From: Clostridiales bacterium Firm_14
Lineage (GTDB): Bacteria > Bacillota > Clostridia > Saccharofermentanales > Saccharofermentanaceae
DNA length: 64,000 nt
Assembly: GCA_001604135.1 (NCBI GenBank)
Contig: LVAT01000006.1
Span: 124,001-188,000, forward strand
Direction of reading: 5' to 3'
The notes beneath the pieces are model-generated. The model did no database searches. It saw nothing but the letters and a program-made list of their open reading frames with translations, and was not told the origin of the DNA. The position numbers and the translations under genes were made by a program. Positions 1 through 64,000 of this stretch are shown in pieces. The first letter of the stretch is position 1; each line of letters begins with the position of its first letter.

Positions 1-1334
1 TAAGGATAGTGACCGTAGAAATTTGCTTCCGTCGCATCAAGTGACTTCTTCAGATTGAAAGGTGTCAGCGTGCCCGCACGGCATGCATATTCCCACTCTG
101 CCTCAGTCGGAAGCCTGTATCCGTTAGCGGAGATGTCCCAGCTTACGCCGTCTTCCGATACCGTATAGACCGGCGTAAGTCCTGCCTCCTTGCTCTTGGC
201 GTTCGCGAAAGCAATGGCATCAAGCCAGGAGATATTCTCTACAGGGAGCTTTTCACCTTTGAAATTGCTCGGATTGCTGCCCATCAGACGCTCATATTCT
301 GCCTGCGTGGTCTCATAAGGATCGATATAGAAGGACGATACACTTACTTCATGCTGTGTCTCATCTTCGATGCGCCAGTTTTCCGTCTCAGGGCTTCCCA
401 TAAGGAATTTGCCTCCGTTTATCAGGAGGAAACCGTCGTCTATCTTAGTAAGATCAGTAACCCCTGAAGATGCGGCAGACGTATCACCTGAAGTCGAAGC
501 AACCGCACTTTCCGTAGTCTGCGAAGATGTCTCCTGTGCGGAAGGCTCCCAGCCTGAACTGCCTATATTATCATTTGTATTTTTCGAGAAGATCATATTC
601 ATCACCAATCCCATAATCACTGCGCACAGAACGAATATCAGATGTATCAGCTTCTTATTTGTCTTGTCGCTGCTCTTATTCTGAACAGCTGACATCAGGG
701 CAGCCTTTTCGCCGATATAAGCCCAGAAGACCAGTATCAGAATGTTTTCGATAAACACAAGGACTCCTGCCTTCTCGTAATCCAGGAAAGCAAAAGGCAC
801 TCTGAAGAACAGATAATCGAAGATCCTGTTCTGAATAAAAAAGTACAGGCCTGTTCCGGCTGCCAGACAGAACACGGCAGACAAAACCGTCTTAACTTTA
901 TCAGAGAGCTTGAACCCGGCTGTTATCACCGGCACATGAAGCCCCAGGTGTATACCCATCAGTACAAATGACCAGTGGGACATGGAAAGATGCATCTGTC
1001 TTGCAAGCGAGACCTTTACCATTCCGTACATGAAAGGAACTGCGTGTCCGCTCATCGACATACCGCTTACTGCGGTCATTGTCATGGACAGAAGGAGCAG
1101 TATAGCCGCCGCAGTCAGCAGTATCCTGTATCCGGTGTATCTGCCTTTGAAAAGCGCGCCATACCACTTTCTGTTTAAGATCTGGTGCACGATAACTGTC
1201 ACCGTCATTCCGATGCCTATCCATTCGTGCAGGAAATCACCTGTCACCTGGTAGGCCATCAGGCAAAGAAGGAGGACAGTCATTAAAACATCAACACTTC
1301 TTTTGATGACCATGCTGTTCTTGTTATCTTTCAT
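1..1334 (-). CDS. DUF4405 membrane domain fused to a formylglycine-generating-enzyme-like domain (3-prime end cut by window)
   Basis: Reading from an ATG at 1334 (SD GGAGGA just upstream), the frame stays open to the window edge for about 445 codons. Residues 10-250 form several membrane segments with histidines at H36, H50, H115, H120, H129 and H133, the pattern of DUF4405 proteins, which resemble b-type cytochromes. After a Ser/Thr-rich linker (250-295) follows an FGE-sulfatase/SUMF1 fold: GG-K-F-MGS near 307-314, Y-ETTQAEY near 340, and the RLPTEAEWEYACRAG signature at 407-421. Such domains often act as non-catalytic or copper/iron-dependent modules; which applies here is not visible. It is the last gene seen in the TetR operon, 24 bp after the flavodoxin gene. 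The outward topology of the FGE-like domain is inference. Confidence 0.8.
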   Translation of the reverse strand, partial: MKDNKNSMVIKRSVDVLMTVLLLCLMAYQVTGDFLHEWIGIGMTVTVIVHQILNRKWYGALFKGRYTGYRILLTAAAILLLLSMTMTAVSGMSMSGHAVPFMYGMVKVSLARQMHLSMSHWSFVLMGIHLGLHVPVITAGFKLSDKVKTVLSAVFCLAAGTGLYFFIQNRIFDYLFFRVPFAFLDYEKAGVLVFIENILILVFWAYIGEKAALMSAVQNKSSDKTNKKLIHLIFVLCAVIMGLVMNMIFSKNTNDNIGSSGWEPSAQETSSQTTESAVASTSGDTSAASSGVTDLTKIDDGFLLINGGKFLMGSPETENWRIEDETQHEVSVSSFYIDPYETTQAEYERLMGSNPSNFKGEKLPVENISWLDAIAFANAKSKEAGLTPVYTVSEDGVSWDISANGYRLPTEAEWEYACRAGTLTPFNLKKSLDATEANFYGHYP

Positions 1335-1358
1335 AAGACGTCCTCCTCCGTTCATTAA

Positions 1359-2036
1359 TTACTGAATACCGCTTATCCAGGATCTTACGTCATCTTCGGA
1401 AGGGCCGGCGCCGAACCTCTTACCGTCAAGCCAGTTCCCTGAGCCTGCATTTTCTTCAAGGATCTTGCCGCTTCTTCCGATACCGCTTCCGCCAGATGTG
1501 CAGAACGGGATGACTGTCTTGCCGTCGAAATTGTATTTTTCAACGAACGTGTCCATGATCCTCGGAGCCTCTCCCCACCAGATCGGATAACCGATATATA
1601 TTGTCTTGTAGCCTTCGAGAGATACCGGCTCACTTGCTATGCCGGGACGTGATTTGGAGTCGTTCTGCTCCTTTGTCGTACGGCTGTTCTTATCATTCCA
1701 GTTAAGATCATCGCTTGTATATGGCTGCTCAGGAACGATCTCATAAACGTCGCCGTTCGTGATCTTTGCGATCTTTTCCGCTACATCTTTTGTCGTTCCT
1801 GTTGCCGAGAAATATACTACCAGAACATCCTTCCCGCTTTCTGTCGGCTGTTCCGCGGTTGTATCTTCTGACGTGACATTAGTCTCTTCTGTCACCGTAG
1901 CCTCAGTTTCTTTGGTGGTTTCTTTGGGCTCCTGTGTCGCAGAAGTTTGTGTTTTAACTGACTCCGTTGCTCCGCCGCATGCTGCGAGCGATAATGCGAG
2001 CATCGCACAAGTGATCAGTAAAATTATCTTTTTCAT
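1359..2036 (-). CDS. Exported flavodoxin-like lipoprotein
   Basis: This 225-residue protein starts with a lipoprotein signal peptide (lipobox LAAC, modified Cys20), then a Thr/Glu-rich linker to about residue 68. The rest is a flavodoxin-4-type domain with the FMN phosphate-binding loop SATGTT at 77-82 and the aromatic flavin-contact segment GYPIWWGEAP. Flavodoxins are normally cytoplasmic electron carriers; the lipobox places this one on the outer face of the membrane. It sits between a CMD-family gene (25 bp upstream) and the DUF4405 membrane protein, so an extracytoplasmic flavin-to-membrane electron path is plausible. Alternative: an NAD(P)H-dependent flavin oxidoreductase-like protein with no electron-transfer partner. 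Confidence 0.88.
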   Translation of the reverse strand: MKKIILLITCAMLALSLAACGGATESVKTQTSATQEPKETTKETEATVTEETNVTSEDTTAEQPTESGKDVLVVYFSATGTTKDVAEKIAKITNGDVYEIVPEQPYTSDDLNWNDKNSRTTKEQNDSKSRPGIASEPVSLEGYKTIYIGYPIWWGEAPRIMDTFVEKYNFDGKTVIPFCTSGGSGIGRSGKILEENAGSGNWLDGKRFGAGPSEDDVRSWISGIQ

Positions 2037-2061
2037 ATTTATTCTCCTGTTTCAGATCGAT

Positions 2062-2388
2062 TTATTCTTTCCATACCTCTTTTGCCAGACGGAATACTGC
2101 CCATCCCTTGGGCCATCCCGTATACATGGTCGCATGGGTTATCACCGCAGCGATCTCCTCTTTGGTCACACCATGAGCTTTTGCATTCTGCAGATGATAT
2201 GTCAGTGAAGAATCGGTTATGCCTGAAGCCATCAGTGATACGACCGTAATGATGCACTTCGTCTTAACGTCTATCGCTTCTTCATTCCACACTTCACCGA
2301 AAAGGACATCATCATTAAGATGTGCGAACATCGGTGCAAAACTCCCGAGCTGATCTCTTCCTGCCGTCTGTACTATCTTTTCGCTCAT
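2062..2388 (-). CDS. Carboxymuconolactone decarboxylase (CMD)-family protein
   Basis: A 108-residue all-helical protein that matches the CMD/AhpD-like fold: the segment with VKTKCIITVVSLMASG, then YHLQNAKAHGVTKEEI and a C-terminal VITHATMYTGWPK. The CxxC pair of peroxidase-active AhpD proteins is absent (the place reads ITDSSLTYH), so peroxidase activity by that mechanism is unlikely. Members of this subgroup are often annotated as gamma-carboxymuconolactone decarboxylase-like without a proven reaction. The gene has a start with AAGGAGGAATTTC just upstream and lies 22 bp after tetR in the same operon. Confidence 0.85.
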   Translation of the reverse strand: MSEKIVQTAGRDQLGSFAPMFAHLNDDVLFGEVWNEEAIDVKTKCIITVVSLMASGITDSSLTYHLQNAKAHGVTKEEIAAVITHATMYTGWPKGWAVFRLAKEVWKE

Positions 2389-2410
2389 TTGAAATTCCTC
2401 CTTATGCCCT

Positions 2411-3028
2411 TTATAAAATCCTCATCAGACAGTCGTATGTGATATCGAAGACCGTCTGGTATTTGAAATCGACTTTTGCTTCCTTCATTGCTTCCTTCTG
2501 CTTCTCTGTCACTGATGTGTACGGATAGATGCCGAACATGAAAGGGAAAAACACATAGATGATACTTCTGATCTCCTGAGCTGATTTGCCGGGAAAGAAT
2601 TTCTCAAGAAGCTCATTCATGATCTTCAGCGACTCTCCGTAAGATCTTTTGAACGATGCCAGGAACTCCGGTCTGCTGTTAGCTTCCATATCGTAATTAT
2701 TCATCGAAAGGAGCTTTAAAAGCTGAGGTCTTGCAGCTAAAGACTTTGCGATCTTTTTTGCAAACTCTTCTTTGGTAAGCGTGCTGTTATCTTCCCTGAT
2801 GAATCTCAGATCATCGTTCCAGCGGTCGTATTCTCTCTCGAAAAGAGCGAGAAATATCTCTTCCTTTGTCTGGAAATAGTTATAAATCGATGTCCTCGTA
2901 AACGAAGTGACATTGCCGATATCCTTAAGCGTGATGTCTTTAAAGCTCTTCGTCTGATATAAGAGCTCGCATGCATTTACGATTTCTTCTTTTCTTGCTG
3001 CTGTAAGTTCGGGTGATCCTTTAGGCAT
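2411..3028 (-). CDS. TetR/AcrR-family transcriptional regulator
   Basis: The N-terminus (residues 1-50) is a TetR DNA-binding domain: an initial helix with RKEEIVNACELLY, then the helix-turn-helix DITLKDIGNVTSFTRTSIYNYFQTKEEIF. The rest is a variable all-helical ligand-binding domain. I chose the ATG at 3028, which follows AAAGGAAT at good spacing; a GTG six codons upstream (3046) has no SD. It is the first gene of a four-gene minus-strand operon. Two inverted repeats sharing TCTGAC/GTCAGA lie on its promoter (3054-3108), so autoregulation and ligand-released control of the whole redox operon are likely. The ligand cannot be read from the sequence. Confidence 0.93.
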   Translation of the reverse strand: MPKGSPELTAARKEEIVNACELLYQTKSFKDITLKDIGNVTSFTRTSIYNYFQTKEEIFLALFEREYDRWNDDLRFIREDNSTLTKEEFAKKIAKSLAARPQLLKLLSMNNYDMEANSRPEFLASFKRSYGESLKIMNELLEKFFPGKSAQEIRSIIYVFFPFMFGIYPYTSVTEKQKEAMKEAKVDFKYQTVFDITYDCLMRIL

Positions 3029-3053
3029 ATTCCGTATTCCTTTCACACAACAG

Positions 3054-3108
3054 TATTCTGACTTCGTGTCAGAATAATCTTAATGTCATTCTGACACTGT
3101 GTCAATAT
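3054..3108 (-). promoter_or_regulatory. Promoter with two TetR-type operator dyads
   Basis: On the minus strand TTGACA (3100-3105) and TAAGAT (3077-3082) are 17 bp apart, a good sigma-A promoter. One dyad, TATTCTGAC-N5-GTCAGAATA, is perfect over 9-bp arms (3054-3076) just downstream of the -10. A second, ATTCTGACA-N3-TGTCAATAT (3088-3108), matches 7 of 9 and covers the -35. The dyad centres are 33 bp apart, about three helical turns. Confidence 0.85.
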
Positions 3109-3135
3109 GTCGGATCAGAAAATAAAAAATCTGAA

Positions 3136-3171
3136 ACAAAAAGGACTGACTCCTGTTATGGAATCAGTCCT
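3136..3171 (-). terminator. Rho-independent terminator
   Basis: AGGACTGACTCC and GGAATCAGTCCT pair over 11 of 12 bases, followed on the minus strand by TTTTTG. It closes the transcript of the membrane-protein gene ending at 3196 and insulates it from the tetR promoter. Confidence 0.85.
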
Positions 3172-3195
3172 GTATTTTGCCGTTTTTGAGTATCA

Positions 3196-3786
3196 CTAGT
3201 TCTCGTTCGGATATACCAGACGCCTGTCGGTATCGAACCATTCTGCTACCGTTCTGAATGCTTTAACGACGAACTTACCGCTCTCGGTGATCGAATAAGT
3301 TCCGTCGGGATTCTGCTTGATCGTGCCTGTCTCGACCTGCTCGTTGAAGCGCTTCTCGAATGCGCCGTAATCGTTAACATACTTGGATGTAAATACATCG
3401 CCGACCGATTCCTGGGTAAACGTCTGATCGGAGTTTTCTTCCATATAGCTCAACATGAATACCGATACGGAACGCTCGACCGTAACAGGAACGAGCACGA
3501 ACAGAACTGTATTTACGCAGCAGAATATAACGAACATCATGATGATGTCGCGCACTGTGATAAAGCCCCAGAATTTTCTGATGACGCCCATGACGACCGC
3601 AGCGATTATGCCTGTAGCTACAATGAATACGATTCCTCTGTACATGAGGACTTCCATATTCTTCAGGATCCCTGTGTGGAATAATCCGACAAACATTACC
3701 GAGCATACGAGATAAATAAGAATATATATTCCTATAAGTCCTATTACGTTGCCCGCAGTACCCCCGCTCTTGCTGGTCTTAGTCAT
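3196..3786 (-). CDS. Membrane protein with C-terminal winged-helix-like tail, unknown function
   Basis: 196 residues: three or four membrane segments between about residues 12 and 112 (with VERSVSVFML at the end of the last), then a soluble tail. The tail has the spacing FEKRFNEQVETGTIKQ-DGTYSITESGKF, which resembles the end of a small winged-helix domain (a loop DG-Y followed by I/LT-x-x-G). I do not recognise a characterised family. The start overlaps the end of the upstream zinc-ribbon gene by 8 bp, so the two are translated together. A terminator follows directly. Possible roles in envelope or glycan metabolism are only a guess from similar-looking proteins. Confidence 0.65.
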   Translation of the reverse strand: MTKTSKSGGTAGNVIGLIGIYILIYLVCSVMFVGLFHTGILKNMEVLMYRGIVFIVATGIIAAVVMGVIRKFWGFITVRDIIMMFVIFCCVNTVLFVLVPVTVERSVSVFMLSYMEENSDQTFTQESVGDVFTSKYVNDYGAFEKRFNEQVETGTIKQNPDGTYSITESGKFVVKAFRTVAEWFDTDRRLVYPNEN

Positions 3787-4177
3787 TACCGGTCGCCCCG
3801 CTTTTTTGTCTTATTTCTTCTGCAACCAGAGCCTTGGCCTTCTCGATCGGATCTGCTATGTAAGCTGTGCCGCTCTCGTTTACCTGGATCGCCGTTCCGC
3901 AGAACTGGCAAAAACCTGTAGAAGCCTTTCTGATGCGGTTGCCTGTGGCACCGCAGTTAGGGCATTCGACAGCAACACTCGCACGCGCAATCTCGTCTTC
4001 CAACTGCGTTCTTCTGCGAATAGCATTCTCTTCGTTGGTTCTCTCTCTGGAAGCTTCAGCCTGAAGACGTGCCCTCTCGGATGCTGTCCTTGAGCGCTCG
4101 ATCTCCTGCTGCTTTAGAATATGATCGCTTACCCTGAAGCCTATTCTTACTAAACTACCTAATCCTATCCCAAACAT
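3779..4177 (-). CDS. Coiled-coil zinc-ribbon protein, unknown function
   Basis: 132 residues with strong SD AAGGAGGAA. The first third is a short hydrophobic start followed by a highly charged helix (about 20-65, rich in Arg/Glu, likely coiled coil). Then comes a four-cysteine zinc ribbon, CPNCGA and CQFCG, about 20 residues apart, and a charged C-terminal helix. Such proteins often act as scaffolds or membrane-tethered adaptors; no specific role can be assigned. It overlaps the downstream membrane-protein gene by 8 bp and follows maf by 27 bp, so it belongs to the maf transcription unit. Confidence 0.6.
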   Translation of the reverse strand: MFGIGLGSLVRIGFRVSDHILKQQEIERSRTASERARLQAEASRERTNEENAIRRRTQLEDEIARASVAVECPNCGATGNRIRKASTGFCQFCGTAIQVNESGTAYIADPIEKAKALVAEEIRQKSGATGND

Positions 4178-4204
4178 ATTAGTATTCCTCCTTGGAACCT
4201 ATAC

Positions 4205-4849
4205 TTATTCCAACGAATATTTTAACATGTTTGATAGTTCTCTTGCCAGTCTTGAGACAGGGAATCCGACGACGTTCGCGTAGTCGCCGTCGATCCTCTT
4301 GACCAGGAGAGCACCCATATCCTGAATGCCGTATCCGCCGGCCTTATCAAAGGGCGAACCTGTATCTATGTAATCTGAGATAAGTTTCTTCTGGTAGTCG
4401 TCTAATTCATGGAATTCGACCTGTGTTTCTTCGGTAAAAGTCTTCTTTTCTTTGCCCGCGAAAATGCAGACTCCGGTCGCAACCGTATGCACATGTCCTG
4501 AAAGAAGCGAGAGCATTCTTACAGCCTCTTCCCTGTCAGCGGGCTTTCCGAAGATTATGTTGTCCAGGATTACCGAAGTATCTGCGCCTATGACGACCGA
4601 GTTTTCTTTCTCTTCATCTGACAAAGAATCGTAAACAGCCTGTGCCTTTATCTCGGCAAGATGCTCGCTTACCTTAAGCGCCGGCACGCCCTCTTCTTCC
4701 ATCCTGATCTCTGCGGCACGTTCATCGACGTCTGCAGTCAGGACTTCGAATCTATCCGTAACCAAAGACAGCAATTCGCGCCTCCTGGGAGACGCGCTTG
4801 CTAGGACTATTCTCTTCTCATTCCTGAAAGAATCCATGTTAATCATCAC
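4205..4849 (-). CDS. maf: Maf-family nucleoside triphosphate pyrophosphatase (dTTP/UTP type)
   Basis: 214 residues with the family hallmarks: LASASPRRRELL at the N-terminus (substrate phosphate binding), GADTSVIL with the catalytic Asp, FGKP, then GSPFDKAGGYGIQ near the C-terminus. Maf/YhdE enzymes hydrolyse non-canonical or surplus dTTP/UTP to the monophosphate and pyrophosphate and are linked to septum formation. The start codon overlaps the stop of the upstream gene (ATGA, 4846-4849), a sign of translational coupling. ATG codons at residues 1, 2 and 5 are all possible starts. Confidence 0.95.
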   Translation of the reverse strand: MMINMDSFRNEKRIVLASASPRRRELLSLVTDRFEVLTADVDERAAEIRMEEEGVPALKVSEHLAEIKAQAVYDSLSDEEKENSVVIGADTSVILDNIIFGKPADREEAVRMLSLLSGHVHTVATGVCIFAGKEKKTFTEETQVEFHELDDYQKKLISDYIDTGSPFDKAGGYGIQDMGALLVKRIDGDYANVVGFPVSRLARELSNMLKYSLE

Positions 4850-7311
4850 TGACCCGGCTTCGGCGGGGGAGCAAAGATTCCGGGCGGAACAACAGGTCCG
4901 TCATTAGAAACGTAGCTCTCGATCTCCTTTTCGAGATCATTGAAGAGGTCATCTACAGAAGGTTCATTAGCGAATGCTGAAGAACTTGCCGAATTGAAAG
5001 AAGGCTTTGCGGGCTCTTCCTTAGCTGCTCCGAATGACGGATTAGCAGATGACTTGAACGGGTTTGAATTGGCAGGTGCAGAGCTTGCACCGGGTGCCTT
5101 AAATGCTGAATTGATAGGTTCAGTCTTCGTGGCTGCAGCAGGTGTGGCAGCAGGACTCGGGAAAGTCGTAGCTGTATTTGACTGTCTCAAGAAGCCGCCG
5201 GCAGAATCTTCGGAAGAACCGGACAAGCCGCCGGAAGGTGCAGCAGAAGGTCTCGGAACACCGGCAGATGGTGTTGCTGTAGGTCTCTGAACACTATTGG
5301 CAGGTGTAGCTGAAGGAGCATTCTGCGGTCTTGCAAATCCGCCTGCTCTGGGGAAACCTGCAGAAGGTGCGGGCTTCTCCTTCGGCTCGGGTGCCTTGAA
5401 TGCTGAATTGATGGGCTGAACGGGCTCTGCCTTAGGTGCAGGCGCTGCATTTGCAGCGGGCTGCGGTCTTGCAAATCCGCCTGCTCTCGGGAATCCTGCA
5501 GAAGGTGCGGGCTTTTCCTTGGGCTCAGGTGCCTTAAATGCTGAATTGATGGGCTGAACGGGCTCTGCCTTAGGTGCAGGCGCTGCATTTGCAGCGGGCT
5601 GCGGTCTTGCAAATCCGCCTGCTCTCGGGAATCCTGCAGAAGGTGCGGGCTTTTCCTTAGGCTCAGGTGCCTTGAATGCTGAATTGATAGGCTCAGTCTT
5701 AGTAGCTGCTGCAGGTGTTGCGGCAGGCTGTGTTCTCGCAAATCCCGGTCTCGGGAATCCGGCTGATGCAGGTGCGGAAGCCTTAGGTTCTTCAGCTGCC
5801 TTGGGTGCAACAGGCGGAACTACGGACTTGGAAGGCTCTGCCTTCGGAGCTGAAGGCGGAATGATCGACTTGGCGGGCTCAGCAGCCTTCGGAGCCGCGG
5901 GTGCCTTTGGTGCCTCAGGCTTATTTGTCTGAGGGATGATGGACTTCGGCTTCTCGGGTGCGGGAGTCTCTACTCTTGTGAACTTTGTAGGCGTGCCGCC
6001 GAATCTGAATGTTGTCTCGCTGTTGAGCTTAGGCTCATCTCCTTCAGAGAGCTTCGACTCCTCAGGATCCTTCAGAGTGGACATGGGACTGATCGACTTA
6101 TTCTCTTCCTTTTCTGCTTCGGCAGCCCTTGCGGCAACCTTTGCAGCTGCTACGGCAGCAAGCTTCGTGTGTGCAGCAGGTCTCATGGGAGCCTCTGCAG
6201 AAGTTGTAGCGGAACTTGCCTTGGAAGTAACGTTCTGCTGCTGCTTAAGTCTTGCTTCCATGGCGTCAGCCGATGTCTTGCGCTCAGTAGTAGTCTGAGC
6301 CGCAGCGGCAGCCTGAACTCCGCCGTGCTGTGCGCCTTCGATAGTATCCTTAAGCGAATCCTTGAAGCTGATGGTAAGCTCAGGAAGAATGCCTTTGCTG
6401 TTGTCTTCGAACCTTGCGTCCGGATTATCACTGAAGAGAGTATAAGCTTCCTTAGGATTTTCCTTATGCGTGATCTTATAGTAGAAGTCAACGAGCTTAG
6501 CCAGTGACTTGCTCATGACGAGCTTTGATGCCGTCTTAACAGGGGCATCGTTACCTTGGATCTCGTTAACATCCTGGAAGAACTCGCCGCTGGTCTTATA
6601 GTCACCTGTTACGATGTAGCCTGCGCCGGGCTCGCCCTTATCTGCCAATGTGAGCATTGCGTTAGCAACGTCTCTTACGTCGACGAATGCACGACCGCCC
6701 TGCTTCGGAGGGATCGTACCGTTATTAAGATAACTGTTCAGAACCTTGTTGATCTCGTAGTCTTCGGAATAACCGGGACCGATGATGAACGTAGGAAGAA
6801 CCATTACCGCATTAAGTCTGTTGAGAGATACCTTCTCCATGACATAAGCTGCTGCCTCTGCCTTGGACTTGGCATATTCGCCTTCAACCTTGTTACGGTC
6901 GAAATGAATCGTTAAGTCTTCGCCCTTTACCTCAGGATTGAGTGCATAAGCGGAGCTTAAATATACAAGCTTGCCCACCTTACGCTTAAGGCACATATCG
7001 ACGATGTTCTCAGCGCCGATAACATTAACTCTTCTCATCGTAAGATTCGTGGAATCCGAAAGTGATACATATTCATCTGTGTGGAAAAGAATTGCTGATC
7101 TGGGATCTTCGAGATCGAAGAATTCGATCATGGAATCCTTGTCCGTGGAAATACCATAGCAGATCTCAATATTAGGATTGTTACGATAGATCCTGGTATC
7201 AGAGAGCTCGCTCATGAGGATTCTCACTTTTTCTCCACGCTGGAGAAGCATGCTGATAACAGTCTTTCCTAATGCGCCTTCGCCACCTGATACAAGATAC
7301 TTAACCGCCAT
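4846..7311 (-). CDS. NAD-dependent epimerase/dehydratase-like protein with long Pro/Ala-rich repeat tail
   Basis: 821 residues, SD GAGGAG. Residues 1-300 form an extended short-chain dehydrogenase fold: GGEGALG at 9-15 (nucleotide loop), LSSAY at 118-122 (active-site Ser) and Y146-x3-K150. The rest is of low complexity, rich in Ala, Pro and Lys. It includes three near-identical 46-residue repeats (core PINSAFKAPEPKEKPAP, then SAGFPRAGGFARPQ) and ends with a short acidic segment DDLFNDLEKEIESYV. No signal peptide or membrane segment is visible, so the tail is probably cytosolic and disordered. The family acts on NDP-sugars or similar; the substrate is unknown. It is coupled to maf by a 4-bp overlap. 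Confidence 0.85.
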   Translation of the reverse strand: MAVKYLVSGGEGALGKTVISMLLQRGEKVRILMSELSDTRIYRNNPNIEICYGISTDKDSMIEFFDLEDPRSAILFHTDEYVSLSDSTNLTMRRVNVIGAENIVDMCLKRKVGKLVYLSSAYALNPEVKGEDLTIHFDRNKVEGEYAKSKAEAAAYVMEKVSLNRLNAVMVLPTFIIGPGYSEDYEINKVLNSYLNNGTIPPKQGGRAFVDVRDVANAMLTLADKGEPGAGYIVTGDYKTSGEFFQDVNEIQGNDAPVKTASKLVMSKSLAKLVDFYYKITHKENPKEAYTLFSDNPDARFEDNSKGILPELTISFKDSLKDTIEGAQHGGVQAAAAAQTTTERKTSADAMEARLKQQQNVTSKASSATTSAEAPMRPAAHTKLAAVAAAKVAARAAEAEKEENKSISPMSTLKDPEESKLSEGDEPKLNSETTFRFGGTPTKFTRVETPAPEKPKSIIPQTNKPEAPKAPAAPKAAEPAKSIIPPSAPKAEPSKSVVPPVAPKAAEEPKASAPASAGFPRPGFARTQPAATPAAATKTEPINSAFKAPEPKEKPAPSAGFPRAGGFARPQPAANAAPAPKAEPVQPINSAFKAPEPKEKPAPSAGFPRAGGFARPQPAANAAPAPKAEPVQPINSAFKAPEPKEKPAPSAGFPRAGGFARPQNAPSATPANSVQRPTATPSAGVPRPSAAPSGGLSGSSEDSAGGFLRQSNTATTFPSPAATPAAATKTEPINSAFKAPGASSAPANSNPFKSSANPSFGAAKEEPAKPSFNSASSSAFANEPSVDDLFNDLEKEIESYVSNDGPVVPPGIFAPPPKPGQ
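5331..5745 (-). repeat. In-frame 138-bp tandem repeat (46 aa per unit, three units)
   Basis: The motif TTGCAAATCC recurs at 5331, 5469 and 5607, exactly 138 bp apart. A related copy begins at 5736 after 129 bp. The units at 5469 and 5607 are almost identical at DNA level, while the outer ones have drifted. The array lies wholly inside the tail of the epimerase-like gene and keeps its frame. Near-identity suggests recent expansion by slippage or recombination. Confidence 0.92.
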
Positions 7312-7481
7312 ACGTTTTCTCCTCGGCTAATTGTTTGCGTCCATTCAATACAAGGCCTTAAATCGTTCGTTTAAGAATTTATCTTCCGAATTTAGCAATT
7401 TGCATAAAATCGGATAATAAATAATTACATATATTTTACACTCTTAACTAGCCGCGTGCAAAAACTAATTTAAAATGATTG

Positions 7482-7510
7482 TTGACATTTCTGTAACGCA
7501 GATATATTCT
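7482..7510 (+). promoter_or_regulatory. Sigma-A-type promoter of the T-box transcript
   Basis: TTGACA (7482-7487) and TATTCT (7505-7510) are 17 bp apart. Transcription would begin near 7517, about 45 nt before the first T-box helix. It is the only good promoter in the 560-bp space between the divergent genes at 7311 and 7875. Confidence 0.75.
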
Positions 7511-7561
7511 TATGTCACATTTCGGTTATGAAATGCATACAATTGAATAACTCTAAAGGCT

Positions 7562-7824
7562 ATGACGAAGAAAGCCGCAGAGATTCGGTCAATACAGAGA
7601 AGTGCTATTTGCTGAGAGGCACGTGACGATATTTGCAACAGCTATCCCTTCTGAGCCGGCATTCCGAAAAGGATCTTCCCTAGTAGACAGTGCCCGTGAT
7701 GCTGCGTTAATGCAAAGGAGTTGTTAGACTTCGTAAGTGGCAAACCAAAGCGTTTGCAAATTGAGTGGTACCGCGGATTTATATTCGTCTCAATGTCCAA
7801 GTAGGATGTTGGGGCTTTTTTTTT
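7562..7824 (+). ncRNA. T-box riboswitch leader with terminator
   Basis: The T-box proper GAGTGGTACCGCG is at 7763-7775. It is followed by a terminator: GTCTCAATGTCC (7787-7798) pairs over all 12 positions, counting G-U pairs, with GGATGTTGGGGC (7804-7815), then nine T (7816-7824). Upstream, AGAGA and the apical TTGCTGAGAG between GTGC and GGCAC look like the Stem I distal region, and CTTCTGAG (7650-7655 end) like the segment after the specifier loop. TGGT in the bulge calls for a tRNA with discriminator A, which argues against Ser, Gly or Cys. The specifier is uncertain: ATC (Ile, 7644-7646) fits the spacing best; GCT (Ala, 7641-7643) is an alternative. It controls the acyl-CoA synthetase gene 50 bp downstream. 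Confidence 0.88.
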
Positions 7825-7874
7825 GCCCCGGCAGGGAAAAGACAAGACAGATTGACAGAAAAGGAGAAAAAGTT

Positions 7875-10220
7875 ATGTCAACAGCAAACAACAACGTTGA
7901 GCTAAGACTCGCAGAAGTTGCGGACAGAGTTCACGGTCTGAGACTCGACATGGGTCTGACACCTGAGGAAGTTGCCTCTAAGCTTGATATTTCTACTGAA
8001 GAATATCTTAAGTTTGAAGAAGGCACCCAGGACTTCAACTTTACTTTCATTTATAAATTCGCTAACCTCGCAGGCGTTGAGATCTCTGACATCATGGAAG
8101 GTTCATCCCCTTCCCTTAAGGAATATGCAGTAACGAGAAACGGCCAGGGCAGCCCCATCACAAGACGCACAGGCTATAAGTACCAGCGTCTTGCATCCAG
8201 ATTTAAGAACAAGCTCTGCGAGCCTTTCCGTGTAGTAGTTCCTTATTCCGAAGAGGCTTTGAATCCTCCTTATCACCTCGTTTCACATAACTATCAGGAA
8301 ATGAACATCGTCGTTAAGGGTACTCTTAAGGTAATCATCGGTGATTCCTCCGAAGTGCTCCACGAAGGTGATTCCATCTACTTCGATTCAACACAGCCTC
8401 ACGGCGAGTTCGCATTGGGCGGCGAGGACTGCGTATTCTATGCGATCATCTTAAACCCTGAGGCATGGGGCAAGGGCGAGAACTACACCACGCCTTACAA
8501 TTCAGAAGAGATGCGTACAGACAACGTTACAAACGTTGATGCAGCAAACCTTGAAGATGCTGTTTACACACACTATCTCAACGGCATCCTTGACGAGAAC
8601 GGCACATTGGTCGATGTCGACGTAAACGTTCCCGCATGCAAGAAGTTCAACTTCGCATTCGACTGCGTTGATGCTATCGCCGACAAGAATCCCGACAAGC
8701 TCGCTATGCTCTGGGTCGCAAAGGACTGCGTAACCGAGAAGAGATTCACCTTTGCAGACATCAAGAAGTATTCCAACATGACCGCCAACTACTTCAAGTC
8801 TTTGGGCATCGGCAAGGGCGACAAGGTCGTTCTCGTTCTTAAGCGCCACTATCAGTTCTGGTTCGCCATGATGGGCCTGGAGAAGCTCGGCGCCGTAGCT
8901 ATCCCTGCTACACACCTTCTCCGTGACCACGACTACGAATACCGTTTCAACGCTGCAGGCGTTAAGGCAGTATTCTGCACAGCAGATGACGATGCTGCAG
9001 ATGAAGCAGAGAAGGCAGCAAAAGCATGCGGAGTAGAGACACTCATCCTCTGCAACGGTTCAAGACCCGGATGGCACGACTTCAACGAGGAGTTCAAGAA
9101 CTGCTCCGACGTATTCGAGCGTCCCGCTGATTATGCATGCGGCTACGATCCGATGGTAATGTTCTTTACTTCCGGCACATCGGGCTATCCTAAGATGGCT
9201 CTGCACTCATACATGTATGCGATCGGTCACATCCCGACAGCCAAGTACTGGCAGAACGTCGATCCTAACGGTCTCCACTTCTCCATCTCTGATACAGGCT
9301 GGGGTAAGGCACTCTGGGGCAAGCTCTACGGCCAGTGGCTTTGCGAAGCACCTGTCTTCACATTCGACTTCGACCGCTTCAAGGCAGAAGAGATCCTTCC
9401 CATGTTCAAAAAGTACAACATCACTACATTCTGCGCACCTCCTACGATGTTCAGATTCTTTATCAAGGAAGACCTCTCCAAGTACGATCTGTCTTCACTC
9501 AAGTATGCCGTTACAGCCGGTGAAGCTCTGAACCCTGAGGTTTTCAACAAGTTCATGGAAGCTACCGGAATCAGGCTTATGGAAGGCTTCGGCCAGACCG
9601 AGACAACTCTCGTTATCGCCAACCTCGTTGGTTCGAAGATCAAGCTCGGTTCCATGGGTAAGCCCAATCCGCTCTACGACGTTAAGATCCTTGATCCCGA
9701 CGGCAACGTATGCAAGCCCGGTGAGACAGGCGAGATCTGCATCAATACACAGAACTACCATCCGAAGGGACTCTTCCTCCAGTACTACCTCGCACCTGAA
9801 CTTACAAACGATGCATGGCACGACGGCTGGTATCACACAGGTGATACCGCATGGATGGATGAAGACGGATACATCTCATATGTCGGACGTACGGACGATG
9901 TCATCAAGTCTTCCGGTTACCGTATCGGACCCTTCGAGATCGAGAACGTCATCATGGAGCTTCCTTATGTACTCGAGTGTGCTGTTACGGGTGCTCCCGA
10001 TCCGCAGGGCGTAAGAGGCATCGTCGTAAAGGCTACCATCACGCTCGTTAAGGGAACTGAGGGTACTGAAGAACTCAAGAAAGAGATCCAGCACTACGTT
10101 AAGGAGAAGACTGCTCCTTACAAGTATCCCCGTATAGTTGAATTCGTTGATGAGCTTCCTAAGACATTCAACGGCAAGATCATGAGAAAGGCTATCAGAG
10201 CTGCTGAAGAGCAGAAGTGA
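7875..10220 (+). CDS. XRE helix-turn-helix / cupin / acyl-CoA synthetase fusion
   Basis: 781 residues. I start at ATG 7875 (SD AAGGAGAAAAA); the open frame upstream runs through the T-box and is not coding. Residues 10-65 are an XRE-type helix-turn-helix, 110-200 a cupin (HEGDSIYFDSTQPHG), and 255-780 an AMP-forming acyl-CoA synthetase: phosphate loop TSGTSGYPK at 432-440, SDTGWGK, EGFGQTET, HTGDTAWMDEDGY, GRTDDVIKSSGYRIGPFEIE, and catalytic Lys768 in NGKIMRK. SDTGWGKALWG is typical of the medium-chain/short acyl group of these enzymes. The reaction would be acid + ATP + CoA to acyl-CoA. T-box control ties it to the shortage of one amino acid. The likely substrate (a branched-chain or aromatic short acid) is inference. 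Confidence 0.93.
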   Translation: MSTANNNVELRLAEVADRVHGLRLDMGLTPEEVASKLDISTEEYLKFEEGTQDFNFTFIYKFANLAGVEISDIMEGSSPSLKEYAVTRNGQGSPITRRTGYKYQRLASRFKNKLCEPFRVVVPYSEEALNPPYHLVSHNYQEMNIVVKGTLKVIIGDSSEVLHEGDSIYFDSTQPHGEFALGGEDCVFYAIILNPEAWGKGENYTTPYNSEEMRTDNVTNVDAANLEDAVYTHYLNGILDENGTLVDVDVNVPACKKFNFAFDCVDAIADKNPDKLAMLWVAKDCVTEKRFTFADIKKYSNMTANYFKSLGIGKGDKVVLVLKRHYQFWFAMMGLEKLGAVAIPATHLLRDHDYEYRFNAAGVKAVFCTADDDAADEAEKAAKACGVETLILCNGSRPGWHDFNEEFKNCSDVFERPADYACGYDPMVMFFTSGTSGYPKMALHSYMYAIGHIPTAKYWQNVDPNGLHFSISDTGWGKALWGKLYGQWLCEAPVFTFDFDRFKAEEILPMFKKYNITTFCAPPTMFRFFIKEDLSKYDLSSLKYAVTAGEALNPEVFNKFMEATGIRLMEGFGQTETTLVIANLVGSKIKLGSMGKPNPLYDVKILDPDGNVCKPGETGEICINTQNYHPKGLFLQYYLAPELTNDAWHDGWYHTGDTAWMDEDGYISYVGRTDDVIKSSGYRIGPFEIENVIMELPYVLECAVTGAPDPQGVRGIVVKATITLVKGTEGTEELKKEIQHYVKEKTAPYKYPRIVEFVDELPKTFNGKIMRKAIRAAEEQK

Positions 10221-10232
10221 TCAGAGAAGCCT

Positions 10233-10964
10233 TTAAGAAGCTTTTAACCAGAGCGGCTCTATCGCAGAGCCGCTTTTTTTCTGCCCGGGAACGACCCTTA
10301 TATCAAAGCGCTTATCCCTTACAAAGGGCCAGAGGCAGTCATAAGCCTCCTTGGGATCTTTGAATTCCGGCATCGGGAAATCAGCTATATCGAGGAGCAT
10401 GTTCTGCCCGGCATGGCGCTCCAGGAGCAGATGATGCCTCTTGTCGTAAATAATGAGATTATCGATGTCGCGGCGCTTGAGGACCGGCTTCCTGATTATC
10501 GGAAGCACTGAATTCCTCGGGTTTATGACAATGCACGAAGCCTCTTCGCCGATATAAAAATCCAGTTCCTGCAATATCGACTGGGCCTCCCTGTAGAGGT
10601 CCCTTATCGCCATCTGTATGCCGCTCATGAGCTCGCTCGAATAATCCTCTGCGACCCTCGCGCCATACTTCAGGGAACAGAAGATCATCTTATAGAGATT
10701 GATCTCCAGACCTGATGCATCCGTCAGAAAATAGTCGGACACCATCTGCTGGACTTCGGCACTGCTCCTGACTGATATCGTGGAATAAAGATACTGCGCA
10801 TCCTTAAGATTCGTCGCGATGTTCAAGGCAATGTCCGGCCTGTCCTCCACCCTCCGGTCAGTTATCGAAGCGGGCACCCTGCCCGACCTTAAAGCAGCTA
10901 GAACTGCGCAAAGATAGCCTTCGAAAGTGCCGTCATACGTGTATCTTATGCCCTGGTCTGCCAT
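10233..10964 (-). CDS. Protein with similarity to the TIGR03915/DUF4130 probable DNA metabolism family
   Basis: 243 residues with SD GGAGGAG. The N-terminal segment YTYDGTFEGYLCAVLAAL and the later TDASGLEINLYKMIF and LYREAQSILQELDFYIGEE recall the TIGR03915 proteins that partner a radical-SAM/uracil-DNA-glycosylase-like protein. The C-terminal part (after about 165) does not show the motifs I remember for DUF4130, and no radical-SAM partner is next to it. The assignment is therefore from N-terminal pattern only. Its 3-prime end carries the terminator of the convergent synthetase gene inside the coding sequence. Confidence 0.55.
   Translation of the reverse strand: MADQGIRYTYDGTFEGYLCAVLAALRSGRVPASITDRRVEDRPDIALNIATNLKDAQYLYSTISVRSSAEVQQMVSDYFLTDASGLEINLYKMIFCSLKYGARVAEDYSSELMSGIQMAIRDLYREAQSILQELDFYIGEEASCIVINPRNSVLPIIRKPVLKRRDIDNLIIYDKRHHLLLERHAGQNMLLDIADFPMPEFKDPKEAYDCLWPFVRDKRFDIRVVPGQKKSGSAIEPLWLKAS
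10252..10280 (+). terminator. Rho-independent terminator of the synthetase gene
   Basis: AGCGGCTCT (10252-10260) and AGAGCCGCT (10266-10274) pair perfectly across a 5-nt loop, followed by TTTTTT. It lies within the last codons of the convergent gene ending at 10233. Confidence 0.93.
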
Positions 10965-11065
10965 GCTTTACTCCTCCTGTCCGTCTTTAAGTGCCGTCAT
11001 TCTATCACCGCGAACATATGTTTGTAAATACCGGTTTCAGCATGTGTACCATTAATGGTTCCCAA

Positions 11066-11098
11066 AACAAAAAGAGACTGGAATTAACCAGTCTCTTT
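11066..11098 (-). terminator. Rho-independent terminator
   Basis: AAAGAGACTGG (11071-11081) and CCAGTCTCTTT (11088-11098) pair perfectly; on the minus strand the hairpin is followed by TTTTTGTTTTG. It ends the lipoprotein transcript from 11742. Confidence 0.88.
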
Positions 11099-11121
11099 AG
11101 TGTTTTGCCTTATCGTTAAGG

Positions 11122-11192
11122 CTTGATGATTATTTCGAACTGCTTCCGCACAAGCGTAGCGCGGAGGACTCGCAGTGAGAAAAATCATCAAG
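11122..11192 (-). other. Long nested hairpin after the lipoprotein gene
   Basis: Four stems nest in register: CTTGATGATT/AATCATCAAG (11122-11131 with 11183-11192), TTTC/GAAA (11133-11136 with 11179-11182), CTGC/GCAG (11140-11143 with 11172-11175) and TCCGC/GCGGA (11145-11149 with 11161-11165). The outer arm contains the stop codon of the lipoprotein gene. A separate terminator lies 25 bp further on, so this is not the terminator. It could be a 3-prime-end stabilising structure or a small palindromic element. Confidence 0.6.
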
Positions 11193-11742
11193 GCTTCGGG
11201 AATCCGAGCTCCTTAAGGAATGCGGAGATCTTTTCCTTGTCACGCTTGCTGCCTTCGATGGAATATACTTCGATGTAAACGTTCTGGTTTACATAGACGC
11301 CGCCGAAGATCTCGCTGTCCTTGGAAAGATACTTTGTACCGACCCTTGAACTCTTTTCGATGTCGCCGTTAAAAGTGATCGATCCGCTCTTCTTGCTGAT
11401 GGACATGGAATGTGAACCTTCAAAATCCTTATCCTTTACGGAATCGTTGAATGAATCGTATGCATCCTCGAAATAATTCATTGCATCGTCAGCCTTCTTA
11501 AATCTGACGTATGTGTATGTGTTGTCTCCGTCATTTGCAACAATGATGTACTCAGCCTTATCACCGTTGAAAGTTGTGTTCTTCATGTGCTGAGTCTCAT
11601 CCTCGTCGATGCTTACGGCATTATCCAATGCATCGAAGAAAACATCCTCATCATCAATAAGCTTGACCCGTGCGCATCCTGCAAAAGAAAAAATAGTTGC
11701 GCATGCGAGCAAAGAAGCGATAACAGCACGCATCTTCTTCAT
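11188..11742 (-). CDS. Putative lipoprotein, unknown function
   Basis: 184 residues from the ATG at 11742, which follows CAGGAGGGAACG; the open frame extends 21 codons further but without SD or signal. A lipoprotein signal peptide ends in FAGC, then the mature part has no membrane segment. The body alternates short strands and charged helices (TYTYVRFKKADDAMNYFEDAYDS), and it ends with a helix KEKISAFLKELGF. I do not recognise the family. It is flanked by a terminator and by the tyrS terminator, so it is probably transcribed alone. Confidence 0.75.
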   Translation of the reverse strand: MKKMRAVIASLLACATIFSFAGCARVKLIDDEDVFFDALDNAVSIDEDETQHMKNTTFNGDKAEYIIVANDGDNTYTYVRFKKADDAMNYFEDAYDSFNDSVKDKDFEGSHSMSISKKSGSITFNGDIEKSSRVGTKYLSKDSEIFGGVYVNQNVYIEVYSIEGSKRDKEKISAFLKELGFPKP

Positions 11743-11841
11743 AATCGTTCCCTCCTGGCACCTAAAAGTTAAACTTATTTTACCGCTCGAAATAAGCCTT
11801 TTCAACGAATTAAGACCGACAAACTTAACTAAATCTGCAAT

Positions 11842-11875
11842 TAAAAAATCCCCGACATCAACATATGCCGGGGAC
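11842..11875 (-). terminator. Rho-independent terminator of the tyrS operon
   Basis: GTCCCCGGCA and the TGTCGGGGAT arm on the minus strand form a GC-rich stem followed by TTTTTTA. It lies 26 bp after the tyrS stop. Confidence 0.85.
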
Positions 11876-11900
11876 TTACTGATCTGCTTAAAAGGACTTA

Positions 11901-13133
11901 TCAGGCAAGCTTCAATCTGTGGTATGTCTTCTTGCCCTTACGTACGATCGCTTCGCCGCTTGCATCGAAGTCAGATTCCTTGAGTTCATAGAACTGATCC
12001 TCAACAACTGTATCGTTGAGGTATACGCCCTTCTGCTGGATCATTCTTCTTGCTTCGCCCTTGGACTTCATGAGGCCTGCCTTAACGAGCGCATCAGCGA
12101 TCTGCATGCCGGCATTGAGCTCATCGTTAGTGATCTCAGTTGTCTTCATGTCTTCAGATCTTCCGGCGTTCTCGAAAATATCCTCAGCTGTCTTTTTCGC
12201 GATCTCAGCAGCTTCTTCGCCGTGAATGATCTTTGTAACTTCGTAAGCAAGTCTCTTCTTTGCCTCATTGATTGCTGCATCAGTGAGCTTTGCATACTCG
12301 TTGATCTCGTCCATTTCGAGGAATGTCAAAAGCTTCATGCACTTGATGACATCAGCGTCATCGACGTTTCTCCAGTACTGGTAGAAGTCGTAGACAGGGG
12401 TCTTCTCAGGATCGAGCCATACTGCGCCCTTTGCTGTCTTACCCATCTTCTTGCCTTCGCTGTTTGTAAGGAGAGTGAATGTAAGGCCGTAAACGGACTC
12501 GCCCTTCTTACGGCGTACGAGCTCCATGCCTGCGAGGATGTTAGACCACTGGTCGTCGCCGCCGAACTCCAGGTCACAGCCGTATTTCTCGTGGAGGTAA
12601 TAGAAATCGTAGCCCTGCATGAGCATATAGTTGAATTCGAGGAATGAGAGTCCCTTTTCGAGACGCTGCTTATAGCACTCTGCGGTAAGCATCTTGTTTA
12701 CTGAGAAATGAGCACCTACTTCTCTTAAGAACTCAATGTAGTTAAGGTTTCTGAGCCAGTCAGCATTGTTTACGATGAGCGCCTTGCCGTCAGAAAAATC
12801 AACGACCTTGCCCATCTGCTTCTTGAAGCACTCAACGTTGTGGTCGATCGTCTCAACCGTCATCATCTGACGCATGTCGGTACGGCCGGAAGGGTCGCCG
12901 ATCATACCGGTGCCGCCGCCCATGAGAGCGATCGGACGGTGGCCGGCCTTCTGCATGTGGCTCATTACCATCATCTGAACGAAGTGGCCTACGTGAAGAG
13001 AGTCAGCCGTCGGGTCAAAACCGATGTAGAAAGATACACCGGGCTTGCTCAGAAGCTCATAGATCTCATCTCTGTGTGTTGCCTGGGAGAAGTAGCCTCT
13101 CTCTTCAAGCACGTCAAATACATTTCTGTACAT
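11901..13133 (-). CDS. tyrS: Tyrosyl-tRNA synthetase
   Basis: 410 residues from ATG 13133 (SD GGAGG six bases upstream; the TTG four codons earlier overlaps the SD). Class I motifs are clear: HVGH in ADSLHVGHF and KMGKT as the KMSKS loop. [12 protein letters not shown] and [14 protein letters not shown] are typical of TyrRS. The C-terminal S4-like RNA-binding domain ([21 protein letters not shown]) is present. It charges tRNA-Tyr in the cytoplasm. No T-box is seen upstream; the gene follows trxB by 31 bp and shares its operon. Confidence 0.98.
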
Positions 13134-13164
13134 ATATTCCTCCAACTAATTGTTATCTGTTTTA

Positions 13165-14076
13165 TCAGACGCCGAGTTTGATGTAGTCGATCGCTGCAAG
13201 TGCCGCAATTGCGCCGTCAGCGCAAGCCGTCGTAAGCTGTCTTACCTTCTTGACTCTCGCGTCGCCTGCTGCGAAGATGCCTTCAACATTGGTCTTGCAG
13301 TTCTCGCCTGCTTCGATATAGCCGCCCTGCAAAGTTACAAGATCCTTAAAGTCAGCCGTCTTGGGCTCCTGTCCGATCGCAACGAAAAGTCCGTCAACGT
13401 CGATCTGCTTCTTGGAACCGTCTGCCTTGCTTACGAGTTCAACGCCTGTAAGCTTGGGTTCACCCAAAAGGCTCTCGATCGTATAAGGCGTAACGATCTC
13501 AAGGTTAGGAAGCGCTTTTGCCGCCTTTACGAGAACGTCATCAGCCCTGAATTCGTTTCTGCGGTGTATAAGATATACCTTGTCTACGATACCTGCAAGA
13601 TATATGGCATCTTCAACTGCCGTATTTCCGCCGCCGTTGACTGCAACAGTCTTGCCCTTATAGAACGCTCCGTCGCATGTGGCGCAGTAGGAAATGCCCT
13701 TGCCTAAGAGATCATCTTCTCTTGCAATGCCTAAGTGACGGTTGGAAGCGCCGACTGCAAGGATCACTGCCTTTGCGGTATTCTTCTTGCCGGAATCAAG
13801 TGTGACTTCAAAGCCTTCAGCAGTCTTCTCGACAGCTGCAACGCGGTCGAACTCGAGCACTGCGCCAAGGTTAATTGCCTGGTTATAAAGGTCGTTGGCA
13901 AAATCAAAGCCGGAGATCTTGGCGATCGCCGGATAGTTCTCGATCTCGGGAGTGTTGACGATCTGTCCGCCGTACATCTCGCCCTCATAAATGACGGTAT
14001 CCATTCCTGCGCGTCTGGCATAGATAGCTGCCGAAAGTCCTGCGGGGCCTGCGCCTACGATGATGATGTCTGCCAT
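13165..14076 (-). CDS. trxB: Thioredoxin-disulfide reductase
   Basis: 303 residues, SD AAAGGAAGG. FAD-binding GAGPAG at 8-13, the redox pair C131-A-T-C134 in a YCATCDG context, the NADPH-binding GGGNTAVEDA and the C-terminal FAAGDARVKKVRQLTTACADG are the complete TrxB signature. It reduces thioredoxin with NADPH. The GGGNTA-x-E and following HRRNEFRADD (two Arg of an HRR motif) favour NADPH over ferredoxin as donor. The gene begins one base after the thioesterase gene ends. Confidence 0.97.
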   Translation of the reverse strand: MADIIIVGAGPAGLSAAIYARRAGMDTVIYEGEMYGGQIVNTPEIENYPAIAKISGFDFANDLYNQAINLGAVLEFDRVAAVEKTAEGFEVTLDSGKKNTAKAVILAVGASNRHLGIAREDDLLGKGISYCATCDGAFYKGKTVAVNGGGNTAVEDAIYLAGIVDKVYLIHRRNEFRADDVLVKAAKALPNLEIVTPYTIESLLGEPKLTGVELVSKADGSKKQIDVDGLFVAIGQEPKTADFKDLVTLQGGYIEAGENCKTNVEGIFAAGDARVKKVRQLTTACADGAIAALAAIDYIKLGV

Positions 14077-14077
14077 A

Positions 14078-14527
14078 TCAGCCTTCCTTTCCGTTGACTA
14101 ATTCGTCAAGCTTTGCGTGCGCTTCCGGGTTCGTTCTCTGCATTGAGATGACCTTGCCTTCACGGTTGATGAAGCAATGCTCTGAAGTTCCCATGCACCT
14201 TACCTGCTCCGTCTCCTTATCAAAGATCGTATATTTAATATCGAATCTTACTCCGGTATATCTTGTGATCTCAGCCCTTATAACGACCGTATCACAGTAC
14301 TTCGCCATAGTCTTATACTTTGCCGTAAGTCCTACGACGGGGCTTATGATGCCCATCTCTTCCATTCCCTTATAGCCTAATCCGATGTCCTCGAAAAGCT
14401 TCGTCCTCGCCTCTTCATACCACCTTACGTAGTTCGAATGATGGGTAACTCCCATCTGGTCCGTCTCATAGTACTGTACAAGATGCTCGCAATCCGTAAC
14501 TGCTGCCATTTTCCTAAATATCTCCAT
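14078..14527 (-). CDS. Acyl-CoA thioesterase, YbgC/FcbC hotdog family
   Basis: 149 residues. The N-terminal YETDQMGVTHHSNYVRWYEEAR is the 4-hydroxybenzoyl-CoA thioesterase-type motif (the Asp in TDQMG is the catalytic acid), followed by the hotdog strands VVIRAEI and VRFDIKYTIFD. These enzymes hydrolyse short acyl-CoA or acyl-ACP thioesters. No clear SD precedes the first ATG; a second ATG at codon 7 (14509) follows AGGAAA and may be the real start. It heads the operon with trxB and tyrS. Confidence 0.92.
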   Translation of the reverse strand: MEIFRKMAAVTDCEHLVQYYETDQMGVTHHSNYVRWYEEARTKLFEDIGLGYKGMEEMGIISPVVGLTAKYKTMAKYCDTVVIRAEITRYTGVRFDIKYTIFDKETEQVRCMGTSEHCFINREGKVISMQRTNPEAHAKLDELVNGKEG

Positions 14528-14605
14528 TCATAAATAGATTGCTTTATTTTATTTAGAGTAAGGATAACTGTCAAATAAGTAACTGTTATTCCTTTTGAAA
14601 ACATA

Positions 14606-14619
14606 TATAATTGCTTCTA
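14606..14619 (+). promoter_or_regulatory. -10 box placed for a leaderless start
   Basis: TATAAT (14606-14611) ends seven bases before the ATG at 14619, so transcription would begin at or next to the start codon. No SD precedes the ATG, and the -35 region (CTGTTA at 17-bp spacing) is poor. Confidence 0.4.
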
Positions 14620-15278
14620 TGGATACCGAGCTCTTCATCTTGATAACAGACATCATCGGCACTGTGGCTTTCGCAGTGTCAGGCGCCATGGCCGGAATCA
14701 GGAAGAAGATGGACATCTTCGGCGTCAATATCCTGGCGCTCCTTACCGCTACGGGTGGCGGCATCATAAGAGACCTCGTAACAGGCTCCACACCTCCCAC
14801 GGCCTTTAAGAATCCTTTTTTCGTAATCATCGCAGCGATCGCCGCGAACATCACATTCATATTCGTCTGGTGGCAGCACAAGAATAAGAAGAACGTCTCC
14901 GAGAAGACCCGCGCGATCTACGACAAGATCTTCTTCTGGTTCGACACAGTGGGGCTTGCAGCTTTCACCGCAGACGGCGTCCACACAGGACTTCTGGGCA
15001 CTCACGCAAACAATGCTTTCCTCGTTATCTTCCTTGGCGTCGTAACAGGTGTCGGCGGCGGCGTATTAAGAGATGTCCTCTCACTCGAGATGCCTTATAT
15101 CTTCGTAAAGCACATCTACGCATGCGCTTCCATTGTCGGCGCCGCAGCAGTCTATATCGTCTTCAACTTCACGGGTTCACCCGAAATCGCAATGCTCGTG
15201 GGCTTCTTCTTCGTCTGCGCGATCAGATTCTGCGCCGCCCACTACGGCTGGAACCTGCCGAAGGCATATAAGGACTGA
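14619..15278 (+). CDS. TRIC-type / UPF0126 cation channel family protein
   Basis: 219 residues from ATG 14619 (the frame opens 8 codons earlier with TTG, which overlaps a TATAAT box). Seven hydrophobic segments are arranged as two similar halves, each with a GGG-x2-RD motif: TATGGGIIRDLVTG and GVGGGVLRDVLSLE. This repeat is the mark of the bacterial trimeric intracellular cation channel (YicG/UPF0126) family, which forms K+-permeable pores. It is transcribed divergently from the thioesterase operon. Confidence 0.92.
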   Translation: MDTELFILITDIIGTVAFAVSGAMAGIRKKMDIFGVNILALLTATGGGIIRDLVTGSTPPTAFKNPFFVIIAAIAANITFIFVWWQHKNKKNVSEKTRAIYDKIFFWFDTVGLAAFTADGVHTGLLGTHANNAFLVIFLGVVTGVGGGVLRDVLSLEMPYIFVKHIYACASIVGAAAVYIVFNFTGSPEIAMLVGFFFVCAIRFCAAHYGWNLPKAYKD

Positions 15279-15340
15279 AAGAACGGATCAGCTTCCTGAT
15301 TTATCACCTGGGACGGAAATAAGAAACAAAAACAATACAC

Positions 15341-15365
15341 AAAAAAACCGCCCCACAAGGGAGCG
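15341..15365 (-). terminator. Rho-independent terminator of the FkbH-ACP-MBOAT-ThrH operon
   Basis: On the minus strand CCGCTCC pairs with GGGGCGG (one G-U) across CTTGT, followed by seven T. It sits 27 bp after the thrH stop. Confidence 0.88.
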
Positions 15366-15391
15366 GCCGTCAAAAAGCGTTTTATACGATC

Positions 15392-16000
15392 TCAGTTAGA
15401 ATCCGGTACAGCCTTAATAGCGGCGAGCAATTCAGAGAACTCCTCAAATGCGGGGATGTCCGGGTTGTCGGCGATGATCTTCTCTGTGCTCTTGAAAAGG
15501 AATCCGGCCTTGGATGCCTTGATCATGGCGAGGTCGTTGTAGGAGTCACCGGAAGCGATCGTGTCAAAGCCGATTGACTGAAGAGCCTTAACCGTGGACA
15601 GCTTGGAATTCTCAATCCTCATCTTGAAGTCTTCGATCATGCCGTCTTCGCCGACGATCAGTGAGTTGCAGAAGAGTGCCGGATAGCCGAGCTTTGCCAT
15701 CAGAGGCATGGCGAACTGCGTGAAGGTATCGCTAATGATGATGACCTGCATATCCTTACGGAGCTCGTCCAAAAATTCCTTTGCGCCCGGGAGCGGATCG
15801 ATCGAAGCGATAACTTCCTGGATCTCCTTGAGGCCCAAGCCGTGCTCTCTTAAGATGCCGAGTCTCCAGTGCATGAGTTTATCGTAATCGGGCTCATCCC
15901 TGGTCGTTCTGGTAAGCTCCGGGATACCGGTCTTCTTTGAGAACTCGATCCAGATCTCAGGTACCAGAACGCCTTCCATATCAAGACAAACAATATTCAT
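15392..16000 (-). CDS. thrH: ThrH-type HAD phosphatase (phosphoserine phosphatase / homoserine phosphotransferase)
   Basis: 202 residues from ATG 16000, with SD AAGGGGG; the longer frame upstream overlaps the MBOAT gene and lacks an SD. HAD motif I is the unusual CLDMEGVLVPE of ThrH (Asp-Met-Glu), with motif II ISDTF, and GDSYNDLAMI as motif IV. ThrH from Pseudomonas dephosphorylates phosphoserine and can pass the phosphate to homoserine. It lies 13 bp after the MBOAT gene and before the operon terminator, so it is probably the last gene of the acylation operon. A role on a phosphorylated three-carbon acid there is inference. Confidence 0.93.
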   Translation of the reverse strand: MNIVCLDMEGVLVPEIWIEFSKKTGIPELTRTTRDEPDYDKLMHWRLGILREHGLGLKEIQEVIASIDPLPGAKEFLDELRKDMQVIIISDTFTQFAMPLMAKLGYPALFCNSLIVGEDGMIEDFKMRIENSKLSTVKALQSIGFDTIASGDSYNDLAMIKASKAGFLFKSTEKIIADNPDIPAFEEFSELLAAIKAVPDSN

Positions 16001-16013
16001 TAAGTTTTCCCCC

Positions 16014-17558
16014 TTAGATTCTTGCGTATATGAATGAACCGGAATCATAGCCTAAGCCGTACATTCCGAATAATAACGTAGCTACAAAGAGCACCATGAA
16101 TGCTGCCCACAGCAAAACGATGCCCTTGCTCCTTAAAAAAGCGATGGCTGACTTCGGCGCTTCGTCTTCGCCCGGGCGGTACTTGTAAGCGTCGACTGCG
16201 AAAACAAGAAGAACACCAACGGCCATTACGATGAGATTTGCGAGGTCCAGGCCGGAAGCGGAGAAGTTTGCCCAGTCAAGAGGCACGTCGCTCTTGCGGA
16301 AGATCGCCGCATACATGTCGACCGCATCCATGACGGTTGCTGATCTGAAGAATACGAAGCCCGTAAGCATGAGGATAAACGTGCGGACAGACTGGAAGAT
16401 CCTGAAATAAAGCTTGTCAGCACCGATCTTGGGTCTGATCTTCTTGAACGCCGGTTCGAAGATCATGCCGAGCACGATGTAGATAAAGTGCAGGATGCCT
16501 GAACCGATAACGTAATTCCAGAGGCCGCCGTGCCAGTAACCGACTGCAAACCAGAGGATGAACAGAGCGATGTAAGTAGGAACCTTCTTGCCGTTCTTCT
16601 TGCCGAACTTAGCCTTTGACCAGTCGCCGAGCTTGATGAGCGGAGCAGACTTTAAGATAGGATACATGAGGTAGTCGCGGAGCCATGCACCGAGCGTGAT
16701 GTGCCACCTTCTCCAGTATTCCTTTACGGTCTTCGAGAAGAACGGGCAGTTGAAGTTCTCAGGAAGTTCGATTCCGAACATGTGGGATACGCCGATGACG
16801 ACTTCCATGCATCCGGAGAAGTCAGTGTACAGCTGGATCGCAAAGAAGAAAACGCCGAGAGGAACATACCAGCCGGTATATGTCTGATGGTCTGCATAGA
16901 TCATTTTGACGACCATTGCGGCACGCTCGGCGATAACGAGTTTCTTAAAAAAGCCCCATGCTACCCTTACTGCTCCGTCAAAGATGCGGGAGAGATCGAA
17001 TTTGACCTCCTTAGCCTTCTCGAACTGCTCGGAAAGATTTGCATAGGTGTTCATAGGACCCGACATGAGCTGCGGGAAGTATGTTGAGAACAATAAGACC
17101 TTGAAGAAGTTTTTCTCAGGCGCGATCTTCTCCCATCTGCAGTCGAGAATGTAACCCGTTGTCTGGAGAACGTAGAAAGACATTCCGACAGGGACTGCGT
17201 AGAGGAAGAACTTGTTTGCGCCGTTAACCGCGCCGAAGAGGAGATTTAATCTCTCAGCTGCAAGGCCTATGACGTTATAGTACTTGACCGCACACAGGAG
17301 CGCGATATTGATCACTACGGTAATTATCGCAGCAGCGTTGCGCAGGGCATTGCTTTTCGAAGGGCCTGCAAGAAGACCTCCGAGATAGCAGAGGACAGCC
17401 GATACCAGGACGAACAGCAGTGTGTAGAATCCCAGGAAGGCTGAGAATGCGAGGCTCGCTGCCAATATCACCCAGAAGCGGAAGCTCTTGGGCACGACAT
17501 AGTACAGCAGCAGGGCTGCCGCAACGAAAACCAAAAATAACGAAGATACCAGCGACAT
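16014..17558 (-). CDS. MBOAT-family membrane O-acyltransferase (AlgI/DltB-like)
   Basis: 514 residues, SD AAGGATAA. Eleven or so membrane segments; the cytoplasmic-facing core has DFSGCMEVVIGVSHMFGI, then FFSKTVKEYWRRWHITLG with H286, and the catalytic H343 in VGYWHGGLWNY. This is the DltB/AlgI pattern, in which an acyl group from a carrier protein or other donor is moved across the membrane onto a surface polymer. The gene directly upstream is an acyl carrier protein (9 bp gap), as in dltB-dltC. There is no DltD-like gene beside it. Confidence 0.95.
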   Translation of the reverse strand: MSLVSSLFLVFVAAALLLYYVVPKSFRFWVILAASLAFSAFLGFYTLLFVLVSAVLCYLGGLLAGPSKSNALRNAAAIITVVINIALLCAVKYYNVIGLAAERLNLLFGAVNGANKFFLYAVPVGMSFYVLQTTGYILDCRWEKIAPEKNFFKVLLFSTYFPQLMSGPMNTYANLSEQFEKAKEVKFDLSRIFDGAVRVAWGFFKKLVIAERAAMVVKMIYADHQTYTGWYVPLGVFFFAIQLYTDFSGCMEVVIGVSHMFGIELPENFNCPFFSKTVKEYWRRWHITLGAWLRDYLMYPILKSAPLIKLGDWSKAKFGKKNGKKVPTYIALFILWFAVGYWHGGLWNYVIGSGILHFIYIVLGMIFEPAFKKIRPKIGADKLYFRIFQSVRTFILMLTGFVFFRSATVMDAVDMYAAIFRKSDVPLDWANFSASGLDLANLIVMAVGVLLVFAVDAYKYRPGEDEAPKSAIAFLRSKGIVLLWAAFMVLFVATLLFGMYGLGYDSGSFIYARI

Positions 17559-17567
17559 CCGTTATCC

Positions 17568-17810
17568 TTAGCCTAAGTGAGCGATGATCCTGTCGACCAT
17601 CTCGCCGACGTTCTTAAGGCCTGTGGTCTCGCCCATCGTGAACTTGATGCCAAAGCATCTCTCTACTGCAACGATGAGGTTGATGTGCTCGAGTGAATCC
17701 CAGCCGTCAACGTCAGCTGCAACGGTTGAATCGTTAACCGTGATGTCCTCGTCGTCGAAAACATCCTGGAAAACTTCATTAAGCTTGCCGTAAATCTCTT
17801 CTCTTGTCAT
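17568..17810 (-). CDS. Acyl carrier protein (stand-alone, DltC-like position)
   Basis: 80 residues, SD AAGGAG. The phosphopantetheine site is Ser39 in VDGWDSLEHINLIVAVE, the ACP/PCP signature. Acidic helix I (EIYGKLNEVFQDVFDDEDI) matches the fold. The length equals that of DltC and primary ACPs. It sits between the FkbH-like gene (24 bp) and the MBOAT gene (9 bp), so it is a dedicated carrier rather than the fatty-acid ACP. It must be activated by a phosphopantetheinyl transferase encoded elsewhere. Confidence 0.96.
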   Translation of the reverse strand: MTREEIYGKLNEVFQDVFDDEDITVNDSTVAADVDGWDSLEHINLIVAVERCFGIKFTMGETTGLKNVGEMVDRIIAHLG

Positions 17811-17834
17811 TTCCTTATCTCCTTACAGAAGCGG

Positions 17835-19628
17835 TCAGTTGACCTTGATCGCTACGTTGCCGCTCTTATGCGGCTTGTCGAGGTCGAGCAGCCACTCGGA
17901 AGTGCCGTCTTCCATCTCTCTTATCTTTTCGAAGCCCTGGAGCCCGTAAAAATCCTTGACCATTTTATTCTTTGCGGTCGGTAAATAATAGCCTTTAATT
18001 TTGGTAATATTTCTGGATTTTGCCTCGCTGATCAGCTCATCCATCATTGCAAATTCCATACCGCGCTTTAAGACTCTGCAGCTCATGAGCCACAGGTCGA
18101 TGTGGAAGAACTTGTCTTTTCCGAAGTCTTCCTCGTGTCCGAAAGCGACCGCAACGACACCATTATCGCCGAACTTGTCCTCGAGCCTGCCGTAGAGCGT
18201 GATGTACTTGGGGTCAGTCGCGATCTTCTCGATGTCTGCCTGGCTGCAGCGCTTTGTCGTCAGGTTGAACTGGTTGCTCTTATTTGTGAGCTCAGCGATA
18301 CGCGCCATGTATACGGGCGCGAAAGGCTTGATCTCAGCAGTCATCTCAAGTGACTTCAGGTACTCGTCGTAGTTCGTGAACTGCGCGGAAGCCTTGGCAC
18401 GCTCCATGTTTGCCTTGTACATGCCGCTTCTCTTGATGTCTTCTTCGGAGATTCCGGTAACTTCGAAGAAGCCGTTTGAATCGAGAATGTCGATATACGT
18501 CTCAGGCGCGCCTACCTCAGGGACCGAGATTCCGGGGATCTGATTCTCAACGAGTGCTCTCTCGACCGGGTTGTCGTCAACGAAGACAAAGCTGTCGGCA
18601 CCGATATTGATCTCCTTCGCGGTATTCGCGATATTGATGTCCTTGTTGTCCCAGTTGGCCTTGATGATGAGGAAATCGTCCTGCTTCAAGGTCGAATCGG
18701 GTCTTGCGAGACCTGCCAGAGCGTTCTCCTCGTCGTTCTTCGAAGCGACTGTAAGGAGGATCCCTAAGTCCTTATGTGCCTTTATGTACTGCTGGAACTC
18801 GGTAAAGAGCTCTGATTCTGCGTCCTCGTGGCCGATCTTGATGTTCTCCGGACCGTCGTCGCCGACGATGCCGCCCCAGAGGGTGTTGTCCATATCAAGG
18901 GCAAATGCCTTCTTGTTCTTGCCGTAGACCGCCTTGATGATGTGCGCGAGATTGAACGCGAAATCAGGGATCGCAGAAACGCTTAAAGCGTACTTATATC
19001 TGTACCAGTCACCCGGATCTGCCCACTTCTTGATGCCGTAGACAGCCGAGATGTAGTTGATGTCGTTGATGAAGAAATTCCTGTGGCTCTGTGCATAAGC
19101 GCAGAATCTGTCATTCAGTCTGTTGATGAAGTTAAGCCTGCCGTGGATATTCGTAAAATCGCTGTTGCCGAGGAGCCTGTAGAAGGGCTGCTCGAAGTTA
19201 TTCTGGATGACCGTGCACTTATATCGCTCAGCCAAAGCTCCCCAGATCTGCTCAAATCTTCCCATTGTCTCTTCGATCAGGACGTCGATCTGCTCGGGAG
19301 AATCCGTTACAGCAGGGAATCTTGCGATATTCCTTGTTGTTGTGTGCACGAAAACAAGATCCGGAGCAAATTCGTCCAATTCAGGGTTGCCGAAGACCGC
19401 GTCTTCAAAATACTTGTTATACTCGGACTCAAAGAACTCGGGCCTGATGCCGTAATTTAACAGGAAGAGCTCTAATATCTGCTTGATGTCGCTCGTGGTG
19501 GAACCACCCAAAATAGCGATCTTTTTCTCGACATACTGTATTCCTTCCCTTGCCAGGAGCTCTCTCTTGATCGCCTTTTTCTTGCGCAAGATAAAGTCGG
19601 AATCGTAAGGATATTCAAGCTGTTTCAT
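17835..19628 (-). CDS. FkbH-like protein (HAD-IIIC; SGNH-like N-domain, HAD core, GNAT-like C-domain)
   Basis: 597 residues, SD GGAGG. Residues 35-225 form an SGNH-like domain (LGGSTTSDI at 40-48). The HAD-IIIC core starts with D245-M-D247-NTLWGGIVGDDG and continues with ASKNDEEN (295-302) and VFVDDNPVERALV (348-360). The C-terminal GNAT-like part holds LTNKSNQFNLTTKR (447-460) and LMSCRVLKRGME with Cys517. FkbH proteins take the phosphoglyceryl group of 1,3-bisphosphoglycerate, remove the phosphate and load glyceryl onto an ACP. From memory, many members read CSKN where this one has ASKN, so the loaded unit may differ. The ACP gene follows directly. Confidence 0.92.
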   Translation of the reverse strand: MKQLEYPYDSDFILRKKKAIKRELLAREGIQYVEKKIAILGGSTTSDIKQILELFLLNYGIRPEFFESEYNKYFEDAVFGNPELDEFAPDLVFVHTTTRNIARFPAVTDSPEQIDVLIEETMGRFEQIWGALAERYKCTVIQNNFEQPFYRLLGNSDFTNIHGRLNFINRLNDRFCAYAQSHRNFFINDINYISAVYGIKKWADPGDWYRYKYALSVSAIPDFAFNLAHIIKAVYGKNKKAFALDMDNTLWGGIVGDDGPENIKIGHEDAESELFTEFQQYIKAHKDLGILLTVASKNDEENALAGLARPDSTLKQDDFLIIKANWDNKDINIANTAKEINIGADSFVFVDDNPVERALVENQIPGISVPEVGAPETYIDILDSNGFFEVTGISEEDIKRSGMYKANMERAKASAQFTNYDEYLKSLEMTAEIKPFAPVYMARIAELTNKSNQFNLTTKRCSQADIEKIATDPKYITLYGRLEDKFGDNGVVAVAFGHEEDFGKDKFFHIDLWLMSCRVLKRGMEFAMMDELISEAKSRNITKIKGYYLPTAKNKMVKDFYGLQGFEKIREMEDGTSEWLLDLDKPHKSGNVAIKVN

Positions 19629-19645
19629 CCAAAAGCCTCCACCCG

Positions 19646-19710
19646 GACCTGATGGCTCAGGTCATAATTAAACACCTTATAATATCATTTTTATGCCTGG
19701 AACACCTTAT
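19646..19710 (-). promoter_or_regulatory. Leader hairpin and direct repeats upstream of the FkbH operon
   Basis: GACCTGA-TGGC-TCAGGTC (19646-19663) is a perfect 7-bp dyad just upstream of the SD of the fkbH-like gene. Two exact copies of AACACCTTAT lie at 19671-19680 and 19701-19710, 30 bp apart, about three helical turns. These could be an RNA hairpin and a protein-binding site. No consensus promoter stands out in the remaining sequence up to 19826. Confidence 0.45.
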
Positions 19711-19826
19711 TTAAATAATAAGTTTGTGTAATATGCAACCTATCGCTAATTTTTTTGCGTGATATAACTAGTAGCGGTGGAAATCGGCAGGGGTAGATTA
19801 CCCGTTTATAATTTGGAGAAATTGCT

Positions 19827-20999
19827 TTGGAAAGCCTTAGATTTATTATTGACGTTGCTTTGATCCTGTTTGCCGCAAAGGCATTCGGGATCTTGGCACG
19901 TAAGCTCCACGCCCCTGAGGTCGTCGGAGAGATCATTGCAGGTCTTATCTTGGGACCTGCTGTCATCGGTCTCGTAGATCAGTCTGATTTCATCAATAAA
20001 ATGGCCGAGATCGGCGTCATCATGCTCATGTTTGAAGCCGGCCTTACCACGGACATGAAGAAGCTTAAGGCAACAGGCCTCAAGGCAACAGCCATTGCCT
20101 GTGCCGGCGTCTTCGTTCCGCTCGCCTTAGGCACGATCCTCTTCATGAGTTTCTACGGCTTCGGTCCCATCGGTTCCGAGCAGTTCATCAAGGGCCTCTT
20201 CATCGGCACGATCATGGCAGCGACATCCGTCAGCATCACGGTTGCGGCACTTAAAGAGCTCGGCAAGCTCAGCAGCACAGTCGGAACGACGGTCGTCAGT
20301 GCCGCCATCATCGACGATGTCATCGTAATCATCGTCCTCACATTCGTCTTAAGCGCCAAGGGAACAGGCACTTCCGTATTGAGCACGATGCTCAAGGCCA
20401 TTTTGTTCTTCGCAATAGCCATTATCTCCGGCTTCGTTGTCTACAAGGTCTTCAAGTGGCTCGATGCCAGATATGAACATACAAGAAGAATTCCGATCGC
20501 AGCCCTCTGCTACTGCCTGTTCATGGCCTATGTCGCAGAGAGATATTTCGGCATCGCAGATATCACAGGCGCTTATGTCGCAGGCGTAGTCCTCTGCAAC
20601 CTCCACGACGTCAAGTACGTTGAGCGTAAGGTCGATGTCAGCTCCTACATGGTCTTTGCTCCCATCTTCTTTGCAGGCATCGGACTTAAAGTCTCTTTCG
20701 AGAACTTCAATCCCACGTTCCTTTTCTTCTCCGTCGCATTCGTTTTCGTGGCGCTCATATCAAAGATAATCGGCTGCGGCACGACCGCCAAGTTATGCAA
20801 GTTCAACTGGAACGATTCATTTAAGATCGGCATCGGCATGATGACCCGCGGCGAGGTCGCATTGATTACCGCGCAGAAGGGTCTAAACGCAGGATTCATC
20901 ACCTCCGACTATTTCACGGCGGTCATCCTCATGATCCTGGTAAGCTCCATCCTGGCGCCGGTATTGCTGAAGGTCTTATACAAGCCTAAGTCAGCCTGA
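19827..20999 (+). CDS. Kef-type monovalent cation:proton antiporter (CPA2), membrane domain only
   Basis: 390 residues beginning with TTG 19827 after GGAG. Eleven to twelve membrane segments; early RKLHAPEVVGEIIAGLILGP and the core TVVSAAIIDDVIVI contain the conserved residues and the paired Asp of CPA2 exchangers. GEVALITAQKGLNAG near the end is also typical. There is no RCK/TrkA-N domain, so it is a short, unregulated form. It exchanges Na+ or K+ for H+ at the membrane. Two short gaps (23 and 16 bp) link it with the next two genes. Confidence 0.93.
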   Translation: MESLRFIIDVALILFAAKAFGILARKLHAPEVVGEIIAGLILGPAVIGLVDQSDFINKMAEIGVIMLMFEAGLTTDMKKLKATGLKATAIACAGVFVPLALGTILFMSFYGFGPIGSEQFIKGLFIGTIMAATSVSITVAALKELGKLSSTVGTTVVSAAIIDDVIVIIVLTFVLSAKGTGTSVLSTMLKAILFFAIAIISGFVVYKVFKWLDARYEHTRRIPIAALCYCLFMAYVAERYFGIADITGAYVAGVVLCNLHDVKYVERKVDVSSYMVFAPIFFAGIGLKVSFENFNPTFLFFSVAFVFVALISKIIGCGTTAKLCKFNWNDSFKIGIGMMTRGEVALITAQKGLNAGFITSDYFTAVILMILVSSILAPVLLKVLYKPKSA

Positions 21000-21022
21000 A
21001 TCTTTATGCTAATATAATCACT

Positions 21023-22135
21023 ATGGAAAAAGATGAGATTAACATGACAGCACTTGTTCCGATAGTGATCCCTTCTTATGAGCCTGACGGCAGGCTCATC
21101 TCTTTGCTTGAGGATCTGGATTCCAAGGGCATGGGGCCAGTCATAATCGTTAACGACGGCTCATCCGAAGAATACGATCCCATCTTCAAACAGGCAGAAG
21201 CCCTCATCACGAAGCGCGGCGGTAAATTCATTGCTTACCGTCCCAACAGGGGCAAGGGCCGCGCACTCAAGACGGCTTTTTCCTACATTGCAGAAAACAT
21301 GCCTGACGCATTAGGCTGTGTCACCGCCGATTCAGACGGACAGCACACACCCGAGTGCATCACAAAGATAACCGACACACTGAAGGCCAACCCCGATAAC
21401 CTGATCCTTGGTGTCAGAAAGTTCGAGAAGAAGGACATCCCGTGGAAGAGCTGGTTCGGCAACACCGTAACCATCAGCGTTTTCTCATATGTCGCAGGCA
21501 TGAGGGTCAGTGACACGCAGTCGGGCCTCCGCGGAATCCCTTTCGCATTTATGAAGGAACTGATCGACTGCAAGGGCGAGAGATTCGAATACGAGATGCA
21601 GATGCTGCTTGAATGCGCAGGCAGATATGACCTCACAGAGGTCCCGATACAGACGATCTACGATTCCAAAGAATCCCACCAGACGCATTTCAAGCCTATC
21701 AGGGATTCTCTCAGGATATATAAGATACTGGGAAAGAAGTTCGTGAAGTTCATCTTCGCTTCGCTCTCATCATTTGTCATCGACATAATCCTCTTCCACC
21801 TGCTCGTGCTGCTTCTGAGGGACTCGTTCCCGCTGTTCTACATCACCATTGCAACGGTCGGTGCGAGGGTCATCTCGGCATTCTATAACTATCTCATCAA
21901 TTACAAATTCGTTTTCAAGAGCCGTGCATCGAAGACGACGTCTCTTGCCAAGTATGCGCTTCTTGCCGTCATCCAGATGGGCTTAAGCGCCGGCATCGTA
22001 AGCTTATTTGTCCATATATTCCCTGGCAGCCCGGAGACACTGGTAAAGGCAATTGTCGACACCATCCTGTTCCTGTTAAGCTATGCTGTCCAGCAGAGAT
22101 TCGTCTTCAGCAGCAAGAACAAAAACAAATCGTAA
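21023..22135 (+). CDS. Family 2 glycosyltransferase fused to a GtrA-like membrane domain
   Basis: 370 residues. Residues 8-230 are a GT-A fold: VPIVIPSYEPDGRL, NDGSSEEY, RGKGRALKTAF and TADSDGQH (the metal-binding Asp motif). Residues 245-365 hold four membrane segments ending in the GtrA signature region (FYNYLINYKFVFKS, then VQQRFVFSS). Such fusions resemble polyprenyl-phosphate glucose or mannose synthases with a flippase-like tail. Two starts are possible: ATG 21023, which directly follows TATAATCACT, or ATG 21044, where the conserved fold begins. Confidence 0.93.
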   Translation: MEKDEINMTALVPIVIPSYEPDGRLISLLEDLDSKGMGPVIIVNDGSSEEYDPIFKQAEALITKRGGKFIAYRPNRGKGRALKTAFSYIAENMPDALGCVTADSDGQHTPECITKITDTLKANPDNLILGVRKFEKKDIPWKSWFGNTVTISVFSYVAGMRVSDTQSGLRGIPFAFMKELIDCKGERFEYEMQMLLECAGRYDLTEVPIQTIYDSKESHQTHFKPIRDSLRIYKILGKKFVKFIFASLSSFVIDIILFHLLVLLLRDSFPLFYITIATVGARVISAFYNYLINYKFVFKSRASKTTSLAKYALLAVIQMGLSAGIVSLFVHIFPGSPETLVKAIVDTILFLLSYAVQQRFVFSSKNKNKS

Positions 22136-22151
22136 CCCCAAGGAGTCCTTA

Positions 22152-23429
22152 ATGCATAAGATCATAGCAATCGTTATATTCCTCATCATGTACATCCTGA
22201 TGGTCGTCCTGCCGAAGCGCCGCGCGATCGTGGCTCTGTCAGCAGCGGCCCTAATGGTCATCTTACGGATCCTGCCACTGGGAAAAGTTCTTCCGGCGAT
22301 CGACTGGAACGTTCTCATGATGATATTCGGCACCATGGTCATCGTCGATTATTTCATCGAATCAAAGATGCCTAACAAGATCGCTGAAGCCCTCTTAAGG
22401 ATCTCCAAAAACGTAATGTGGGTAACGATCCTGATGTCCTTATTCTCAGGCATCATCTCCGCATTCATCGATAACGTTGCAACGGTCCTCATGGTAGCTC
22501 CCGTAGGCCTTGCGATCTGCAAAAAGCTCAAGATCAACCCGGTTCCGATGATCATCTGCATCGCGGTATCTTCGAACCTTCAGGGCGCCGCAACACTCGT
22601 CGGCGACACGACTTCGATCATGCTCGCAGCAGCAGATCACATGAACTTCAATAACTTCTTCTGGATGGAAGGCAGACCCGGCATGTTCTTTGCAGTAGAG
22701 CTCGGCGCGATCCTTACGATCCCTCTCATGATGATCATGTTCCGTAAGAACAGGGAATCCGTCGATTCCACCGAGCACACACCGGTCACGGACTATGTTC
22801 CAACGATCACGATGCTCGGCCACGTAGTTCTCCTCATCATCGCTTCATTCATCCCGAATACTCATGAATGGACAAACGGTATCATCTGTATGGTCTGCGG
22901 AATCCTGACGATCATCTGGGAGCTCTTCAAGCAGAAATCCACAAAGGGCATGGTCCACTCCCTTAAGGCGCTGGACTACGACACGATGCTCCTCTTAACG
23001 GGGCTCTTCGTTGTCATAGCAACCATCAGGGAAGTCGGTGTCATCGATGATCTCGCAGAATTCATCGCCGGCTTCGGCGGCTCTAACAGATTCGTATTGT
23101 TCACCATCATCGTATGGGGTTCAGTGGTAATCTCCGCCTTCATCGACAACATTCCTTATGTAGCAACGATGCTCCCGCTCCTCGCAGGCGTCGCCTCCGC
23201 GATGAACGTCGAGCCGCACTTCTTATATTTCGGCCTTCTCGTCGGTGCCACATTGGGCGGCAACTTAACCCCTATCGGCGCATCTGCGAATATCGCCGGT
23301 GTCGGAATGCTTCGAAAAGAAGGACACGAGGTCGGCTTCGGCGACTTCATGAAAATCGGCGTTCCCTTCACGCTCGTTGCAGTAATCGCAGGCTATCTCT
23401 TCGTCTGGTTCTTCTGGGCTCCGAAGTAA
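22152..23429 (+). CDS. Ion transporter superfamily permease (ArsB/SLC13/CitMHS-like)
   Basis: 425 residues from ATG 22152 (SD AAGGAG); the frame upstream overlaps the GtrA gene. Around eleven membrane segments occur in two similar halves, each with a discontinuous-helix motif: SAFIDNVATVLMVAP and SAFIDNIPYVATMLPLL. ASSNLQGAATLVGDT-like SSNLQGAATLVGDTTSI and GNLTPIGASANI are the matching re-entrant loops. The family carries arsenite, dicarboxylates, citrate or Na+/H+; the substrate is not determinable here. No arsenic genes are nearby. Confidence 0.9.
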   Translation: MHKIIAIVIFLIMYILMVVLPKRRAIVALSAAALMVILRILPLGKVLPAIDWNVLMMIFGTMVIVDYFIESKMPNKIAEALLRISKNVMWVTILMSLFSGIISAFIDNVATVLMVAPVGLAICKKLKINPVPMIICIAVSSNLQGAATLVGDTTSIMLAAADHMNFNNFFWMEGRPGMFFAVELGAILTIPLMMIMFRKNRESVDSTEHTPVTDYVPTITMLGHVVLLIIASFIPNTHEWTNGIICMVCGILTIIWELFKQKSTKGMVHSLKALDYDTMLLLTGLFVVIATIREVGVIDDLAEFIAGFGGSNRFVLFTIIVWGSVVISAFIDNIPYVATMLPLLAGVASAMNVEPHFLYFGLLVGATLGGNLTPIGASANIAGVGMLRKEGHEVGFGDFMKIGVPFTLVAVIAGYLFVWFFWAPK

Positions 23430-23446
23430 GCATCAGACGCGGGCAC

Positions 23447-23668
23447 TTATCTGTCTGTTTTCGGATCAACAAAATCGACGAGCAATTCTTTTCCCATGGA
23501 ATTTGCTATCTTTGTCAGTTTTTTAATGGTTAAGTTGCAGTAACCAAACTCGATCTTGCAAATGTCAGCCTGATCACAGCCCGCTCTTTCAGCTAATTCC
23601 TTTTGAGTCAGACCTGCTCTGAGCCGATAGTACATTACAACGTATCCAATGTATTTATATGGTCCCAT
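23447..23668 (-). CDS. Small XRE-family helix-turn-helix regulator
   Basis: 73 residues with SD AAGGAGAGG. Residues 11-65 are a complete helix-turn-helix: MYYRLRAGLTQKELAERAG, CDQADICKIEFG and LTIKKLTKIANSMGKEL. Nothing else fits in the protein, so it acts as a simple DNA-binding dimer or as an antitoxin-like regulator; no toxin gene is adjacent. A perfect 20-bp palindrome at 23757-23776, 89 bp upstream of the start, is the obvious operator candidate. Confidence 0.88.
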   Translation of the reverse strand: MGPYKYIGYVVMYYRLRAGLTQKELAERAGCDQADICKIEFGYCNLTIKKLTKIANSMGKELLVDFVDPKTDR

Positions 23669-23756
23669 CAGCCTCTCCTTTCAAGCATAAGATCAGCCAG
23701 CTGTTCAGAAACGCTAAAACCCGGAAGTTTTTATGTATGGCTGAACCTATAATTTG

Positions 23757-23776
23757 GTATGGAATATATTCCATAC
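23757..23776. promoter_or_regulatory. Perfect 20-bp palindrome, likely operator
   Basis: GTATGGAATA/TATTCCATAC is a perfect palindrome in the region upstream of the XRE gene. It overlaps a second dyad ATTCC-ATAC-GGAAT (23769-23782). Further upstream TGGGACAA (23789-23796) is repeated inverted as TTGTCCCA (23857-23864). Nothing coding was found between 23669 and 23961. Confidence 0.6.
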
Positions 23777-23904
23777 GGAATTATATGTTGGGACAAGTCA
23801 CCTTTTGAAGCGTTTTTCCGTCCAACAACGCTGCCTTTTACATTATTTAGCAATAGTTGTCCCACTAAACGAAGCTGCAGCCATCAGTCCGCGCTCTCGC
23901 CTCA

Positions 23905-23940
23905 AATATAAAAGGCCGCCGTAAAACACGACAGCCTTTA
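23905..23940 (-). terminator. Probable terminator
   Basis: On the minus strand AAAGGC and ACG pair with CGT and GCCTTT around a 5-nt loop, with a small internal loop, then TTTATATTT. It follows the gene ending at 23962. Confidence 0.65.
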
Positions 23941-23961
23941 CATTAAAGTTGTTGTTAACTA

Positions 23962-24300
23962 TCAGCCTTCGCCCTCGCCTTCACCGTAGAAAGCTTCATA
24001 TGCGGCTTCAGCCAGTGTTCCGGAAGCGTTGGCGATTACCGTGCTGTCCGGTGCAAGAAGTCTGTAACTTCTCTCGCCCAGGGAACCGATCGGCATCTGT
24101 CCGTCGATTCCGAGGAGAATGTTATAGAAGCAGTCTGTCAGAACCGAATCGAAAACCTCTCTTAAGAGTTCGTCGCTGGCACCTGCCGCTTTAAGTTTTG
24201 CAATCTGCTCACCTGCCATAGAATCGGTGCTGCTGAGATAATTCTCGAGCATGGCGTCCTTTTCTTCCCTAGCTGCCTTAGCAAATAATAATGCGTCCAT
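23962..24300 (-). CDS. Hypothetical protein, unknown function
   Basis: 112 residues, Ala- and Glu-rich and mostly helical by eye (DALLFAKAAREEKDAMLENYLSS, EQIAKLKAAGASDELLREVFDSVLTDCFYNILLGIDG), ending in a Gly/Glu run. No signal peptide, membrane segment or catalytic motif is seen. Its reading frame is clean, has its own terminator and is preceded by a GGAGGGCAC segment acting as SD. I do not recognise it. Confidence 0.6.
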   Translation of the reverse strand: MDALLFAKAAREEKDAMLENYLSSTDSMAGEQIAKLKAAGASDELLREVFDSVLTDCFYNILLGIDGQMPIGSLGERSYRLLAPDSTVIANASGTLAEAAYEAFYGEGEGEG

Positions 24301-24369
24301 GATAAGTGCCCTCCGGCTTCACAGATATATATTTATTTTATCAGGTGCAAGGTGCTATCGTAAAGTGCC

Positions 24370-25650
24370 TCACTTCTTAAGAGATTTTACATAAGCATAC
24401 GCTGTCTCATATCCCATAAGCTCATAACCCGGTTTGCCTGCAAGAGGGTACTCCACATCAGCAGGTGCCGGTGTGTAATTCTTCGCAAGGATCACTACGG
24501 TGTTTGCCAGATCTTCATTGAATACTTTGTTGTACTGTTCCTCAGTGATCTCGTGATCCGCTTCGTAGTATTCGAATGTATCGATCTCCTTCGTTTCGGT
24601 GAGCTCAGTCAGGATAATGCGTTTGTAGGAATCGATGAGATTCCAGTTGTAATTGTATATTTCTGTCCTGTATGTGAACTTTTCAGCGGTGCCGCCTGCG
24701 TGAGTGACAATGATCCTTTCAGGTGTCTTATACATCAGGAAATAACCGCCGTCTGCAGCCATGTAGATGATGTTGGGAACCTCGATGACCTTTACGGCTT
24801 CGCCGGCGTACTCGTTATATGTGTAAACATAGAGAGTGCTCATGTAGGCAGGTTCAACGCCGTCACTTGCCAGGAATAAGAGCTCCGGCAGACCGTCTTC
24901 GTTGATATCGAAAATGCCGACAGGATTGTAATTGTATCCTTCCTCTACTTGCTTAATGGCAGTTTTATTTTCCTCCAACAACTTGAGATATGCATCTATT
25001 GCTTTGCCGTAACTGTCAGCAAAAGCCGTTGTTGCCCCGGTTGGATCCGGATCACCGTAAGGCGCCGTGTAGTCAGTATCTACAGGCACTGTCGGCCACT
25101 CTTTGCTTTCGAGATTCGGCCAGACTTCGGTAAATGCGAGGAGCTCAGCAAGATATTTGATCTCGGAGATCTTCCATTCGCCGTCCACCTTCTTGAATTC
25201 AAGCCCGCCCTTAACGGATTTGAGGTCATCGCTCTTCCTGATCGCTTTTATGAGATCATCAGAGCTCTCGCTGGATCCTTCGAACAAAGGCTTCCAGTTA
25301 ACGATCGAATAATCAAAATCGATCGTTGCCTTATCGCCGTCGATGTGGATATTTCTGCCGTTGGCATTCAATTCGATCGTAGATGCGGTCGCCCTATAAA
25401 CATCCATGATATAGTCGGCATTGCCGTCGAAAACAAAGCAGGCCTCGATCTCATCATATCCGGAATCTGATTCGTCGAAGACTGTCAGATCCAGGATCTT
25501 TTCTTTGTCCAGCGTCTGGAGCGCTTTGGCGTATTCCTTGATGACGCCGTCAACAACGCCCATCTCTTTGCGCTCGCCGAACAGGTCGCATCCTGCCATG
25601 CCCAGGGCCATGGCAGCGGTCAATAATGTTGCAATTGCTTTCCTGATCAT
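24370..25650 (-). CDS. Paralogous lipoprotein: NTF2-like domain plus calcium-loop-type C-terminal domain
   Basis: 426 residues from ATG 25650 (AAGGAG at proper spacing; an ATG two codons earlier lies too close). Lipobox GMAGC. Residues 35-190 resemble an NTF2-like/DUF4878-type fold (ALQTLDKEKILDLTVFDE, then a GEWKISEI strand). After a linker, residues 220-425 carry a second domain with the Asp-rich loop FDINEDGLPELLFLASD, shared with the lipoproteins at 25680 and 26554. The loop resembles FG-GAP/EF-hand calcium sites. The function is unknown; a surface or periplasm-facing binding role is likely. It follows the next paralogue by 29 bp. Confidence 0.8.
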   Translation of the reverse strand: MIRKAIATLLTAAMALGMAGCDLFGERKEMGVVDGVIKEYAKALQTLDKEKILDLTVFDESDSGYDEIEACFVFDGNADYIMDVYRATASTIELNANGRNIHIDGDKATIDFDYSIVNWKPLFEGSSESSDDLIKAIRKSDDLKSVKGGLEFKKVDGEWKISEIKYLAELLAFTEVWPNLESKEWPTVPVDTDYTAPYGDPDPTGATTAFADSYGKAIDAYLKLLEENKTAIKQVEEGYNYNPVGIFDINEDGLPELLFLASDGVEPAYMSTLYVYTYNEYAGEAVKVIEVPNIIYMAADGGYFLMYKTPERIIVTHAGGTAEKFTYRTEIYNYNWNLIDSYKRIILTELTETKEIDTFEYYEADHEITEEQYNKVFNEDLANTVVILAKNYTPAPADVEYPLAGKPGYELMGYETAYAYVKSLKK

Positions 25651-25679
25651 GTTCATTCTCCTTCCCCAAACAGATCTCT

Positions 25680-26444
25680 TTATGAGAGTTTTATCAAATA
25701 CGAGAGCATGCTCTCATAGTTCATCGTCTTTACCGCCGGCTTTGAAAGCAGCGGAGAAGCTTCCTCTTCAGACTTTGCCTGGATGTTGCTCGCGAGGACC
25801 ATTGTCGCCTGGTCGATATGGACCGTAACAAGCTGGTCGTATGCAGTCTGGTCTGCCTGCGAGCCGTTCGTAAAGTATTTATATACGACCCTCTCTGTGG
25901 CGGCATCGTGCGTCTGCACCATCTTGTAACTTCCGTTCTTAAAGAAGTTCATGTCGTAAACGACTGTCTCCGTAACAGGCTCAGTGCCGCCGCTCGTACG
26001 TGTGATGAGGAGAGCAACGGGTGACGTGAAGATCGCATATTCTCCAACGCCGCCTGACAGATACATGATGTTGGGGATTTCTATCTTCTTGACGGCACTG
26101 TCGCTCGCCTTATCGTAAGTAAACACATAGAAAGTCGCAGAATATGCGGTCGAATCCGTTGCTGCGAAAAAGTATAATTCCGGAATGCCGTCGGAGTTTA
26201 TGTCGTGAAGGCCGCATGCCGATACGTTGAAATTCTTCTCGATACCCTGGATAGCATCCTTGTTGACCTTCAGCAATTCCTTATAGACACCAACGGCCTT
26301 AACGCCGTCTTCGTTAAGAGCGATCGTGCTCTCGGTCACCTTCGTATATATGGAGGCGGTAGCTTCCGTGGTATCCGTTTCACAACCTGAAAAAAACAAA
26401 GCCATCGCGGCAATTACAACCAAAGCTGCTGCACGCTTGAACAT
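25680..26444 (-). CDS. Short paralogous lipoprotein with the calcium-loop-type domain only
   Basis: 254 residues, SD AAGGAGGGG, lipobox FFSGC. After a 35-residue linker it consists only of the domain seen in the C-terminal half of its neighbours: an Asp-rich loop HDINSDGIPELYFFAA, then strands with VKKIEIPNIMYLSG and a C-terminal helix near VKTMNYESMLSYL. It lacks the NTF2-like first domain, so it is a truncated or domain-reduced paralogue. It starts after the terminator of the 26554 gene and continues into the 24370 gene. Confidence 0.8.
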   Translation of the reverse strand: MFKRAAALVVIAAMALFFSGCETDTTEATASIYTKVTESTIALNEDGVKAVGVYKELLKVNKDAIQGIEKNFNVSACGLHDINSDGIPELYFFAATDSTAYSATFYVFTYDKASDSAVKKIEIPNIMYLSGGVGEYAIFTSPVALLITRTSGGTEPVTETVVYDMNFFKNGSYKMVQTHDAATERVVYKYFTNGSQADQTAYDQLVTVHIDQATMVLASNIQAKSEEEASPLLSKPAVKTMNYESMLSYLIKLS

Positions 26445-26470
26445 GACGCGCCCCTCCTTCTCATTCCCCT

Positions 26471-26505
26471 AAAAAAGTGGTTGCCGGAATCCTCCCGACA
26501 ACCAC
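26471..26505 (-). terminator. Rho-independent terminator
   Basis: On the minus strand GTGGTTGTCGG and CCGGCAACCAC form an 11-bp stem (one G-U) followed by TTTTTT. It separates the 26554 gene from the 25680-24370 pair. Confidence 0.92.
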
Positions 26506-26553
26506 ATTTTATAACTAATGATCTTTTACACAAATACTTTGCGGACTATAAGA

Positions 26554-27870
26554 TCAATAATTCTTATAACACTCGACGATATCGTCATAATGATCGAAAT
26601 TGGTGTCAGCGTCCTTGACAATAGGATACTCGACATCGCCTTTCTGAGGGAGATAATCGTAACCTATGACATAGATAACCTGCTCAGCCAGTTTGCCGAC
26701 TGAATCCTTATAAACAGCCTCTTCGCAAGTATTGTAGTTCACGCCGTCCTGTGCAAAGAAATATTCGTATGTATAAGTCTCTTTATCGGTTGCGGGATCG
26801 TATTCATAATGCTCATCACGCTTGAAAGAACCTAAGACGGTGAATCCCGGTATGCCGTATTTCTCTTCAAAATCCAGAGAATATACATCCGTATAGACAT
26901 GCTGTAATGCAGATTCTCCGTTACGGTGGCTGACAACGAAAGCTCCCTCGGTTACATAGATATAGAAGGATCCGCCCTCAGCCATATAAGCGATCTCAGG
27001 AACCGTGATCTTCTCTATGACCTGCTTCGTTTTCAGATCATAAGTATAAATGTGCAGTGTTGCCGAGCTGTAGTTGTCATTAACATTGTCTGCTGATACG
27101 AAGATCATATCCAGAACGCCGTTTCCATCAAGATCGTAGAACGTAACGAATGGTTTGTTGTAGATCTTCTCTGCGTGCTTTATGGCCGCCTCATGATCTT
27201 TCATGAATGCGAGATATGCTCTTACTGTCTCAGCGTAGTCGAGATCCTGCTGTGACTTTGATTCCGTAGGTTCGGTATCTGTCGGTTCAGTGATAGTGGG
27301 CTGGGGCTCTGTGCCTATGTTGGGCAATGCATAGACGAAGCTGAATGCTTCATCGAACTTGGAGATCTTGGTGATCTTCCATGTGCCCTTTTCCTTCTTG
27401 TACTTCAATGTGTCCTTCACGATGATCGTATCATCCGAATTCTTAAGAGCCGCAAGTGCATCATCGTAGCTCGCATATGAGCCTGCAAAGACCTTCTTCC
27501 AGTCAACCATCCTGTACTGGATCTTCAAGGTCGCATCGTTATCGTCTATGGTGATCCTGCCGTCTTCATATGAATAATCGATCGTAGATGCGATGTATTC
27601 GTAGCATTCGCATATCTTGTCCATGAGGACCGAATCTGTTATGAACTCAAAACCGAGGACAAATTTGATGTCCTTGTATTCGTCATCATCTTCATCCCAG
27701 TCGGTAAGATCAAGAACGGCCTCGTGATCCAGCTCGCTCAGCGCTTCGACATATTTATCCGTCACCTCTATGACGGCATCGATATCCTTCTTGTATTTGA
27801 AATTACACCCTGTAAATCCCGCGAGCGTGGCCACTGCCAGGACCGCTGCGGTTGCTTTCTTTAAGATCAT
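26554..27870 (-). CDS. Paralogous lipoprotein: NTF2-like domain plus calcium-loop-type domain
   Basis: 438 residues, SD AAAGGGG, lipobox GFTGC. Residues 30-190 align by eye with the first domain of the 24370 protein: EALSELDHEAVLDLTDWDED, TIDDNDATLKIQYRMVDWK and GTWKITKISKFDE. A Thr/Pro/Glu linker follows (195-215), then the second domain with YDLDGNGVLDMIFVSAD and KITVPEIAYMAEGG. Sequence drift is large, so the duplication is old. The gene is 56 bp downstream of the DHH gene, with a strong intercistronic hairpin in between. Confidence 0.8.
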   Translation of the reverse strand: MILKKATAAVLAVATLAGFTGCNFKYKKDIDAVIEVTDKYVEALSELDHEAVLDLTDWDEDDDEYKDIKFVLGFEFITDSVLMDKICECYEYIASTIDYSYEDGRITIDDNDATLKIQYRMVDWKKVFAGSYASYDDALAALKNSDDTIIVKDTLKYKKEKGTWKITKISKFDEAFSFVYALPNIGTEPQPTITEPTDTEPTESKSQQDLDYAETVRAYLAFMKDHEAAIKHAEKIYNKPFVTFYDLDGNGVLDMIFVSADNVNDNYSSATLHIYTYDLKTKQVIEKITVPEIAYMAEGGSFYIYVTEGAFVVSHRNGESALQHVYTDVYSLDFEEKYGIPGFTVLGSFKRDEHYEYDPATDKETYTYEYFFAQDGVNYNTCEEAVYKDSVGKLAEQVIYVIGYDYLPQKGDVEYPIVKDADTNFDHYDDIVECYKNY

Positions 27871-27895
27871 AAAAACTATCCCCTTTCATATTTAC

Positions 27896-27918
27896 GCCGG
27901 CCCCATAAAGGAACCGGC
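27896..27918 (-). other. Intercistronic hairpin
   Basis: As minus-strand RNA GCCGGTTCC pairs completely with GGGGCCGGC (two G-U) around TTTAT. The plus strand would have two mismatches, so it is shaped for the minus-strand RNA. No T-run follows, so it is not a terminator. Confidence 0.5.
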
Positions 27919-27926
27919 TTAAAAAA

Positions 27927-28856
27927 TTACTTCTCTCCGTTGAGTATCGCGATTATGTTCGGAAGCTCAGCATCCACTATGTCGTTGTCCAGCTGGCAGG
28001 TGCCCGCATTGGTATGTCCGCCGCCGCCATATGAGAGACAGAGCGCGCCGATGTCGGTCTTGCCGGCCTTGTTGATAATGGACTTGCCGATCATGACCGC
28101 CGTGTTCTGCTTCTGGAAGCCCCACGCGACGTGAACGCTTACCTCTACCTCAGGATACATTGCGTATACCATGAATCTGTTGCCTGTATAGATAGTCTCC
28201 AGAGGTCTCAGATCAATGACTGCAACCTTGCCTTCGACCTTAACGATCTCAGAGAGCTGCTTCTTGAACAGTTCCTGCTGCTCAAAATACATTTCTGTAC
28301 GCTCTTTTACATCAGGATGCTCGAGGACTTCTTCGATGGTGTGATGTGCACAGTAATCGATGAGCTCCATCATGAGCTGATAGTTGGAGATCCTGAAATC
28401 ATGGAAACGGCCGAGACCCGTTCTCGCATCCATGATGAAGTTCATGAGTACCCAGCCCTTAGGATCTAAGATATCGTCGATCGTAAAGTCAGCGGAATCG
28501 CCCTTGTCTACGGCCTTCATGATCTCTTCATTAACCGTCTTAAACTTCTCTGCACCGCCATAGTAGTTGTATACGACACGTGCCGCAGACTTTTCGCAAA
28601 GGCAGATGAACTTATGGCCGTAAAGCTCCATGTTGTTTCTTACGAGCTCGCTCTCATGGTGGTCAAACGCAAGTCCGACTCTCGGATCGAAAGGAAGGTT
28701 TGTCGTGATGTCATTCTCGGTGATGTCAACCTTACCGTCCTGGACATCCTTCGGGTGAACGAATTTGATCTCGTCGATCATGTCAAGCTCTCTGAGAAGC
28801 ATCGCACAAACAAGTCCGTCAAAATCACTTCTGGTAATAAGTCTTTTCTTATCCAT
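27927..28856 (-). CDS. DHH-family phosphoesterase (exopolyphosphatase-like)
   Basis: 309 residues, SD AAGGAAGG. The N-terminal DHH domain has TRSDFDGLVCA (metal Asp) and FDHHES, and the C-terminal DHHA1 domain has LSYGGGGHTNAGTC. Family members cleave short polyphosphate, pAp, oligoribonucleotides or cyclic dinucleotides with Mn2+. The protein lacks PAS, GGDEF or CBS domains, so it is a minimal form; the first domain resembles the exopolyphosphatase-like subgroup more than NrnA or GdpP. Whether it degrades a signalling nucleotide is open. Confidence 0.88.
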   Translation of the reverse strand: MDKKRLITRSDFDGLVCAMLLRELDMIDEIKFVHPKDVQDGKVDITENDITTNLPFDPRVGLAFDHHESELVRNNMELYGHKFICLCEKSAARVVYNYYGGAEKFKTVNEEIMKAVDKGDSADFTIDDILDPKGWVLMNFIMDARTGLGRFHDFRISNYQLMMELIDYCAHHTIEEVLEHPDVKERTEMYFEQQELFKKQLSEIVKVEGKVAVIDLRPLETIYTGNRFMVYAMYPEVEVSVHVAWGFQKQNTAVMIGKSIINKAGKTDIGALCLSYGGGGHTNAGTCQLDNDIVDAELPNIIAILNGEK

Positions 28857-29011
28857 TTATTCAATCCTTCCTTCGTAGTTTTTGACCGCGAAAAAATAGT
28901 CTTCCACAGCATGAATTATAAAAGGAATTTTACTCGAGATTACGGCAAAATTCAATGATTCCATCCCCTCTGCATCCCGCCCCCGAGCCTTAGTTTTGCA
29001 ACACTCTTAAC

Positions 29012-29040
29012 TTGACGATGTTACCTGCGGTCGGTATTGT
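29012..29040 (+). promoter_or_regulatory. Sigma-A-type promoter
   Basis: TTGACG (29012-29017) and TATTGT (29035-29040) are 17 bp apart; the SD and ATG of the lipoprotein gene at 29071 follow about 10-25 bp after the expected start site. Confidence 0.7.
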
Positions 29041-29070
29041 TAAGGTAATAACCAAATAAGGAATAGGATT

Positions 29071-30618
29071 ATGAAAAAATCATTTATACGTAATACAGCA
29101 GCCGTTATGGCGATCGTGACATTGCTCCCGATGTTTTCTTCATGCTCGCTTTTTAAGAAGAAAGCCGTACTGCAAGCAATTAATGAATTCTGCACGGAGA
29201 TCTCAACAGGCGACCCTGGCAAGATCTTAAGAAAGACCGACGGCTTGGAGCTCGACTACAAGAAGTCATTTAAGGAACTCTTGGGCAGCGATAAATACAC
29301 CGAAGAAGAACAAAGCTTCAACCAGCACATGATCGCAACGATCTCCGCAGAAGTCGACGAGAAATCCGTTAAGATCGTGAAAGACACTGCAACGGTCGGC
29401 ATCACTTTTTCGATAGCTGATCTGAGCAAGCTCGAAAACGGTGACTACAAGGACATCAGCGCACTCGGCACCGCAGTCGATAACGCTGCGGCCAGGGACA
29501 TCGAGGTCACCGCCGAACTCAAGGAGTACGAGAAAGAATGGTACATCACGAATTTCGATGACGAGGAATTCAAAGACCTCTTCTCCTTCTACGGCAAGAT
29601 GCCCGCGATCGGCAGAGGCACGCTCATAGATACAGCTACGCAGCTTATCAAATCCGTCGTGGACGACGAGTCCGGCATACCCGTCGTTCTGGCAGGCCCC
29701 AACGCAACTGAAAGCGTAAAGAACAGCATTAAGGATGCTTTCGACATCGACGGCCAACCCACTGACGAGCAGAAGGCTTTCCGCACTGCCGTAAGGAATA
29801 ACATGAGCTACATGGTCGACGCCTCAACCGTAGAGATCCGCGGTACAACTGGCAGCGTCGAGATCCAGCTGACAAGACCGAATTTCGAAGTCTTAAGCGG
29901 CAAGACATTCAAGACGATTCCTGAGATAGAGAAGGCCGTTAACGACTGCGAGCCCATCACCTATTACTATACCTGCAGGCTCGAGAGGACCGGTCCCGAC
30001 TGGTTCGTCACCAACTTAGACTCCGTCGAGTTCACAGGCCTTCTCAATTACAAGAAATTCCAGATCAGCCTGAATTCCGTTGACGGCACATACAAGTCAT
30101 CATTAGACATCACTGACAAGTTCATCAACTTCATTTCCAAGGAATACAACGTCGGCGTTCCCTCCGGCTGTGAAGGCAAGATCTACATCCGCTCCACGAT
30201 GGTCCTCAAGAACGGCACGTACGAAGTAAAGATCGACCGCGATGCCTTCATCTCCGACATCAAATCCTACGTCCAGAACAACATCGACAAGATCATCCAG
30301 AACACTCTCGGCACCACATCCACCGTCAGACTCGACGCCATGGCCAAGATCGCCGGCTACAAGGATTATGCCGACATGAAGCAGAAGATCCTTAACCAGG
30401 TATCTACAAACATTGAGAACATCAACACTTCAAGCCTCGAGAGCAAAGGCACCTACACCTTAAGCGGCAACAATATAACCTTCAAGTCCGCCACCGACAC
30501 GATGCCCGGCACGATCGACAGCTTCGGCAACATCACGGTCGAAGCCCTCATCAACGATCCCGACGCCCAGAAGCTCCTGGAATCAAAGACGGTCAAGATG
30601 ACGTATAACAAGGCGTAA
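29071..30618 (+). CDS. Large lipoprotein with repeated NTF2-like domains, unknown function
   Basis: 515 residues, SD AAGGAATAGGA, lipobox FSSC. Two consecutive domains of similar outline (about 30-185 and 190-350) each contain a helix pair, a strand ending in D-x-x-TVGITFSI or STVEIRGTTGSVEI, and a closing W-Y/F-ITNFD-type strand (KEWYITNFDDEEF; PDWFVTNLDSVEF). A third part (360-515) is different and ends with a beta-rich segment. The domain outline matches the first domain of the minus-strand lipoproteins nearby. It is transcribed alone from its own promoter and terminator. Confidence 0.8.
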   Translation: MKKSFIRNTAAVMAIVTLLPMFSSCSLFKKKAVLQAINEFCTEISTGDPGKILRKTDGLELDYKKSFKELLGSDKYTEEEQSFNQHMIATISAEVDEKSVKIVKDTATVGITFSIADLSKLENGDYKDISALGTAVDNAAARDIEVTAELKEYEKEWYITNFDDEEFKDLFSFYGKMPAIGRGTLIDTATQLIKSVVDDESGIPVVLAGPNATESVKNSIKDAFDIDGQPTDEQKAFRTAVRNNMSYMVDASTVEIRGTTGSVEIQLTRPNFEVLSGKTFKTIPEIEKAVNDCEPITYYYTCRLERTGPDWFVTNLDSVEFTGLLNYKKFQISLNSVDGTYKSSLDITDKFINFISKEYNVGVPSGCEGKIYIRSTMVLKNGTYEVKIDRDAFISDIKSYVQNNIDKIIQNTLGTTSTVRLDAMAKIAGYKDYADMKQKILNQVSTNIENINTSSLESKGTYTLSGNNITFKSATDTMPGTIDSFGNITVEALINDPDAQKLLESKTVKMTYNKA

Positions 30619-30709
30619 GGGTTCATTATTAGGCGGACAGCATCACCGGCATTTCCGCCGCAACCGCCGGTCAACTTTCAGCTTTGAATTTGCGGCCAAA
30701 AAGTTGACC

Positions 30710-30742
30710 AAAAACCTGACTTTTCGCAAAAGTCAGGTTTTT
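30710..30742 (+). terminator. Perfect-palindrome terminator
   Basis: AAAAACCTGACTTTT and AAAAGTCAGGTTTTT are perfect 15-bp arms around CGC, so it could act on both strands. A second inverted repeat, GGTCAACTTT (30669-30678) with AAAGTTGACC (30699-30708), lies directly before it. Confidence 0.9.
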
Positions 30743-30816
30743 GGATAGCAAAATGTCCGCAAAATCGAAGCCAAAAAACGATCGGCAAAAAATGACTGAC
30801 GCAATCCATCCAAAAC

Positions 30817-30849
30817 ACAAAAAAGGCTGCCCCATATGAGGCAGCCTTC
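30817..30849 (-). terminator. Rho-independent terminator of gpmI
   Basis: On the minus strand AAGGCTGCCT pairs with the AGGCAGCCTT partner (GGCAGCCTT) around a short loop, followed by TTTTTTG; it starts 24 bp after the gpmI stop. Confidence 0.9.
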
Positions 30850-30872
30850 ATTTTCAAATTCAGGTAGAACTA

Positions 30873-32465
30873 TTACTTCTTGATAAGAAGTGACTCGCCT
30901 GTCATCTCTGCAGGCTGAGGAAGTCCCATGATCTCCAAAAGCGTAGGAGCGATGTCGCAGAGACGGCCGCCCTCACGGAGAGTGTACTCGGGATCATAGT
31001 TGTAGAGGATGAACGGGACGGGATTTGTTGTGTGTGCAGTGTGAGGCTGCATTGTCTCGAGGTTCATCATCTGCTCAGCGTTGCCGTGGTCAGCGCAGAT
31101 GAAGAGAACGCCGTTCATCTTCTTAACTGCTTCTACGGCGCCGCCTACGCAAGCGTCAACTCTCTCAACAGCTGCGATAGCTGCTTCAAGAACGCCTGTG
31201 TGGCCTACCATGTCGGGGTTAGCGAAGTTGATGATAACTACATCGTACTTGTCAGAGCAGATAGCTGCGTCGAGCTTCTCGGAAACTTCGGGAGCGCTCA
31301 TCTCAGGCTTAAGGTCATATGTAGCGACTGCAGGAGAAGGAACGAGTGTACGGTCCTCATCTTTGTTGGGCTCTTCGATACCGCCGTTGAAGAAGAATGT
31401 AACGTGAGCATACTTCTCTGTCTCAGCGATACGGAGCTGCTTTAAGCCGTTTGCTGCGAGGTATTCACCCAATGTGTTCTTGATCTCTTCCTTCTTGAAA
31501 GCAACGAACTTGTTGGGAATGAGCTCGTCGTAATCCTTGAAGCATACATATGTGAGGGGCATGAAGCCGTTAGCTCTCTTTAAGTACTTGATGCACTTTG
31601 TGTCGGAAGCGTCACCGGGCTGAGCTGCGATATCCTCGTCAGAGTAGCAGAAAGCCTTTGTGATCTCTCTTGCACGGTCAGGACGGAAGTTGAAGAAGAT
31701 GACGGAGTCGTTAGGCTTAACGACTGAGATGGGCTTGCCCTCTGCATCTACGATAACTGTAGGAAGAACGAACTCGTCTGTTACGCCTGCATCATATGAC
31801 TTCTGCATAGCTGCAATGCAGTCTGTATCCTTAACGCCCTCACCAAGAACGAGTGAGTCGTAAGCTGTCTGGATTCTGTCCCAGTTGTTGTCTCTGTCCA
31901 TTGCATAGTAACGGCCGGACATGGAAGCAACCTTGCCTACGCCGATCTCAGCCATCTTGTCTACCAATGCCTGGAGGTAATCCTTACCGGATGCCGGAGG
32001 TGTGTCACGGCCGTCGAAGAAAGGATGAACGTAAACTCTGTCGAATCCCTCTCTCTTGCAGAGCTCAAGGATTGCATAGAGGTGTGTGTTGTGTGAGTGA
32101 ACGCCGCCGTCAGAAAGAAGTCCCCATACGTGGAGGTCGGAATTCTTCTCCTTGCAATTGTTGATTGCGCGGAGGAGGTCCTCGTTCTTAAAGAAAACGC
32201 CGTCCTCGATATATTTTGTGATGAGTGTCAGATCCTGATAGATAATTCTTCCGGAACCGATATTCATGTGGCCAACCTCGGAGTTGCCCATCTGACCGTC
32301 AGGAAGTCCGACTGCGAGGCCGGATGCGAAGCCCTTAACGTAAGGGCACTCTGCCATAAGCTTGTCGATTACGGGAGTATTTGCCATCTCGATGGCGTTG
32401 TATTCCTTGGTGTCGGAAAGTCCGAAACCGTCAAGAACCATAAGTACTACAGGTCTTCTCTTCAT
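30873..32465 (-). CDS. gpmI: 2,3-bisphosphoglycerate-independent phosphoglycerate mutase
   Basis: 530 residues, SD AAAGGAG. Metal ligand Asp12 in VLDGFG and nucleophile Ser62 in GQMGNSEVGHMN are at the canonical positions; HPFFDGRDTPP, GRYYAMDRDNNWDR, FNFRPDRAREIT and the C-terminal CADHGNAEQM and HTAHTTNPVPF complete the family. It interconverts 3- and 2-phosphoglycerate in glycolysis with Mn2+. It follows the DUF4250 gene by 32 bp. Confidence 0.98.
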   Translation of the reverse strand: MKRRPVVLMVLDGFGLSDTKEYNAIEMANTPVIDKLMAECPYVKGFASGLAVGLPDGQMGNSEVGHMNIGSGRIIYQDLTLITKYIEDGVFFKNEDLLRAINNCKEKNSDLHVWGLLSDGGVHSHNTHLYAILELCKREGFDRVYVHPFFDGRDTPPASGKDYLQALVDKMAEIGVGKVASMSGRYYAMDRDNNWDRIQTAYDSLVLGEGVKDTDCIAAMQKSYDAGVTDEFVLPTVIVDAEGKPISVVKPNDSVIFFNFRPDRAREITKAFCYSDEDIAAQPGDASDTKCIKYLKRANGFMPLTYVCFKDYDELIPNKFVAFKKEEIKNTLGEYLAANGLKQLRIAETEKYAHVTFFFNGGIEEPNKDEDRTLVPSPAVATYDLKPEMSAPEVSEKLDAAICSDKYDVVIINFANPDMVGHTGVLEAAIAAVERVDACVGGAVEAVKKMNGVLFICADHGNAEQMMNLETMQPHTAHTTNPVPFILYNYDPEYTLREGGRLCDIAPTLLEIMGLPQPAEMTGESLLIKK

Positions 32466-32497
32466 AGTATTCTCCTTTGTATTAAAGTTAACTTACA

Positions 32498-32683
32498 TCA
32501 ATGTCCGGCCGTAAAACGGTTGAGGTCTTCATCGTACGTATATCCCGCGTTTGCCAGCGTGCCGGCAATGTCTTCCTCGTTCACGCCCAGAGAAGCGCAG
32601 AGCTCTGATAAGCTCGGAAAGTTGTCTCTAAGCTGCGTATTTACATAGCTCAAAAGCATGAACGGATCTTTTGGCAGGGACAT
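32498..32683 (-). CDS. DUF4250 small protein
   Basis: 61 residues, SD AGAGGTG. The whole protein matches DUF4250 as I know it: LPKDPFMLLSYVNTQLRD, then a central LSELCASLGV and the terminal AGYTYDEDLNRF. The function is unknown; the fold is probably a small helical domain. It is upstream of gpmI in one transcript. Confidence 0.88.
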   Translation of the reverse strand: MSLPKDPFMLLSYVNTQLRDNFPSLSELCASLGVNEEDIAGTLANAGYTYDEDLNRFTAGH

Positions 32684-32845
32684 CGAAAATCACCTCTCAT
32701 CATTTTGACCGGCGACATTTTAACATATTTATTAGGTGCGTGCGCGAAAATATCTGCCCATTTATGGCGGAATCCGGAGGTTTCCTTTGTACAGTTTGCT
32801 GTGGCTAACTCCCTTCTTATAAAAAACAGAAAATAAAGGACGGCA

Positions 32846-32888
32846 TTTCAGGTTCATTTTAGGTTCGGGTGTTAGCCTCTCAAATAAT
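32846..32888 (+). promoter_or_regulatory. Tandem 11-bp repeats and -10 box of the efflux cluster
   Basis: TTTCAGGTTCA (32846-32856) is followed directly by TTTTAGGTTCG (32857-32867), 9 of 11 identical. AATAAT (32883-32888) is a -10 box, with no -35 match; the repeats occupy the place of a -35, centred near -38. Back-to-back 11-bp repeats at that distance are the usual layout for OmpR/PhoB-type response regulators that activate transcription. Confidence 0.65.
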
Positions 32889-32922
32889 GGTACAAGAATA
32901 AACGAAAAAGGAGTCCGGATAA

Positions 32923-34569
32923 ATGGAACATCAGCGTCGCAAAAAGAAGCTCAAGAAGTCGACGATAATAAAGATCGTTGTCTCAATAGCAGGGGCAGCC
33001 GTCATCCTCACGGGAGTAATCATCTACCTGCAAAAACAGGTCAGGAACAAGTTCGCCAAATCATCTGAGGCGACGATCAAGACGGCATCCGTCGAAAGCG
33101 GTTCTATCAGCACCACCGTTTACGGTACGGGCAGGCTTAAGGACGATGACGTTGAGACTCAGGAAGTCCCTGACAGCGTCAAGCTCACAGAGCTGAAAGT
33201 CGAAGTCGGTGACACGGTCAGGCAGGGTGACGTTATCGCAACGGCAGACCTCTCCACTGTCTTATCAGCAATGTCCGAGACACAGGCCGACATCGATTCA
33301 CTCGACAAGAAGATCAAGGATGCGGCAGATGACGAAGTTGACGACAGCATCACGACAACAGTCGCAGGACGCGTAAAGAAGATCTATGCAGAGAGCGATG
33401 ACGACGTATCCGCAGTAATGGTCAGGGACAGCGCACTGGCACTGATCTCCATGGACGGCTACATGGCAGTCGACATTGAGAATTCAGCACTTGCATCAGG
33501 CGACAAGGTAAAGGTCACGACATCAGGAGGCAAGACATACGACGGTACTGTAGAGTCCGAATCAGGAAACTTAGCGACGATCATCCTGACTGACGACGGT
33601 CCCGATTTCGGCGATAAGGTAACCGTTACGAATTCTGACGGCGACACTCTGGGAACCGGCGAATTATATATTCACGACCAGCTTGCGATCGTAGGTTATG
33701 CAGGAACGGTCAAGTCCGTTTCCGTAAGCGAGAACCAGAAACTCAGCGCAGGCAAGGAAATCTTCAAATTGAAGAACACTTCTTATACTGCCAACTACGA
33801 GCAGTATTTAAGCGAGCGCAAGACGCTTGAACAGGATCTCCTGACTCTTACGGAAATCTACAGGAGCGGCGCACTCACGGCAGACTACGACGGAACGGTC
33901 AAGTCCATTCCAGACATTGACGATTCATCAAGCGACTCCTCTGACGATACAAGCACTGTTTTCGAGATCTGCCCTGACAAGACAATGACAGTCTCGGTCA
34001 GCATCGATGAGACCGACATCCTGTCCCTCTCGGTCGGCCAGAAAGTTGATGTCTCCGTCACTTCAATAAGCGACGAGACTTTCGAGGGCGAGATCACGGA
34101 GATCGACAAAACAGGTACGAGCTCAGACGGCGTTACTACATATGCGGCTTCCATTCAGATCGAAAAGGTCGAGGGCATGCTTGCAGGCATGAGCGCTTCG
34201 GCAAACATCTCGATCACAAGCGTCGAGAACGCTCTGATCATCCCCGTCGACGCACTTAACAAGACCAGCTCCACGGCATATGTCTACACGGATTACGACG
34301 AAGAGAACGACACATTCGGCGGCATGACAGAAGTCGAGTACGGCATCTCAAACAGCAACTATGTTGAGATCAAGAGCGGCCTTAAGGAAGGCGACACGGT
34401 TTACTACAAGGAAAAGACAACATATAACTTCCAGATGCCAGGCGGCTTCGACGGTTCATTCTCCGACGGTTCATCAGGCGGCAATCCATTGCCGGGCGGC
34501 GGGTTCCCGGGCGGCCCCGGAGGTTTCCCCGGCGGCGGTTCAGGCCACAGCAGAAGGAGTGATGACTGA
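32923..34569 (+). CDS. MacA/HlyD-type efflux adaptor protein
   Basis: 548 residues, SD AAAGGAG. An N-terminal membrane anchor (about 19-42) is followed by an adaptor domain: lipoyl half TELKVEVGDTVRQGDVIATADL, a very short hairpin, then beta-barrel and membrane-proximal domains (AGMSASANISITSVENALIIPVDAL). The C-terminal 45 residues are a Gly/Pro/Phe run (GGFPGGPGGFPGGG type) not usual for MacA. It would link the MacB-like permease to the cell surface or wall in a Gram-positive cell. Its stop overlaps the ATPase start (TGATG). Confidence 0.92.
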   Translation: MEHQRRKKKLKKSTIIKIVVSIAGAAVILTGVIIYLQKQVRNKFAKSSEATIKTASVESGSISTTVYGTGRLKDDDVETQEVPDSVKLTELKVEVGDTVRQGDVIATADLSTVLSAMSETQADIDSLDKKIKDAADDEVDDSITTTVAGRVKKIYAESDDDVSAVMVRDSALALISMDGYMAVDIENSALASGDKVKVTTSGGKTYDGTVESESGNLATIILTDDGPDFGDKVTVTNSDGDTLGTGELYIHDQLAIVGYAGTVKSVSVSENQKLSAGKEIFKLKNTSYTANYEQYLSERKTLEQDLLTLTEIYRSGALTADYDGTVKSIPDIDDSSSDSSDDTSTVFEICPDKTMTVSVSIDETDILSLSVGQKVDVSVTSISDETFEGEITEIDKTGTSSDGVTTYAASIQIEKVEGMLAGMSASANISITSVENALIIPVDALNKTSSTAYVYTDYDEENDTFGGMTEVEYGISNSNYVEIKSGLKEGDTVYYKEKTTYNFQMPGGFDGSFSDGSSGGNPLPGGGFPGGPGGFPGGGSGHSRRSDD

Positions 34570-35267
34570 TGGCAAAGTATAAGACGATACAACTCCGCGA
34601 AGTCTGCAAGAATTATCAGGTCGGAACCGAAGTCATCCACGCGCTTGACCACGTTTCCCTGGATATCTTCGAAGGCGAATTCGTAAGCATAATCGGCCCT
34701 TCGGGAAGCGGCAAATCCACACTGATGAACATAATCGGATGCCTTGATGTCGCTGATGACGGCGCCTATGCGTTAGACGAGATCCCGATCGAGGATTACA
34801 CGGAAGACGAACTCGCGGCAGTAAGAAATGAGAAGATCGGATTTGTTTTCCAGAACTTCAACCTGATCTCCAAGCTCACGGCAGAAGAGAACGTGGAACT
34901 CCCGCTCATCTATAAGAAGATGAAGCGTTCAGACAGAGACAAAAAGGTCGAAGAAGCCTTAAAGCGCGTAAAGCTCGAGCACAGAGCATCACACTATCCG
35001 ACAGAGCTCTCGGGCGGTCAGCAGCAGAGAGTAGCTATCGCAAGAGCTATCGCTACGGGGCCGTCCCTTATCCTCGCAGACGAGCCTACGGGGAACCTGG
35101 ATTCACAAACAAGCAGAGAGATCATTGACATTTTCAAGGAGCTTCACCGCCAGGGAAATACCATCGTACTCATCACACACGACCCTGATGTTGCAAAGCA
35201 GGCTGAAAGAAGCATCAACATCTTAGACGGCAAGATCACGGAGGTAAGAAGATATGCTGACGCTTAA
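34569..35267 (+). CDS. MacB-type ABC transporter ATPase
   Basis: 232 residues with all nucleotide-binding motifs: Walker A GPSGSGKST, Q-loop FVFQNFNLISKL, signature LSGGQQQRVAIARA, Walker B LILADEPTGNLD and the H-loop ITHD. It belongs to the LolD/FtsE/MacB group that drives mechanotransmission rather than classical import. It overlaps the adaptor by one base and the permease by 14 bp, so the three proteins are made together. Confidence 0.97.
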   Translation: MAKYKTIQLREVCKNYQVGTEVIHALDHVSLDIFEGEFVSIIGPSGSGKSTLMNIIGCLDVADDGAYALDEIPIEDYTEDELAAVRNEKIGFVFQNFNLISKLTAEENVELPLIYKKMKRSDRDKKVEEALKRVKLEHRASHYPTELSGGQQQRVAIARAIATGPSLILADEPTGNLDSQTSREIIDIFKELHRQGNTIVLITHDPDVAKQAERSINILDGKITEVRRYADA

Positions 35268-36441
35268 AATGGCATTAAAATCCATCGGCAGCAATAAGCT
35301 CCGCGCCTTCCTTACAATGCTCGGCATCATAATCGGCGTCATGGCACTGGTAATCCTCGTAAGCCTCGTAAACGGCGCGACGGGTTCCGTAACAGAATCC
35401 ATTTCGAGCCTCGGATCAAACATGCTCACGATATCCGTCTCAGACAACAAGGGCGCACCGGTCACATTAGATGACCTTAATGCCTGGATGACTGACGGCA
35501 TTGTCGGAAGCGCAGCCGCTTATGAACAGGAGAGCTTTACCGGCAAGTACGGCGGCAATTCCGCAACTGTTGATGTATACGGCGTAAGCTCCTGCTACGA
35601 CGGCATTCAGGACTTAAATGTCCTCTTAGGCAGGTTTATCAAGACTACTGACGTCGATAACCACACTTACGTCACAGTCATTAATGAAGGCCTCGCATCA
35701 GAGCTCATCGGATACACAGACTGCATCGGCGAGGAGATCACGATAGGCGGAACGAAGTTTACTGTTATAGGTATCATCGAAGACGATGACAGCTCCCTGA
35801 CCCGCGTGTTCTCAGGAGATTCCCTCGTTGCTTATATCCCCTACACGAGCCTTATAAGGATGAGCGGCAGCGCAACATTAGAGGTCACTTCTTTCTATGT
35901 GAGTGCTCCGGAGAACGTCACTACCGAAGCAACTGAGACAGCCATGGAGCAGCTCCTCTTAGAGCGTTTCGAAGAAGACGAAGACGCATTCAGCATCATT
36001 TCCACTGATGCGCTTGAAGATGCCATGAGCAGCGTTACATCTGCACTCGCAGTGCTCCTGGGCGGCATCGCGGCGATCTCACTTATCGTCGGCGGTATCG
36101 GCATCATGAACATCATGCTCGTAACCGTAACAGAGAGAACCCGAGAGATCGGTATCAGAAAGGCTATCGGCGCAAAGAAGCGCGTCATCCTGCAGCAGTT
36201 CCTGCTGGAAGCAGTCATTCTCTGCATGATGGGCTGCGCCATAGGTATCGGCCTGTCATGGGCAATCTTAAGAGTCATCGGCATCGTCGTATCGAGTCTA
36301 AGCATCACATTCAATATGAACGGAACAGTAATCTTAGTAGCTGTTGCCTTCTGTTTCATGATCGGAATCATATTCGGTCTCTACCCTGCCAACAAGGCAG
36401 CGAAAATGAAGCCTATCGATGCACTTCACTACGGAGGTTGA
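35254..36441 (+). CDS. MacB/FtsX-type ABC permease
   Basis: 395 residues. One N-terminal membrane helix (FLTMLGIIIGVMALVILVSLVNG), an extracytoplasmic domain of about 230 residues, then three C-terminal helices. The coupling-helix region TERTREIGIRKAIGAKKR is the FtsX/MacB signature, and the end is FGLYPANKAAKMKPIDALHYGG. It exports or senses peptides, antibiotics or lipoprotein-like substrates. It overlaps the ATPase gene by 14 bp and is 6 bp before the second adaptor. Confidence 0.96.
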   Translation: MLTLKMALKSIGSNKLRAFLTMLGIIIGVMALVILVSLVNGATGSVTESISSLGSNMLTISVSDNKGAPVTLDDLNAWMTDGIVGSAAAYEQESFTGKYGGNSATVDVYGVSSCYDGIQDLNVLLGRFIKTTDVDNHTYVTVINEGLASELIGYTDCIGEEITIGGTKFTVIGIIEDDDSSLTRVFSGDSLVAYIPYTSLIRMSGSATLEVTSFYVSAPENVTTEATETAMEQLLLERFEEDEDAFSIISTDALEDAMSSVTSALAVLLGGIAAISLIVGGIGIMNIMLVTVTERTREIGIRKAIGAKKRVILQQFLLEAVILCMMGCAIGIGLSWAILRVIGIVVSSLSITFNMNGTVILVAVAFCFMIGIIFGLYPANKAAKMKPIDALHYGG

Positions 36442-36447
36442 TCTTAA

Positions 36448-39141
36448 ATGAAAGTATTTAAATCAAAAGGGTTCTATAAAATCGTCCTGATCGTATTCAC
36501 GATTCTCATGATCGCTGCGATCGTACTGGGATTCGTGCTTCCTTCTTTGCGCAGACCCGGACGCGGCAACATGCCGCCGGGCTTCAGTTCATCTGATTCT
36601 TCAGATTTTCCCGGCGGCGGTCCCGGTAATTTCCCGGGCGGCTTTGACGGAGACTTCGATTCAGAGAACATGCCTGAAGGATTCGATCCTTCCAATTCAG
36701 GATTCACGAGGCCCGACAGAAACGGCAACGGCGGTTCATTCCCGTCACGTCCATCATTAGGAAGTTCAGGCTTTGGAGGCATCGTCAGAATGATCTGGAT
36801 CCCCATAGCGATCATCTGCGCTCTGGTCGATGCGGTCTGCATCTTCATGCTTATCCGCCTCTCCAAGAAAAAAGTTCCCCAACAGATCAACATCGGCGAG
36901 AAGAAAAAGGACACATCATCTTCTAAGAATCCGGCAGTTCAAGCGCCCAAGGAAGCAAAAGCAGATGAGGAAACAGAAGATGCAACTCCAAAGAGAAAGC
37001 ACAAGCTCTGGTTCCTGATCTTCATCCCCGTCCTCATCGGCGCGATCATCTTAAGAATGATGCCCACCGGCGCAAGCACATCTTCCATCAGCGTTAACGA
37101 GCAGCTGGTAACAGCCGAAGCAGTAAATAAAGTAATCACGAATGCGTTCCTCTCAGGCGGAACTCTGGAAGCTGAGAGCACCAAGGCTTACACGCTTCCG
37201 GGCGACATCACGATCGATACATATACAGTAAATAACGGCGATATCGTAGCTAAGGGCGACCTCATCGCGAAGGTCGACAAGTCCTCTGTCATGATCGCGA
37301 TCAACGACATTCAGGAACTCATGGATGATCTCGACGGCGAGCTGAAGGATACTGCAGAAGATAAGGATTATTCGAAGATCAAGTCGCCTGCTGCAGGCAG
37401 AGTCATGGCGGTCTATGCAGAAGCAGGAATATCCGTCGTTGATACGATGACAAAGAACGGCGCGCTCGTCCTGATCTCATTAGACGGCCTCCTGAAGGTT
37501 GAATTATCAGGCGTTACAGGACTTAATGTCGGTGACAAGGTTACTGTAAAACTTCCTGATGACAAGGAAGAAACAGGCCGCGTGGCATCTGTCGTTGACG
37601 GCATTACCACGGTCACAATTTCTGATGATGCTGCGTCTTACGAAGACATAGTCAGCGTTATTGATACCGATGGCAAAAACTTAGGAAGCGGAACGCTCGA
37701 TATCAACAGCTGTCTTAAGATTACGGGCTATCAGGGCATTACGAGCAAGGTGTCAGTAAGTGCCGGTGATTCCGTTAAGGCTGATGCCTCTCTTATCGAG
37801 CTCACGAAAACAGAACACTCCGCTGATTACGACTCTTTAATGAATGCCAGAAACAAGCTGAATGAGCAGATGGTAAGGCTTTTCGAGATCTACTGCACGG
37901 GCGAGATCAGAGCTGACAGATCAGGCGAGATCTCAGGTCTCGACGAGAGCATCCCCGTCGACACATCCCTTAAGAACAATTCAATGACCCCTGACACGCT
38001 GGGCACGAAGGCCGGTACGGCTGTCCTTCCCGCTGATGACGTCACAGATCCTAACGGTGAAGAAGGCGGCAATAATGAAGGCAATGACGATCCTAACGAA
38101 GATCCTGTTCAGAATACTGATCCCAACCAGAACACCGACCCGAATCAGAATACCGATCCTGCTCAGAACACTGATCCTAACGGCCAGAATGAAGACCCTA
38201 ACCAGAACACGGATCCCAACGGCCAGAATACAGAACCTAATCAAAATACTGACCCAAACGGCCAGAAAGAAGATCCCAACCAGAATACGGATCCTAACGG
38301 CCAGGCAGCTAACCCTGGTCAGAATACCGGTCCCAACGGTCAGGCAGCAGATCCCAACAACCAGAACATGAATCCTAACGGCCAGAACAGCGGTCAATAT
38401 CCGGGTGGTCAGTATCCGGGCGGACAGTACCATGGTGGCCAGTACCCGAGCGGTCAGTTTCCCGGCGGTCAGGGACAGGGCTCATGGCCCTCATCAATGA
38501 CCAGTGGCTGGAGCTTTCCTAGTGGCAGCAGCGGATACAACTATTCCGTATCGAGCATCCCTTCAGGCTACGGCAATGGTAACGGCAGCGGCACCGGATA
38601 TACAACAGTTCCTCAAACCGCACAGGAAGATACATCATATATGGTTACTGAGAACACGCTCTTCTGCATCAGATCGCAGGACAAGATGACGATCGGGATC
38701 AGCGTTGATGAACTGGACATCCGGGATCTTAAGGTCGGTCAGGAAGTCACCATAACATTGGACGCTCTTTCAGGCCAGAGCTTTAAGGGCGAGATCGTAT
38801 CGATCGGTTCTGAAGGAACATACGATGAGGGCAACACAAAGTACACGGTATCCGTTTCCGTTGACAGAACAGAGCAGATGCTCTCGGGCATGAACGCAGG
38901 CATCTCGATCGACATGACCGACAATACTGAGTGCCTCACGGTTCCAGTTGCGGCACTGGTCGAGAAGAACGGCAAGACATACGTCTATACGAGCTATAAC
39001 GAGAAAAAAGACATTTTAGGCGATCTTAAGGAAGTTACAACCGGCCGTTCAAACGGTACTGATGTGGAGATCCTAACGGGTCTTTCCGGCGGTGAGAAAG
39101 TCTACTACCGCTATGCAGACAGCATCGAATATACCTTCTGA
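36448..39141 (+). CDS. Second, enlarged HlyD-type adaptor with three membrane segments and long repeats
   Basis: 897 residues, SD GGAGG. Membrane segments at about 10-32, 112-138 and 190-208; between the first two is a Gly/Pro/Asp-rich loop (NFPGGFDGDFD type), between the second and third a charged segment. After residue 215 comes an adaptor fold like that of the first adaptor (TYTVNNGDIVAKGDLIAKVDK, later VSVDRTEQMLSGMNAGISI and LTVPVAALVEK). It is interrupted by about 190 residues of Asn/Asp/Pro/Gln-Gly repeats. Having two adaptors flank one MacB pair is unusual; they may form a mixed assembly. Fusion of extra membrane segments to an adaptor is also unusual. Confidence 0.85.
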   Translation: MKVFKSKGFYKIVLIVFTILMIAAIVLGFVLPSLRRPGRGNMPPGFSSSDSSDFPGGGPGNFPGGFDGDFDSENMPEGFDPSNSGFTRPDRNGNGGSFPSRPSLGSSGFGGIVRMIWIPIAIICALVDAVCIFMLIRLSKKKVPQQINIGEKKKDTSSSKNPAVQAPKEAKADEETEDATPKRKHKLWFLIFIPVLIGAIILRMMPTGASTSSISVNEQLVTAEAVNKVITNAFLSGGTLEAESTKAYTLPGDITIDTYTVNNGDIVAKGDLIAKVDKSSVMIAINDIQELMDDLDGELKDTAEDKDYSKIKSPAAGRVMAVYAEAGISVVDTMTKNGALVLISLDGLLKVELSGVTGLNVGDKVTVKLPDDKEETGRVASVVDGITTVTISDDAASYEDIVSVIDTDGKNLGSGTLDINSCLKITGYQGITSKVSVSAGDSVKADASLIELTKTEHSADYDSLMNARNKLNEQMVRLFEIYCTGEIRADRSGEISGLDESIPVDTSLKNNSMTPDTLGTKAGTAVLPADDVTDPNGEEGGNNEGNDDPNEDPVQNTDPNQNTDPNQNTDPAQNTDPNGQNEDPNQNTDPNGQNTEPNQNTDPNGQKEDPNQNTDPNGQAANPGQNTGPNGQAADPNNQNMNPNGQNSGQYPGGQYPGGQYHGGQYPSGQFPGGQGQGSWPSSMTSGWSFPSGSSGYNYSVSSIPSGYGNGNGSGTGYTTVPQTAQEDTSYMVTENTLFCIRSQDKMTIGISVDELDIRDLKVGQEVTITLDALSGQSFKGEIVSIGSEGTYDEGNTKYTVSVSVDRTEQMLSGMNAGISIDMTDNTECLTVPVAALVEKNGKTYVYTSYNEKKDILGDLKEVTTGRSNGTDVEILTGLSGGEKVYYRYADSIEYTF
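38101..38475 (+). repeat. In-frame low-complexity repeats in the second adaptor
   Basis: From 38101 to about 38390 the codons spell repeated DPNQNT and DPNGQN units; from 38394 to 38475 five to six GGQYP-type units follow. Codon choice differs between units (GATCCTAAC, GATCCCAAC), so they are not fresh slippage products. The segment is predicted to be disordered and extracellular. Confidence 0.85.
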
Positions 39142-39159
39142 TGTCTGCGCAGTTTGCGG

Positions 39160-40005
39160 TTATTTCGTTAATTCCCAGAAAGCCACTGCGCTCGCGGCCG
39201 CGACATTCAGTGAGTCGACGCCGTGATACATCGGTATCATGACGCGGTAATCGCTTGCGGCGATGACCTCTTTCGGCAGGCCGGGTCCTTCAGAACCCAT
39301 CAGCACAGCAAGCTTGTCATTAGCTCTGATCTCATCGTTATCGATGCTGGTGGAGTCTTCGGTCAGAGCCATCGCAACAGTCTTGAATCCGTATGAATGA
39401 AGGATATCCAGGAGGTTTAAGCCCTCCGATTGTTCGAGCATTGCCTTGGTCCACGGGATCTGGAAACAAGTTCCCATACTGACTCTCGCAGAACGTCTCG
39501 TAAGAGGATCAACGGATGCGTGTGTAAGAAGCACGCCGTCCATTCCGAGTGCTGCCGCCGATCTTATGATCGCGCCGACATTCGTGGGATTTACGACGTC
39601 CATCAGGACAGTGATGCGCTTCTTGTCCCTGCAGAATTCTTCGACAGACATCTCAGGCCTTCTCCGGAGCGTCATCCAAAGACCGCGCACCAGAGTGTAG
39701 CCGGTAAGCTGAGTTACGATATCGCGCCCTGCAATATAGACGGGCATCGATATGAGTTTTTCCTTGCCGCAATACTTTTCGATGCACTCGAAAACAGGTC
39801 CTGCCTCAGCTTCTAAGCGTTCTTTCTCAACAAGCATCGAGAGAGGCTCGTATCCTGCTTCGATCGCACGCATAATGACGTTCGCAGTCTCTGCTAAGAA
39901 TATGCCTATCTCAGGCTCAAAATATGTTCTGAGCTGAGGCTCTGTTATCCTGGAAAACACGTCCAGTTCGGGTGAATTGATGTCTGTTATCTCAATAAAG
40001 TTCAT
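39160..40005 (-). CDS. SPOUT/TrmH-family RNA 2'-O-methyltransferase
   Basis: 281 residues. Motif 1 NPTNVGAIIRSAAALGMDG, motif 2 VLMGSEGPGLP and motif 3 MYHGVDSLNVAAASAVAFWEL form the SAM-binding trefoil knot of the SpoU class. The N-terminal 120 residues are an L30e-like/substrate-binding part. The target (23S rRNA or tRNA) is not readable. It converges on the second adaptor gene with 18 bp between stops and no clear terminator. Confidence 0.94.
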   Translation of the reverse strand: MNFIEITDINSPELDVFSRITEPQLRTYFEPEIGIFLAETANVIMRAIEAGYEPLSMLVEKERLEAEAGPVFECIEKYCGKEKLISMPVYIAGRDIVTQLTGYTLVRGLWMTLRRRPEMSVEEFCRDKKRITVLMDVVNPTNVGAIIRSAAALGMDGVLLTHASVDPLTRRSARVSMGTCFQIPWTKAMLEQSEGLNLLDILHSYGFKTVAMALTEDSTSIDNDEIRANDKLAVLMGSEGPGLPKEVIAASDYRVMIPMYHGVDSLNVAAASAVAFWELTK

Positions 40006-40059
40006 TTATTCATTCTCTTCGCTGTTTAGCTTCTTGTATTTTCTGCAGGCCTTATCTTA

Positions 40060-40842
40060 TCAGCCATACTTCGCCTCAAACTCATCCAGGACGCGCTTTA
40101 AGCCGCTGTCCAAAATGAGCCTTCCCTTCTTCCTGATTTCTTCAGGAATCTCCTTATAAAACGCTTCGGCAATGCTTCCTGCGATCGCCGCGATGGTATC
40201 GCTGTCGCCGCCGATCGAAATTGCTTTACGGATAGCGGATTCATAATCGCTGCTCTCAAAGAAAGCCTCTATCGCAGGCGGCACGGAATAATCTGAGCGG
40301 CTGTCAAACTGATAGTCTTCGCGGATCAGATCCAGGGGGATGAAAGTCATCTTGAAATCCTTTGTAAGACGTGCCTTGATATCATCCTTGGAAGCACCTT
40401 TGCGCGCCATGAGAATGGCGATCGCAACAGCCTGCGCACACTTTATCGCTTCCTTGTTTTTATGGGTGTAATAGCAGCTCTCACTTACCTGATGAAGGAT
40501 CTCCTTCTCATCATCGAAGGCCCAGCCTATTGCAGACACTCTCATCGAAGCGCCGTTGCCGTAACTGTGCTGAACGCTTAAGTGGTCTTCGGTCGCCCAG
40601 TCTTTAAACATGTTGCCGAATCCGGCACCGGGATAGCGCCTGTAATAGGCCTTTATATGGTTTGCGTAGCACTTCCTGGGAGAGTTGCTTTCCATGTGCA
40701 GAATGCTCTCGGCAATTGCCACGGTAAGCACCGTATCATCGGTAAACTTGGCCTCACGCGGAAAGAGTTCGATGTCCTCGCTCTTCCTGTTGTGCCATTC
40801 ATACCAGGAACCCATTATATCTCCAAATACCGCGCCGTACAT
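40060..40842 (-). CDS. ADP-ribosylglycohydrolase (DraG/ARH-like)
   Basis: 260 residues, SD GGTGGTG. The two metal-binding motifs are present: FTDDTVLTVAIAES after GAVFGDIMGSWYEW, and IGGDSDTIAAIAG near the C-terminus. Enzymes of this Mg2+-dependent family remove ADP-ribose from proteins (DraG on dinitrogenase reductase, ARH3 on Ser or poly-ADP-ribose). No ADP-ribosyltransferase or nif gene is in the window, so the substrate is unknown. Confidence 0.93.
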   Translation of the reverse strand: MYGAVFGDIMGSWYEWHNRKSEDIELFPREAKFTDDTVLTVAIAESILHMESNSPRKCYANHIKAYYRRYPGAGFGNMFKDWATEDHLSVQHSYGNGASMRVSAIGWAFDDEKEILHQVSESCYYTHKNKEAIKCAQAVAIAILMARKGASKDDIKARLTKDFKMTFIPLDLIREDYQFDSRSDYSVPPAIEAFFESSDYESAIRKAISIGGDSDTIAAIAGSIAEAFYKEIPEEIRKKGRLILDSGLKRVLDEFEAKYG

Positions 40843-40900
40843 TTTTCACCACCATAAAAAGTAATAAGCAGATTATATCACGGTGCGGAAAAAGAACTCT

Positions 40901-41329
40901 TTACCAGTTCTGCATAAACGGCTCTAATCCACCGTCAACCGAGAGGACCGTATAGTAATAATTCACGCCGTCATAAACAGTCCATTGGGATATAATTGCC
41001 TTTTCCTCATTAGACATATTGAAAAAGAGCCCCTTCTTAACAGTGAACTTTACGTATTTATCATCAATGCTGTCGATCTTGAAGATCCATCTATCCTTCT
41101 GGACATCTGATTCAGTTTTTTTCGAGAGCTTGCCGGGCTCGAGCTCGTAGATATAGTCACCCTCCTTGAGATTCTTCAACTCCACATCGTAAGAACCGTG
41201 GCCTAAGTCCTGACCTGCAATTCCATATCCGCCATAGTGGACTCGGATAGTCATGGAAGCGCGTGCTTTGCAGCCGCACAAAGACAAAGCCATCACAAGC
41301 AAGAGAATAGCAGCAATAATCCTTTTCAT
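40901..41329 (-). CDS. Putative lipoprotein, unknown function
   Basis: 142 residues from ATG 41329, after AGGGGTCTC; an earlier in-frame start 10 codons upstream lacks the signal layout. Lipobox LSLCGC, giving a mature part of about 120 residues with alternating strands (MTIRVHYGGYGIAGQDLGHG, YDVELKNLKEGDYIYELEPG). No known family recognised. It lies apart from the neighbouring units by 58 and 87 bp. Confidence 0.72.
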   Translation of the reverse strand: MKRIIAAILLLVMALSLCGCKARASMTIRVHYGGYGIAGQDLGHGSYDVELKNLKEGDYIYELEPGKLSKKTESDVQKDRWIFKIDSIDDKYVKFTVKKGLFFNMSNEEKAIISQWTVYDGVNYYYTVLSVDGGLEPFMQNW

Positions 41330-41416
41330 AAGAGACCCCTTAAACGCATCATAAATCACCGGTATTTCTTTCTATAACATAAATACATTTAAGAGCAGGA
41401 AAATGTTGCAGGAAGA

Positions 41417-41929
41417 TCAGACTAAAAAAGGCGCAGCTTCATCGTAATCAGATATCTCAGCAACATCAACCGGGAGCTTCAACCCGATCTTTTCTTCCTT
41501 ATAATTCAGCTGCTTAGAATGGCCTTCCTTGCCGGTCTTATCGATCGTAAATGCCTGCATCGTGTTATCTTCCAGTGATATAAACGCGTGCCCGATCCCT
41601 TCAGGAATAAGAACGGCAATCGCATTGTCTGCACTTAATTCGAGTGACTCCCACTTGAGATAAGTATCGGAATCTTTCCTAAGGTCGATGACATAATCCA
41701 TTCCGCTGCCCTTAACGACATTTACGAGCTTTTGCATCGGCTCATTTTCTTCACGATAATGAATGCCGAAGAACGTGCCCTTCTTGGGCATGTCATAGAT
41801 GCGCGTTTCTTTGGAAACGAATCCTTCCATTCCGTCTTCGTAGACATAAGTCATCAGGCCGCGGTTATCGGTGCGCGACTTAAGCTTATAGACCTTTACG
41901 GTATCGAAAATAGTCTTAACAAGTTCCAT
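41417..41929 (-). CDS. RmlC-like cupin, dTDP-4-dehydrorhamnose 3,5-epimerase family
   Basis: 170 residues with the family track: GTFFGIHYREENEPMQKLVNVVKG (first cupin strands with the usual HYR), DLRKDSDTYLKWESLELSADN and IPEGIGHAFISLEDN with the His. The normal partner genes rmlA, rmlB and rmlD are absent, so it may act on another nucleotide-sugar or be a stand-alone epimerase. It starts 3 bp after the TIGR04076 gene ends and is the last gene of the HD-GYP operon. Confidence 0.85.
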   Translation of the reverse strand: MELVKTIFDTVKVYKLKSRTDNRGLMTYVYEDGMEGFVSKETRIYDMPKKGTFFGIHYREENEPMQKLVNVVKGSGMDYVIDLRKDSDTYLKWESLELSADNAIAVLIPEGIGHAFISLEDNTMQAFTIDKTGKEGHSKQLNYKEEKIGLKLPVDVAEISDYDEAAPFLV

Positions 41930-41932
41930 TGT

Positions 41933-42298
41933 TTACACCGTCTCGTCCGGATAGCTCCAGAAACCGCCCTTATAGAAGTTCTCATTTCCGAGAGGCTTTG
42001 CCGTGAGCTTAAAGATAACGCAGCCGTCAGGACAGACCACAGTCTTGGTGTACTTCGAATCGCCGCCAACGTTTTCCAGGTCACCGCCGCTTCTTACTGC
42101 TTCCATCAGAGGATAGAGCATCATCATGGTCTTGGAGCAGATGCCGTATCCGTCCTGATTTACCGGGCAGCCGTATGTGCACGTATATTTATCGCCGATC
42201 TCCTCGCCGTTCCTGCAGTAATTCTCAGTCTTATCGCCATGCAGAAATCCTGTTACCTCAACGGTAAATTCGTATTCTTCGTCATACCACTTCTTCAT
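41933..42298 (-). CDS. TIGR04076-family small cysteine-rich protein
   Basis: 121 residues, SD AAGGAG. The centre CTYGCPVNQDGYGICSKTMMMLYPLMEAVRSGGDL is split over the family hallmarks: a YGCP motif, a GICSK motif, and the MEAVRSGGDL helix. The N-terminal YEFTVEVTGF and a C-terminal CVIFKLTA strand complete the family. Function unknown. It overlaps the beta-lactamase-fold gene by 17 bp. Confidence 0.85.
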   Translation of the reverse strand: MKKWYDEEYEFTVEVTGFLHGDKTENYCRNGEEIGDKYTCTYGCPVNQDGYGICSKTMMMLYPLMEAVRSGGDLENVGGDSKYTKTVVCPDGCVIFKLTAKPLGNENFYKGGFWSYPDETV

Positions 42299-43664
42299 GA
42301 TAGTCTCCTTGATTGCGTTTCTTTAAATATATTACGCTTCTTATAACCAAGTACAAAGCGATAAGTGCCGTGACAGCGATCATGAACGCTATGCTGCCTG
42401 CATACCAGACAAAACAGAATCTGTATCCGACCGGCGACACGAACGGGAAAAGAATGAACGCAAGGATAATAAGGCATCCTATCGCCATTCGAATAACAGC
42501 TTTTTTCTTTGACTCTAAAGGTATCAGGCAAATGACATATAACAGCAACAGCGGGATCAGCATGAAAGCAACATCAATCGCATCGTATAGATCAAAGAAC
42601 CACCCGATCTTAAACGTCTCGCCCTGACGCATCCTGAATATTCCTTCACCTATAAGCGTCGCGCTGGAACCACTCTCTGACGACAATACGAAAACGCCCA
42701 AAGGCTTATTTCTCGATACATAAACCTGCGAAGAATAATTGGGATTATTGCCTGCGTGAGACACGTAGTCTTCGTAAATATTCCAGCCTGCAAAATAATT
42801 ATTCTCAGGCGTTACCGGGTACTCATCAAAATCAAATAACTCCGGCACATTCTTTATCCACTTCATGAGGTCATTCGTGTCAGATATCAGGTATCCTGCG
42901 GCGGTGTTTCCATAGTACACAGGAGCGTTATATGGATAAGTGAAAAAGAATGCCTGCTTGTGCCCGTGAGTCATATTGGGCTGGATGGCATCAGTCCTGA
43001 AAAACGATTCCGTCATTCCGAGTTCATCGAAGATATTAGCCTTTACATATTCCTCATATCCGTTCCCCGTGACCCTCTCGATAACAAGAGCCAGAAGATC
43101 GTAATTCACGGTGGAATATTCATAGACACTGCCGGGTTCAAATCCCAATTTAACGTCATTCAGGAACGAGAGACTATCTGCTAATCCGCCCTTGTGATAT
43201 GGTTCTTCGGGAATGCGCTCAAGCATATAAAACGGTATTCCGGAAGAATGAACAAGCAGATGTCTGATCGTGACCTGAGCATCTTTTCCATTATAAGTCG
43301 GTTGGAATTCAGGAATATATTTTTGAACCGGATCGTTGAAATCAATTAAACCATGCTTTTCCAGCTTAAGTACTGCCAAACCGGTAAAAGCTTTTGTCGT
43401 GGACGCAAGTTCATACAGCGAGTGTTCGTCAGCACCATGCTTATTAAGGAACTCTTCATTATCACCATCCCATATGGCAATTGAGAGCTCCGGCATGTCA
43501 GACATTGCACACACTTTATTAATAAACGCCTGCTCATTATCAGCCGTATACTCTTTGTCATCGAAATGTTTAACAAAGAAAACGGCCAGGATCACAAAGA
43601 TCAAGCAAAATACTATTCTTCTTACCAGACGCCTTTTAGCTGTCACATTACACCTGCTGATCAA
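42282..43664 (-). CDS. Beta-lactamase-fold serine hydrolase with membrane segments
   Basis: 460 residues. An N-terminal membrane anchor (13-32) precedes a class C/PBP-type domain with catalytic Ser88-T-T-Lys91 in ELASTTKAFTGLA and YST at 182-184; the domain ends around residue 345. Three or four further membrane helices follow (about 350-450). These proteins cleave or transfer D-amino-acid peptides or esters at the outer membrane face. The first codon is TTG (43664), overlapping the upstream stop by 4 bp; a GTG six codons later (43646) is also possible. Confidence 0.85.
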   Translation of the reverse strand: MISRCNVTAKRRLVRRIVFCLIFVILAVFFVKHFDDKEYTADNEQAFINKVCAMSDMPELSIAIWDGDNEEFLNKHGADEHSLYELASTTKAFTGLAVLKLEKHGLIDFNDPVQKYIPEFQPTYNGKDAQVTIRHLLVHSSGIPFYMLERIPEEPYHKGGLADSLSFLNDVKLGFEPGSVYEYSTVNYDLLALVIERVTGNGYEEYVKANIFDELGMTESFFRTDAIQPNMTHGHKQAFFFTYPYNAPVYYGNTAAGYLISDTNDLMKWIKNVPELFDFDEYPVTPENNYFAGWNIYEDYVSHAGNNPNYSSQVYVSRNKPLGVFVLSSESGSSATLIGEGIFRMRQGETFKIGWFFDLYDAIDVAFMLIPLLLLYVICLIPLESKKKAVIRMAIGCLIILAFILFPFVSPVGYRFCFVWYAGSIAFMIAVTALIALYLVIRSVIYLKKRNQGDYHEEVV

Positions 43665-44092
43665 GCTTTCTTACTCTTCCTCTGAAGCACATAAACTGCA
43701 CCCGTGATCACCACGGCCAGAATCAGTATGTGCAGCACTGTGTGATACACATCAGGAACATATACACCGTCTATCTCGAGCCACTTTAATGCCCCTTCGA
43801 AATAGTGTGTCTTGTTCTCATATCCGTTGCCTGTTATCGTTACCAGTTCGTGGCTCAAGAACTGCGCGATAAACCATATTACCGACCAACCCAGAACGGC
43901 CCACTTTCCTATCTTATCCTTAATGATAAAAAGCACCACGGTTACAAGATAGATAATAAAAAATAGACCATCATCTATATATGATCTCGTGACCAGATAC
44001 CCGTCCTTAAAATATACACCTGTCATATCCAGAAAAAACCAGACAAGAAGAAGTATCTGGCAGATAAAGAACAATTTCTTTTTCATTCCCAT
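43661..44092 (-). CDS. Small polytopic membrane protein, unknown function
   Basis: 143 residues with four membrane segments (about 6-26, 38-58, 63-82, 118-136). Between the third and fourth lies a polar loop with TGNGYENKTHYFEGALKWLE. No known family recognised. It overlaps the HD-GYP gene by one base and the next gene by 4 bp, which makes it part of a tightly translated five-gene unit. Confidence 0.68.
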   Translation of the reverse strand: MGMKKKLFFICQILLLVWFFLDMTGVYFKDGYLVTRSYIDDGLFFIIYLVTVVLFIIKDKIGKWAVLGWSVIWFIAQFLSHELVTITGNGYENKTHYFEGALKWLEIDGVYVPDVYHTVLHILILAVVITGAVYVLQRKSKKA

Positions 44093-45819
44093 TACTCACC
44101 CATATGCTTGTAATACACTTCGAGCTTAGGTCTTGCTGCGATATAGTACTTCTCAAGCCTCTTGTCGAAATGCTTTCCGAAGCTCTCCATCATGATCTTA
44201 TCAGCGTCATCAAATGAGAACTTGTCCTTATAAACACGCTTACTTACGAGTGCATCGTAAACGTCTGCGATCGCCATGATACGCGCTTCGATAGGGATCT
44301 CTTCGCCCTTAAGACCTTCAGGATAACCTGAGCCGTCCCAACGCTCGTGATGGTAGTGAGCGACATTGACTGCAACCTTGTGGAAAGCCTCATTCTCGGT
44401 GCCTTCGAGGATCGAATCAACGATGCGCGCGCCTTCTGCAGCGTGCTTCTTCATCTCATTGAATTCTTCGGGCGTGAACTTTCCTGGCTTTCTTAAGACC
44501 GCATCATCGACTGCGATCTTGCCCAGGTCGTGCATCGGCGCTGCCTGAATAACGTTTCTGCAGAACTCGTCAGTAAGACCCTCTCTGCCGAAGAGAACAA
44601 GGATGTTCTTCTTGTCAAACGAAGCATCGCTCCTGATCTCGTCCATCAGGATCTTAATTACATCACTCGTGCGTCTGATGTGGCCGCCCGTAGAGTTGTC
44701 ACGGCTTTCAACCATGGTTGCCATGCCTAGGATGAGCCTGTCATGCATGCGCACAATGTTCTCTGTCTTTTTCGCGACCTCTTCAGAGAGACTGTTGTTA
44801 TAGTTTGCAAGAAGCTTCATGTACTTTCTGGAATCAGTGTCATCCGTAATGAAGAACTGGTATCCTCTCGCATGCTTGCCGTCGTAAAGATAACGGATCG
44901 TAACAAGATATATCTTATCGTCAGTCTCATAGTAGAAATGGTCGTTCTCTTCGTTCCTTTTAAACTCTTCGAGCCACTTGAACAGCGTCTTCTTTACGAT
45001 CTCGTGTTTGCCCGGATAAGTATCTACTTTAATGTCTTTTAATACCGGGAATATCTTCTCTGCGCTCTCATTGGAACCTAAATATTTCTCGTCGAAGTCA
45101 AAGGATACAAAGCCCGTATCGCCCTTCTGGATAAGCGAATCAACGCCTAAGTCCGTGATGTCGTAGAGGCACAGTCTGTGCACGATGATAAGATACATCA
45201 CCTGCGCGAAAACATAAGACAACGGCATCGCGTCGACGCCGTCAGGCAGGGCTTTTCCGGCAAAATAACTGATGAATGATACAGCCGCAGGGAACATCAG
45301 GAGTATGATCGTCTTATTCGATACGTCCTTCTTCTTAAAGAGGCTGTAGATCATTGCGGTGAAGCTTATGACGATAAAGAACGTGATGACCGCATAAGTC
45401 ATCGTGTGGGCAAAGCCGTATGTCTTTATGAGCCTTCCCATTCCTTTGTCGATCTCGAAACTTACTGTCTTATAAAAGTAAGGAGCTCTGCCCATCGTAA
45501 GCGCGAAACCGTAACTTACAAGGCTTACGATCGTAAGTCCTGCGCTCATCCATCTCTTCAATTTGATATGGCAAAGACCGAAGATGCTCTGCGTGATAAA
45601 CAGAGCGAGAAAACATCCTCCGATATAAGTTATCTTGGCCGCGGTAAGAGCCGTATCCAGATTCCTCGCGTGCGCCATAAGGACATACCCGAGATTGGCG
45701 ACCGGAATAAAAGCATAGATCAATGTGATATGCACATCGAAATGCTTGTGCCAGATCGCCAGATATATGAGTGTCAGTAACACCGACAAACCGAATAATA
45801 TCTCGTAATAAGCAGTCAC
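44092..45819 (-). CDS. Membrane HD-GYP cyclic-di-GMP phosphodiesterase-like protein
   Basis: 575 residues, GTG start with AAGGAACGGG upstream. Residues 5-222 contain seven to eight membrane helices (7TM histidine-kinase-type sensor); 230-330 look PAS-like; 335-360 is a coiled coil; the HD-GYP domain covers 365-565. It has H430-D431-LGK, the later HYHHERWDGSGYP (GYP 498-500) and the distal AIADVYDALVSKR. The motif set is complete, so it should break down c-di-GMP. It leads the operon of four further genes, whose job may therefore be controlled together with the signal level. Confidence 0.93.
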   Translation of the reverse strand: MTAYYEILFGLSVLLTLIYLAIWHKHFDVHITLIYAFIPVANLGYVLMAHARNLDTALTAAKITYIGGCFLALFITQSIFGLCHIKLKRWMSAGLTIVSLVSYGFALTMGRAPYFYKTVSFEIDKGMGRLIKTYGFAHTMTYAVITFFIVISFTAMIYSLFKKKDVSNKTIILLMFPAAVSFISYFAGKALPDGVDAMPLSYVFAQVMYLIIVHRLCLYDITDLGVDSLIQKGDTGFVSFDFDEKYLGSNESAEKIFPVLKDIKVDTYPGKHEIVKKTLFKWLEEFKRNEENDHFYYETDDKIYLVTIRYLYDGKHARGYQFFITDDTDSRKYMKLLANYNNSLSEEVAKKTENIVRMHDRLILGMATMVESRDNSTGGHIRRTSDVIKILMDEIRSDASFDKKNILVLFGREGLTDEFCRNVIQAAPMHDLGKIAVDDAVLRKPGKFTPEEFNEMKKHAAEGARIVDSILEGTENEAFHKVAVNVAHYHHERWDGSGYPEGLKGEEIPIEARIMAIADVYDALVSKRVYKDKFSFDDADKIMMESFGKHFDKRLEKYYIAARPKLEVYYKHMGE

Positions 45820-45896
45820 TTTTAACCCGTTCCTTCTTCTTTATATTTCAGATTCTAACACCAGTGCCGCCCTGCTGCTCGGACATTTTACGAATT

Positions 45897-46628
45897 TTAC
45901 ACAGTTTCGGAACTGCTGACAGTAATGACCTCTCTTGCTGCTTTTTCTTTGTCGAAATAGTCCTGTAACGTTTTCCTGAACATGCTCGAAAATAAGATCC
46001 CGATGGCAAGACCCAGCAGATGTATCACCATTGAAGGAATGCCGGTGACGCCTGCAATATTCGGTGTCACGGAAATGATGATCGTCGGAACTGCAATGCC
46101 GAGCAGCACATAGAAAGATATCTGTTTAAAAAACTTCGCGTAGCCGAATCTGTTTCCGAGCAAAAACAGAGCATACATTCCGACCGGCATAAAAGCAAAT
46201 GCCATTCCCGAAGCGCCGGAGCAGCCGTAAATATCACCGTTTCTTGTGTAAATCGCACCCATTATCAGATTGGCAATGAGATCTACCGCACATGTCATGG
46301 CAAACAGGATAAGCATCTTCTTTGTGCCTATGATCTTTTCGACCAGAATTCCAAAAGGCAACACGAGCAAAAGGTTATATCCCAGATGTCCTATCGTAAG
46401 TTCCATTGCCGAATAAGGAAACCCTTCAGGCATCAGTTCCTTTGGTATTCCCTGCAGGAATATATAAGAGATCACCTGCCACGGATACTGCACCGGATAC
46501 ATAAACCTGAATGCTTCGTATGTGGAAGGGATCAGCTGCGATATCAAGGTAACAGCAATGCAAAGCACCGTCACCGCGATGCAGAAGAATGGTATGCGTT
46601 TGCCAAAATAAATGTTCCTGATCTTCAT
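45897..46628 (-). CDS. Rhomboid-family intramembrane serine protease
   Basis: 243 residues from ATG 46628 (SD GAAGGGTG); the frame opens 32 codons earlier without an SD. Six membrane helices; catalytic Ser in GCSGASGMAFAF and His in SMVIHLLGLAIG, with an early GHLGYNLLLVLPFG segment for the second helix. Rhomboids cut membrane proteins within the bilayer. The gene is 104 bp after cytidine deaminase. Confidence 0.9.
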   Translation of the reverse strand: MKIRNIYFGKRIPFFCIAVTVLCIAVTLISQLIPSTYEAFRFMYPVQYPWQVISYIFLQGIPKELMPEGFPYSAMELTIGHLGYNLLLVLPFGILVEKIIGTKKMLILFAMTCAVDLIANLIMGAIYTRNGDIYGCSGASGMAFAFMPVGMYALFLLGNRFGYAKFFKQISFYVLLGIAVPTIIISVTPNIAGVTGIPSMVIHLLGLAIGILFSSMFRKTLQDYFDKEKAAREVITVSSSETV

Positions 46629-46732
46629 ATTGTCACCCTTCTTTTCCCTTAAACTGCTTGTTGCCGGGACAGCACTCCCGCCCGGCAACAATCGCAATTT
46701 TCTTTTCCCTATCCTGGATTCCAAACTAAAAC

Positions 46733-47152
46733 TTATTCCAAATTATCCGGACCAAAACTTTCCGGAAGGAGCTCACCTAAAGTGAATTCCTTGTAATCAT
46801 CGGCACTCCTGGCCAGGTATATCTTGAAAGAAGGCTTACAGAATTCTCTCATCACCTGCCGACAGACACCGCAAGGTGCACAGTATTGCAGATCTCCGTC
46901 TCTCTTGCCACCGGCGATCGCGATGGCAGCAAGGTCTTTATGGCCTTCGCTTACAGCTTTGGCGATTGCAGTTCTTTCAGCACATATGGAGGGGCCGAAT
47001 GCGCTGTTCTCGATATTGCATCCGGTAAAGATCTCACCGTCTTCAGTAAGGACCGCGCTGCCAACGAGGAAATCCGAGTATGGAGCGTAACTTTTAGATC
47101 TCATTTCGACTGCCTTTTGGCAGAGATTGGAAATTGCATTATTGTCGATCAT
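46733..47152 (-). CDS. cdd: Cytidine deaminase
   Basis: 139 residues from ATG 47152 (SD AAAGGAGG); the frame upstream is open but crosses a hairpin and has no SD. Zinc motifs CAERTAI and PCGVCRQV with the catalytic Glu in CAE are present, and the N-terminal SYAPYSDFLVGSA is the nucleoside-binding part. The short, tetrameric class hydrolyses cytidine and deoxycytidine to uridine forms in pyrimidine salvage. Confidence 0.96.
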   Translation of the reverse strand: MIDNNAISNLCQKAVEMRSKSYAPYSDFLVGSAVLTEDGEIFTGCNIENSAFGPSICAERTAIAKAVSEGHKDLAAIAIAGGKRDGDLQYCAPCGVCRQVMREFCKPSFKIYLARSADDYKEFTLGELLPESFGPDNLE

Positions 47153-47207
47153 CTTTAAGCCTCCTTTAAAGATATACCGTGCCGGCTTCTTGTGCCGTAA
47201 TTCATTG

Positions 47208-47241
47208 GTTCCCCGGGCTTTTTTACGGCCCGGATGGGAAC
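47208..47241 (-). other. Intercistronic hairpin before cdd
   Basis: On the minus strand GTTCC-C-AT-CCGGGC pairs with GCCCGG-GGAAC around CGTAAAAAA. No T-run follows, so it is more likely an mRNA-processing or stability structure than a terminator. It starts directly after the stop of the 47244 gene. Confidence 0.55.
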
Positions 47242-47243
47242 TC

Positions 47244-48884
47244 TTACTTGATGTCGATGTTGCCTGCGTCAACCTCTACCTTGATGGAGCCTGCGCCTGT
47301 ACCCTTTGAACTGTAACTCCTGCCTGATGAATTTCTGCCGACCTGGATCGAACCTGCGTCAACTTCACAATCGATATCGTAAGCATCAACGTCGTCCAGA
47401 CCCTTGATCTCTACGTTTCCGAAGTTGGATTCGACCTCTACGTCCACGAGATCAGTATCTTCGATCTTAACGTTGCCTGCATCTGTGCCGATCGTAAGCT
47501 TCTTGAAGCCGGAATTTTCGATCTTGATGTTGCCTGCGTTTGCATCGAGATCAGCCTTGTTGAATACACAGTTCTTGATTACGATGTTGCCTGCGTTGAA
47601 ATCACCGTAGAGGTAATCTCCCTTAACATTCTTCATGTTGATGTCGCCTGCGTTGATGTTCATTTCGAGATTGTCGAGATTAACATCTGTGCCGAGCTTG
47701 ATCGTGAGCTTGGGGCTGTTGATCGAATAGAATGAGAAGCTCTGCTTGTTCTTCTGTGTTGCTATGAGCTTGCCGTTCTCGAAAGTAACTTCAGGCTTAA
47801 GTCTCTTGTCGCCGGAATACTCGATTCCCATAAGTCCTGATCCGTCCGTGACCTCAAATGTAACTTCGCAAGCTTTGAGATCCAGCTTGATAGAATTAAC
47901 TTCGCCCTGAGCGTTCATGTCTTCCTTAATTCCTCCGTCTGTTAATTCATATGTTGTAGCTACTGTGTCAATGATATCGTCCTTAATGAAAACTCCCGTA
48001 AAGAAAGGAATGAAGAATCTTACACCTGCGGAGATAACAACTACTGCAATAGCAATGATGGAGCAGATGATGATGGGGGCCTTGTTTACCTTACGGTCAG
48101 ACTTCGGAACGAATTCCTCGCTCATCTTTCCTGACTCATTAAGGGCAAGAAGTCTGTCGTAACCGTTCATCCTTGTATTAGCGGATGTGATAAGGAATAC
48201 GCCTAATGCTACGAATACGAACATCATTGCTGCGCCGACATTTGAGTCGATGAACGGGATCTTATCCAGGAGGATAGGATTGAGGAAGCTCAGGATGCAA
48301 AGGCCGATACCGAAGGAAGACATAAGTCCGTATGAGTTCTTAAATCCTCTTCTCTCGTTTCTTACATACTCAGCGCCTTCAATGCTGAGTGAGCATTCCT
48401 TATTCTTAACTTCCGCATATTCCTTGTTCTTGATGCCGGAGAAAATGAAGAGTCCTACGGCGATAGCGATCAAAGAGAACAGTCCGCCTGCTCCGATGAT
48501 ATCAAGGTCAACCGGCAGGATGTCTGCAAGGATCGGTGATACTACGCTTAAGATACAGAGTGCGATTCCCAAAGGCGTAAGGATCGCCCTGGTATTGTTC
48601 ATGCTGAGGTATTCCTTAACTCTGTCCAATGAAAGCATCGGCTTGTCTTCAACAGGATTCTCGGTAACTGCCTCAGAGATTCCGAGTGAATCCGCGAGCT
48701 CATCGAGGTTGCCGAATTCTGAGATTACGATTCCTACTGCCTCATTCTCTGTTTTGCCTTCTGCGATAAGTTCTTCGTACTTATCTTCCATCATTTGGAG
48801 AAGCTCAGACTTGGCTCTCCTTACAGCTTCCGTGTTCGGAAGATTTCGGAACATATTGTCCAGATAATTTCTAATAGCGTTCAT
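47244..48884 (-). CDS. Membrane protein with permease-prefix domain and DUF4097 beta-repeat domain
   Basis: 546 residues from ATG 48884 (SD GAGGGGAG). Residues 1-60 match the small helical domain found in front of many permease-like proteins (LPNTEAVRRAKSELLQMMEDKYEEL). Five or so membrane helices follow (90-300), then a DUF4097-type beta-helical region (340-546) with regular strands such as NINAGDINMKN, DANAGNIKIEN and GTDAGNVKIED. PadR-DUF4097 pairs are common in Firmicutes and respond to envelope stress. The PadR gene is 14 bp upstream. Confidence 0.88.
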   Translation of the reverse strand: MNAIRNYLDNMFRNLPNTEAVRRAKSELLQMMEDKYEELIAEGKTENEAVGIVISEFGNLDELADSLGISEAVTENPVEDKPMLSLDRVKEYLSMNNTRAILTPLGIALCILSVVSPILADILPVDLDIIGAGGLFSLIAIAVGLFIFSGIKNKEYAEVKNKECSLSIEGAEYVRNERRGFKNSYGLMSSFGIGLCILSFLNPILLDKIPFIDSNVGAAMMFVFVALGVFLITSANTRMNGYDRLLALNESGKMSEEFVPKSDRKVNKAPIIICSIIAIAVVVISAGVRFFIPFFTGVFIKDDIIDTVATTYELTDGGIKEDMNAQGEVNSIKLDLKACEVTFEVTDGSGLMGIEYSGDKRLKPEVTFENGKLIATQKNKQSFSFYSINSPKLTIKLGTDVNLDNLEMNINAGDINMKNVKGDYLYGDFNAGNIVIKNCVFNKADLDANAGNIKIENSGFKKLTIGTDAGNVKIEDTDLVDVEVESNFGNVEIKGLDDVDAYDIDCEVDAGSIQVGRNSSGRSYSSKGTGAGSIKVEVDAGNIDIK

Positions 48885-48898
48885 TTTATGTACTCCCC

Positions 48899-49231
48899 TC
48901 AACCTGCAATAAACTTTTCTATAACTTCTTTTGTAAGTGTCCACTCCTCACACTTAGCGCGGTAATACTCCCTGCCGGCCGGTGTGATGCGGTAATAGGT
49001 CCTCTTCTTTCCGCCTGCCAGATCCTCATCTACGAATGATTCGATGAATCCGTTCTTCTCCATTCTCGTGAATGCCGAGTAGAGCGTCGTTTCCTTGATG
49101 ATGTACTTATCTTCGGACATCGTGCGGATCTGCTTTGAGATCTCGTATCCGTATGACGGTGAATTAAGAAGCAGGAACAGAATGATGATGTCGTTATATC
49201 CTCTAATGACATCGCTGCTGATTTCTGCCAT
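48899..49231 (-). CDS. PadR-family transcriptional regulator
   Basis: 110 residues, SD GGAAGGAG. The winged helix has IIILFLLLNSPSYGYEISKQI, then TLYSAFTRMEKNGFIES and the wing KKRTYYRITPAGREYY. The short C-terminal helix (EWTLTKEVIEKFIAG) is the small PadR-s2 dimerisation part. It probably represses its own promoter and the DUF4097 gene behind it. A sigma-A promoter and four tandem repeats lie directly upstream. Confidence 0.95.
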   Translation of the reverse strand: MAEISSDVIRGYNDIIILFLLLNSPSYGYEISKQIRTMSEDKYIIKETTLYSAFTRMEKNGFIESFVDEDLAGGKKRTYYRITPAGREYYRAKCEEWTLTKEVIEKFIAG

Positions 49232-49255
49232 ATTCTATCTCCTTCCAGTTTTTGT

Positions 49256-49313
49256 TACGTCTGTCGTTGCTACGTCTGCCGTTGCTCCGACTGTCGTACT
49301 ACGTCTGTCGTGG
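49256..49313 (-). repeat. Four imperfect 14-15-bp tandem repeats in the PadR leader
   Basis: Units TACGTCTGTCGTTGC (49256-49270), TACGTCTGCCGTTGC (49271-49285), TCCGACTGTCGTAC (49286-49299) and TACGTCTGTCGTGG (49300-49313). They fill the leader between the expected start site (about 49309) and the padR SD. The known PadR operator is a palindrome, so this layout would be atypical. Confidence 0.7.
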
Positions 49314-49315
49314 TA

Positions 49316-49344
49316 AATATAACATCCTGCGAAAACGATGTCAA
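49316..49344 (-). promoter_or_regulatory. Sigma-A promoter of the PadR-DUF4097 operon
   Basis: On the minus strand TTGACA (49339-49344) and TATATT (49316-49321) are 17 bp apart, a near-consensus promoter. The -35 region lies next to the first palindrome of the paired repeat element. Confidence 0.88.
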
Positions 49345-49358
49345 CACGTTTTTCGAAA

Positions 49359-49465
49359 AATTCCGGAAAAAAGTCCGACCGGATCGGAACAATTTCTGGA
49401 ATTTCAATTAGTACTCCTCAATATTCCGGAAAAAGTCCGACTATATCGGAAGTTTTTCTGGATTT
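49359..49465. repeat. Paired palindromic repeat element, copy 1
   Basis: Two imperfect palindromes of about 45 bp. Unit A (49359-49403): AATTCCGG ... CTGGAATT with core TCCGACCGGATCGGA (49374-49388). Unit B (49423-49465): ATTCCGG ... CTGGAT with core TCCGACTATATCGGA (49436-49450). The cores start 62 bp apart. The rest of the 398-bp gap to 49629 holds nothing else that I can name. Confidence 0.85.
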
Positions 49466-49629
49466 TTTCGGCTGCTTTACAATTCTTGTTCGGTGTAGCC
49501 TGACAATGACCTCGAAATACTCAAAAACCAATACAACACATATATCCCAAATTCTTATATACATTAGTTTTGCGCGTTGTTATATTAGACTTACATTCGT
49601 AAAAAATCCTTTAGAAACGAGGTACCGCC

Positions 49630-51618
49630 ATGGAACTTTATGTAGACATCAAATTCCTCAACAACTCAGGTGACGGCACTAAGGAGAAGCCGTTCGGCAC
49701 GATCTCCGAAGCAGCTAAGATCGCACAGCCCGGCGACACAGTTCACGTAGCACCCGGCGTATACAGAGAATATGTTTCCCCTTCAAACGGCGGTACCGAG
49801 GATGCGCGCATCACATATGTGAGCGACGTTCCTCTGGGAGCAACGATCTCCGGCGCCGAGCAGATCACCACATGGAAGCCTTACGACGGCGACGTTTATG
49901 TCTGCGAGGTCGACAATTCCATTTTCGCGCCTGACTACAATCCCTACACGACTTTCTGCTACGGCGACTGGTATTTCGCTGGCAAGAACAAACACGTAGG
50001 ATGCGTTTACATCAACGACAGAAGACTCTATGAGGCAGCTTCGGTCGAAGAAGTCATCAAGGCCCAGGTCTATAAGTGCTCATGGGTTCCCGAAGAATCA
50101 AAGTACAAGTGGTACGCAGAACAAAAGGGCGATAAGACAGTGATCTATGCTAACTTCGGCGGCCTCGACCCCAATTCCGAGATGGCAGAGATCAACGTCA
50201 GAAGAATGTGCTTCTTCCCTGCCGAGACAGGCCGCAACTACATCACGGTAAGAGGCTTTAAGATCTGCAAGGCAGCAACTAACTGGGCACCTCCGGCAGC
50301 ATGGCAGGAAGGCATGATCGGTCCTCACTGGTCAAAGGGCTGGATCATCGAAGACAACGAAGTATATTTCTCCAAGTGCTCAGGCATCGGCCTCGGCAAA
50401 TATTTAGATCTCGAGAACAACCACTACTTCACGTATGAGCACCTGAAGAGCCCCACACAGATGGAGCGTGACGCAGTCTGCCGCGGCCAGTATCACGGTT
50501 GGCTCAAAGAAAATATCGGCAGCCACATCATCCGCAGAAACAACATCCATCACTGCGAGCAGGGCGGCATCATCGGCCGTATGGGCGCTGTTTTCTCGAT
50601 CATCGAAGATAACCACATCCACCACATCAATAACATGATGGAATTGGGCGGCGCAGAAGTTGCCGGCATCAAGCTCCACGCAGCAATAGACGTCATCATG
50701 AGAAGAAACCACATCCACCACTCGACGATGGGCATCTGGACCGACTGGGAAGCACAGGGCACGAGAATTACCCAGAACCTTCTGCACGACAACCAGCGGC
50801 CTGAATACGCAACACCTCTCAAGGGCGGTATGGGAAGCGAAGATATCTTCGTCGAAGTCGGTCACGGCCCTACTCTGATCGATAACAACATTCTCTTGTC
50901 CGACGTATCTTTGCGCATAGCAACACAGGGTGTCGCAATGGTCCACAACCTGATCTGCGGCGCATTCACATCCGTAGGCGCAGGCACAGACTGGCGCTAT
51001 ACGCCTTACCACATGCCGCACAGGACTGAAGTCATGGGCTTCATGACGATCCTTCACGGCGACGACAGATTCTATAACAACATCTTCTTCCAGAAGCACC
51101 CGAAGGCTTCCCTTGTATCCACTTTCGATGACGGCAGGGTCGAAGTCGAGGAGCGCGTGGTAGGAACACACGTCTGGGATCAGTATCCTCTCTATGAGGA
51201 ATGGATCAAGCAGTTCGACCTGGAAAGCGACACGCCCGACATGATGAAGATCGCAGAGGCACATTTCGGCAAGCTCCCTGTCTGGATCGACGGAAACGCT
51301 TATCTCGGCGGCTCTCTGCGCTACTGCAAGGAGAAGAATTATCTCGTAAATGACGAGACCAAGGTCTATGTCAATGTAAAGGAAGACGGCGACAAGGTCT
51401 ACCTCGACACCAACCTTGCTGATGCGATCGGCTCATTCACTTCTGAGCTTGTCACCACAGACGTTCTCGGCAAGGCATTCGAGCCCCAGCAGAGATTCGA
51501 AGATAAGGACGGCAACGACATCATTTTCGACACCGACTACTTCGGCGCGAAGAGGACTGCGATCATCCCCGGACCTTTTGCTACTCTCGATATTGAGGGC
51601 ATAAATGTAGTACTGTAA
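49630..51618 (+). CDS. GH120-type beta-xylosidase (right-handed beta-helix)
   Basis: 662 residues, SD GAGG. The fold and order of motifs match XylC of Thermoanaerobacterium: AAKIAQPGDTVHVAPGVYRE at the start, WAPPAAWQEGMIGPHWSKGW, AGIKLHAAIDV, then the nucleophile Asp372 in TDWEAQGTR and the acid/base Glu409 in FVEVGHGP. Between the two lies a longer loop than in XylC (about 14 extra residues). There is no signal peptide, so it should act in the cytoplasm on imported xylo-oligosaccharides. No transporter or xylose gene is adjacent; a minus-strand solute-binding protein follows. Confidence 0.93.
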   Translation: MELYVDIKFLNNSGDGTKEKPFGTISEAAKIAQPGDTVHVAPGVYREYVSPSNGGTEDARITYVSDVPLGATISGAEQITTWKPYDGDVYVCEVDNSIFAPDYNPYTTFCYGDWYFAGKNKHVGCVYINDRRLYEAASVEEVIKAQVYKCSWVPEESKYKWYAEQKGDKTVIYANFGGLDPNSEMAEINVRRMCFFPAETGRNYITVRGFKICKAATNWAPPAAWQEGMIGPHWSKGWIIEDNEVYFSKCSGIGLGKYLDLENNHYFTYEHLKSPTQMERDAVCRGQYHGWLKENIGSHIIRRNNIHHCEQGGIIGRMGAVFSIIEDNHIHHINNMMELGGAEVAGIKLHAAIDVIMRRNHIHHSTMGIWTDWEAQGTRITQNLLHDNQRPEYATPLKGGMGSEDIFVEVGHGPTLIDNNILLSDVSLRIATQGVAMVHNLICGAFTSVGAGTDWRYTPYHMPHRTEVMGFMTILHGDDRFYNNIFFQKHPKASLVSTFDDGRVEVEERVVGTHVWDQYPLYEEWIKQFDLESDTPDMMKIAEAHFGKLPVWIDGNAYLGGSLRYCKEKNYLVNDETKVYVNVKEDGDKVYLDTNLADAIGSFTSELVTTDVLGKAFEPQQRFEDKDGNDIIFDTDYFGAKRTAIIPGPFATLDIEGINVVL

Positions 51619-51639
51619 GGCTTAATTCAGCTTTAAAAC

Positions 51640-51670
51640 GAGGCTGTCTCCCTGCGAGGCAGCCTTTATA
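51640..51670 (+). terminator. Rho-independent terminator of the GH120 gene
   Basis: AGGCTG-T-CTC and GAG-G-CAGCCT pair around CCTGC with one mismatched pair, followed by TTTATA. The stem could also serve the convergent minus-strand gene. Confidence 0.8.
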
Positions 51671-51676
51671 TGCAAT

Positions 51677-51701
51677 AAAAACCTCTAATAAAGAAATGCT
51701 T
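51677..51701 (-). repeat. 3-prime-flank repeat, copy 1
   Basis: A 25-mer identical at 23 of 25 positions to 53311-53335. Each copy lies 19-28 bp after the stop of a minus-strand gene. As RNA both copies can form a 5-bp stem around TTTATT and end in TTTTT, so they may be weak terminators. Confidence 0.55.
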
Positions 51702-51719
51702 TTCTAAATACTGAACGTC

Positions 51720-53195
51720 TCATTTATGAAATGTTTCCCATTGCTTATTTACCGAACTCAAATACTCATCGATGCCGGCTGTCTTTTGCTTTTGGGAGTA
51801 TTCATTGACCGCTTCATCCAAGGACATTCCATTAAGACTGCACAGAAAGTCGTCAAGATTCATCGAGACATCACCATATCTTGTAGTATCTGCTTCGAAT
51901 CCTATAAATGGTGAAAGCTTTACTTTTTTATAAAATGCGACATATTCATCTTTGCGGTTAACGGTAAATGATTCACCCTTAACAGGATGCAGATTTACAA
52001 ACAGATTCAGGCTGACTTTGGTCATGAAATCATATGGCATTTCAGTGCCGTCAATTTTAACCGCGAAACCGTCTTTAATCATATAATCTACGTCCTGCTT
52101 GCCATACAAGAGAATATTTCCGTATTTTTCTTCAGTGTAAAAAATCCGCAAAAAATCAACAACAGCATCTAATTTTACTGTATTGCTTGAGATACCAATC
52201 GATGTGTTGATCCTTGGTGAAAGAAACGGCGGTAGTTTTTTAATGCAGATATTATTCTTATATAAACATTCTGCAGGTTCACCTGTTGCTAATACCGCAA
52301 GGAATTTTCCTGACTCCAAATTGGCTAAATCGGCGTCGGAGGGTGTGTTCTGATAATATGTCACGGAACCTGACATATACCCGTCTTTCTTCATATGCTC
52401 GAGCACTTTTAAATAATTGATAAGTTTCTCCGATTCCAATGCGTTCTCTATTTTCATGGCGTCATAGTCATAAAGCAGACCGTCCCTTATTTCACACCCT
52501 ATCATTCCATCAAAATCATAATCAGTTATCAGGTATTGAAAGCGCGGGGCAACCTTATCATTCCACTCGACGTTTTTTATCATCTTATAAATGCCGTCTA
52601 TGCTTCCGTCCCAGTTTTCTATATTTTCTTCGTTGATATAATCCTTGTTAAAAGCAGCATATATGCCTTGGTCATCCAGATTTGTCTGCGGTATGGAGAA
52701 AATATGGCCGTTGCACTTGACCGCTTCCCATAACGGGGCCGGAAATGCCTCGTAAAGCGCTTTCCCCTTATCAGTTGTAATTACCTCATCCAAGTTCATT
52801 ACTGCCCCTGAATTAATGAGTTTGTATATATTATTGTCTTCATCACCAAGGCCCAGAAATGCAACCTCTGCATTTCCGTTCTTCAGTTCTTTCTCAACAT
52901 TCTCGAAATATTCATTCTTTTCAAAATTGTATTCAAAGCATTTTATCTGAAGCTGATACTTGTAACCGTCTTTTATAAGTTCCTCATTAAAAAGTCTCAG
53001 ATTGCTGTCTTCCACATGGCAAAAAGACGGCACGGCAAATGTTATTACCGTAGCATCCGGATCTACAAGAATCTGACTATCAGAACATGTTGTTTCTGTT
53101 GCCCAGCTCTCGTTCCTGCTCCCGCAAGCTGCAAAAGGTAACGCCATAGCTAAGATCATTGCAGCGCTTATAACCTTTTGTAAAGAAATATTCAT
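51720..53195 (-). CDS. Family 1-like extracellular solute-binding lipoprotein
   Basis: 491 residues, SD AAAGGAG. Lipobox LPFAAC with Cys24; then a two-lobed periplasmic-binding fold. Visible pieces are TVITFAVPSF, GNAEVAFLGLGDEDNNIYKLINSG, NLDEVITTD and FSIPQTNLDDQG, all usual for carbohydrate-type binding proteins. No permease or ATPase gene is next to it, so it is an orphan or works with a distant transporter. Its codons look AT-richer than those of the genes on either side. The ligand is not known. Confidence 0.8.
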   Translation of the reverse strand: MNISLQKVISAAMILAMALPFAACGSRNESWATETTCSDSQILVDPDATVITFAVPSFCHVEDSNLRLFNEELIKDGYKYQLQIKCFEYNFEKNEYFENVEKELKNGNAEVAFLGLGDEDNNIYKLINSGAVMNLDEVITTDKGKALYEAFPAPLWEAVKCNGHIFSIPQTNLDDQGIYAAFNKDYINEENIENWDGSIDGIYKMIKNVEWNDKVAPRFQYLITDYDFDGMIGCEIRDGLLYDYDAMKIENALESEKLINYLKVLEHMKKDGYMSGSVTYYQNTPSDADLANLESGKFLAVLATGEPAECLYKNNICIKKLPPFLSPRINTSIGISSNTVKLDAVVDFLRIFYTEEKYGNILLYGKQDVDYMIKDGFAVKIDGTEMPYDFMTKVSLNLFVNLHPVKGESFTVNRKDEYVAFYKKVKLSPFIGFEADTTRYGDVSMNLDDFLCSLNGMSLDEAVNEYSQKQKTAGIDEYLSSVNKQWETFHK

Positions 53196-53255
53196 TAAAC
53201 TCTCCTTTTCCCGGCATTAAGAAATGGCGGGAGTAACATTTATTCGAATTATTTT

Positions 53256-53298
53256 AAAAAACGTGATGGTCTTGCTTTTGATCGGCAAAACCACCACG
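53256..53298 (-). terminator. Rho-independent terminator
   Basis: On the minus strand GTGGTGGTTTTGC and GCAAGACCATCAC pair with two G-U, followed by GTTTTTT. It ends the transcript of the small secreted protein, so that gene is separate from the solute-binding gene. Confidence 0.85.
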
Positions 53299-53310
53299 GT
53301 TCATTACGTA

Positions 53311-53335
53311 AAAAACCTCAAATAAAGAGATGCTT
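53311..53335 (-). repeat. 3-prime-flank repeat, copy 2
   Basis: Second copy of the 25-mer at 51677-51701. The stem pairing ATCTC/GAGGT is kept here by a changed base, while copy 1 uses G-U pairs, which suggests that the RNA structure matters. Confidence 0.55.
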
Positions 53336-53362
53336 CACCGCGTCCTGCTCCACTTTATGGGA

Positions 53363-53761
53363 TCAAGCTTCCTTATCGTCGAAAGTAGGAGCTTGCCAGT
53401 TTTGACCGCCGGCAGAAACTCTGTGTGTGCTTGAGATGCTGACGCTCTTGCAGCCGGTGGGTGCTGAAAAGCTTAAAGATGCTCTCTTGTAGTGTCCTGT
53501 ACCGTTGCTCTTGGAACCGCCTTTACCACTTGTAGTGTTACAATAGTTGTATCTTGATTCAACAGATAATGTATCGGCATAATAACCATATTCTGTGAAT
53601 GCAGTTGCAGTGCGATACTTAATGTCAGATTTGCAATAAACACCATAGCCACCAACAGTTGCGGTCTGTGTCGGAGCAGCAAATACATTTGCGCCTCCGA
53701 TAGTAGCAATAACTGCTGCTGCAAGACCTAATGCCAAAACAGACTTTTTGAATGATTTCAT
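53363..53761 (-). CDS. Small secreted protein, unknown function
   Basis: 132 residues, SD AGGAGA. A Sec signal peptide with VFA-A cleavage near residue 28 leaves about 104 residues, rich in Ser, Thr, Gly and Tyr with three cysteines (YCKS, YCNT, GCKS). The strands YYADTLSVESRYNYC and YKRASLSFSAPTG suggest a small beta protein. It has its own long leader and its own terminator. It could be a bacteriocin-like or surface-bound product; no immunity or export gene is next to it. Not recognised as any known family. Confidence 0.75.
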   Translation of the reverse strand: MKSFKKSVLALGLAAAVIATIGGANVFAAPTQTATVGGYGVYCKSDIKYRTATAFTEYGYYADTLSVESRYNYCNTTSGKGGSKSNGTGHYKRASLSFSAPTGCKSVSISSTHRVSAGGQNWQAPTFDDKEA

Positions 53762-54085
53762 AAGTATTCTCCTATTCTATTTTTATTGCCTTAAAAGGCT
53801 TAGACTTTAACGTGCTCTGGTTGAATCATGAATTTCTTGTATGTCGAACACAGCTACTGAAACATCAGTAACTTAATAAGCTGTACCTCCATTACATGAG
53901 AAATACTTTTCGAACACCGGTGCAGTTAAAGCTATTATCTAAATATCATGAAGCTTAAGTTAAAGTCAATGAAAAACGCCAACCTCAGGGATAAAGTAAA
54001 AAATCCGGGGATAAAGTAAAATTTATCAATGAATTTTGATGAAAACCAAGCATTATTTCGCGCTCTCAAACAGACGCGGAATTCC
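53762..54085 (-). promoter_or_regulatory. Leader and promoter region of the small secreted protein
   Basis: This stretch has no gene. TACTGA-AACA-TCAGTA (53855-53870) is a perfect 6-bp dyad. CGAACAC occurs twice, at 53845-53851 and 53911-53917, 66 bp apart. No consensus promoter was found. Confidence 0.35.
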
Positions 54086-54127
54086 GGCAAAAACAAAAGG
54101 AGCTGCCTCCTGTGAGGCAACTCCTTT
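54086..54127 (-). terminator. Rho-independent terminator of the two-component operon
   Basis: AAAGGAG-C-TGCCTC pairs with GAGGCA-A-CTCCTTT around CTGT; on the minus strand it is followed by TTTTGTTTTTG. Confidence 0.93.
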
Positions 54128-54147
54128 GGATTAAGTCCTAATGGTAA

Positions 54148-55746
54148 TTACATCTTCACTGTGGCAATAAACCGGTCTCCGTCGCTTCTCACATCGAGTT
54201 TGTAACCGAGCATCGCGAGGTTGTTGTCCGCTATTGCAAGTCCTAAGCCTGTGCCCTTGCTGCCGCGTGACAGGCTGCCCTTTGCAAAAGCCTGCTTGAG
54301 GTTCTTGATGTCTTCCAGTTTCTCAGAAGAAATGTTGGATATCGTAAGACCGCCTGCATCTAAGGCAACATCTATCTCGGTGCCTTCTTTACTGTAGAGG
54401 ACCGCATTATTAATGAGGTTTGATACCGCCTGCTCGAAAAGCTTCACGTCGGTCTTTACCACGACATTTTTGTTGTCGAAATTCACCTTCAGAGAACGCT
54501 CTGTTATCACGTGTTCGTTGTCGGAAATGATCTTGCCGATGAGAGAACCCAGATCCACGTCGGACTTATTGATTACGGCCGACTGGTTCTCGGATTTGGA
54601 GAACTCCAGAATATCACCCACCATTTTGTTCATCTGGGTAACTTTCTCCTGAATCTTGCCTGCGTAGTACTCCCTCTTGTCTGTCGCGATGTTGTTCGAC
54701 AGGTTCTCGGAATATGCTGAGATTGCCGCCATCGGAGTCTTTAAATCGTGTGCCATCGCGTCGACCATCTTGCGCCTGTATTCGAAGATCTCGAATCTTC
54801 TCTTTTTGACGTTGTAGCTGATCGTTGCAGGAATGAAGGCGAAGGCCACGGCGAGCCAGATAATGACAACAACTGCAATCGTGATTTCTTTTTTGTAGGC
54901 AGTCGTGAAAGGTATGTATTCAGGATTCATACCGGATATTTCATATTGCAGGCCTTTGCCACTTGATAATTCCCGGTAAAAACCTTTACATTCTTCATCA
55001 GTAACCGGACCTTCGCATCCTTCAATGAAGCCGTAATTGACACTTTGGTATACATTGTCTTCGGGCTCCGTATGATGATTTGTCGAAGTATATAGAGTAT
55101 ATCCTTCGATATTATCAGGAACGATCCTGAACTTCAGTCCGGCAGGAATATAATCCGAGTAATCTGCTTCTTTACATATCACGACCTCAGCGGGAATAAA
55201 CGTTCCTTTGCTGAGATCGGCATAGAATTCAGTACAGTAAAATTCTAATTTCAAACCCTTTGGACAGTACTCTTCCCCGTTATAATAGGGCAGATAGTAT
55301 TCCAATATTTCAGGCGTATTAAAGTATTCCAAATACTTATTGTCCGCAAGCATCAGCAACTGCGAACGGAAAGTGTCCATATCGTTATTGTCAGTCCAAT
55401 AGGCATATTCCAAGAAAGCCGTTTTACCGGAATCAAATACACCATATCCGTCGACTTTGATCTTGCATTTTGACTTTGTCTGCGTATAATAGCCAACCGC
55501 TCCGGCCTTGATCTTGACCAGATCCTCAGCTGTTATCTCTTCTTTGTCCATGATCTCGAAAAAACCGTCATCAAGCGAGTTTTGATAATCTGAGCACTCA
55601 GACTCGGCTTCTGAAATATATAAGGCAAATCCGGGCAATGTCAATAAAAATGCGATCGCAAACAATACGGCCAGCATGATGACAACACTAACGACATATG
55701 TGGGTATAAACTTCGGCTTCTTAATTGTTTCTTTGCGCACTTTCAT
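54148..55746 (-). CDS. Sensor histidine kinase
   Basis: 532 residues, SD GGAGG. Two membrane segments (about 19-42 and 296-316) enclose a sensor domain of about 250 residues. The cytoplasmic part has His333 in MAHDLKTPMAAISAYSENL (H-box), N-box ISNLINNAVLYS and G-box KGTGLGLAIADNNL. It follows the response regulator gene by 4 bp. The sensor domain is not recognised; it is rich in acidic and aromatic residues. The kinase is of the HPK1/EnvZ-like type. Confidence 0.95.
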   Translation of the reverse strand: MKVRKETIKKPKFIPTYVVSVVIMLAVLFAIAFLLTLPGFALYISEAESECSDYQNSLDDGFFEIMDKEEITAEDLVKIKAGAVGYYTQTKSKCKIKVDGYGVFDSGKTAFLEYAYWTDNNDMDTFRSQLLMLADNKYLEYFNTPEILEYYLPYYNGEEYCPKGLKLEFYCTEFYADLSKGTFIPAEVVICKEADYSDYIPAGLKFRIVPDNIEGYTLYTSTNHHTEPEDNVYQSVNYGFIEGCEGPVTDEECKGFYRELSSGKGLQYEISGMNPEYIPFTTAYKKEITIAVVVIIWLAVAFAFIPATISYNVKKRRFEIFEYRRKMVDAMAHDLKTPMAAISAYSENLSNNIATDKREYYAGKIQEKVTQMNKMVGDILEFSKSENQSAVINKSDVDLGSLIGKIISDNEHVITERSLKVNFDNKNVVVKTDVKLFEQAVSNLINNAVLYSKEGTEIDVALDAGGLTISNISSEKLEDIKNLKQAFAKGSLSRGSKGTGLGLAIADNNLAMLGYKLDVRSDGDRFIATVKM

Positions 55747-55750
55747 GGTT

Positions 55751-56428
55751 CTATTCCTCCGTCAGACGATAACCCCTGCCGATCACGGTCTTTATCTGGG
55801 AGGAAGCGCTGCCCAAGCTCTCGCGGAGTCTTCTTATCGTGTTGTCCACTACTCTGTCGCTCACGTCCAGGTCGTCGCTCCAGACGTGCTCTAAGATCGA
55901 CTGGCGCGTTAAGACGGAGCCTTTGTTTTCGAGCAGATAGACTAGAAGAAAATACTCCCTGGCATTGATGGCGGTCTCCCGGCCTTTTACTGTGACCAGC
56001 ATCGTTTTCTTGTTAAGGGAGATCTGTCCGCACCGCAATATGTCGCCGCCGCTCTTCTTTGCGCGCTTAAGAAGAGCAAGACTCTTGGCATAAAGGTGAC
56101 GAAGTGAGAAGGGCTTTACAACATAGTCGTCGCAGCCGGCCTCGTATCCCTTAAGTATGTTGTTCTCGGAGCCGAGGGCGGTGAGGAATATTATCGGGCA
56201 GTCGCTTATCTGGCGCGCTGCCTTGCAGATATCAAATCCTGATGCGCCCGGAAGCATTATGTCTAAGATCATGAGATCGAAAGATCCGCTATTAACTTTT
56301 GCCAGTGCATCGTTACCGTCTGAGGCGGTCACGACATCCCAAAGTCCGGCGCCTTCCTCACGGAAGAAATCGCTGGCAGCTTCCAATAGTTCGGGTGAAT
56401 CTTCAACGATCAACAATCTGAAAGACAT
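55751..56428 (-). CDS. OmpR/PhoB-family response regulator
   Basis: 225 residues, SD AAGGAGG. Receiver domain with acidic pocket LLIVEDS and phosphorylated Asp56 in LMILDIMLPG, Thr in FLTALG and Lys in VVKPF. The winged-helix output has INAREYFLLVYLLENKG and DRVVDNTIRRLRESLG, ending in IGRGYRL. It is the first gene of the pair with the kinase. The tandem 11-bp site at 32846 is of the class such regulators bind, but the two loci are 23 kb apart. Confidence 0.97.
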   Translation of the reverse strand: MSFRLLIVEDSPELLEAASDFFREEGAGLWDVVTASDGNDALAKVNSGSFDLMILDIMLPGASGFDICKAARQISDCPIIFLTALGSENNILKGYEAGCDDYVVKPFSLRHLYAKSLALLKRAKKSGGDILRCGQISLNKKTMLVTVKGRETAINAREYFLLVYLLENKGSVLTRQSILEHVWSDDLDVSDRVVDNTIRRLRESLGSASSQIKTVIGRGYRLTEE

Positions 56429-56520
56429 TGCTTCATCCTCCTTACAGGACCATCATAACCCTATGGTATGTCGCCAATATGTCACGGAAAGCACGAAGCA
56501 AAATCCTGTGATCGCTGCTG

Positions 56521-57789
56521 TTATTTCTCTTCTGCGGTCTTCTCTTTCGCGTCCTTGTCCTTCATGAAGCGGTCGAGAATACCGGAGAAGTATTTTCCTG
56601 CCGCCTTGTCGATCTCGAAAACCTTGATCACCTGGATGATGATGATGGCGAGAACCGGTCCTAAGAGGAAGCCTGCTGCGCCCCAGATATAGACGCCTGC
56701 CGCCATCGCGATGAGCGTGATAAGAGGGTGCATTTTTAAGGACTTGCCGAGGACCGCAGGTTCAAGGAAACGGCGGATGACCGACATGAGGATAAGACCT
56801 GCGAGCAATATAGCTGCGGAAATGTACTGGCCGTTTGCGACCTGATAGATCATCATCGGAACCATCGTCGCGCTGACGCCTAATACAGGCAGGAAGTCGA
56901 TGAGCGCCGTGATGATGGAGAGTATGATAGCGTATTCGTGAAGGCCTGCGCACCAGAAGACGATCAGGGATTCAACAGCCGTGATGATGAACAGCACGAG
57001 GTAGCCTCCGAGAACACGGAAGACCGTAACGGAGAGTTCATCAAGGAGTGTGAATATTCTGTTCCTGAACTTCTTGTTGGGCGTGTTCTTTACGAAGAAC
57101 TTCATAACGGCGGGACCGTCATTTATAAAGTAGAATCCGCTTAATACGATGCTGATAACGAAGAATACCGCATAAGGAAGGTTGCCGACGAGTCTGCCGA
57201 CTGTAGAGAATGCATCGTTAATGAACGTAGGAGCCTTGCTGGCGATCGTCTGGCCCATGTTGGTGACGCTTTCCTTAAGAGATTCGATCATGTCGGGCGT
57301 AAGGAAGCCGCCGTTGTCGGAGCTTAAACGGTCAAGGATCTGAAGGTTAACCATCTCGGCAGGCTTGATCGTTCTGGTGAGCTCACCTAAAGTAACCAAA
57401 AGGCTGTTTGCCTGATAGATGAGGCCTATCAAGGCGAGCACGATCAGTATGAATACAACGATGTTTAAGATTACATAGACGGTTATCGATGTTTTGGTGT
57501 AAGTGGACTTTTTCTTGCCCGGCTTGATCTTCGTGGCGTCCTTGTCGAAGGCCTTTGATATAGGTTTTGCGATAAGGACTGAAGTCTTCGAGAGCAGGAA
57601 TCCGATAAGGAACGGAACCAGAATAACGACAACTATCTTGCCTGCGTATGCGAGGCCGGCAATGATCGCGACCATAAGGATGAACTTGAGCATCGACATG
57701 ACGGATGCTCTGTCCCTCTCATATCGTTCAGTGTCGCTTAATGTCTTAGCTTTGGACTTATCTTCCATTTTTACTTTGTTATCTCCCAT
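56521..57789 (-). CDS. AI-2E family transporter (PerM/YtvI-like)
   Basis: 422 residues, SD AAAGGGG. Eight membrane segments in the family pattern: LVPFLIGFLLSKTSVLIAKP at the start, later FVISIVLSGFYFINDG, the GLHEYAIILSIITALIDFLPVLGV motif and IRRFLEPAVLGKSLKMHPL. Relatives export AI-2, other small molecules or Na+/H+; function here is open. Upstream and downstream gaps are short. Confidence 0.93.
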   Translation of the reverse strand: MGDNKVKMEDKSKAKTLSDTERYERDRASVMSMLKFILMVAIIAGLAYAGKIVVVILVPFLIGFLLSKTSVLIAKPISKAFDKDATKIKPGKKKSTYTKTSITVYVILNIVVFILIVLALIGLIYQANSLLVTLGELTRTIKPAEMVNLQILDRLSSDNGGFLTPDMIESLKESVTNMGQTIASKAPTFINDAFSTVGRLVGNLPYAVFFVISIVLSGFYFINDGPAVMKFFVKNTPNKKFRNRIFTLLDELSVTVFRVLGGYLVLFIITAVESLIVFWCAGLHEYAIILSIITALIDFLPVLGVSATMVPMMIYQVANGQYISAAILLAGLILMSVIRRFLEPAVLGKSLKMHPLITLIAMAAGVYIWGAAGFLLGPVLAIIIIQVIKVFEIDKAAGKYFSGILDRFMKDKDAKEKTAEEK

Positions 57790-57828
57790 ATTATTCCCCT
57801 TTTTTCTTCCCCAGATAATTGATGTTTC

Positions 57829-58839
57829 TTATAATCGTACACCCTTCGACAGCAAAATCCAGAAGACCGTCAGGATCATAATGCCCAAAACGAACGTCAG
57901 GTTGAAGCCGGAGAATACACTTTCTGACCTCGTGCCTTCAGCCTCTTCGAACTTCTTGCCGTCTCCGTAAATGTCTGCACTGTATGCGAAATGGAACTCG
58001 CCCAGTGTCTTCCTGAAAAATGCTATGAGTATTACCGCTACGACGATCGCCGGGATCGACGCGAAATAGAACGTGCTCGGAATGTCGCTGTAGACTCTGA
58101 CAGTCGTAAGGTCGACCTCATAAACCACGTTCTCGATGAGGATGCCTGTGATCCGTGCGCCCAGGAGCGTGAGGATCGGTCCGTAGATGTTCTCGGTGTG
58201 GTTTCTTACGACGCAGAGCCACCATCCGATGATCAGGATCGCGAAGATATCGAGAAAATCGAATGAGAAGACCGCGAAGAATATCGGAATCAATAAGAAT
58301 GCCCACTTCCTGTTCTTCTCAGAAAATCCCTGCCATACGGCGCCCAGGAAGAACAAGGAGAAGCCGAATGCCGGAATTACCGTGTCTATCAGGATCTCCA
58401 AGAGCAGTGTCTGGCCGGACATATCATCAACGTGATAGAAAACAGCCGGAAAAACGACCGAACCGCCGAATCTGAGCCAGAGTGCAGCGGTAATATTGTG
58501 GATCGATGATTTCAGAAGGAAAACAGGCGCTCCTGACAGAAATGACAGGACGAGTGCGCCGATTCCGGTGTAGTGGCCGGTAATGCAGAGCCCGCCTTTC
58601 TCGGCGAGAAGCACGGAGGGCGCAACGAATGCGAACATCACGATAACGATGACGATTACCGCACAGCCGATGAGTGATGTCGACGAGAACTCGAAAGCGC
58701 CCGAGAACATGAGTTTTAAGAGCAAAAGTGCAAAGCCCATGCCGACAGAACCGAAAAATACCGGATATCCCCAGTTATAATGCTTTGGGAATCTGAATGC
58801 GTTAACTATATGATTTCCCACGGACTTTAAGAAATCCAT
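57829..58839 (-). CDS. Polytopic membrane protein, unknown function
   Basis: 336 residues from ATG 58839, which overlaps the prepilin peptidase stop by one base (TGATG). Nine or ten membrane segments are spread over the whole length; a soluble stretch lies at about 275-310. No known transporter motif is seen. The overlap makes it a co-translated partner of the peptidase gene. It may be a membrane partner of the type IV-like leader peptidase system or unrelated. Confidence 0.65.
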   Translation of the reverse strand: MDFLKSVGNHIVNAFRFPKHYNWGYPVFFGSVGMGFALLLLKLMFSGAFEFSSTSLIGCAVIVIVIVMFAFVAPSVLLAEKGGLCITGHYTGIGALVLSFLSGAPVFLLKSSIHNITAALWLRFGGSVVFPAVFYHVDDMSGQTLLLEILIDTVIPAFGFSLFFLGAVWQGFSEKNRKWAFLLIPIFFAVFSFDFLDIFAILIIGWWLCVVRNHTENIYGPILTLLGARITGILIENVVYEVDLTTVRVYSDIPSTFYFASIPAIVVAVILIAFFRKTLGEFHFAYSADIYGDGKKFEEAEGTRSESVFSGFNLTFVLGIMILTVFWILLSKGVRL

Positions 58840-59726
58840 CAGAAATAAACTCCAAACAACATCATTGTCATGAACATCTTCTCGAAGAAGAACGGTTCCA
58901 TTACGACGAAGACAGCACATCCGAGAGCGAGGAAAGGTCCGAATGCCAGATAATCAGGGTCTTCTGCGAAGTGGATCTTCGCCTTCTCCCTCTGGATCTT
59001 AAGCTTCTCCTCACGCGGGTCGTCGGCTTCAGCGATCCTCTTCTTCTCAGCGCTGATCCTCTTGATCTTCCTTACGAGCAACGGGATCGCGAAGAACAGT
59101 GCACCAAATATGGCAACATAGATAAGAACTACGAGGCCGTAGCATCCTGTGATGAGACCCGTTGCCAGAAGGAGCCAGACATCGCCCATTCCCATGCCTT
59201 CCTTGCCGAGGAAAGTGATCGACAAAGAGCCTATAAGCCAGATAAAACCGCCTCCGACAAGGGCTGCGATAACCTTATTGAGGAGCGGTATCCACCATTG
59301 AACGTCGGGAGTAAACCATACGGAGCCCTCGAAAAAATCGGCGAGCACCGACAAAATGCCGCATGCGCCGATATAGATCGTAAACTGGTCGGGAATGATC
59401 CTGTTAAGCTTATCAGCCATCATTACCAGCATAAGTGCCGGAATTACAAGGAGAATGACGGCCAGATGCATGGGCTTGAAATTATAGATATAGTCCATTC
59501 GGCAGAAATAGATGGCTAAGCAGTAACTCGCTGCGCAGAAAACAGCAGCAATAAGGCCTTCGGGGAAAGGTCTCATTCTCTTTGAGGGCCTGTATTTAGG
59601 ATCCTCAGGCGTAACGCCGTAATCCTGAAGCCATTTATCGGGAATGATCCCGAACAAATATGTGATAAGCGCGCCTGCAACCACTCCGGCCACAACGGCT
59701 AAAACGTACCAGATTGCTATATTCAT
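58839..59726 (-). CDS. Prepilin peptidase, A24 type
   Basis: 295 residues from ATG 59726; earlier in-frame codons lack an SD, and the chosen ATG has a TATATT box but no SD close by. Eight membrane segments; the two catalytic Asp motifs are DQFTIYIG in a loop after NRIIPDQ, and GKEGMGMGDVWLL (GxGD). The N-terminal zinc-binding CxxC pairs of methylating TFPP are absent, so it is the short form. No pilin or pilus ATPase gene is in the window. Confidence 0.87.
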   Translation of the reverse strand: MNIAIWYVLAVVAGVVAGALITYLFGIIPDKWLQDYGVTPEDPKYRPSKRMRPFPEGLIAAVFCAASYCLAIYFCRMDYIYNFKPMHLAVILLVIPALMLVMMADKLNRIIPDQFTIYIGACGILSVLADFFEGSVWFTPDVQWWIPLLNKVIAALVGGGFIWLIGSLSITFLGKEGMGMGDVWLLLATGLITGCYGLVVLIYVAIFGALFFAIPLLVRKIKRISAEKKRIAEADDPREEKLKIQREKAKIHFAEDPDYLAFGPFLALGCAVFVVMEPFFFEKMFMTMMLFGVYF

Positions 59727-59948
59727 AATCAGTAGAAGTTTAATATACCGTAAGGAAAAATACAAATGCGGACACCCCTTCCGGGGCAGATTCACGCAAT
59801 AATCACACGAAGTTCAGAACTTCTGTAAAAAATCAGTAAATTTCGGTGATTTTTGTTCGTTTTTAGTGGTATCCGTTGTCAAAAAAACACGCGTGAATAC
59901 TGGTTTTCGAACCCTTTTTGGCTAAAAACACGAACTTGTTTTAAAAAA

Positions 59949-59977
59949 TTGCGCGCACCCAACGATAAAGTTATAAT
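59949..59977 (+). promoter_or_regulatory. Promoter of the glgP transcript
   Basis: TATAAT (59972-59977) is exact; TTGCGC (59949-59954) is 17 bp upstream and weak. Transcription would begin near 59984, giving a leader of about 60 nt with a strong SD at 59994-59998. The rest of the 317-bp gap before glgP holds no gene. Confidence 0.75.
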
Positions 59978-60005
59978 CAAACGTAATTATTTTGGAGGTA
60001 AGTAG

Positions 60006-60020
60006 ATGTCTTTGGGGTAA
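60006..60020 (+). CDS. Four-codon leader ORF (M-S-L-G) before glgP
   Basis: GGAGG (59994-59998) is placed seven bases before ATG 60006, which is followed by TCT TTG GGG and TAA at 60018. The glgP start at 60044 has no SD at normal distance. The run T TTG GGG (60011-60017) is a heptamer of the X-XXY-YYZ type in the right phase. A -1 slip would read through into the glgP frame and add 13 residues before its Met. It may also be a single-base deletion or sequence error. Confidence 0.5.
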   Translation: MSLG

Positions 60021-60043
60021 GAGAGGCATCGAAGACTTGGACA

Positions 60044-62425
60044 ATGGCAACAGTTACAGCAAAAGCGCTTGAACAGATGATGCAGGCCCACGTCAGGGCT
60101 GAAACGGGCTTAAGCCTTGAGCAGGCAACACCCCGCGATTACTGGACAGCGCTCTCGAAGAGCATCGTTGAGATCATCGCAGAGAACTGGATGGCAACGA
60201 GACACAAGTACAATCAGGGCCGTCAGGCTCACTACTTCTCAGCCGAATTCCTCGAAGGCCGCTCAATGCTCAACAATCTCGTAAACCTGGGTATTTACGA
60301 TCAGGCAAAGGACGCGCTCGCTTCTTTCGGCTTGGATATCACAGATATTCTCGAGCAGGAAACAGACCCCGCATTGGGTAACGGCGGTCTGGGACGTCTC
60401 GCAGCATGCTTCCTCGATTCATGCGCAACACTCAATCTTCCTGTTACAGGCTACGGAATCCTCTATCGTTACGGTCTTTTCAGACAGGCAATCGAGAACG
60501 GCTTCCAGAATGAGTATCCTGACTCCTGGATGGAGCACGGATATCCCTTCATCCTCCCCAGATACGACCGCAAGGTTAAGGTTCACTACTCAGACATCGA
60601 CGTCTGGGCTATTCCCTGCGACCTCCCTATCACAGGTTACGGCACAAAGAACGTAAACCTCTTGAGGCTTTGGAAGGCTGAGCCCGCACAGGAGTTCAAC
60701 TTCAACCTCTTCAACTCACAGAGATTCGACGACGCCGTTATCGAGAGAAACCGCGTCCAGGACATCTGGAGAGTCCTCTATCCGAACGACACTTCTTACG
60801 ACGGAAAGGTTCTCCGTGTAAGACAGCAGTACTTCTTCGTTTCCGCATCCTTGCAGGACATCATCTACAGATATAAGAAGGTTCACGGCGACGATCTCCA
60901 CGATTTCGCCAAGTACAACACGATCCAGCTCAACGACACACACCCTGTTGTAGCTATCCCTGAGCTCATGAGACTCCTCGTTGACGAGAACGGCATCGAG
61001 TGGACAGAGGCATGGGAGATCGTTAAGGCAACATTCGCATACACAAACCACACGATCATGGCAGAGGCACTCGAGAAGTGGGATATCTCCATCTTCCGTT
61101 TCCTCTTCCCCCGTATTTTCGAGATCATCGAAGGCATCAACAACCAATTCCGTGCACAGATGTACGAAGCAGGCCTCTATTCCGAGCTCATCGACCGCAT
61201 GTCTCCTCTGGCTGACGGCAAGATCCACATGGCTTGGATGGCAATCTACGGTTCACACTCCGTAAACGGCGTTGCTGCCCTCCACACAGACATCCTGAAG
61301 AACGAGACACTCAAGGACTGGTACAACATCTATCCTGAGAAGTTCTCCAACAAGACAAACGGCGTTACACCCCGCAGATGGCTCCGTTCCTGCGATCCTG
61401 AGCTCGCTAACCTCATCACTGACCTCCTCGGCAGCGATAAGTGGGTAACGAACCTTGATCTCTTGAAGGATCTCGAGAAGTATAAGGACGATGACAAGAT
61501 CATGAAGAAGTTCATCGCCATCAAGAAGGCTAACAAGAAGCATCTTTCCGAGTACCTCGAAAAGACAAAGGGCATCAAACTCAACCCCAACTCCTGCTTC
61601 GACGTACAGATCAAGCGTCTCCACGAATATAAGAGACAGCTCTTGAACGCCCTCTATGCTCTCAACCTTTACGACAGACTTAAGGAAAATCCGAAGCTCG
61701 ACATGCCTCCGGTAACCATCCTCTTCGCTGCAAAGGCTGCTCCGGGCTACTTCAGAGCTAAGGCAATCATCAAGTTCATCAACGAGATTGCCAAGCTCAT
61801 CGACTCCGATCCTGCAATGAAGAACCGTCTGAAGGTCGTATTCGTTGAGAACTACAACGTTTCCGTCGGTGAGAAGATGTTCCCCGCAGCAGACGTTTCC
61901 GAGCAGATCTCCACAGCAGGTCTTGAGGCTTCCGGTACAGGCAACATGAAGTTCATGATGAATGGTGCCGTAACCCTCGGTACATTGGACGGCGCTAACG
62001 TTGAGATCGCTGAGTGCGTAGGCGACGACAACATCTACATCTTCGGCTGCCGCTCACAGGATATGGCCGCTACAAAGGCTTACTACAACCCGAAGTGGCA
62101 GTACGAGAACATCCCCGGTCTCAAGAAGTGCTTAGACCGCCTTGTTGACGGCTCCTTCAACGACGAAGGCACAGGCATGTTCAATGACCTCTTCAACGGC
62201 CTCATCTACGGCTCCAACTGGCAGCCCGGCGATCCTTACTACGTATTAGGCGACTTCGACGACTACAGAAAGCAGCGCGACCGCCTCTACAAGGACTACC
62301 AGGACAACCTCGAGTGGGCAAGAAAGTGCTGGGTCAACATCTGCAACTCCGGCAAGTTCTCCTCCGACCGTACGATCAAGGAGTACGCTTCCGGCATCTG
62401 GAAGATCAAGCCTCAGAAGATCTGA
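60044..62425 (+). CDS. glgP: Glycogen/starch phosphorylase
   Basis: 793 residues. Signatures of GT35: ALGNGGLGRLAACFLDS, HPVVAIPELMR, GVTPRRWL and the pyridoxal-phosphate site with Lys636 in EASGTGNMKFMMNGAV. It releases glucose 1-phosphate from alpha-1,4-glucans in the cytoplasm. It is somewhat shorter than E. coli GlgP at the N-terminus (starts with MATVTAKALEQ). Its start lacks a good SD and may depend on the leader ORF described at 60006. No other glycogen gene is adjacent. It has its own promoter and terminator. Confidence 0.97.
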   Translation: MATVTAKALEQMMQAHVRAETGLSLEQATPRDYWTALSKSIVEIIAENWMATRHKYNQGRQAHYFSAEFLEGRSMLNNLVNLGIYDQAKDALASFGLDITDILEQETDPALGNGGLGRLAACFLDSCATLNLPVTGYGILYRYGLFRQAIENGFQNEYPDSWMEHGYPFILPRYDRKVKVHYSDIDVWAIPCDLPITGYGTKNVNLLRLWKAEPAQEFNFNLFNSQRFDDAVIERNRVQDIWRVLYPNDTSYDGKVLRVRQQYFFVSASLQDIIYRYKKVHGDDLHDFAKYNTIQLNDTHPVVAIPELMRLLVDENGIEWTEAWEIVKATFAYTNHTIMAEALEKWDISIFRFLFPRIFEIIEGINNQFRAQMYEAGLYSELIDRMSPLADGKIHMAWMAIYGSHSVNGVAALHTDILKNETLKDWYNIYPEKFSNKTNGVTPRRWLRSCDPELANLITDLLGSDKWVTNLDLLKDLEKYKDDDKIMKKFIAIKKANKKHLSEYLEKTKGIKLNPNSCFDVQIKRLHEYKRQLLNALYALNLYDRLKENPKLDMPPVTILFAAKAAPGYFRAKAIIKFINEIAKLIDSDPAMKNRLKVVFVENYNVSVGEKMFPAADVSEQISTAGLEASGTGNMKFMMNGAVTLGTLDGANVEIAECVGDDNIYIFGCRSQDMAATKAYYNPKWQYENIPGLKKCLDRLVDGSFNDEGTGMFNDLFNGLIYGSNWQPGDPYYVLGDFDDYRKQRDRLYKDYQDNLEWARKCWVNICNSGKFSSDRTIKEYASGIWKIKPQKI

Positions 62426-62451
62426 TTTATCGTTTTTTCGAAAACTGACAG

Positions 62452-62479
62452 GCCGCTCCTTCACAGGGGCGGCTTTTTT
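62452..62479 (+). terminator. Rho-independent terminator of glgP
   Basis: GCCGCTCC (62452-62459) and GGGGCGGC (62466-62473) pair around TTCACA, with one G-U, and TTTTTT follows. Confidence 0.93.
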
Positions 62480-62609
62480 GTGTGATAGAGGGTGTTTTTG
62501 TTGCTTGCGGGCAGCCTTTTAGTGAACGACTGAAACAGTGACTGATTTTGAGTCATTTTCATCCCTAAAATGCCGAACAGAATCAACCCCAACCCAAGAC
62601 CGCTGATTT

Positions 62610-62715
62610 TTCCAGAAAAAAGTCCGACTATATCGGACAAAAATCTGGAATTTTGGGGTCAGAGGATAAAAATTCCAAAATAGTTCCGACTATATCGGAC
62701 TTTTTTCTGGAATTT
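62610..62715. repeat. Paired palindromic repeat element, copy 2
   Basis: Unit A (62610-62650): TTCCAGA ... TCTGGAA with core TCCGACTATATCGGA (62623-62637). Unit B (62671-62715): AATTCC ... CTGGAATT with the same core at 62685-62699. The cores start exactly 62 bp apart, as in copy 1 at 49359-49465, 13.2 kb away. Flanking bases between the units are unrelated in the two copies. The rest of the 412-bp gap holds the glgP terminator and the next promoter. Confidence 0.88.
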
Positions 62716-62776
62716 TGACGCGTAGGAGCCGCACCGCACCCCAAATTCCTCAATTTTCCTTAAAGTATTATAAATA

Positions 62777-62806
62777 ATGACAATTCGCCGCAAATTGTTG
62801 TATAAT
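62777..62806 (+). promoter_or_regulatory. Promoter of the zinc-ribbon/guaB transcript
   Basis: ATGACA (62777-62782) and TATAAT (62801-62806) are 18 bp apart. The SD AAGGAGGA and ATG of the next gene follow about 15-30 bp after the expected start. Confidence 0.8.
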
Positions 62807-62837
62807 CTTCTTTAAATCTTTTAAGGAGGAACTTAAT

Positions 62838-63314
62838 ATGCCCATTTTCCAGGATCAAAAGGGAAAGAACATTTCCAACTTCCAGAAGATGATCGATGAG
62901 AAGAAGAATACGATACGCAAGTATTATGACGAGATCGGACATCTGTATTATGGACAGTACAAGGACGTAAACGTTGATATGACAAAGGATATCAATGCCA
63001 GATGCGAATCCATCTCCAACCTTTATATCGAGATTGAAGACCTCAATGTTAAGATCCTCCGTGAGAGAGGACTGAAGAAGTGCGCAGTTTGCGGTACGGA
63101 GAATAACCTTTCCAACGCTTTCTGCTTCAAGTGCGGTGCCAGATTCGATGACGCAGATGCAGTTCCGGCTGACGTTATCGCTCCTCCGAACGCTTCTGCT
63201 ACCCCCTCTCGTCAAGAGCCTAAGCCCGCTGCTATAGCTGCACCCGCTGCAGCTGAACCCGCTACCAACGCAGCTGAGGCACCTGCAGTAACAGAAGAAT
63301 CCAAGGAGGAGTAA
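62838..63314 (+). CDS. Coiled-coil zinc-ribbon protein with Ala/Pro-rich tail
   Basis: 158 residues, SD AAGGAGGA. Residues 10-75 are helical and charged ([21 protein letters not shown], then a segment with [19 protein letters not shown]). A four-cysteine ribbon follows, [19 protein letters not shown] (78-96), then an Ala/Pro/Glu tail. Helix-then-ribbon layout recalls the protein at 3779. No function is known. It is 8 bp upstream of guaB and shares its transcript. Confidence 0.72.
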
Positions 63315-63322
63315 GGAGTAAC

Positions 63323-64000
63323 ATGGCAAAGATTTTCGAAGAAGAGTCAAGAACATTTTCGGAGTACCTCTTGGTACCCAATCTCACAACAGAGAAGAAC
63401 ACACCTGATCAGGTAGACCTGTCCGCACCTATCGCCAAGTATAAGAAGGGCCAGGAAGAGTCACGCCTTAAGATCAATATCCCTATGGTATCTGCAGTAA
63501 TGCAGGCTGTATCTGACGACGGTATGGCAATCGCGCTCGCAAGATGCGGCGGTCTGTCATTTATCTTCCAGTCACAGTCCATCGAGTCTCAGTGCGCAAT
63601 GATCCGCCGCGTTAAGAAGTACAAGGCAGGCATCGTTGAGTCCGACTCCAACCTCTCTCCTGAGGACACTCTTGAGAAGGTTATCGAACTGCACGAGAAA
63701 ACAGGCCACGGCACAGCAGCTGTTACAGAAGACGGCACGGCTGAGGGCAAGCTCTTAGGTCTCGTTACAACTCGTGACTACCGTGTTTCCAGACTCTCAC
63801 TTGATACCAAGGTCAAAGAGTTCATGACTCCTATCGAAAAGCTCGTTACTGCACCTGAGGGCACATCCCTTAAGGAAGCTAACGACATCATCTGGGACAA
63901 CAAGATCAACCAGCTCCCTATCGTAAATTCCGAAGGAAGACTCGTTGGTCTCGTTTTCCGTAAGGACTACGAATTCCACAAGGCTAACCCCTATGAGCTC
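63323..64000 (+). CDS. guaB: IMP dehydrogenase (5-prime part; runs off the window)
   Basis: 226 codons visible, from ATG 63323 with SD AAGGAG. The first 95 residues match the start of the IMPDH barrel ([53 protein letters not shown]). A CBS domain pair begins at about residue 95 ([10 protein letters not shown], then a segment with [19 protein letters not shown]). The active-site Cys loop lies beyond the edge. It makes XMP from IMP with NAD for guanine nucleotide synthesis. Confidence 0.94.

Follow-up and report, generated by a model that had tools for sequence, protein, structure and literature searches.

The window, a 64,000-nucleotide stretch of DNA from Clostridiales bacterium Firm_14, contains a four-gene operon coding for an FkbH-like loader, a stand-alone acyl carrier protein (ACP), a membrane-bound O-acyltransferase (MBOAT) and ThrH, in that order and all on the minus strand. 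It is flanked by transporters and other housekeeping-type genes. The features of the locus are as follows.

17835..19628, minus strand: FkbH-like loader, 597 aa (ORF list; TIGR01686, HAD-IIIC and PF21211 profiles; alignment; structure model)
18078..18080, minus strand: codon of FkbH Cys517 (in SCRVLKR), candidate acyl-thioester cysteine (conservation; role inferred)
17568..17810, minus strand: stand-alone acyl carrier protein, 80 aa, with Ser39 (ORF list, PP-binding profile, alignment)
16014..17558, minus strand: DltB-type MBOAT, 514 aa, with His286 and His343 and a C-terminal FIYARI that includes Tyr511 (profiles, motif alignment)
16026..16028, minus strand: codon of MBOAT Tyr511, the shuttle-motif residue proposed to carry the acyl group (motif conservation; mechanism as set out in passages of PMC12148441)
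15392..16000, minus strand: ThrH, phosphoserine phosphatase family, 202 aa, co-oriented and probably a passenger (NF010109)
15346..15368, minus strand: terminator-like hairpin and T run 3′ of the operon (hairpin scan)

The genes are separated by 24 bp (FkbH/ACP), 9 bp (ACP/MBOAT) and 13 bp (MBOAT/ThrH), and a preliminary description of this DNA had placed all four in one transcript; the gene positions, strand and gaps of 24 bp or less agree with this, and from the sequence the operon is likely to be one transcriptional unit. The terminator described after it is matched by the terminator-like hairpin at 15368-15346, although the scan alone is little proof, as it gave 10 such sites over 8 kb where 7.3 are expected. 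An alternative start for the ThrH reading frame is possible at 16048.

ThrH matches NF010109 with a score of 301.5 (cut-off 133) and had been counted as part of the acylation system. That assignment is doubtful. Of the 85 genomes of the genus, 73 have a match to ThrH (two in G018, one in each of the others), and these include FkbH-negative genomes, which carry the gene elsewhere at 76–84% identity. Such a distribution makes a functional component unlikely, and ThrH is probably a housekeeping passenger. Given its constant place directly behind the MBOAT gene in all 18 ThrH-type loci read (17 unique), it may nonetheless be linked to the other genes through serine or 3-phosphoglycerate metabolism.

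The FkbH-like protein belongs to its family by profile (275 bits against TIGR01686, cut-off 146.65; 63.9 against HAD-IIIC, cut-off 35.75; 43.8 against PF21211, cut-off 27), and it consists of an SGNH-like N-terminal domain, a HAD phosphatase domain and a GNAT-like C-terminal domain. Its structure model (pLDDT 90.4) matches the folds of 3slr (Z 40.8), MDP-1 (Z 16.6) and GNAT (Z 17.1). D245, D247, D351 and D352 in the HAD domain and C517 in the GNAT-like domain are conserved in 108 of 108 aligned FkbH sequences, a count that includes one duplicate locus (L103, of L043). C517 is a candidate for the acyl-thioester cysteine, a role for which we rely on conservation and fold, since a literature search on an FkbH catalytic cysteine gave nothing useful. 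The residue at position 295, which immediately precedes the invariant-like trio S296-K297-N298 in the HAD domain, is alanine as previously described, but the further suggestion that this hints at a different acyl unit is rejected: the column varies freely among 104 clade members (N 42, D 23, A 22, C 13, I 2, V 1, S 1) and thus offers no clue to the unit.

The ACP scores 22.4 against the PP-binding profile (cut-off 20.8), and serine is present at column 39 in 99 of 99 ACPs of relatives, in keeping with the Ser39 originally noted. The MBOAT scores 41 against PF03062 (cut-off 27) and 136.6 against the DltB equivalog TIGR04091, far below the cut-off of 375, which places it outside that equivalog. 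When an MBOAT profile was compared with structures, only DltB (6bug and 8jem) matched at E values up to 0.01, and both histidine motifs align with those of DltB; histidine occupies the H343 column, singled out earlier, in 79 of 79 relatives and the H286 column in 78. The C-terminus carries FIYARI, an acyl-shuttle motif resembling the FxYxxF of PatA and DltX, and a relaxed form of the motif is kept in 77 of the 79 related MBOATs. Its last residue in this genus is Ile and not Phe, which we count against the model. Passages of PMC12148441 describe a shuttle mechanism in which a C-terminal tyrosine carries the acyl group, with the motif tied to SGNH partners. The genome contains a second MBOAT (C13), which was rejected as the partner; it is AlgI-like by eye and has a DHHW-like neighbor.

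The combination of FkbH, ACP and MBOAT is conserved in Clostridia. The scan of genome contigs kept the best 80 among 564 confirmed stretches, clade counts exclude six of 112 loci that fall below 50% identity, and full-context counts leave out the duplicate L103 and the 43 of 105 unique loci that lie near contig ends. Among the 62 unique full-context loci, 58 have the ACP, 50 the MBOAT and 49 both, and in 12 no MBOAT lies on the same strand between 4 kb upstream and 6 kb downstream. In the class sample, 14 of the 15 clade loci outside the genus, all of which were read, have both ACP and MBOAT within 6 kb, the sole exception (L090) ending at a contig edge; the chance of such linkage is about 1e-22, assuming four MBOAT genes per 2.5 Mb genome. 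Outside the genus, FkbH and MBOAT distances are only weakly correlated (rho 0.26, 47 loci), and co-divergence of the two was set aside as support. Leaving aside the ThrH type, 52 loci have full context, and 34 of these have a linked SGNH or DHHW partner.

It had also been noted that there is neither an adenylating enzyme nor a DltD in the operon. This is correct for the operon, but for the genome the DltD part probably fails, because an SGNH protein encoded on another contig (E 9e-66) is a candidate for the missing DltD, and so for the MBOAT partner, on the grounds of co-occurrence and one linked homologue. In a survey of 85 genomes of the genus (51 FkbH-positive and 34 FkbH-negative), class A SGNH is found in 48 of 51 FkbH-positive and 2 of 34 FkbH-negative genomes, although these are raw genome counts that ignore kinship, as are those for the ligase given below, and a single exchange of the cassette might account for most of the pattern; the class A identity thresholds (53% for MBOAT, 54% for SGNH) were set after viewing the tables. 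Because FkbH-negative genomes have SGNH matches of up to 53%, the split was checked with a tree, in which classes A and B separate (95/99) among 45 class A rows (two pairs being one genome each, G012 and G082) and 15 class B rows, the class B proteins of other genomes being left out. There are exceptions, as the genomes G071 and G031 have FkbH without class A SGNH and the genomes G017, G024 and G023 have FkbH without class A MBOAT. The linked homologue (43%) lies in an FkbH-ACP-VOC-MBOAT locus (L140). The SGNH protein has Cys at the position where SGNH enzymes have Ser, and its only Pfam match is a GDSL match below the cut-off; a single sequence match to the PDB (E 0.033) was taken as chance. 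Its structure model resembles DltD and PatB, among other structures, with DltD (6pfx) ranked second by Foldseek (E 5.8e-5, TM 0.39) and 7dxm matching with Z 10.9 and rmsd 4.3 over 225 aligned residues.

A DltA-like ligase clade shows the opposite distribution, being present in 30 of 34 FkbH-negative and 6 of 51 FkbH-positive genomes; the six have both, so that exclusion is near but not strict. In the nine ligase loci read, the ligase adjoins an MBOAT and a paralogous SGNH. Together with 37 of the 47 MBOATs linked to FkbH in other lineages, the window MBOAT stands apart from the ligase-linked ones of the genus (SH-aLRT 99) in a 68-row tree built by a quick method, without bootstrap and rooted at the midpoint; ten of the 47 fall outside this FkbH group, and one ligase-linked MBOAT (L189) is apart from the remaining 11. 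The trees suggest that the MBOAT arrived together with FkbH and that the SGNH belongs to the resident family. Sister species lacking FkbH seem to do a similar job with a set of their own, in which a DltA-like ligase, often accompanied by a racemase, is joined by a different carrier, a different MBOAT and a paralogous SGNH; FkbH-ACP-MBOAT therefore has the look of an alternative donor cassette fitted to a surface-modifying system already in place.

We consider it probable that the locus serves envelope acylation of the MBOAT-SGNH type from a carrier-protein donor that FkbH loads. The core of the preliminary description, Dlt-like carrier-based MBOAT acylation with FkbH replacing DltA, is supported by the conserved triad, the shuttle motif, the SGNH that tracks FkbH and the near exclusion with the ligase. 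By analogy with the FkbH family, the enzyme would take an acyl phosphate of the 1,3-bisphosphoglycerate type, its HAD domain would strip the phosphate, and its GNAT-like domain would use Cys517 to hand the glyceryl group on to the phosphopantetheine of ACP Ser39. Following DltB/DltX and PatA, the MBOAT would, on the cytoplasmic side, accept the group from the ACP, and would then shift it to Tyr511 of its own tail at the outer face, from which the unlinked SGNH would take it and esterify an envelope polymer, a chemistry that we infer.

Glycerate, drawn from sugar breakdown, is a plausible unit by analogy, and passages of PMC7489565 and PMC8949500 describe FkbH enzymes or domains as users of 1,3-bisphosphoglycerate. 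Alternatively, the same machinery might deliver another small 2-hydroxyacyl unit (lactyl, seryl-like or a tailored C3) and not plain glyceryl. Tailoring-type genes are found in related operons (VOC in 9, MaoC in 13, SDR in 8 and transketolase in 6 of the 52 loci), and a VOC protein sits between ACP and MBOAT in genus members L038–L042, so delivery of glyceryl is not a given throughout the clade; with no tailoring gene in the window operon and the described FkbH substrate, this is unlikely here, if the best of the alternatives. Since the best-known FkbH proteins come from pathways for polyketides and peptides, the operon might instead make an acylated small molecule or lipid, with direct acylation by the MBOAT and an unrelated SGNH. 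The suomilide cluster, as presented in passages of PMC13122637, does pair an FkbH domain with an MBOAT proposed as a sugar acylator. Set against this are the SGNH-tied shuttle motif kept in nearly all related MBOATs, the linked SGNH or DHHW partners, the unlinked SGNH that tracks FkbH across the genus, and the lack of any PKS or NRPS among ten window proteins scanned with profiles, and we regard a small-molecule product as quite improbable. That FkbH is just a phosphatase or accessory, the ACP being loaded by an adenylating enzyme encoded outside the operon, is very improbable: an AMP-forming synthetase does lie about 5 kb from the operon (7737-10220), but it was rejected as the loader since it resembles acyl-CoA/acetate-CoA synthetases (below their cut-offs), and the DltA-like clade, nearly exclusive with FkbH, has no match in this genome at E 1e-60.

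The envelope acylation proposed here can be compared with several known systems. In Dlt, the adenylating DltA loads D-Ala onto a carrier and DltB moves it outside. The likeness to Dlt (DltA, DltC, DltB, DltX and DltD) lies in the carrier donor, the DltB-type MBOAT with its histidine motifs, the acyl-shuttle hexapeptide and an SGNH protein with DltD among the structural matches of its model; the loader, however, is FkbH and not an ATP-using ligase, the shuttle motif is fused to the MBOAT and not on a separate DltX, the SGNH is unlinked with Cys in place of Ser, the MBOAT is below the equivalog cut-off, and the unit is probably neutral. The Campylobacter gene cj1302 may be linked to acylated pseudaminic acid. 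It also codes for an FkbH domain and belongs to a glycan locus, the flagellar one, for which a passage of PMC7099621 mentions no MBOAT. PatA/PatB, AlgI and other MBOAT-SGNH O-acetylation systems share an MBOAT with a C-terminal FxYxxF-like motif and an SGNH partner (a candidate here), but use acyl-CoA without a carrier protein, according to passages of PMC12148441, whereas here ACP and FkbH would supply the group. The glyceryl-ACP modules of tetronate, methoxymalonyl and NRPS pathways share FkbH and the carrier protein, but no FabH-like, acyltransferase or dehydratase gene of the tetronate glycerate-utilisation type lies beside FkbH and ACP, whose partners are MBOAT and ThrH; FabH-like, PKS and NRPS partners are all missing, and the MBOAT would receive the group. 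Among the open-access papers listed (subscription papers and preprints aside), none describes FkbH joined to envelope acylation, and there was nothing pairing FkbH with DltB or HAD-IIIC with an acyltransferase.

It seems, then, that this gut-type bacterium attaches a small acid, probably glycerate, to its surface. More broadly, there may be a widespread second carrier-driven envelope acylation in Clostridia, in which FkbH uses a glycolytic acyl phosphate without adenylation and the group passes from ACP to MBOAT tail to SGNH, with clades tailoring the ACP-bound unit (VOC, MaoC, SDR) and, in one genus, the whole donor cassette being swapped for an aminoacyl one while the resident SGNH is kept, so that surface esters would switch from charged amino-acyl to neutral hydroxy-acyl; to this larger proposal we give even credence. 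Passages of PMC12148441 name two sources for MBOAT-SGNH envelope acylation, acyl-CoA and, for Dlt, a carrier that a ligase has loaded. If our reading is correct, loading of a carrier by FkbH would add a third route of supply, one that is tied to glycolytic flux and could deliver units absent from acyl-CoA pools. As the genus has sister species with FkbH, the ligase or both, surface-ester chemistry and its effect on surface charge are directly comparable among them.

The preliminary description had placed FkbH, ACP, MBOAT and ThrH genes in a single operon, and the annotation agrees, with four closely spaced minus-strand genes followed by a hairpin:

17835-19628, minus strand, FkbH (passes TIGR01686 and PF21211)
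17568-17810, minus strand, ACP (24 bp from FkbH)
16014-17558, minus strand, MBOAT (passes PF03062; 9 bp from the ACP gene)
15392-16000, minus strand, ThrH (passes NF010109; 13 bp from the MBOAT gene)
15368-15346, minus strand, terminator-like hairpin past the operon end

Plus-strand genes for a PF03458 glycine-transporter-family protein and an Na/H exchanger flank the operon. Elsewhere in the window lie an acyl-CoA-synthetase-like protein whose N-terminal part resembles, by eye, HTH plus cupin (7737-10220, plus strand), and three adjacent genes that look alike and lipoprotein-like on inspection (24370-27870, minus strand).

The triad of FkbH, ACP and MBOAT is conserved in related genomes. FkbH homologues at 50% identity or above occupy 105 unique loci, and among the 62 lying away from contig ends an ACP gene is present in 58, an MBOAT in 50 and both in 49; 34 have an SGNH or DHHW gene. 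Searches with the window FkbH hit 53 of the family's 115 genomes and 54 of the order's 188. With a homologue from locus L034 as query, 44 of 391 genomes sampled from the class match; 23 of these are at 55% identity or above, eight within the genus and 15 from other families (L076-L090). Among those 15, ACP and MBOAT each lie within 6 kb in 14 loci, and 13 have an SGNH or DHHW gene. The best 80 of 564 matches are mostly from rumen or gut MAGs and include Saccharofermentans, Butyrivibrio, Eisenbergiella tayi, Acetatifactor, other Lachnospiraceae and Oscillospiraceae. Below 50% identity, one of six FkbH loci (L091) has an MBOAT. A different FkbH-ACP-VOC set lies in an NRPS-like stretch (L037:1-5409) of a family member, G099, that also has a surface-type FkbH operon (L036).

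In some loci FkbH-ACP adjoins an MBOAT of shorter length together with a protein from a DHHW (AlgJ-like) cluster (L083-L089, L139, L142, L146, L151 and L156; L083 assigned by family test, the others by clustering), a pair that we regard as a second exporter type for the FkbH loader. Tailoring-type genes (VOC, MaoC, SDR and transketolase halves) recur in clade loci and, together with aldo-keto-reductase-like genes, adjoin FkbH-ACP-MBOAT in L038-L042, L108, L116, L126, L127 and L134; they suggest that the ACP-bound unit may be tailored by neighboring genes, for example from glyceryl to lactyl.

Enzymes of the FkbH family form a covalent glyceryl intermediate. The structure model of the window FkbH (pLDDT 90.4, pTM 0.74) resolves into three domains. 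The N-terminal one is SGNH/GDSL-like, its top match of that kind being 8ik1 (Z 16.2, rmsd 3.2, 189 aligned); the middle one is a HAD domain resembling MDP-1 (1u7o, Z 16.6, rmsd 2.9, 142 aligned); and the C-terminal one is GNAT-like (4pv6, Z 17.1, rmsd 2.5, 141 aligned). BF1531 (3slr), which spans the N-terminal and HAD domains (Z 40.8, rmsd 2.4, 373 aligned), is the sole significant sequence relative among solved structures (E 3e-56); two others match at a non-significant E of 0.55. Across 108 aligned sequences (104 at 50% identity or above), D245, D247, K329, D351, D352 and C517 never vary, and position 296 holds Ser in 107. The N-terminal Ser43 does vary, being Gln in L034 and L035. Cys517, which follows strand 505-515 of the GNAT-like domain, is the candidate acyl carrier. 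The column at position 295, earlier taken as a sign of a different unit, varies among these proteins and loses that meaning. Glyceryl loading from 1,3-bisphosphoglycerate by FkbH enzymes or domains is described in sections of PMC7489565 and PMC8949500, and glyceryl is the unit presumably carried here.

Run against the PDB, a profile of 17 MBOATs retrieves DltB and nothing else at E ≤0.01 (6bug 6e-41, 8jem 9e-41). The stretches that surround His286 and His343 align with DltB's two His motifs (His289 and His336 in its own numbering, in a passage of PMC11035591). The window protein ends FIYARI, and a relaxed form of this C-terminal, FxYxxF-like shuttle motif ends 77 of 79 FkbH-linked MBOATs; the two exceptions (L107 and L153) may be truncated or wrongly called. 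As part of PMC12148441 describes, PatA acetylates the Tyr within its C-terminal FxYxxF motif, which is also found in DltX, and MBOAT/SGNH pathways other than Dlt are without a DltC-like carrier protein. Tyr511 of the window MBOAT would be the corresponding acyl carrier.

A profile of 12 FkbH-linked SGNH proteins, searched at E ≤1, matches a single gene of the own genome, on another contig (C8:38562-39578, E 9e-66). Its 364-aa protein has an N-terminal helix, and its model (pLDDT 86.7) clearly has the SGNH fold. DltD (6pfx) is the second Foldseek match (E 5.8e-5, TM 0.39), but other SGNH proteins lead by Z (8a2n, 12.8) over DltD (7dxm, Z 10.9, rmsd 4.3, 225 aligned) and PatB (7tjb, Z 10.9, rmsd 4.3, 175 aligned), so the model places it in no one subfamily. 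Cys65 (GDC) occupies the catalytic-Ser position, and D283, D287 and H294 are invariant in 22 aligned rows. By motif pattern, 48 FkbH-linked SGNH proteins comprise 37 Ser, 10 unmatched and one Cys type; the last, in L140 (order FkbH-ACP-VOC-MBOAT-SGNH), is 43% identical to the own-genome protein, the next closest 34%. GDC(D/E) at block I, with Cys in place of the expected catalytic Ser, is seen in SGNH-type proteins of the genus (L191:1486-2580, which is the C8 gene, L176-L182 and L184-L187) and also in L140. Similar surface proteins, mostly recognized by eye, stand in a row around the SGNH gene of L192 (3109-6838 and 10384-16363); the one that was tested clears the cut-off of the transglutaminase core model and gives an Ig-like match below cut-off. 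The C8 protein is a candidate for the transferase of the system, and an envelope polymer would be the acceptor.

Within the genus, FkbH (51 of 85 genomes) alternates with a DltA-like ligase, and the SGNH follows FkbH, as judged from gene content. In raw genome counts, whose Fisher values ignore shared ancestry and are given no weight, the class A MBOAT and the class A SGNH (set by identity thresholds of 53% and 54%) each occur in 48 of 51 FkbH-positive versus 2 of 34 FkbH-negative genomes, and the ligase clade in 6 of 51 versus 30 of 34. Class A genes without FkbH are seen in G009 and G018; in both, that MBOAT sits at the start of a contig or close to it, so FkbH may be absent from the assembly. 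Eleven ligase loci were examined (L176-L182 and L184-L187), nine of them in FkbH-negative genomes and two in genomes that have both loaders. They contain ligase, carrier (75-98 aa, except L178, where none was called), MBOAT and SGNH, and in seven a racemase-like gene precedes the ligase; the MBOATs end FIYNQF (FIYTQF in L187). The L176 ligase just misses the model for amino-acid adenylation domains (317.2, cut-off 317.4) and falls below the DltA model (274, cut-off 476), and the racemase of that locus passes TIGR00035; the remaining genes were named by eye or custom profiles. The ligase operon of the FkbH-lacking sister species is Dlt-like, with the shuttle motif fused to the MBOAT. A purF-like gene precedes the trio in L178, L180 and L181. 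The own genome, L230, L231 and L242 have the order purF-like, Ig/transglutaminase-like gene(s), two GT2, SGNH and lipoprotein-like gene. For those genomes this suggests a single equivalent locus with the trio missing.

The SGNH classes separate in the tree (95/99; 100% of 200 bootstrap trees, the bootstrap being not fully settled), and G009, G010, G028, G057 and G062 have one SGNH of each. A quickly built MBOAT tree splits the window protein, together with 37 of the 47 FkbH-linked MBOATs from other lineages, from the ligase-linked MBOATs (SH-aLRT 99); the other 10 of the 47 fall outside this group. The simplest reading is that FkbH, ACP and MBOAT arrived together and took on a copy of the SGNH already resident. 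ThrH, steady in its operon position, is most likely a housekeeping gene placed after the MBOAT in this genus, as it has matches in 73 of 85 genomes and lies elsewhere (76-84% identical) in FkbH-negative ones.

The proposed Dlt-like surface acylation loaded by FkbH stands in part. Clear at the sequence level are the operon and its conservation, the catalytic residues, the shuttle motif, the tracking of FkbH by the SGNH and its alternation with a DltA-like ligase. The system would work like Dlt; by ligase and DltB criteria it is not a member, and the window MBOAT does not reach the cut-off of the DltB equivalog model. It is best seen as MBOAT-SGNH acylation in the wide sense, with the carrier loaded by FkbH.
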